From contig JAJYAS010000231.1 of NCBI GenBank assembly GCA_021779415.1, forward strand, positions 1 through 6,159: a stretch of 6,159 nt of DNA. Reading direction: 5' to 3'. This DNA is from Bacillota bacterium (GTDB lineage: Bacteria; Bacillota_B; Desulfitobacteriia; Desulfitobacteriales; Desulfitobacteriaceae). Both the position numbers and the translations under genes were made by a program. The notes below the pieces were generated by a model. It was not told the DNA's origin. It ran no database searches and was given only the letters and a program-made list of their open reading frames with translations. Shown here piece by piece: positions 1-6,159 of this stretch. Each line of letters starts with the position of its first letter. Within the stretch, counting starts at the first letter, position 1.

Positions 1-323
1 AAGGCGGGCATATGGCTTTTGCACATTTTACATTTACCACAATATACCGCTGGAAGAACAACACAGCGTGTACCTGGCTTAAGACGTTTAACGGAGGAAC
101 CCGTTTCAACGATCTCCACACAAAACTCATGCCCCACAATTTTGGGAGTTGGAGCACTTGGAATATTACCTTGTACCATGTGAACGTCACTTGTACAGAT
201 AGCGGCCAGCGTTACCCTTCCTATTGCATCGTTCTGATCAATGATCTGGGGCATCGGTACATCCTCTAGGTTATAGTTGTTAGGCCCATGGTAAACTAGA
301 GCCTTCATTGTCTTTTGTAACAT
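1..323 (-). CDS. Zinc-dependent alcohol dehydrogenase-like MDR oxidoreductase, N-terminal part (runs off the left edge)
   Basis: Reading the minus strand from the ATG at 323 gives 107 uninterrupted residues that continue past the window edge; MDR enzymes are usually about 340-350 aa, so roughly the first third is seen. The start MLQKTMKALVYHGP is chosen because a strong GGAGGAA lies at 331-337, 7 nt upstream; the internal Met at 308 (MKALVYHGP) is the more usual family start but lacks such a site. Visible GroES-like domain motifs: CTSDVH (residues 43-48) with the first catalytic zinc Cys, GHE (64-66) with the zinc-ligand His65, and the start of the structural zinc lobe, Cys95, Cys98 and Cys101; the fourth Cys would fall just outside. 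The Gly normally found in GHExxG is Val69. The family oxidises alcohols or polyols with NAD(P); the Rossmann domain is not visible, so substrate and cofactor cannot be named. It is divergent from the ilv operon and need not share its function. Confidence 0.88.
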   Translation of the reverse strand, partial: MLQKTMKALVYHGPNNYNLEDVPMPQIIDQNDAIGRVTLAAICTSDVHMVQGNIPSAPTPKIVGHEFCVEIVETGSSVKRLKPGTRCVVLPAVYCGKCKMCKSHMPA

Positions 324-330
324 CTTCAAA

Positions 331-337
331 TTCCTCC
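331..337 (-). promoter_or_regulatory. Ribosome binding site of the dehydrogenase gene
   Basis: The plus strand TTCCTCC reads GGAGGAA on the minus strand, 7 nt before the ATG at 323. It is a near-perfect Shine-Dalgarno sequence and decides the start in favour of 323 over the in-frame Met at 308. Confidence 0.75.
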
Positions 338-489
338 AACCCTAAGGTATTTTTTCTGATAAAACCTGATAACCACAAGTAAAACAACAATCCTCCTTTT
401 GTAAAAGTTTGTAGAGCTAGCTAACATACATCGATTCAATAAAGTCTTTGTAGCGCTCAGTTACCACGTTTCTCTTTGTCTGTAGTTTT

Positions 490-519
490 AACAATGGTGA
501 ATTGCAATTCATTATTGTT
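490..519. repeat. 30-bp inverted repeat with GAATTGCAATTC core
   Basis: The arms AACAATggTGAATTG and CAATTCAttATTGTT match at 13 of 15 positions around a centre between 504 and 505. The two mismatched positions (496/513 and 497/512) become G-U pairs in a plus-strand transcript but A-C clashes in a minus-strand one. No U-tract follows, so it is not a terminator. An operator for a dimeric regulator is the simplest guess; the regulator is unknown. Confidence 0.6.
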
Positions 520-520
520 G

Positions 521-545
521 TTGTGAAATTCGCCAAAGTTCACAA
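521..545. repeat. 25-bp inverted repeat TTGTGAA-N11-TTCACAA
   Basis: The perfect 7-bp arms at 521-527 and 539-545 are extended inward by TT/AA (529-530 with 536-537) and G/C (532 with 534). It begins one base after the neighbouring 490-519 dyad, and both contain GTGAA...TTCA half-sites, though with different centre spacing. The spacing is too long for a Rex site (arms separated by about 4) or a CRP/FNR-type site. The binding protein is unknown. Confidence 0.55.
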
Positions 546-595
546 TATTCCTCTATTTAAATAACGGAAGATTCAGCCTGTAATAATTAGTTGGA

Positions 596-624
596 ATTTT
601 ATAATTAACCATTGGATATGACAA
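596..624 (-). promoter_or_regulatory. Candidate sigma-A promoter driving the dehydrogenase gene
   Basis: On the minus strand TTGTCA (624-619) is followed after exactly 17 bases by TAAAAT (601-596); each hexamer has one mismatch to TTGACA/TATAAT. Transcription would begin near 588, giving a leader of about 265 nt before the ATG at 323. Both inverted repeats at 490-545 would lie within that leader, downstream of the start point. This rests on hexamer matching alone, in an AT-rich region where chance matches occur. Confidence 0.45.
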
Positions 625-665
625 GAGAATCTCTAATCAATTTAGGACTTTTGTTGTAAATAGGG

Positions 666-695
666 TTGACAGTGGGGAAGGAATTCCTGTATCAT
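666..695 (+). promoter_or_regulatory. Promoter of the ilvE-ilvB-ilvN-ilvC-leuC operon
   Basis: A perfect TTGACA (666-671) is followed after 18 bases by TATCAT (690-695), one mismatch from TATAAT. Transcription would start near 702, leaving about 36 nt before the riboswitch aptamer and about 209 nt before the ilvE start. The spacer contains the 10-bp palindrome AGGAATTCCT (679-688). The position directly upstream of a structured leader RNA supports the call. Confidence 0.75.
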
Positions 696-737
696 ATACA
701 CAACGTCGACATTTAAAATGTAATAGAACACAAGCGG

Positions 738-838
738 AAGTGTACCTAGGGTTCCGAGGGAGAGATCCTTGTCTGGTCCGAGCGGTACAGAATCCAAATC
801 GGATTTACACCGTGGGTGGAAAAAACCCAAGCGGAAAG
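738..838 (+). ncRNA. ykkC-class riboswitch aptamer, probable ppGpp-sensing subtype (2a)
   Basis: The segment has the ykkC hallmarks: CTAGGGTTCCG at 746-756, CTGGTCCGAG at 773-782, and a 3' domain GGGTGGAAAAAACCC followed by GCGGAAAG (814-838). Supporting helices are GTGTA (740-744) with TACAC (806-810), AGGGA (757-761) with TCCTT (766-770) closing a GAGA tetraloop, and AATCC (791-795) with GGATT (801-805). ykkC RNAs sense guanidine (subtype 1), ppGpp (2a), PRPP (2b) or other ligands. Subtype 2a RNAs are known upstream of branched-chain amino acid genes, while guanidine RNAs precede efflux or urea-carboxylase genes and PRPP RNAs precede purine genes. The ppGpp call therefore rests on gene context and was not made from the single discriminating nucleotide. 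The wiring to the terminator at 820-878 predicts a ligand-ON switch. Confidence 0.85.
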
Positions 839-878
839 TTCCACATTATTAGGGGACTAAGCTTAGGGTTTTTGTTTT
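820..878 (+). terminator. Riboswitch-controlled intrinsic terminator before ilvE
   Basis: The 5' arm AAAAACCCAAGC (821-832) pairs with GCTTAGGGTTTTT (861-873) over 12 bp, with A865 bulged. The 3' arm merges into a U-rich tract, TTTTTGTTTT (869-878). A small TTAG-GGGA-CTAA hairpin (849-860) sits at the base of the large loop. The 5' arm contains ACCC (825-828), which is also the 3' strand of aptamer helix P3 (GGGT 814-817), so aptamer and terminator cannot fully form together. A ligand-stabilised aptamer would block the terminator and allow transcription into ilvE. Confidence 0.8.
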
Positions 879-910
879 ATTCAGATTTCTTCGAGAAAGG
901 GGTAGATCAA

Positions 911-1810
911 ATGGGGCTTATAATATACTGCAATGGTGTATTCGTTCCAGAGGAAGAGGCAAAAGTTTCGGTTTTCGACCATGGTTTTTTATATGGAGAC
1001 GGAATATTCGAAGGGATTCGAGCCTATCATGGCCGAGTGTTTAAATTAGACGAACATTTGAAACGCCTCTATGAGTCAGCTAAGTCGATTAAATTAACGA
1101 TTGGCGTAACTAAAGATCAGATGCAGGAGATCATATTGGAGACACTGCGCAGAAATGGTTTAAAGGATGCTTATATTCGCTTAGTAGTTTCACGAGGTAA
1201 GGGGGACTTGGGGCTTGATCCCAACAAATGTCCGCAGGCTGCAATCTATTGCATTGCAGATCAAATAAAGCTCTTTGAACAAAGCACGTATGAACGCGGT
1301 ATGGCAGTCAAAACAGTGGCCATCCGCAGGAACAATCCAGATTCCTTGAGTCCAAGGATTAAATCACTTAATTATCTAAATAACATCTTAGCGAAAATCG
1401 AGGCCAACCAGTCCGGTGCATTAGAAGGAATCCTTCTTAATCAAGAGGGGTATGTGACTGAAGGTACAGGAGATAACATCTTTATTTATCGGAATGGAGT
1501 ATTGATGACCCCGCCTCGCTCAGTAGGAATTCTTGAAGGGGTTACCCGAAATTCTGCACTTGAGATCGCTAGCGAAATGGGAATTAAGGTGTCGGAAGAG
1601 TTATTTACACGCCACGACTTGTATACCGCTGAGGAGTGTTTTCTCACGGGTACAGCAGCTGAATTAATACCGGTAATCGATGTTGATGGACGGGAAATCG
1701 GGGATGGAGTTCCAGGACCAATATTTAAGCGACTTCTCGCTGAATTTAGGGCTCTTACCCTTATCAATGGCCCGGAAATTTACAGCGCTGAGAGTGAAAC
1801 GGCCAGATGA
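911..1810 (+). CDS. ilvE: Branched-chain amino acid aminotransferase
   Basis: The 299-aa product is a fold-type IV PLP aminotransferase that makes Val, Leu and Ile from their 2-keto acids with glutamate as amino donor, in the cytoplasm. Seen: the N-terminal substrate-domain block YGDGIFEGIRAYHGRVFKLD (28-47), the PLP-binding Lys151 in SPRIKSLNYLNN, Glu184 in VTEGTGDNIF, GILEGVTRNSALEIA (206-220) and FLTGTAAELIPV (244-255), all in family order. Length fits the roughly 300-aa bacterial and archaeal-type BCATs. The start at 911 has AAGGGG at 897-902, 8 nt upstream, and begins MGLIIYCNGV, where the family begins. The frame is open back to 740, but that extension reads through the riboswitch and terminator and is rejected. 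It is the first gene of the operon, 19 nt before ilvB. D-amino acid aminotransferase or aminodeoxychorismate lyase are less likely given the motifs and the neighbours. Confidence 0.95.
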   Translation: MGLIIYCNGVFVPEEEAKVSVFDHGFLYGDGIFEGIRAYHGRVFKLDEHLKRLYESAKSIKLTIGVTKDQMQEIILETLRRNGLKDAYIRLVVSRGKGDLGLDPNKCPQAAIYCIADQIKLFEQSTYERGMAVKTVAIRRNNPDSLSPRIKSLNYLNNILAKIEANQSGALEGILLNQEGYVTEGTGDNIFIYRNGVLMTPPRSVGILEGVTRNSALEIASEMGIKVSEELFTRHDLYTAEECFLTGTAAELIPVIDVDGREIGDGVPGPIFKRLLAEFRALTLINGPEIYSAESETAR

Positions 1811-1814
1811 GTTA

Positions 1815-1822
1815 GGGGGAGG
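1815..1822 (+). promoter_or_regulatory. Ribosome binding site of ilvB
   Basis: GGGGGAGG lies 7 nt before the ATG at 1830, inside the 19-nt gap after ilvE. It fixes the ilvB start at 1830 (MSEEITGMTG), although the frame is open back to 1680, where it overlaps ilvE in another frame. Confidence 0.8.
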
Positions 1823-1829
1823 TGTGGGC

Positions 1830-3518
1830 ATGAGTGAAGAAATAACGGGAATGACAGGGGCAACCGTTTTATTAAAAGCCTTGGAACAGGAAGGCGTTGA
1901 CGTCATCTTTGGATATCCGGGCGGGGTATTGCTGGCCCTATATGATGCCTTATTGGATAGCCCCATTCGACATGTATTGGGACGTCATGAACAAGGGGTG
2001 GTGCATGCTGCAGATGGCTATGCCCGAGTTAGCGGGAAGGTCGGAGTATGCTTAGCCACGTCTGGTCCGGGGGCTACGAATCTAGTTACGGGAATTGCCA
2101 ATGCTTATTTAGACTCTATTCCCATGGTCGTTTTGACGGGGCAGGTTTCCACATCTTTACTGGGAACAGATGCTTTTCAAGAAGCGGATATAACAGGAAT
2201 CACCATGCCCATTACTAAACACGCTTATTTGGTTAAGGATGCCAGAGAAATTCCACGGATTGTCAAAGAGGCATTCTATCTTGCTCGTACTGGTCGACCA
2301 GGTCCGGTGCTCGTCGATCTTCCAAAGGATATTTTATCCGCAGAAGATGTTGTGCCCCTTTCTGCACATATGAAATTAAATGGATACCACGTATTTGACC
2401 AAGTAGATGGTCAAAAAATTAATGAAATACTCGCTGCACTTTCTGAATCTCAAAAGCCCGTTATTTATGCCGGGGGAGGGGTTATCACAGCAGAAGCAGG
2501 GAAAGTCTTAAAGCAGTTATCTGAAAAAGCTGGTTTGCCTGTAGTCACGACGTTGATGGGGATTGGGTGTTTGCCCTCTGATCATCCCAATCTATTAGGT
2601 ATGGTTGGAATGCACGGAACTGTGACTGCGAACTATGCCGTGGATGATTGTGATTTGCTCATTGCGGTGGGGGTACGGTTCGATGATCGTGTGACAAGTG
2701 GTTTGGGGCATACCTTCGCAAACAACGCAAAAGTTATTCATATTGATGTTGATCCTGCAGAGATTGGCAAGGTCGTGAAAACTCATATCCCCATCATTGG
2801 GGATGCTCGATTAGTTCTGGAAGAGATGTTAAACGGCTTGGTGGGTTGTAGCGTCCCCCAATTCACAGACTGGTGGGCGAGATTGAACGCTTGGAAGATC
2901 ACTTATCCTTATAGGTTTGACAGAGACAGACTTACACCACAAATAATCATAGAAAGTGTTGGACAACTTGCCGGAGAGGATACGATTATCGTAACCGATG
3001 TAGGACAGCATCAAATGTGGGTAGCCCAGTTTTATCCCATAATGCACAGTCGCAAACTAACAACGAGTGGCGGACTCGGAACGATGGGCTTTGGCCTTCC
3101 TGCAGCAGTTGGGGCGCAAATAGCATGTCCTGACGATCTAGTCTTTTTGTTCACAGGGGATGGTTCCTTTCAGATGACGATTCAGGAGCTAGCCACCATA
3201 GCCCATAATAAGCTTCCAATTAAAATAGTACTTTTGAATAACGGAGTTCTGGGCATGGTACGCCAATGGCAAAAGATGTTTTGTGACGAACGGTACAGCA
3301 GTATACAACTCGATGATAATCCCGATTTTCTTAAACTAGCGGAAGCCTATGGAATTCGAGGAATCCAAGTCGATTCTACAGAACAAGTTCACAGTGCTGT
3401 TGCGGAGGCAATCAAACATCCCGGGCCAGTGTTGTTGAATTTTACGATCTCGCCACACGAAGATGTTTTGCCAATTATTCCACCAGGTAAAGCCATCACG
3501 GAAATGCTAGGGAGGTAG
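1830..3518 (+). CDS. ilvB: Acetolactate (acetohydroxyacid) synthase, large catalytic subunit
   Basis: The 562-aa ThDP-, Mg- and FAD-dependent enzyme condenses two pyruvates to 2-acetolactate, or pyruvate with 2-ketobutyrate to 2-aceto-2-hydroxybutyrate, the first common step of Val/Leu and Ile synthesis. Seen: the N-terminal PYR domain with GYPGG (28-32) and catalytic Glu54 in RHEQ; the conserved stretch ATSGPGATNLVTGIANAYLD (76-95); the central FAD-associated domain with RFDDRV (283-288); the C-terminal PP domain with the ThDP/Mg motif from GDGS (443-446) to LNN (469-471); and RQWQ with Trp480 at the position tied to herbicide binding. The FAD-type RFDDRV motif and the adjacent regulatory subunit mark it as anabolic AHAS and not the FAD-independent catabolic acetolactate synthase. 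Length is normal for the family and no key residue is missing. The stop codon lies within the ilvN ribosome binding site region, implying coupled translation of the two subunits. Confidence 0.97.
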   Translation: MSEEITGMTGATVLLKALEQEGVDVIFGYPGGVLLALYDALLDSPIRHVLGRHEQGVVHAADGYARVSGKVGVCLATSGPGATNLVTGIANAYLDSIPMVVLTGQVSTSLLGTDAFQEADITGITMPITKHAYLVKDAREIPRIVKEAFYLARTGRPGPVLVDLPKDILSAEDVVPLSAHMKLNGYHVFDQVDGQKINEILAALSESQKPVIYAGGGVITAEAGKVLKQLSEKAGLPVVTTLMGIGCLPSDHPNLLGMVGMHGTVTANYAVDDCDLLIAVGVRFDDRVTSGLGHTFANNAKVIHIDVDPAEIGKVVKTHIPIIGDARLVLEEMLNGLVGCSVPQFTDWWARLNAWKITYPYRFDRDRLTPQIIIESVGQLAGEDTIIVTDVGQHQMWVAQFYPIMHSRKLTTSGGLGTMGFGLPAAVGAQIACPDDLVFLFTGDGSFQMTIQELATIAHNKLPIKIVLLNNGVLGMVRQWQKMFCDERYSSIQLDDNPDFLKLAEAYGIRGIQVDSTEQVHSAVAEAIKHPGPVLLNFTISPHEDVLPIIPPGKAITEMLGR

Positions 3519-3522
3519 AAAC

Positions 3523-4002
3523 ATGTTGCATACACTTGCTGCCCTTGTGGAGAACCATCCCGGTGTTTTAGCCCGGGTGGCTGGACTATTCGCCCGCAGG
3601 GCGTATAATATTGATAGCCTCTCGGTTTGTCAGACGGAGAATCCAGAGCTTTCTAGAATGACGATTGTCGTCAATGGAGATGATCAAATCATTGAGCAAG
3701 TCAGGAATCAACTTAATAAATTAGTGGCTGTCCATACAGTCATGGATTTGACCGAGGAAAATATTGTTGATCGAGAACTGGCATTAGTTCGGGTCAAGGT
3801 CAGTGCGGAAACACGATCAGAGGTTCTCCAAATAGTTGATGTTTTCCGAGGGCGGGTCGTGGATATGGGTAGAAGCAATATTACGGTTGAATTAACAGGG
3901 GATACCGGGAAGCTCGATGCATTTGTTAATTCTATTAGCCCCTATGGGTTAGTTGAATTGGTACGAACAGGGAAGATTGCCATTAAGCGATCTGATGCAT
4001 GA
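3523..4002 (+). CDS. ilvN: Acetolactate synthase, small regulatory subunit
   Basis: The 159-aa product binds the IlvB catalytic subunit, raises its activity and confers feedback inhibition, usually by valine. Seen: an N-terminal ACT domain (about residues 2-75) opening with LAALVENHPGVLARVAGLFA and YNIDSLSV, where the NHPGVL turn forms the effector site in relatives; then the C-terminal domain of small AHAS subunits (about 80-155) with RELALVRVKV and GRVVDMG. The length matches the usual one-ACT bacterial form of about 160-170 aa. The start at 3523 follows AGGGAGG (3509-3515), which overlaps the end of ilvB, and only 4 nt separate the ilvB stop from this ATG, so near-equimolar coupled synthesis is expected. 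The symbol ilvH is also used for this family. Effector specificity is not proven by sequence alone. Confidence 0.96.
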   Translation: MLHTLAALVENHPGVLARVAGLFARRAYNIDSLSVCQTENPELSRMTIVVNGDDQIIEQVRNQLNKLVAVHTVMDLTEENIVDRELALVRVKVSAETRSEVLQIVDVFRGRVVDMGRSNITVELTGDTGKLDAFVNSISPYGLVELVRTGKIAIKRSDA

Positions 4003-4082
4003 CAAACCATAGCAGTGGCAAACTAAACTACACTAACACCTGAATTTTAAAAAAAGGCTAAAATTGAGAGGAAGTTATTGAA
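4003..4082 (+). other. ilvN-ilvC intercistronic gap with an AT hairpin and the ilvC ribosome binding site
   Basis: This 80-nt A-rich spacer holds a perfect 7-bp inverted repeat, AATTTTA (4043-4049) with TAAAATT (4059-4065), separated by 9 bases. AGAGGAAG (4067-4074) precedes the ilvC ATG at 4083. There is no GC-rich stem followed by a U-tract and no convincing promoter, so transcription probably continues through to ilvC. Confidence 0.5.
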
Positions 4083-5081
4083 ATGGCAAAAATGTATTAT
4101 GAAGAAGACGCGAATCTGGAACTTTTAAAAGGTAAAGTAATTGCGGTAATGGGATATGGCAGCCAAGGGCATGCCCAGGCCCAAAACCTTAAGGATTCTG
4201 GACTGAACGTTTTGATTGGACTTCGTCCTGGAAGTGCCCGCTGGGGACGTGCAGAAGCTGCAGGTTTTGAAGTTATGACCGTGGAAGAAGCCGCAAAACG
4301 TGCCGATGTCATACAAATCTTGCTACCGGATGAGAGCCAAAGTAAAGTCTATCAAGCCGAAATTAAACAATATCTTACTGCAGGAAAAGCTCTCGTGTTT
4401 TCACACGGGTTTAATATTCACTTTGGACAAATCGTTCCTCCAAGCGATGTCGACGTTTTCATGGTGGCACCTAAAAGCCCAGGTCACTTGGTACGTCGTA
4501 CCTACACAGAAGGCGCTGGCGTACCCTCATTAATCGCGGTGCATCAAGATGCTACTGGAAAAGCAAAAGAATTAGCACTTGCCTATGCCAAGGGAATTGG
4601 TTCCACTAAAGCTGGCGTTCTAGAAACAACCTTTGGTGAGGAAACAGAAACAGATTTGTTCGGAGAACAAGCAGTCCTATGTGGAGGGACTTCGGAACTT
4701 GTCAAAGCGGGATTTGATACCCTGGTAGAAGCAGGTTATCAGCCGGAAATCGCTTATTTTGAGTGTTTGCACGAACTTAAACTGATTGTCGATTTGATGT
4801 ATGAAGGTGGCTTAAGCTGGATGCGTTATTCAGTTTCAGATACCGCCCAATATGGAGATATGACCATCGGTAAACGAATTATTAACCAAGAAACCCGTAA
4901 AGAAATGAAAAAAGTTCTCGAAGAAATCCAAGACGGAAGATTTGCTAAAGCATGGTTACTTGAGAATCAAGCAAATCGCCCAGCCTTTAACGCTATGACC
5001 CGAAACGAAGAAAAACACCAGATTGAAAAAGTCGGGGAACAACTAAGAGGAATGATGAGCTGGCTGAAAAAACACGAATAA
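4083..5081 (+). CDS. ilvC: Ketol-acid reductoisomerase (class I)
   Basis: The 332-aa Mg-dependent enzyme performs the alkyl migration and NAD(P)H reduction of 2-acetolactate or acetohydroxybutyrate to the dihydroxy acids of Val/Leu and Ile synthesis. Seen: the N-terminal Rossmann domain with [13 protein letters not shown] (24-36) and the cofactor loop LRPGSARW (47-54); His108 in SHGFNIHF; Lys131 in [11 protein letters not shown]; then the all-alpha knotted domain with metal ligands Asp191 and Glu195 (DLFGEQ) and Glu227 and Glu231 (ECLHELK), plus Ser252 in [11 protein letters not shown]. The length is standard for the short class I form, without the duplicated domain of enterobacterial class II. 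The loop Arg48, Ser51 and Arg53 favour NADPH, by inference from family studies. The start [10 protein letters not shown] is typical, with AGAGGAAG upstream. It lies 80 nt after ilvN and 72 nt before leuC, in one direction. Confidence 0.97.
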
Positions 5082-5153
5082 AGTGTGGGTGCTCAGAGGC
5101 TGGAATTAAGATTCGCGAGAACTAAGCGAAGCTAAAGGGAGAGAATAAATGTT
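5082..5153 (+). other. ilvC-leuC intercistronic gap with a hairpin and the leuC ribosome binding site
   Basis: The gap contains the inverted repeat TTCGC (5112-5116) with GCGAA (5126-5130), loop of 9 bases, weakly extendable by TTA (5106-5108) with TAA (5133-5135). AAAGGGAGAG (5134-5143) follows at once. With no U-tract the hairpin is not an intrinsic terminator; an mRNA processing or stability element is possible. Confidence 0.45.
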
Positions 5154-6159
5154 ATGTCAATGACTATTTCGGAAAAAATTCTGGCACAACATGCTGGTTT
5201 GGATGAAGTCGTTCCAGGGCAACTGATCACCGCGAAGCTAGATTTAGTCTTAGCAAATGATGTTACAGGCCCAGTCGCAATTCAAGAGTTTGCCAAATTT
5301 GGAACAGATACTGTGTTTGATTCGAGCAAAGTGGCTTTGGTTCCAGACCACTTTGCTCCCAATAAAGATATATTATCTGCGGAGCAGTGTAAGGTAATGC
5401 GTGACTTTGCACGAAAACAAAAGATCGAACATTATTTTGAAGTTGGACGGATGGGAATTGAACATTGCCTCCTCCCTGAGCAAGGACTGACCTTACCAGG
5501 AGACCTGATTATTGGTGCGGACTCACATACCTGTACGTACGGAGCAGTTGGTGCGTTTGCCACAGGAGTAGGAAGCACTGATCTGGCAGCAGGTTTAGCG
5601 ACGGGCGAAGCATGGTTCCGAGTTCCCGAATCCATGAAGTTTATCTTTCATGGGACCAATTTTCAAAAATGGGTCGGGGGCAAAGATCTGATCCTTTATC
5701 TGATAGGAAAACTGGGTGTTGATGGAGCACGCTACCGAGCGATGGAGTTTACAGGCGAAGGAATCTCCGCCTTATCTATGGATAATCGGTTCACGATATG
5801 TAATATGGCAATTGAAGCGGGCGCTAAAAATGGAATTATTGCTCCTGATGAGAAGACATTTGCTTATCTCGAAGGACGGGCACGTCGCTCCTATCCTTTG
5901 CACTATAGTGATAAAGATGCTAAATACCTGGAAGTCCAGGAGTTTAATGTAGCGGATATCCCCTTACAAGTTTCATACCCTCATTCTCCGGAAAATGCTA
6001 AATCCATCCAGGAAGCTAGTGGCATTAAAATTGACCAGGTCGTCATCGGATCCTGTACAAATGGCCGACTGGAAGATCTGCGGATTGCTGCAGACGTCTT
6101 GCGTGGGAAGAAAGTACACCCCGAAATTCGCCTCTTGGTGTTCCCCGGAACCCAAACCA
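5154..6159 (+). CDS. leuC: 3-isopropylmalate dehydratase, large subunit (runs off the right edge)
   Basis: The 335 visible residues belong to the aconitase-superfamily large subunit which, with LeuD, isomerises 2-isopropylmalate to 3-isopropylmalate through a [4Fe-4S] cluster in leucine synthesis. Seen: [10 protein letters not shown] near the N-terminus, the signature [20 protein letters not shown] (122-141), [16 protein letters not shown] (177-192), [20 protein letters not shown] (208-227), and the first cluster ligand Cys301 in IGSCTNGR. The remaining two ligand cysteines and about 85 residues lie beyond the window, judging by the roughly 420-aa length of this LeuC subfamily. The start at 5154 ([10 protein letters not shown]) is 10 nt after GGGAGAG; 5160 (MTISEKIL) is an alternative at 16 nt. 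Homoaconitase-type (HacA) enzymes are close relatives, but the ilv neighbours favour LeuC. The frame is open from the start to the window end. Confidence 0.93.

Follow-up and report, generated by a model that had tools for sequence, protein, structure and literature searches.

What signal controls the branched-chain amino acid genes at this locus, and at which step does it act? The window, by which we mean the whole stretch of 6,159 nucleotides analysed here, carries on its plus strand ilvE (branched-chain aminotransferase, 911-1810), ilvB (acetolactate synthase large subunit, 1830-3518), ilvN (acetolactate synthase small subunit, 3523-4002), ilvC (ketol-acid reductoisomerase, 4083-5081), and leuC (isopropylmalate dehydratase large subunit, 5154-6159, cut by the window end), which score above the cut-offs of NF006185, TIGR00118, TIGR00119, TIGR00465, and NF001614, respectively. 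The best match of the cut LeuC protein was to TIGR02083, but below the TIGR02083 cut-off. Upstream of the leader's intergenic stretch lies a divergent, cut gene resembling zinc alcohol dehydrogenases (protein 6). The window's IlvE shares 95% identity with the IlvE of Desulfosporosinus metallidurans (locus L001) and, on this likeness, the source is a close relative of that species. Since the operon of the nearest relative, at the D. metallidurans locus, runs through seven genes in the order ilvE-ilvB-ilvN-ilvC-leuC-leuD-leuB (leuD and leuB by NCBIfam), the window's operon probably has seven as well, rather than the five of the original prediction, which are those visible before the window ends within leuC. 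Locus L125 has the order ilvE-B-N-C-leuA-leuB (leuA by NCBIfam, the others by reading), and in locus L128 an ilvD-like gene sits between ilvE and ilvB.

Only one Rfam family, RF00442 (Guanidine-I), matched the window at E values up to 1. The match spans 735-836 (55.3 bits, E = 4.1e-8) and falls below the gathering score of 63, as expected because the model is not named for the subtype proposed below. Together with our alignments, this match reveals that the ykkC core fold and the conserved core sequence are present. Taken by the name of the family, the leader would be a guanidine-I riboswitch.

RF00442 turned up in 46 of the 73 genomes of the host's order that we searched. We sorted 108 match loci and the window by tblastn of the 1.5 kb that follow each RNA, which gave 35 ilvE (window included), 22 cimA, 29 purE, 9 SMR-type, and 3 urea-carboxylase-associated leaders, and 11 without a matching seed gene. 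NCBIfam confirmed one representative each of cimA and purE, as well as the ilvD behind L051; the SMR representative had no NCBIfam match at E 1e-30, and the SMR and urea-carboxylase labels rest on reading of the sequences. The 11 of 109 lacking a downstream seed gene were assigned to the ilvE set (L051), the purE set (L094, L119, and L123), or the guanidine set (L016, L017, and L041), or went unused (L030, L061, with a genome match of 50.1 bits, L109, and L120). Three weak matches (G043:C222, G034:C142, and G037:C35) were left out. The L051 leader is of the ilvE type and stands ahead of ilvD rather than ilvE. Many of the same genomes carry a second ppGpp-like ykkC RNA before citramalate synthase (the cimA loci, L052 and 21 others), with an AGAA/TTCT-type P0 and a terminator of its own. 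Most of the purE aptamers listed lack the usual TTCCG/CTGG arm. At L109:1527-1654, a ykkC-like RNA (43.1 bits) has G where guanidine-I has A and subtypes 2a/2b a pyrimidine; its next frame appears CutA-like, by reading only.

Two bases are described as deciding the ligand of ykkC RNAs: one that is A in guanidine-I and a pyrimidine in 2a/2b, and G96 of PRPP aptamers, where a G-to-A change converted an aptamer for PRPP into one for ppGpp (both as presented in PMC6031431). Positions 782-783 of the window, G and C, correspond to G48 and C49 of the PRPP aptamer, the second of which is A in guanidine-I according to the same account (PMC6031431). At the position of 783, the base is C in 35/35 ilvE and 21/22 cimA leaders, a pyrimidine in 29/29 purE leaders, and A in 12/12 SMR- or urea-carboxylase-linked RNAs; the cimA exception, L118, has an indel there. 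Comparison of ilvE and purE leaders places A830 at position 96, which is A in all 35 ilvE leaders, in the context CAAGCGG (28) or CGAGCGG (7), and G in all 29 purE leaders, in the context CAGGCGG (27) or CAGACGG (2). For cimA leaders, the base at position 96 varies with the alignment used. C783 thus speaks against guanidine and A830 against PRPP, and the two bases agree.

Covariance models built from the leaders themselves gave the same answer. Model R1 was trained on 9 divergent ilvE-type and 13 cimA leaders, with the window and the 20 closer ilvE leaders excluded, R2 on 20 purE-type RNAs, and R3 on 15 guanidine-type RNAs, and scores were computed over 41 chosen sources. The window scored 95.5 bits with R1 (ppGpp), 45.4 bits with R2 (PRPP), and 45.8 bits with R3 (guanidine), so that neither competing model scored better. 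All 28 ilvE/cimA leaders, including the window and none of them used in training, scored best with R1 (at least 90.2 bits, and at most 48.7 with the other models), as did 9/9 held-out purE-type RNAs with R2 (at least 79.0, and at most 51.8 with the others); two of these nine, L119 and L123, have no purE gene downstream. Four guanidine RNAs, themselves in training, scored best on R3. Since R1 was trained on the same gene families, this comparison separates the types by descent as well as by ligand. The original prediction had placed the leader in the ppGpp subtype (2a) from the genes that follow it; those genes, ilvE-ilvB-ilvN-ilvC-leuC, are branched-chain genes as expected of this subtype, and the models and specificity bases now also point to ppGpp.

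These data bear on both ligands that other ykkC RNAs would suggest. Guanidine-I RNAs share the overall ykkC fold with the leader, and theirs is the model that finds it; however, they are described as lacking the closing helix P0 (PMC6031431) and have A at the position of C783, while the window has P0 and C. With the sub-gathering RF00442 score, 45.8 against 95.5 bits on the ilvE/cimA model, and no guanidine gene among the six window proteins scanned, the chance that this is a guanidine sensor is very small. A PRPP riboswitch (subtype 2b) ahead of amino acid genes is another candidate, as P0 and a pyrimidine at 783 are common to purE RNAs of the same order and, in the account of the T. mathranii PRPP riboswitch, that RNA shares the fold, P0, and a pyrimidine at the A46/C49 position (PMC6031431). 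The T. mathranii RNA and the 29/29 purE RNAs have G at position 96, whereas the window has A, and the PRPP model lags at 45.4 against 95.5 bits. In addition, a purine riboswitch lies directly upstream in 3/3 purE loci scanned and in 0/14 ilvE-type loci (gathering score). In those three loci (L027, L032, and L087), RF00167 is directly 5′ of the PRPP-type aptamer, an arrangement described as a guanine-PRPP tandem (PMC5912903). A PRPP sensor before ilvE is thus highly improbable.

The aptamer is closed by P0, in which GGAA at 736-739 pairs with TTCC at 839-842. All four pairs form in 31/31 chosen rows of our alignment, and two of the four are changed on both sides from GC to AU, giving the variants GGAA/TTCC, AGAA/TTCT, and GAAA/TTTC. 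The figure of 31/31 is partly by construction, because the rows were cut with patterns naming the P0 letters; the change between groups is not. Within P0, P1 joins 741-746 to 784-789 (placed by the Rfam and 31-row alignments; 98.9% of cells paired, both sides changed in two pairs), and the second ykkC hairpin joins 791-795 to 801-805 (98.1% of cells paired, changes on both sides in 5/5 pairs). These are followed by the conserved ACAC at 807-810, invariant in alignments A4 and A5 (defined below), in which C808 is the expected counterpart of C75, the partner of the ligand's guanine in the description of PMC6031431. This mapping relies on the distance of 21 from C75 to G96 in the paper's numbering, which recurs in 29/29 purE leaders. 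In the third hairpin (814-828), GGGT 814-817 pairs with ACCC 825-828, as seen in the sequence and the Rfam alignment; 77.4% of cells pair in the window's register over 31 rows of the three types. The original prediction had this hairpin, the terminator arms, and the T-rich tail in their correct places. Its span began at 738, inside the 5′ strand of P0, so the closing helix had been overlooked.

We compared these pairs with shuffled alignments. Alignment A4 holds the 25 of 35 ilvE-type rows with a short first arm, and A5 holds 31 rows chosen from 84; neither includes the five exact duplicates or L122, which has no clear P0. Over the 31 rows of three types, 93.6% of cells hold the aptamer pairs (shuffles, 81.7%; slid structures, at most 50.0%) and 12 of 25 pairs are changed on both sides (shuffles, 8.3). 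Further pair types showed no excess in the three-type alignment (24 versus 23.5 in shuffles), while the other four measures exceed the shuffles. Many aptamer-core columns are invariant across the 25 ilvE-type leaders. In four other ilvE leaders (L035, L039, L075, and L111), the first arm is extended by an insertion of about 40 bases that the window does not have.

Downstream, the RNA can fold into a terminator that uses strands of the aptamer. Its basal stem pairs 821-832, which overlaps the 3′ strand of the third hairpin, with 861-873, its apical stem pairs 837-842 with 853-858 and so takes up the 3′ strand of P0, and a T-rich tract, TTTTTGTTTT, covers 869-878. RNA 730-882 folds at -48.1 kcal/mol, compared to a shuffle mean of -39.2 (z -2.5; 0/200 as good). 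A simple terminator scan of 400-1000 did not list the ilvE-leader terminator on the plus strand; that scan looks for single uninterrupted stems, and the stem here is broken by an internal loop. Within 25 ilvE-type leaders, covariation of the terminator is weak, as 90.0% of cells are paired versus 89.3% in shuffles and one pair is changed on both sides. The competing pairings recur in minimum-energy folds of the 35 ilvE-type leaders (the window and 34 relatives, one an ilvD leader), where the 3′ strand of P0 pairs with the downstream terminator sequence in 35/35 and that of the third hairpin in 33/35. In de-duplicated sets folded in the same way, the 3′ strand of P0 also pairs downstream in 20/20 cimA and 29/29 purE-type leaders.

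To follow the exchange, we used sequential partition-function folds starting at 731. The probability of P0 was 0.64-0.86 for 3′ ends at 842-854. At 3′ end 860, the apical terminator stem reached 0.73 and P0 was down to 0.03, and the third hairpin went from 0.96 at 866 to 0 at 872, as the basal stem reached 0.93. With a transcription start near 702, the energy model gave P0 at most 0.21. The computed folds thus predict that the terminator and P0 are mutually exclusive, the architecture of an ON switch that the original prediction had proposed for this ykkC RNA, and the sequential folds suggest that the terminator displaces P0 first and the third hairpin second. The helix first singled out, 814-828, does share a strand with the terminator, but it is P0 that would give way first.

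A model that accommodates these results is that the leader is a ykkC subtype 2a sensor of ppGpp/pppGpp and, as a transcriptional ON switch, controls the ilv-leu operon, a reading to which we assign a probability of about 0.94. As polymerase passes approximately 842-854, the four-way-junction aptamer could close with P0 (736-739 with 839-842). Both P0 and the third hairpin would be stabilised by bound ppGpp, which would prevent formation of the terminator (821-873) and allow transcription of ilvE and the downstream genes. In ligand-free RNA, the 3′ strand of P0 would be captured by the apical terminator stem (837-842 with 853-858); the third hairpin would next be opened by the basal stem (821-832 with 861-873), and polymerase would stop near 878. 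What our computations show of this model is the aptamer with its subtype, P0, the genes, and the pairings that exclude one another.

The ligand's identity, its binding, and the direction of control would follow by analogy to a tested relative, the subtype 2a ppGpp riboswitch of Desulfitobacterium hafniense ilvE. This RNA precedes the same gene in a sister genus of Desulfosporosinus within the same family, Desulfitobacteriaceae. Its binding of ppGpp is described as regulating ilvE termination (PMC10112252), and it is presented as the sensor of a luciferase reporter that responds to (p)ppGpp (PMC12373219). The D. hafniense copy has been tested, while that of the window is known from its sequence and has the gene and the family in common with it. 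The arrangement is therefore an already known system, with a leader of the same gene reported, and used as a reporter, in the sister genus; the window's copy was not found in print, and the genus Desulfosporosinus was absent from the ykkC/PRPP riboswitch literature searched. The ppGpp riboswitch class itself was reportedly described by Sherlock et al. in PNAS in 2018. Subtype 2a comprises ppGpp riboswitches for branched-chain and glutamate genes that are ON switches, in the accounts of PMC5912903, PMC7266159, and PMC6031431. The ppGpp riboswitch of Clostridiales bacterium oral taxon 876 likewise has a four-way junction, and ppGpp is reported to stabilise its closing helix, called P1 there and P0 here, against the terminator (PMC10687018). 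Our computed P0-first order agrees with this published model, although the organism differs and the terminator reported there comprises nucleotides 76 to 134 of that RNA (PMC10687018).

Another nucleotide, namely pppGpp, pGpp, or a nucleoside diphosphate (subtype 2c), could be bound more tightly than ppGpp, as the preference between ppGpp and pppGpp differs among aptamers of this class. The D. hafniense ilvE RNA is reported to lack such a preference (PMC12373219). Subtype 2c, on the other hand, is described as accompanying NUDIX and HAD hydrolases (PMC7266159), not branched-chain genes. We regard tighter binding of another nucleotide as quite improbable.

Upstream of the ppGpp aptamer, a promoter-like site, TTGACA-18-TATCAT (666-695, plus strand), has 11/12 matches; three such sites were found in 400-1000, where shuffles average 1.7 (sd 1.3). 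Of the 35 ilvE-type leaders, 26 have a TTGACA-(17-19)-TATCAT-like pattern and nine divergent ones do not, which leaves the promoter uncertain. Two dyad-like blocks lie nearby: TGTATCATATACA at 688-700, found within two mismatches in 30/35 ilvE-type leaders, and TGTAATAGAACA at 719-730, for which TGTAATATAACA is found within two mismatches in 34/35. Both were absent from 34 control stretches 310-420 bases upstream. The blocks may equally be promoter elements. That they are operators of an undescribed regulator of branched-chain synthesis, besides the ppGpp riboswitch, is an unlikely idea: the operon would then respond to two signals, a protein at initiation and ppGpp at elongation.

In Bacillus, the corresponding position of the ilv-leu leader is occupied by a T-box. 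We detected no T-box (RF00230) in the window at E values up to 1, nor in 14 ilvE-type loci at the gathering score. The window also had no match to the CodY box consensus, AATTTTCNGAAAATT, at up to three mismatches, where 1.0 is expected by chance. This null result says little, because codY is present in 9/9 relatives examined (one of ten genomes, G009, was left out); the same nine all have a RelA/SpoT domain and T-boxes elsewhere in the genome. The ppGpp riboswitch thus stands where Bacillus has its T-box, as originally proposed, while replacement of CodY control, the other half of that proposal, is only putative given the retained codY genes.

In at least 7/9 genomes searched, among the matches listed, the strand that carries the ilvE aptamer also has a T-box 7.2 to 9.4 kb further downstream. 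We considered it as a second branched-chain control and rejected it: since in the five loci read (L124-L128) it sits between the ilv-leu operon and proC-like and proB-like genes (proC and proB confirmed by NCBIfam in L126 only), it is presumably a separate, proline leader. In G001, the T-box found 8 kb before the cimA aptamer precedes valS and was likewise discarded as part of the system. T-box/ppGpp tandem leaders, as described in PMC9481103, are also branched-chain leaders with a ppGpp aptamer; no T-box was found in the window's leader.

The codY genes and the conserved dyad-like blocks would also fit a relict aptamer, with the operon governed by a plain terminator or by a protein regulator. 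The many invariant core columns over 25 leaders argue against such decay, as does the retention of terminator pairing for the P0 strand (35/35) and the third hairpin (33/35), and we see very little chance that the aptamer has lost its function.

The aptamer is not universal at ilvE among relatives. Scanning 11 ilvE loci revealed RF00442 before ilvE in seven (L001, L003, L004, L005, L007, L008, and L009). At the thresholds used, three (L006, L010, and L013) had no aptamer before ilvE, its place being taken in L010 by a T-box; locus L002 starts just 18 bases upstream of ilvE.

Rfam gave the ilvE leaders no label other than Guanidine-I, so automatic annotation can assign a wrong ligand. T-box/'Guanidine-' pairs before ilv genes are listed in a survey from 2025 (PMC12452182), and these may be ppGpp-type RNAs mislabelled by annotation. 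The ilvE (ppGpp-type) and purE (PRPP-type) RNAs of the same genomes provide a natural control, since they differ consistently at the ligand-setting base. Our results support the view that riboswitches of the ppGpp class are widespread regulators of the ilv-leu operon in this group.
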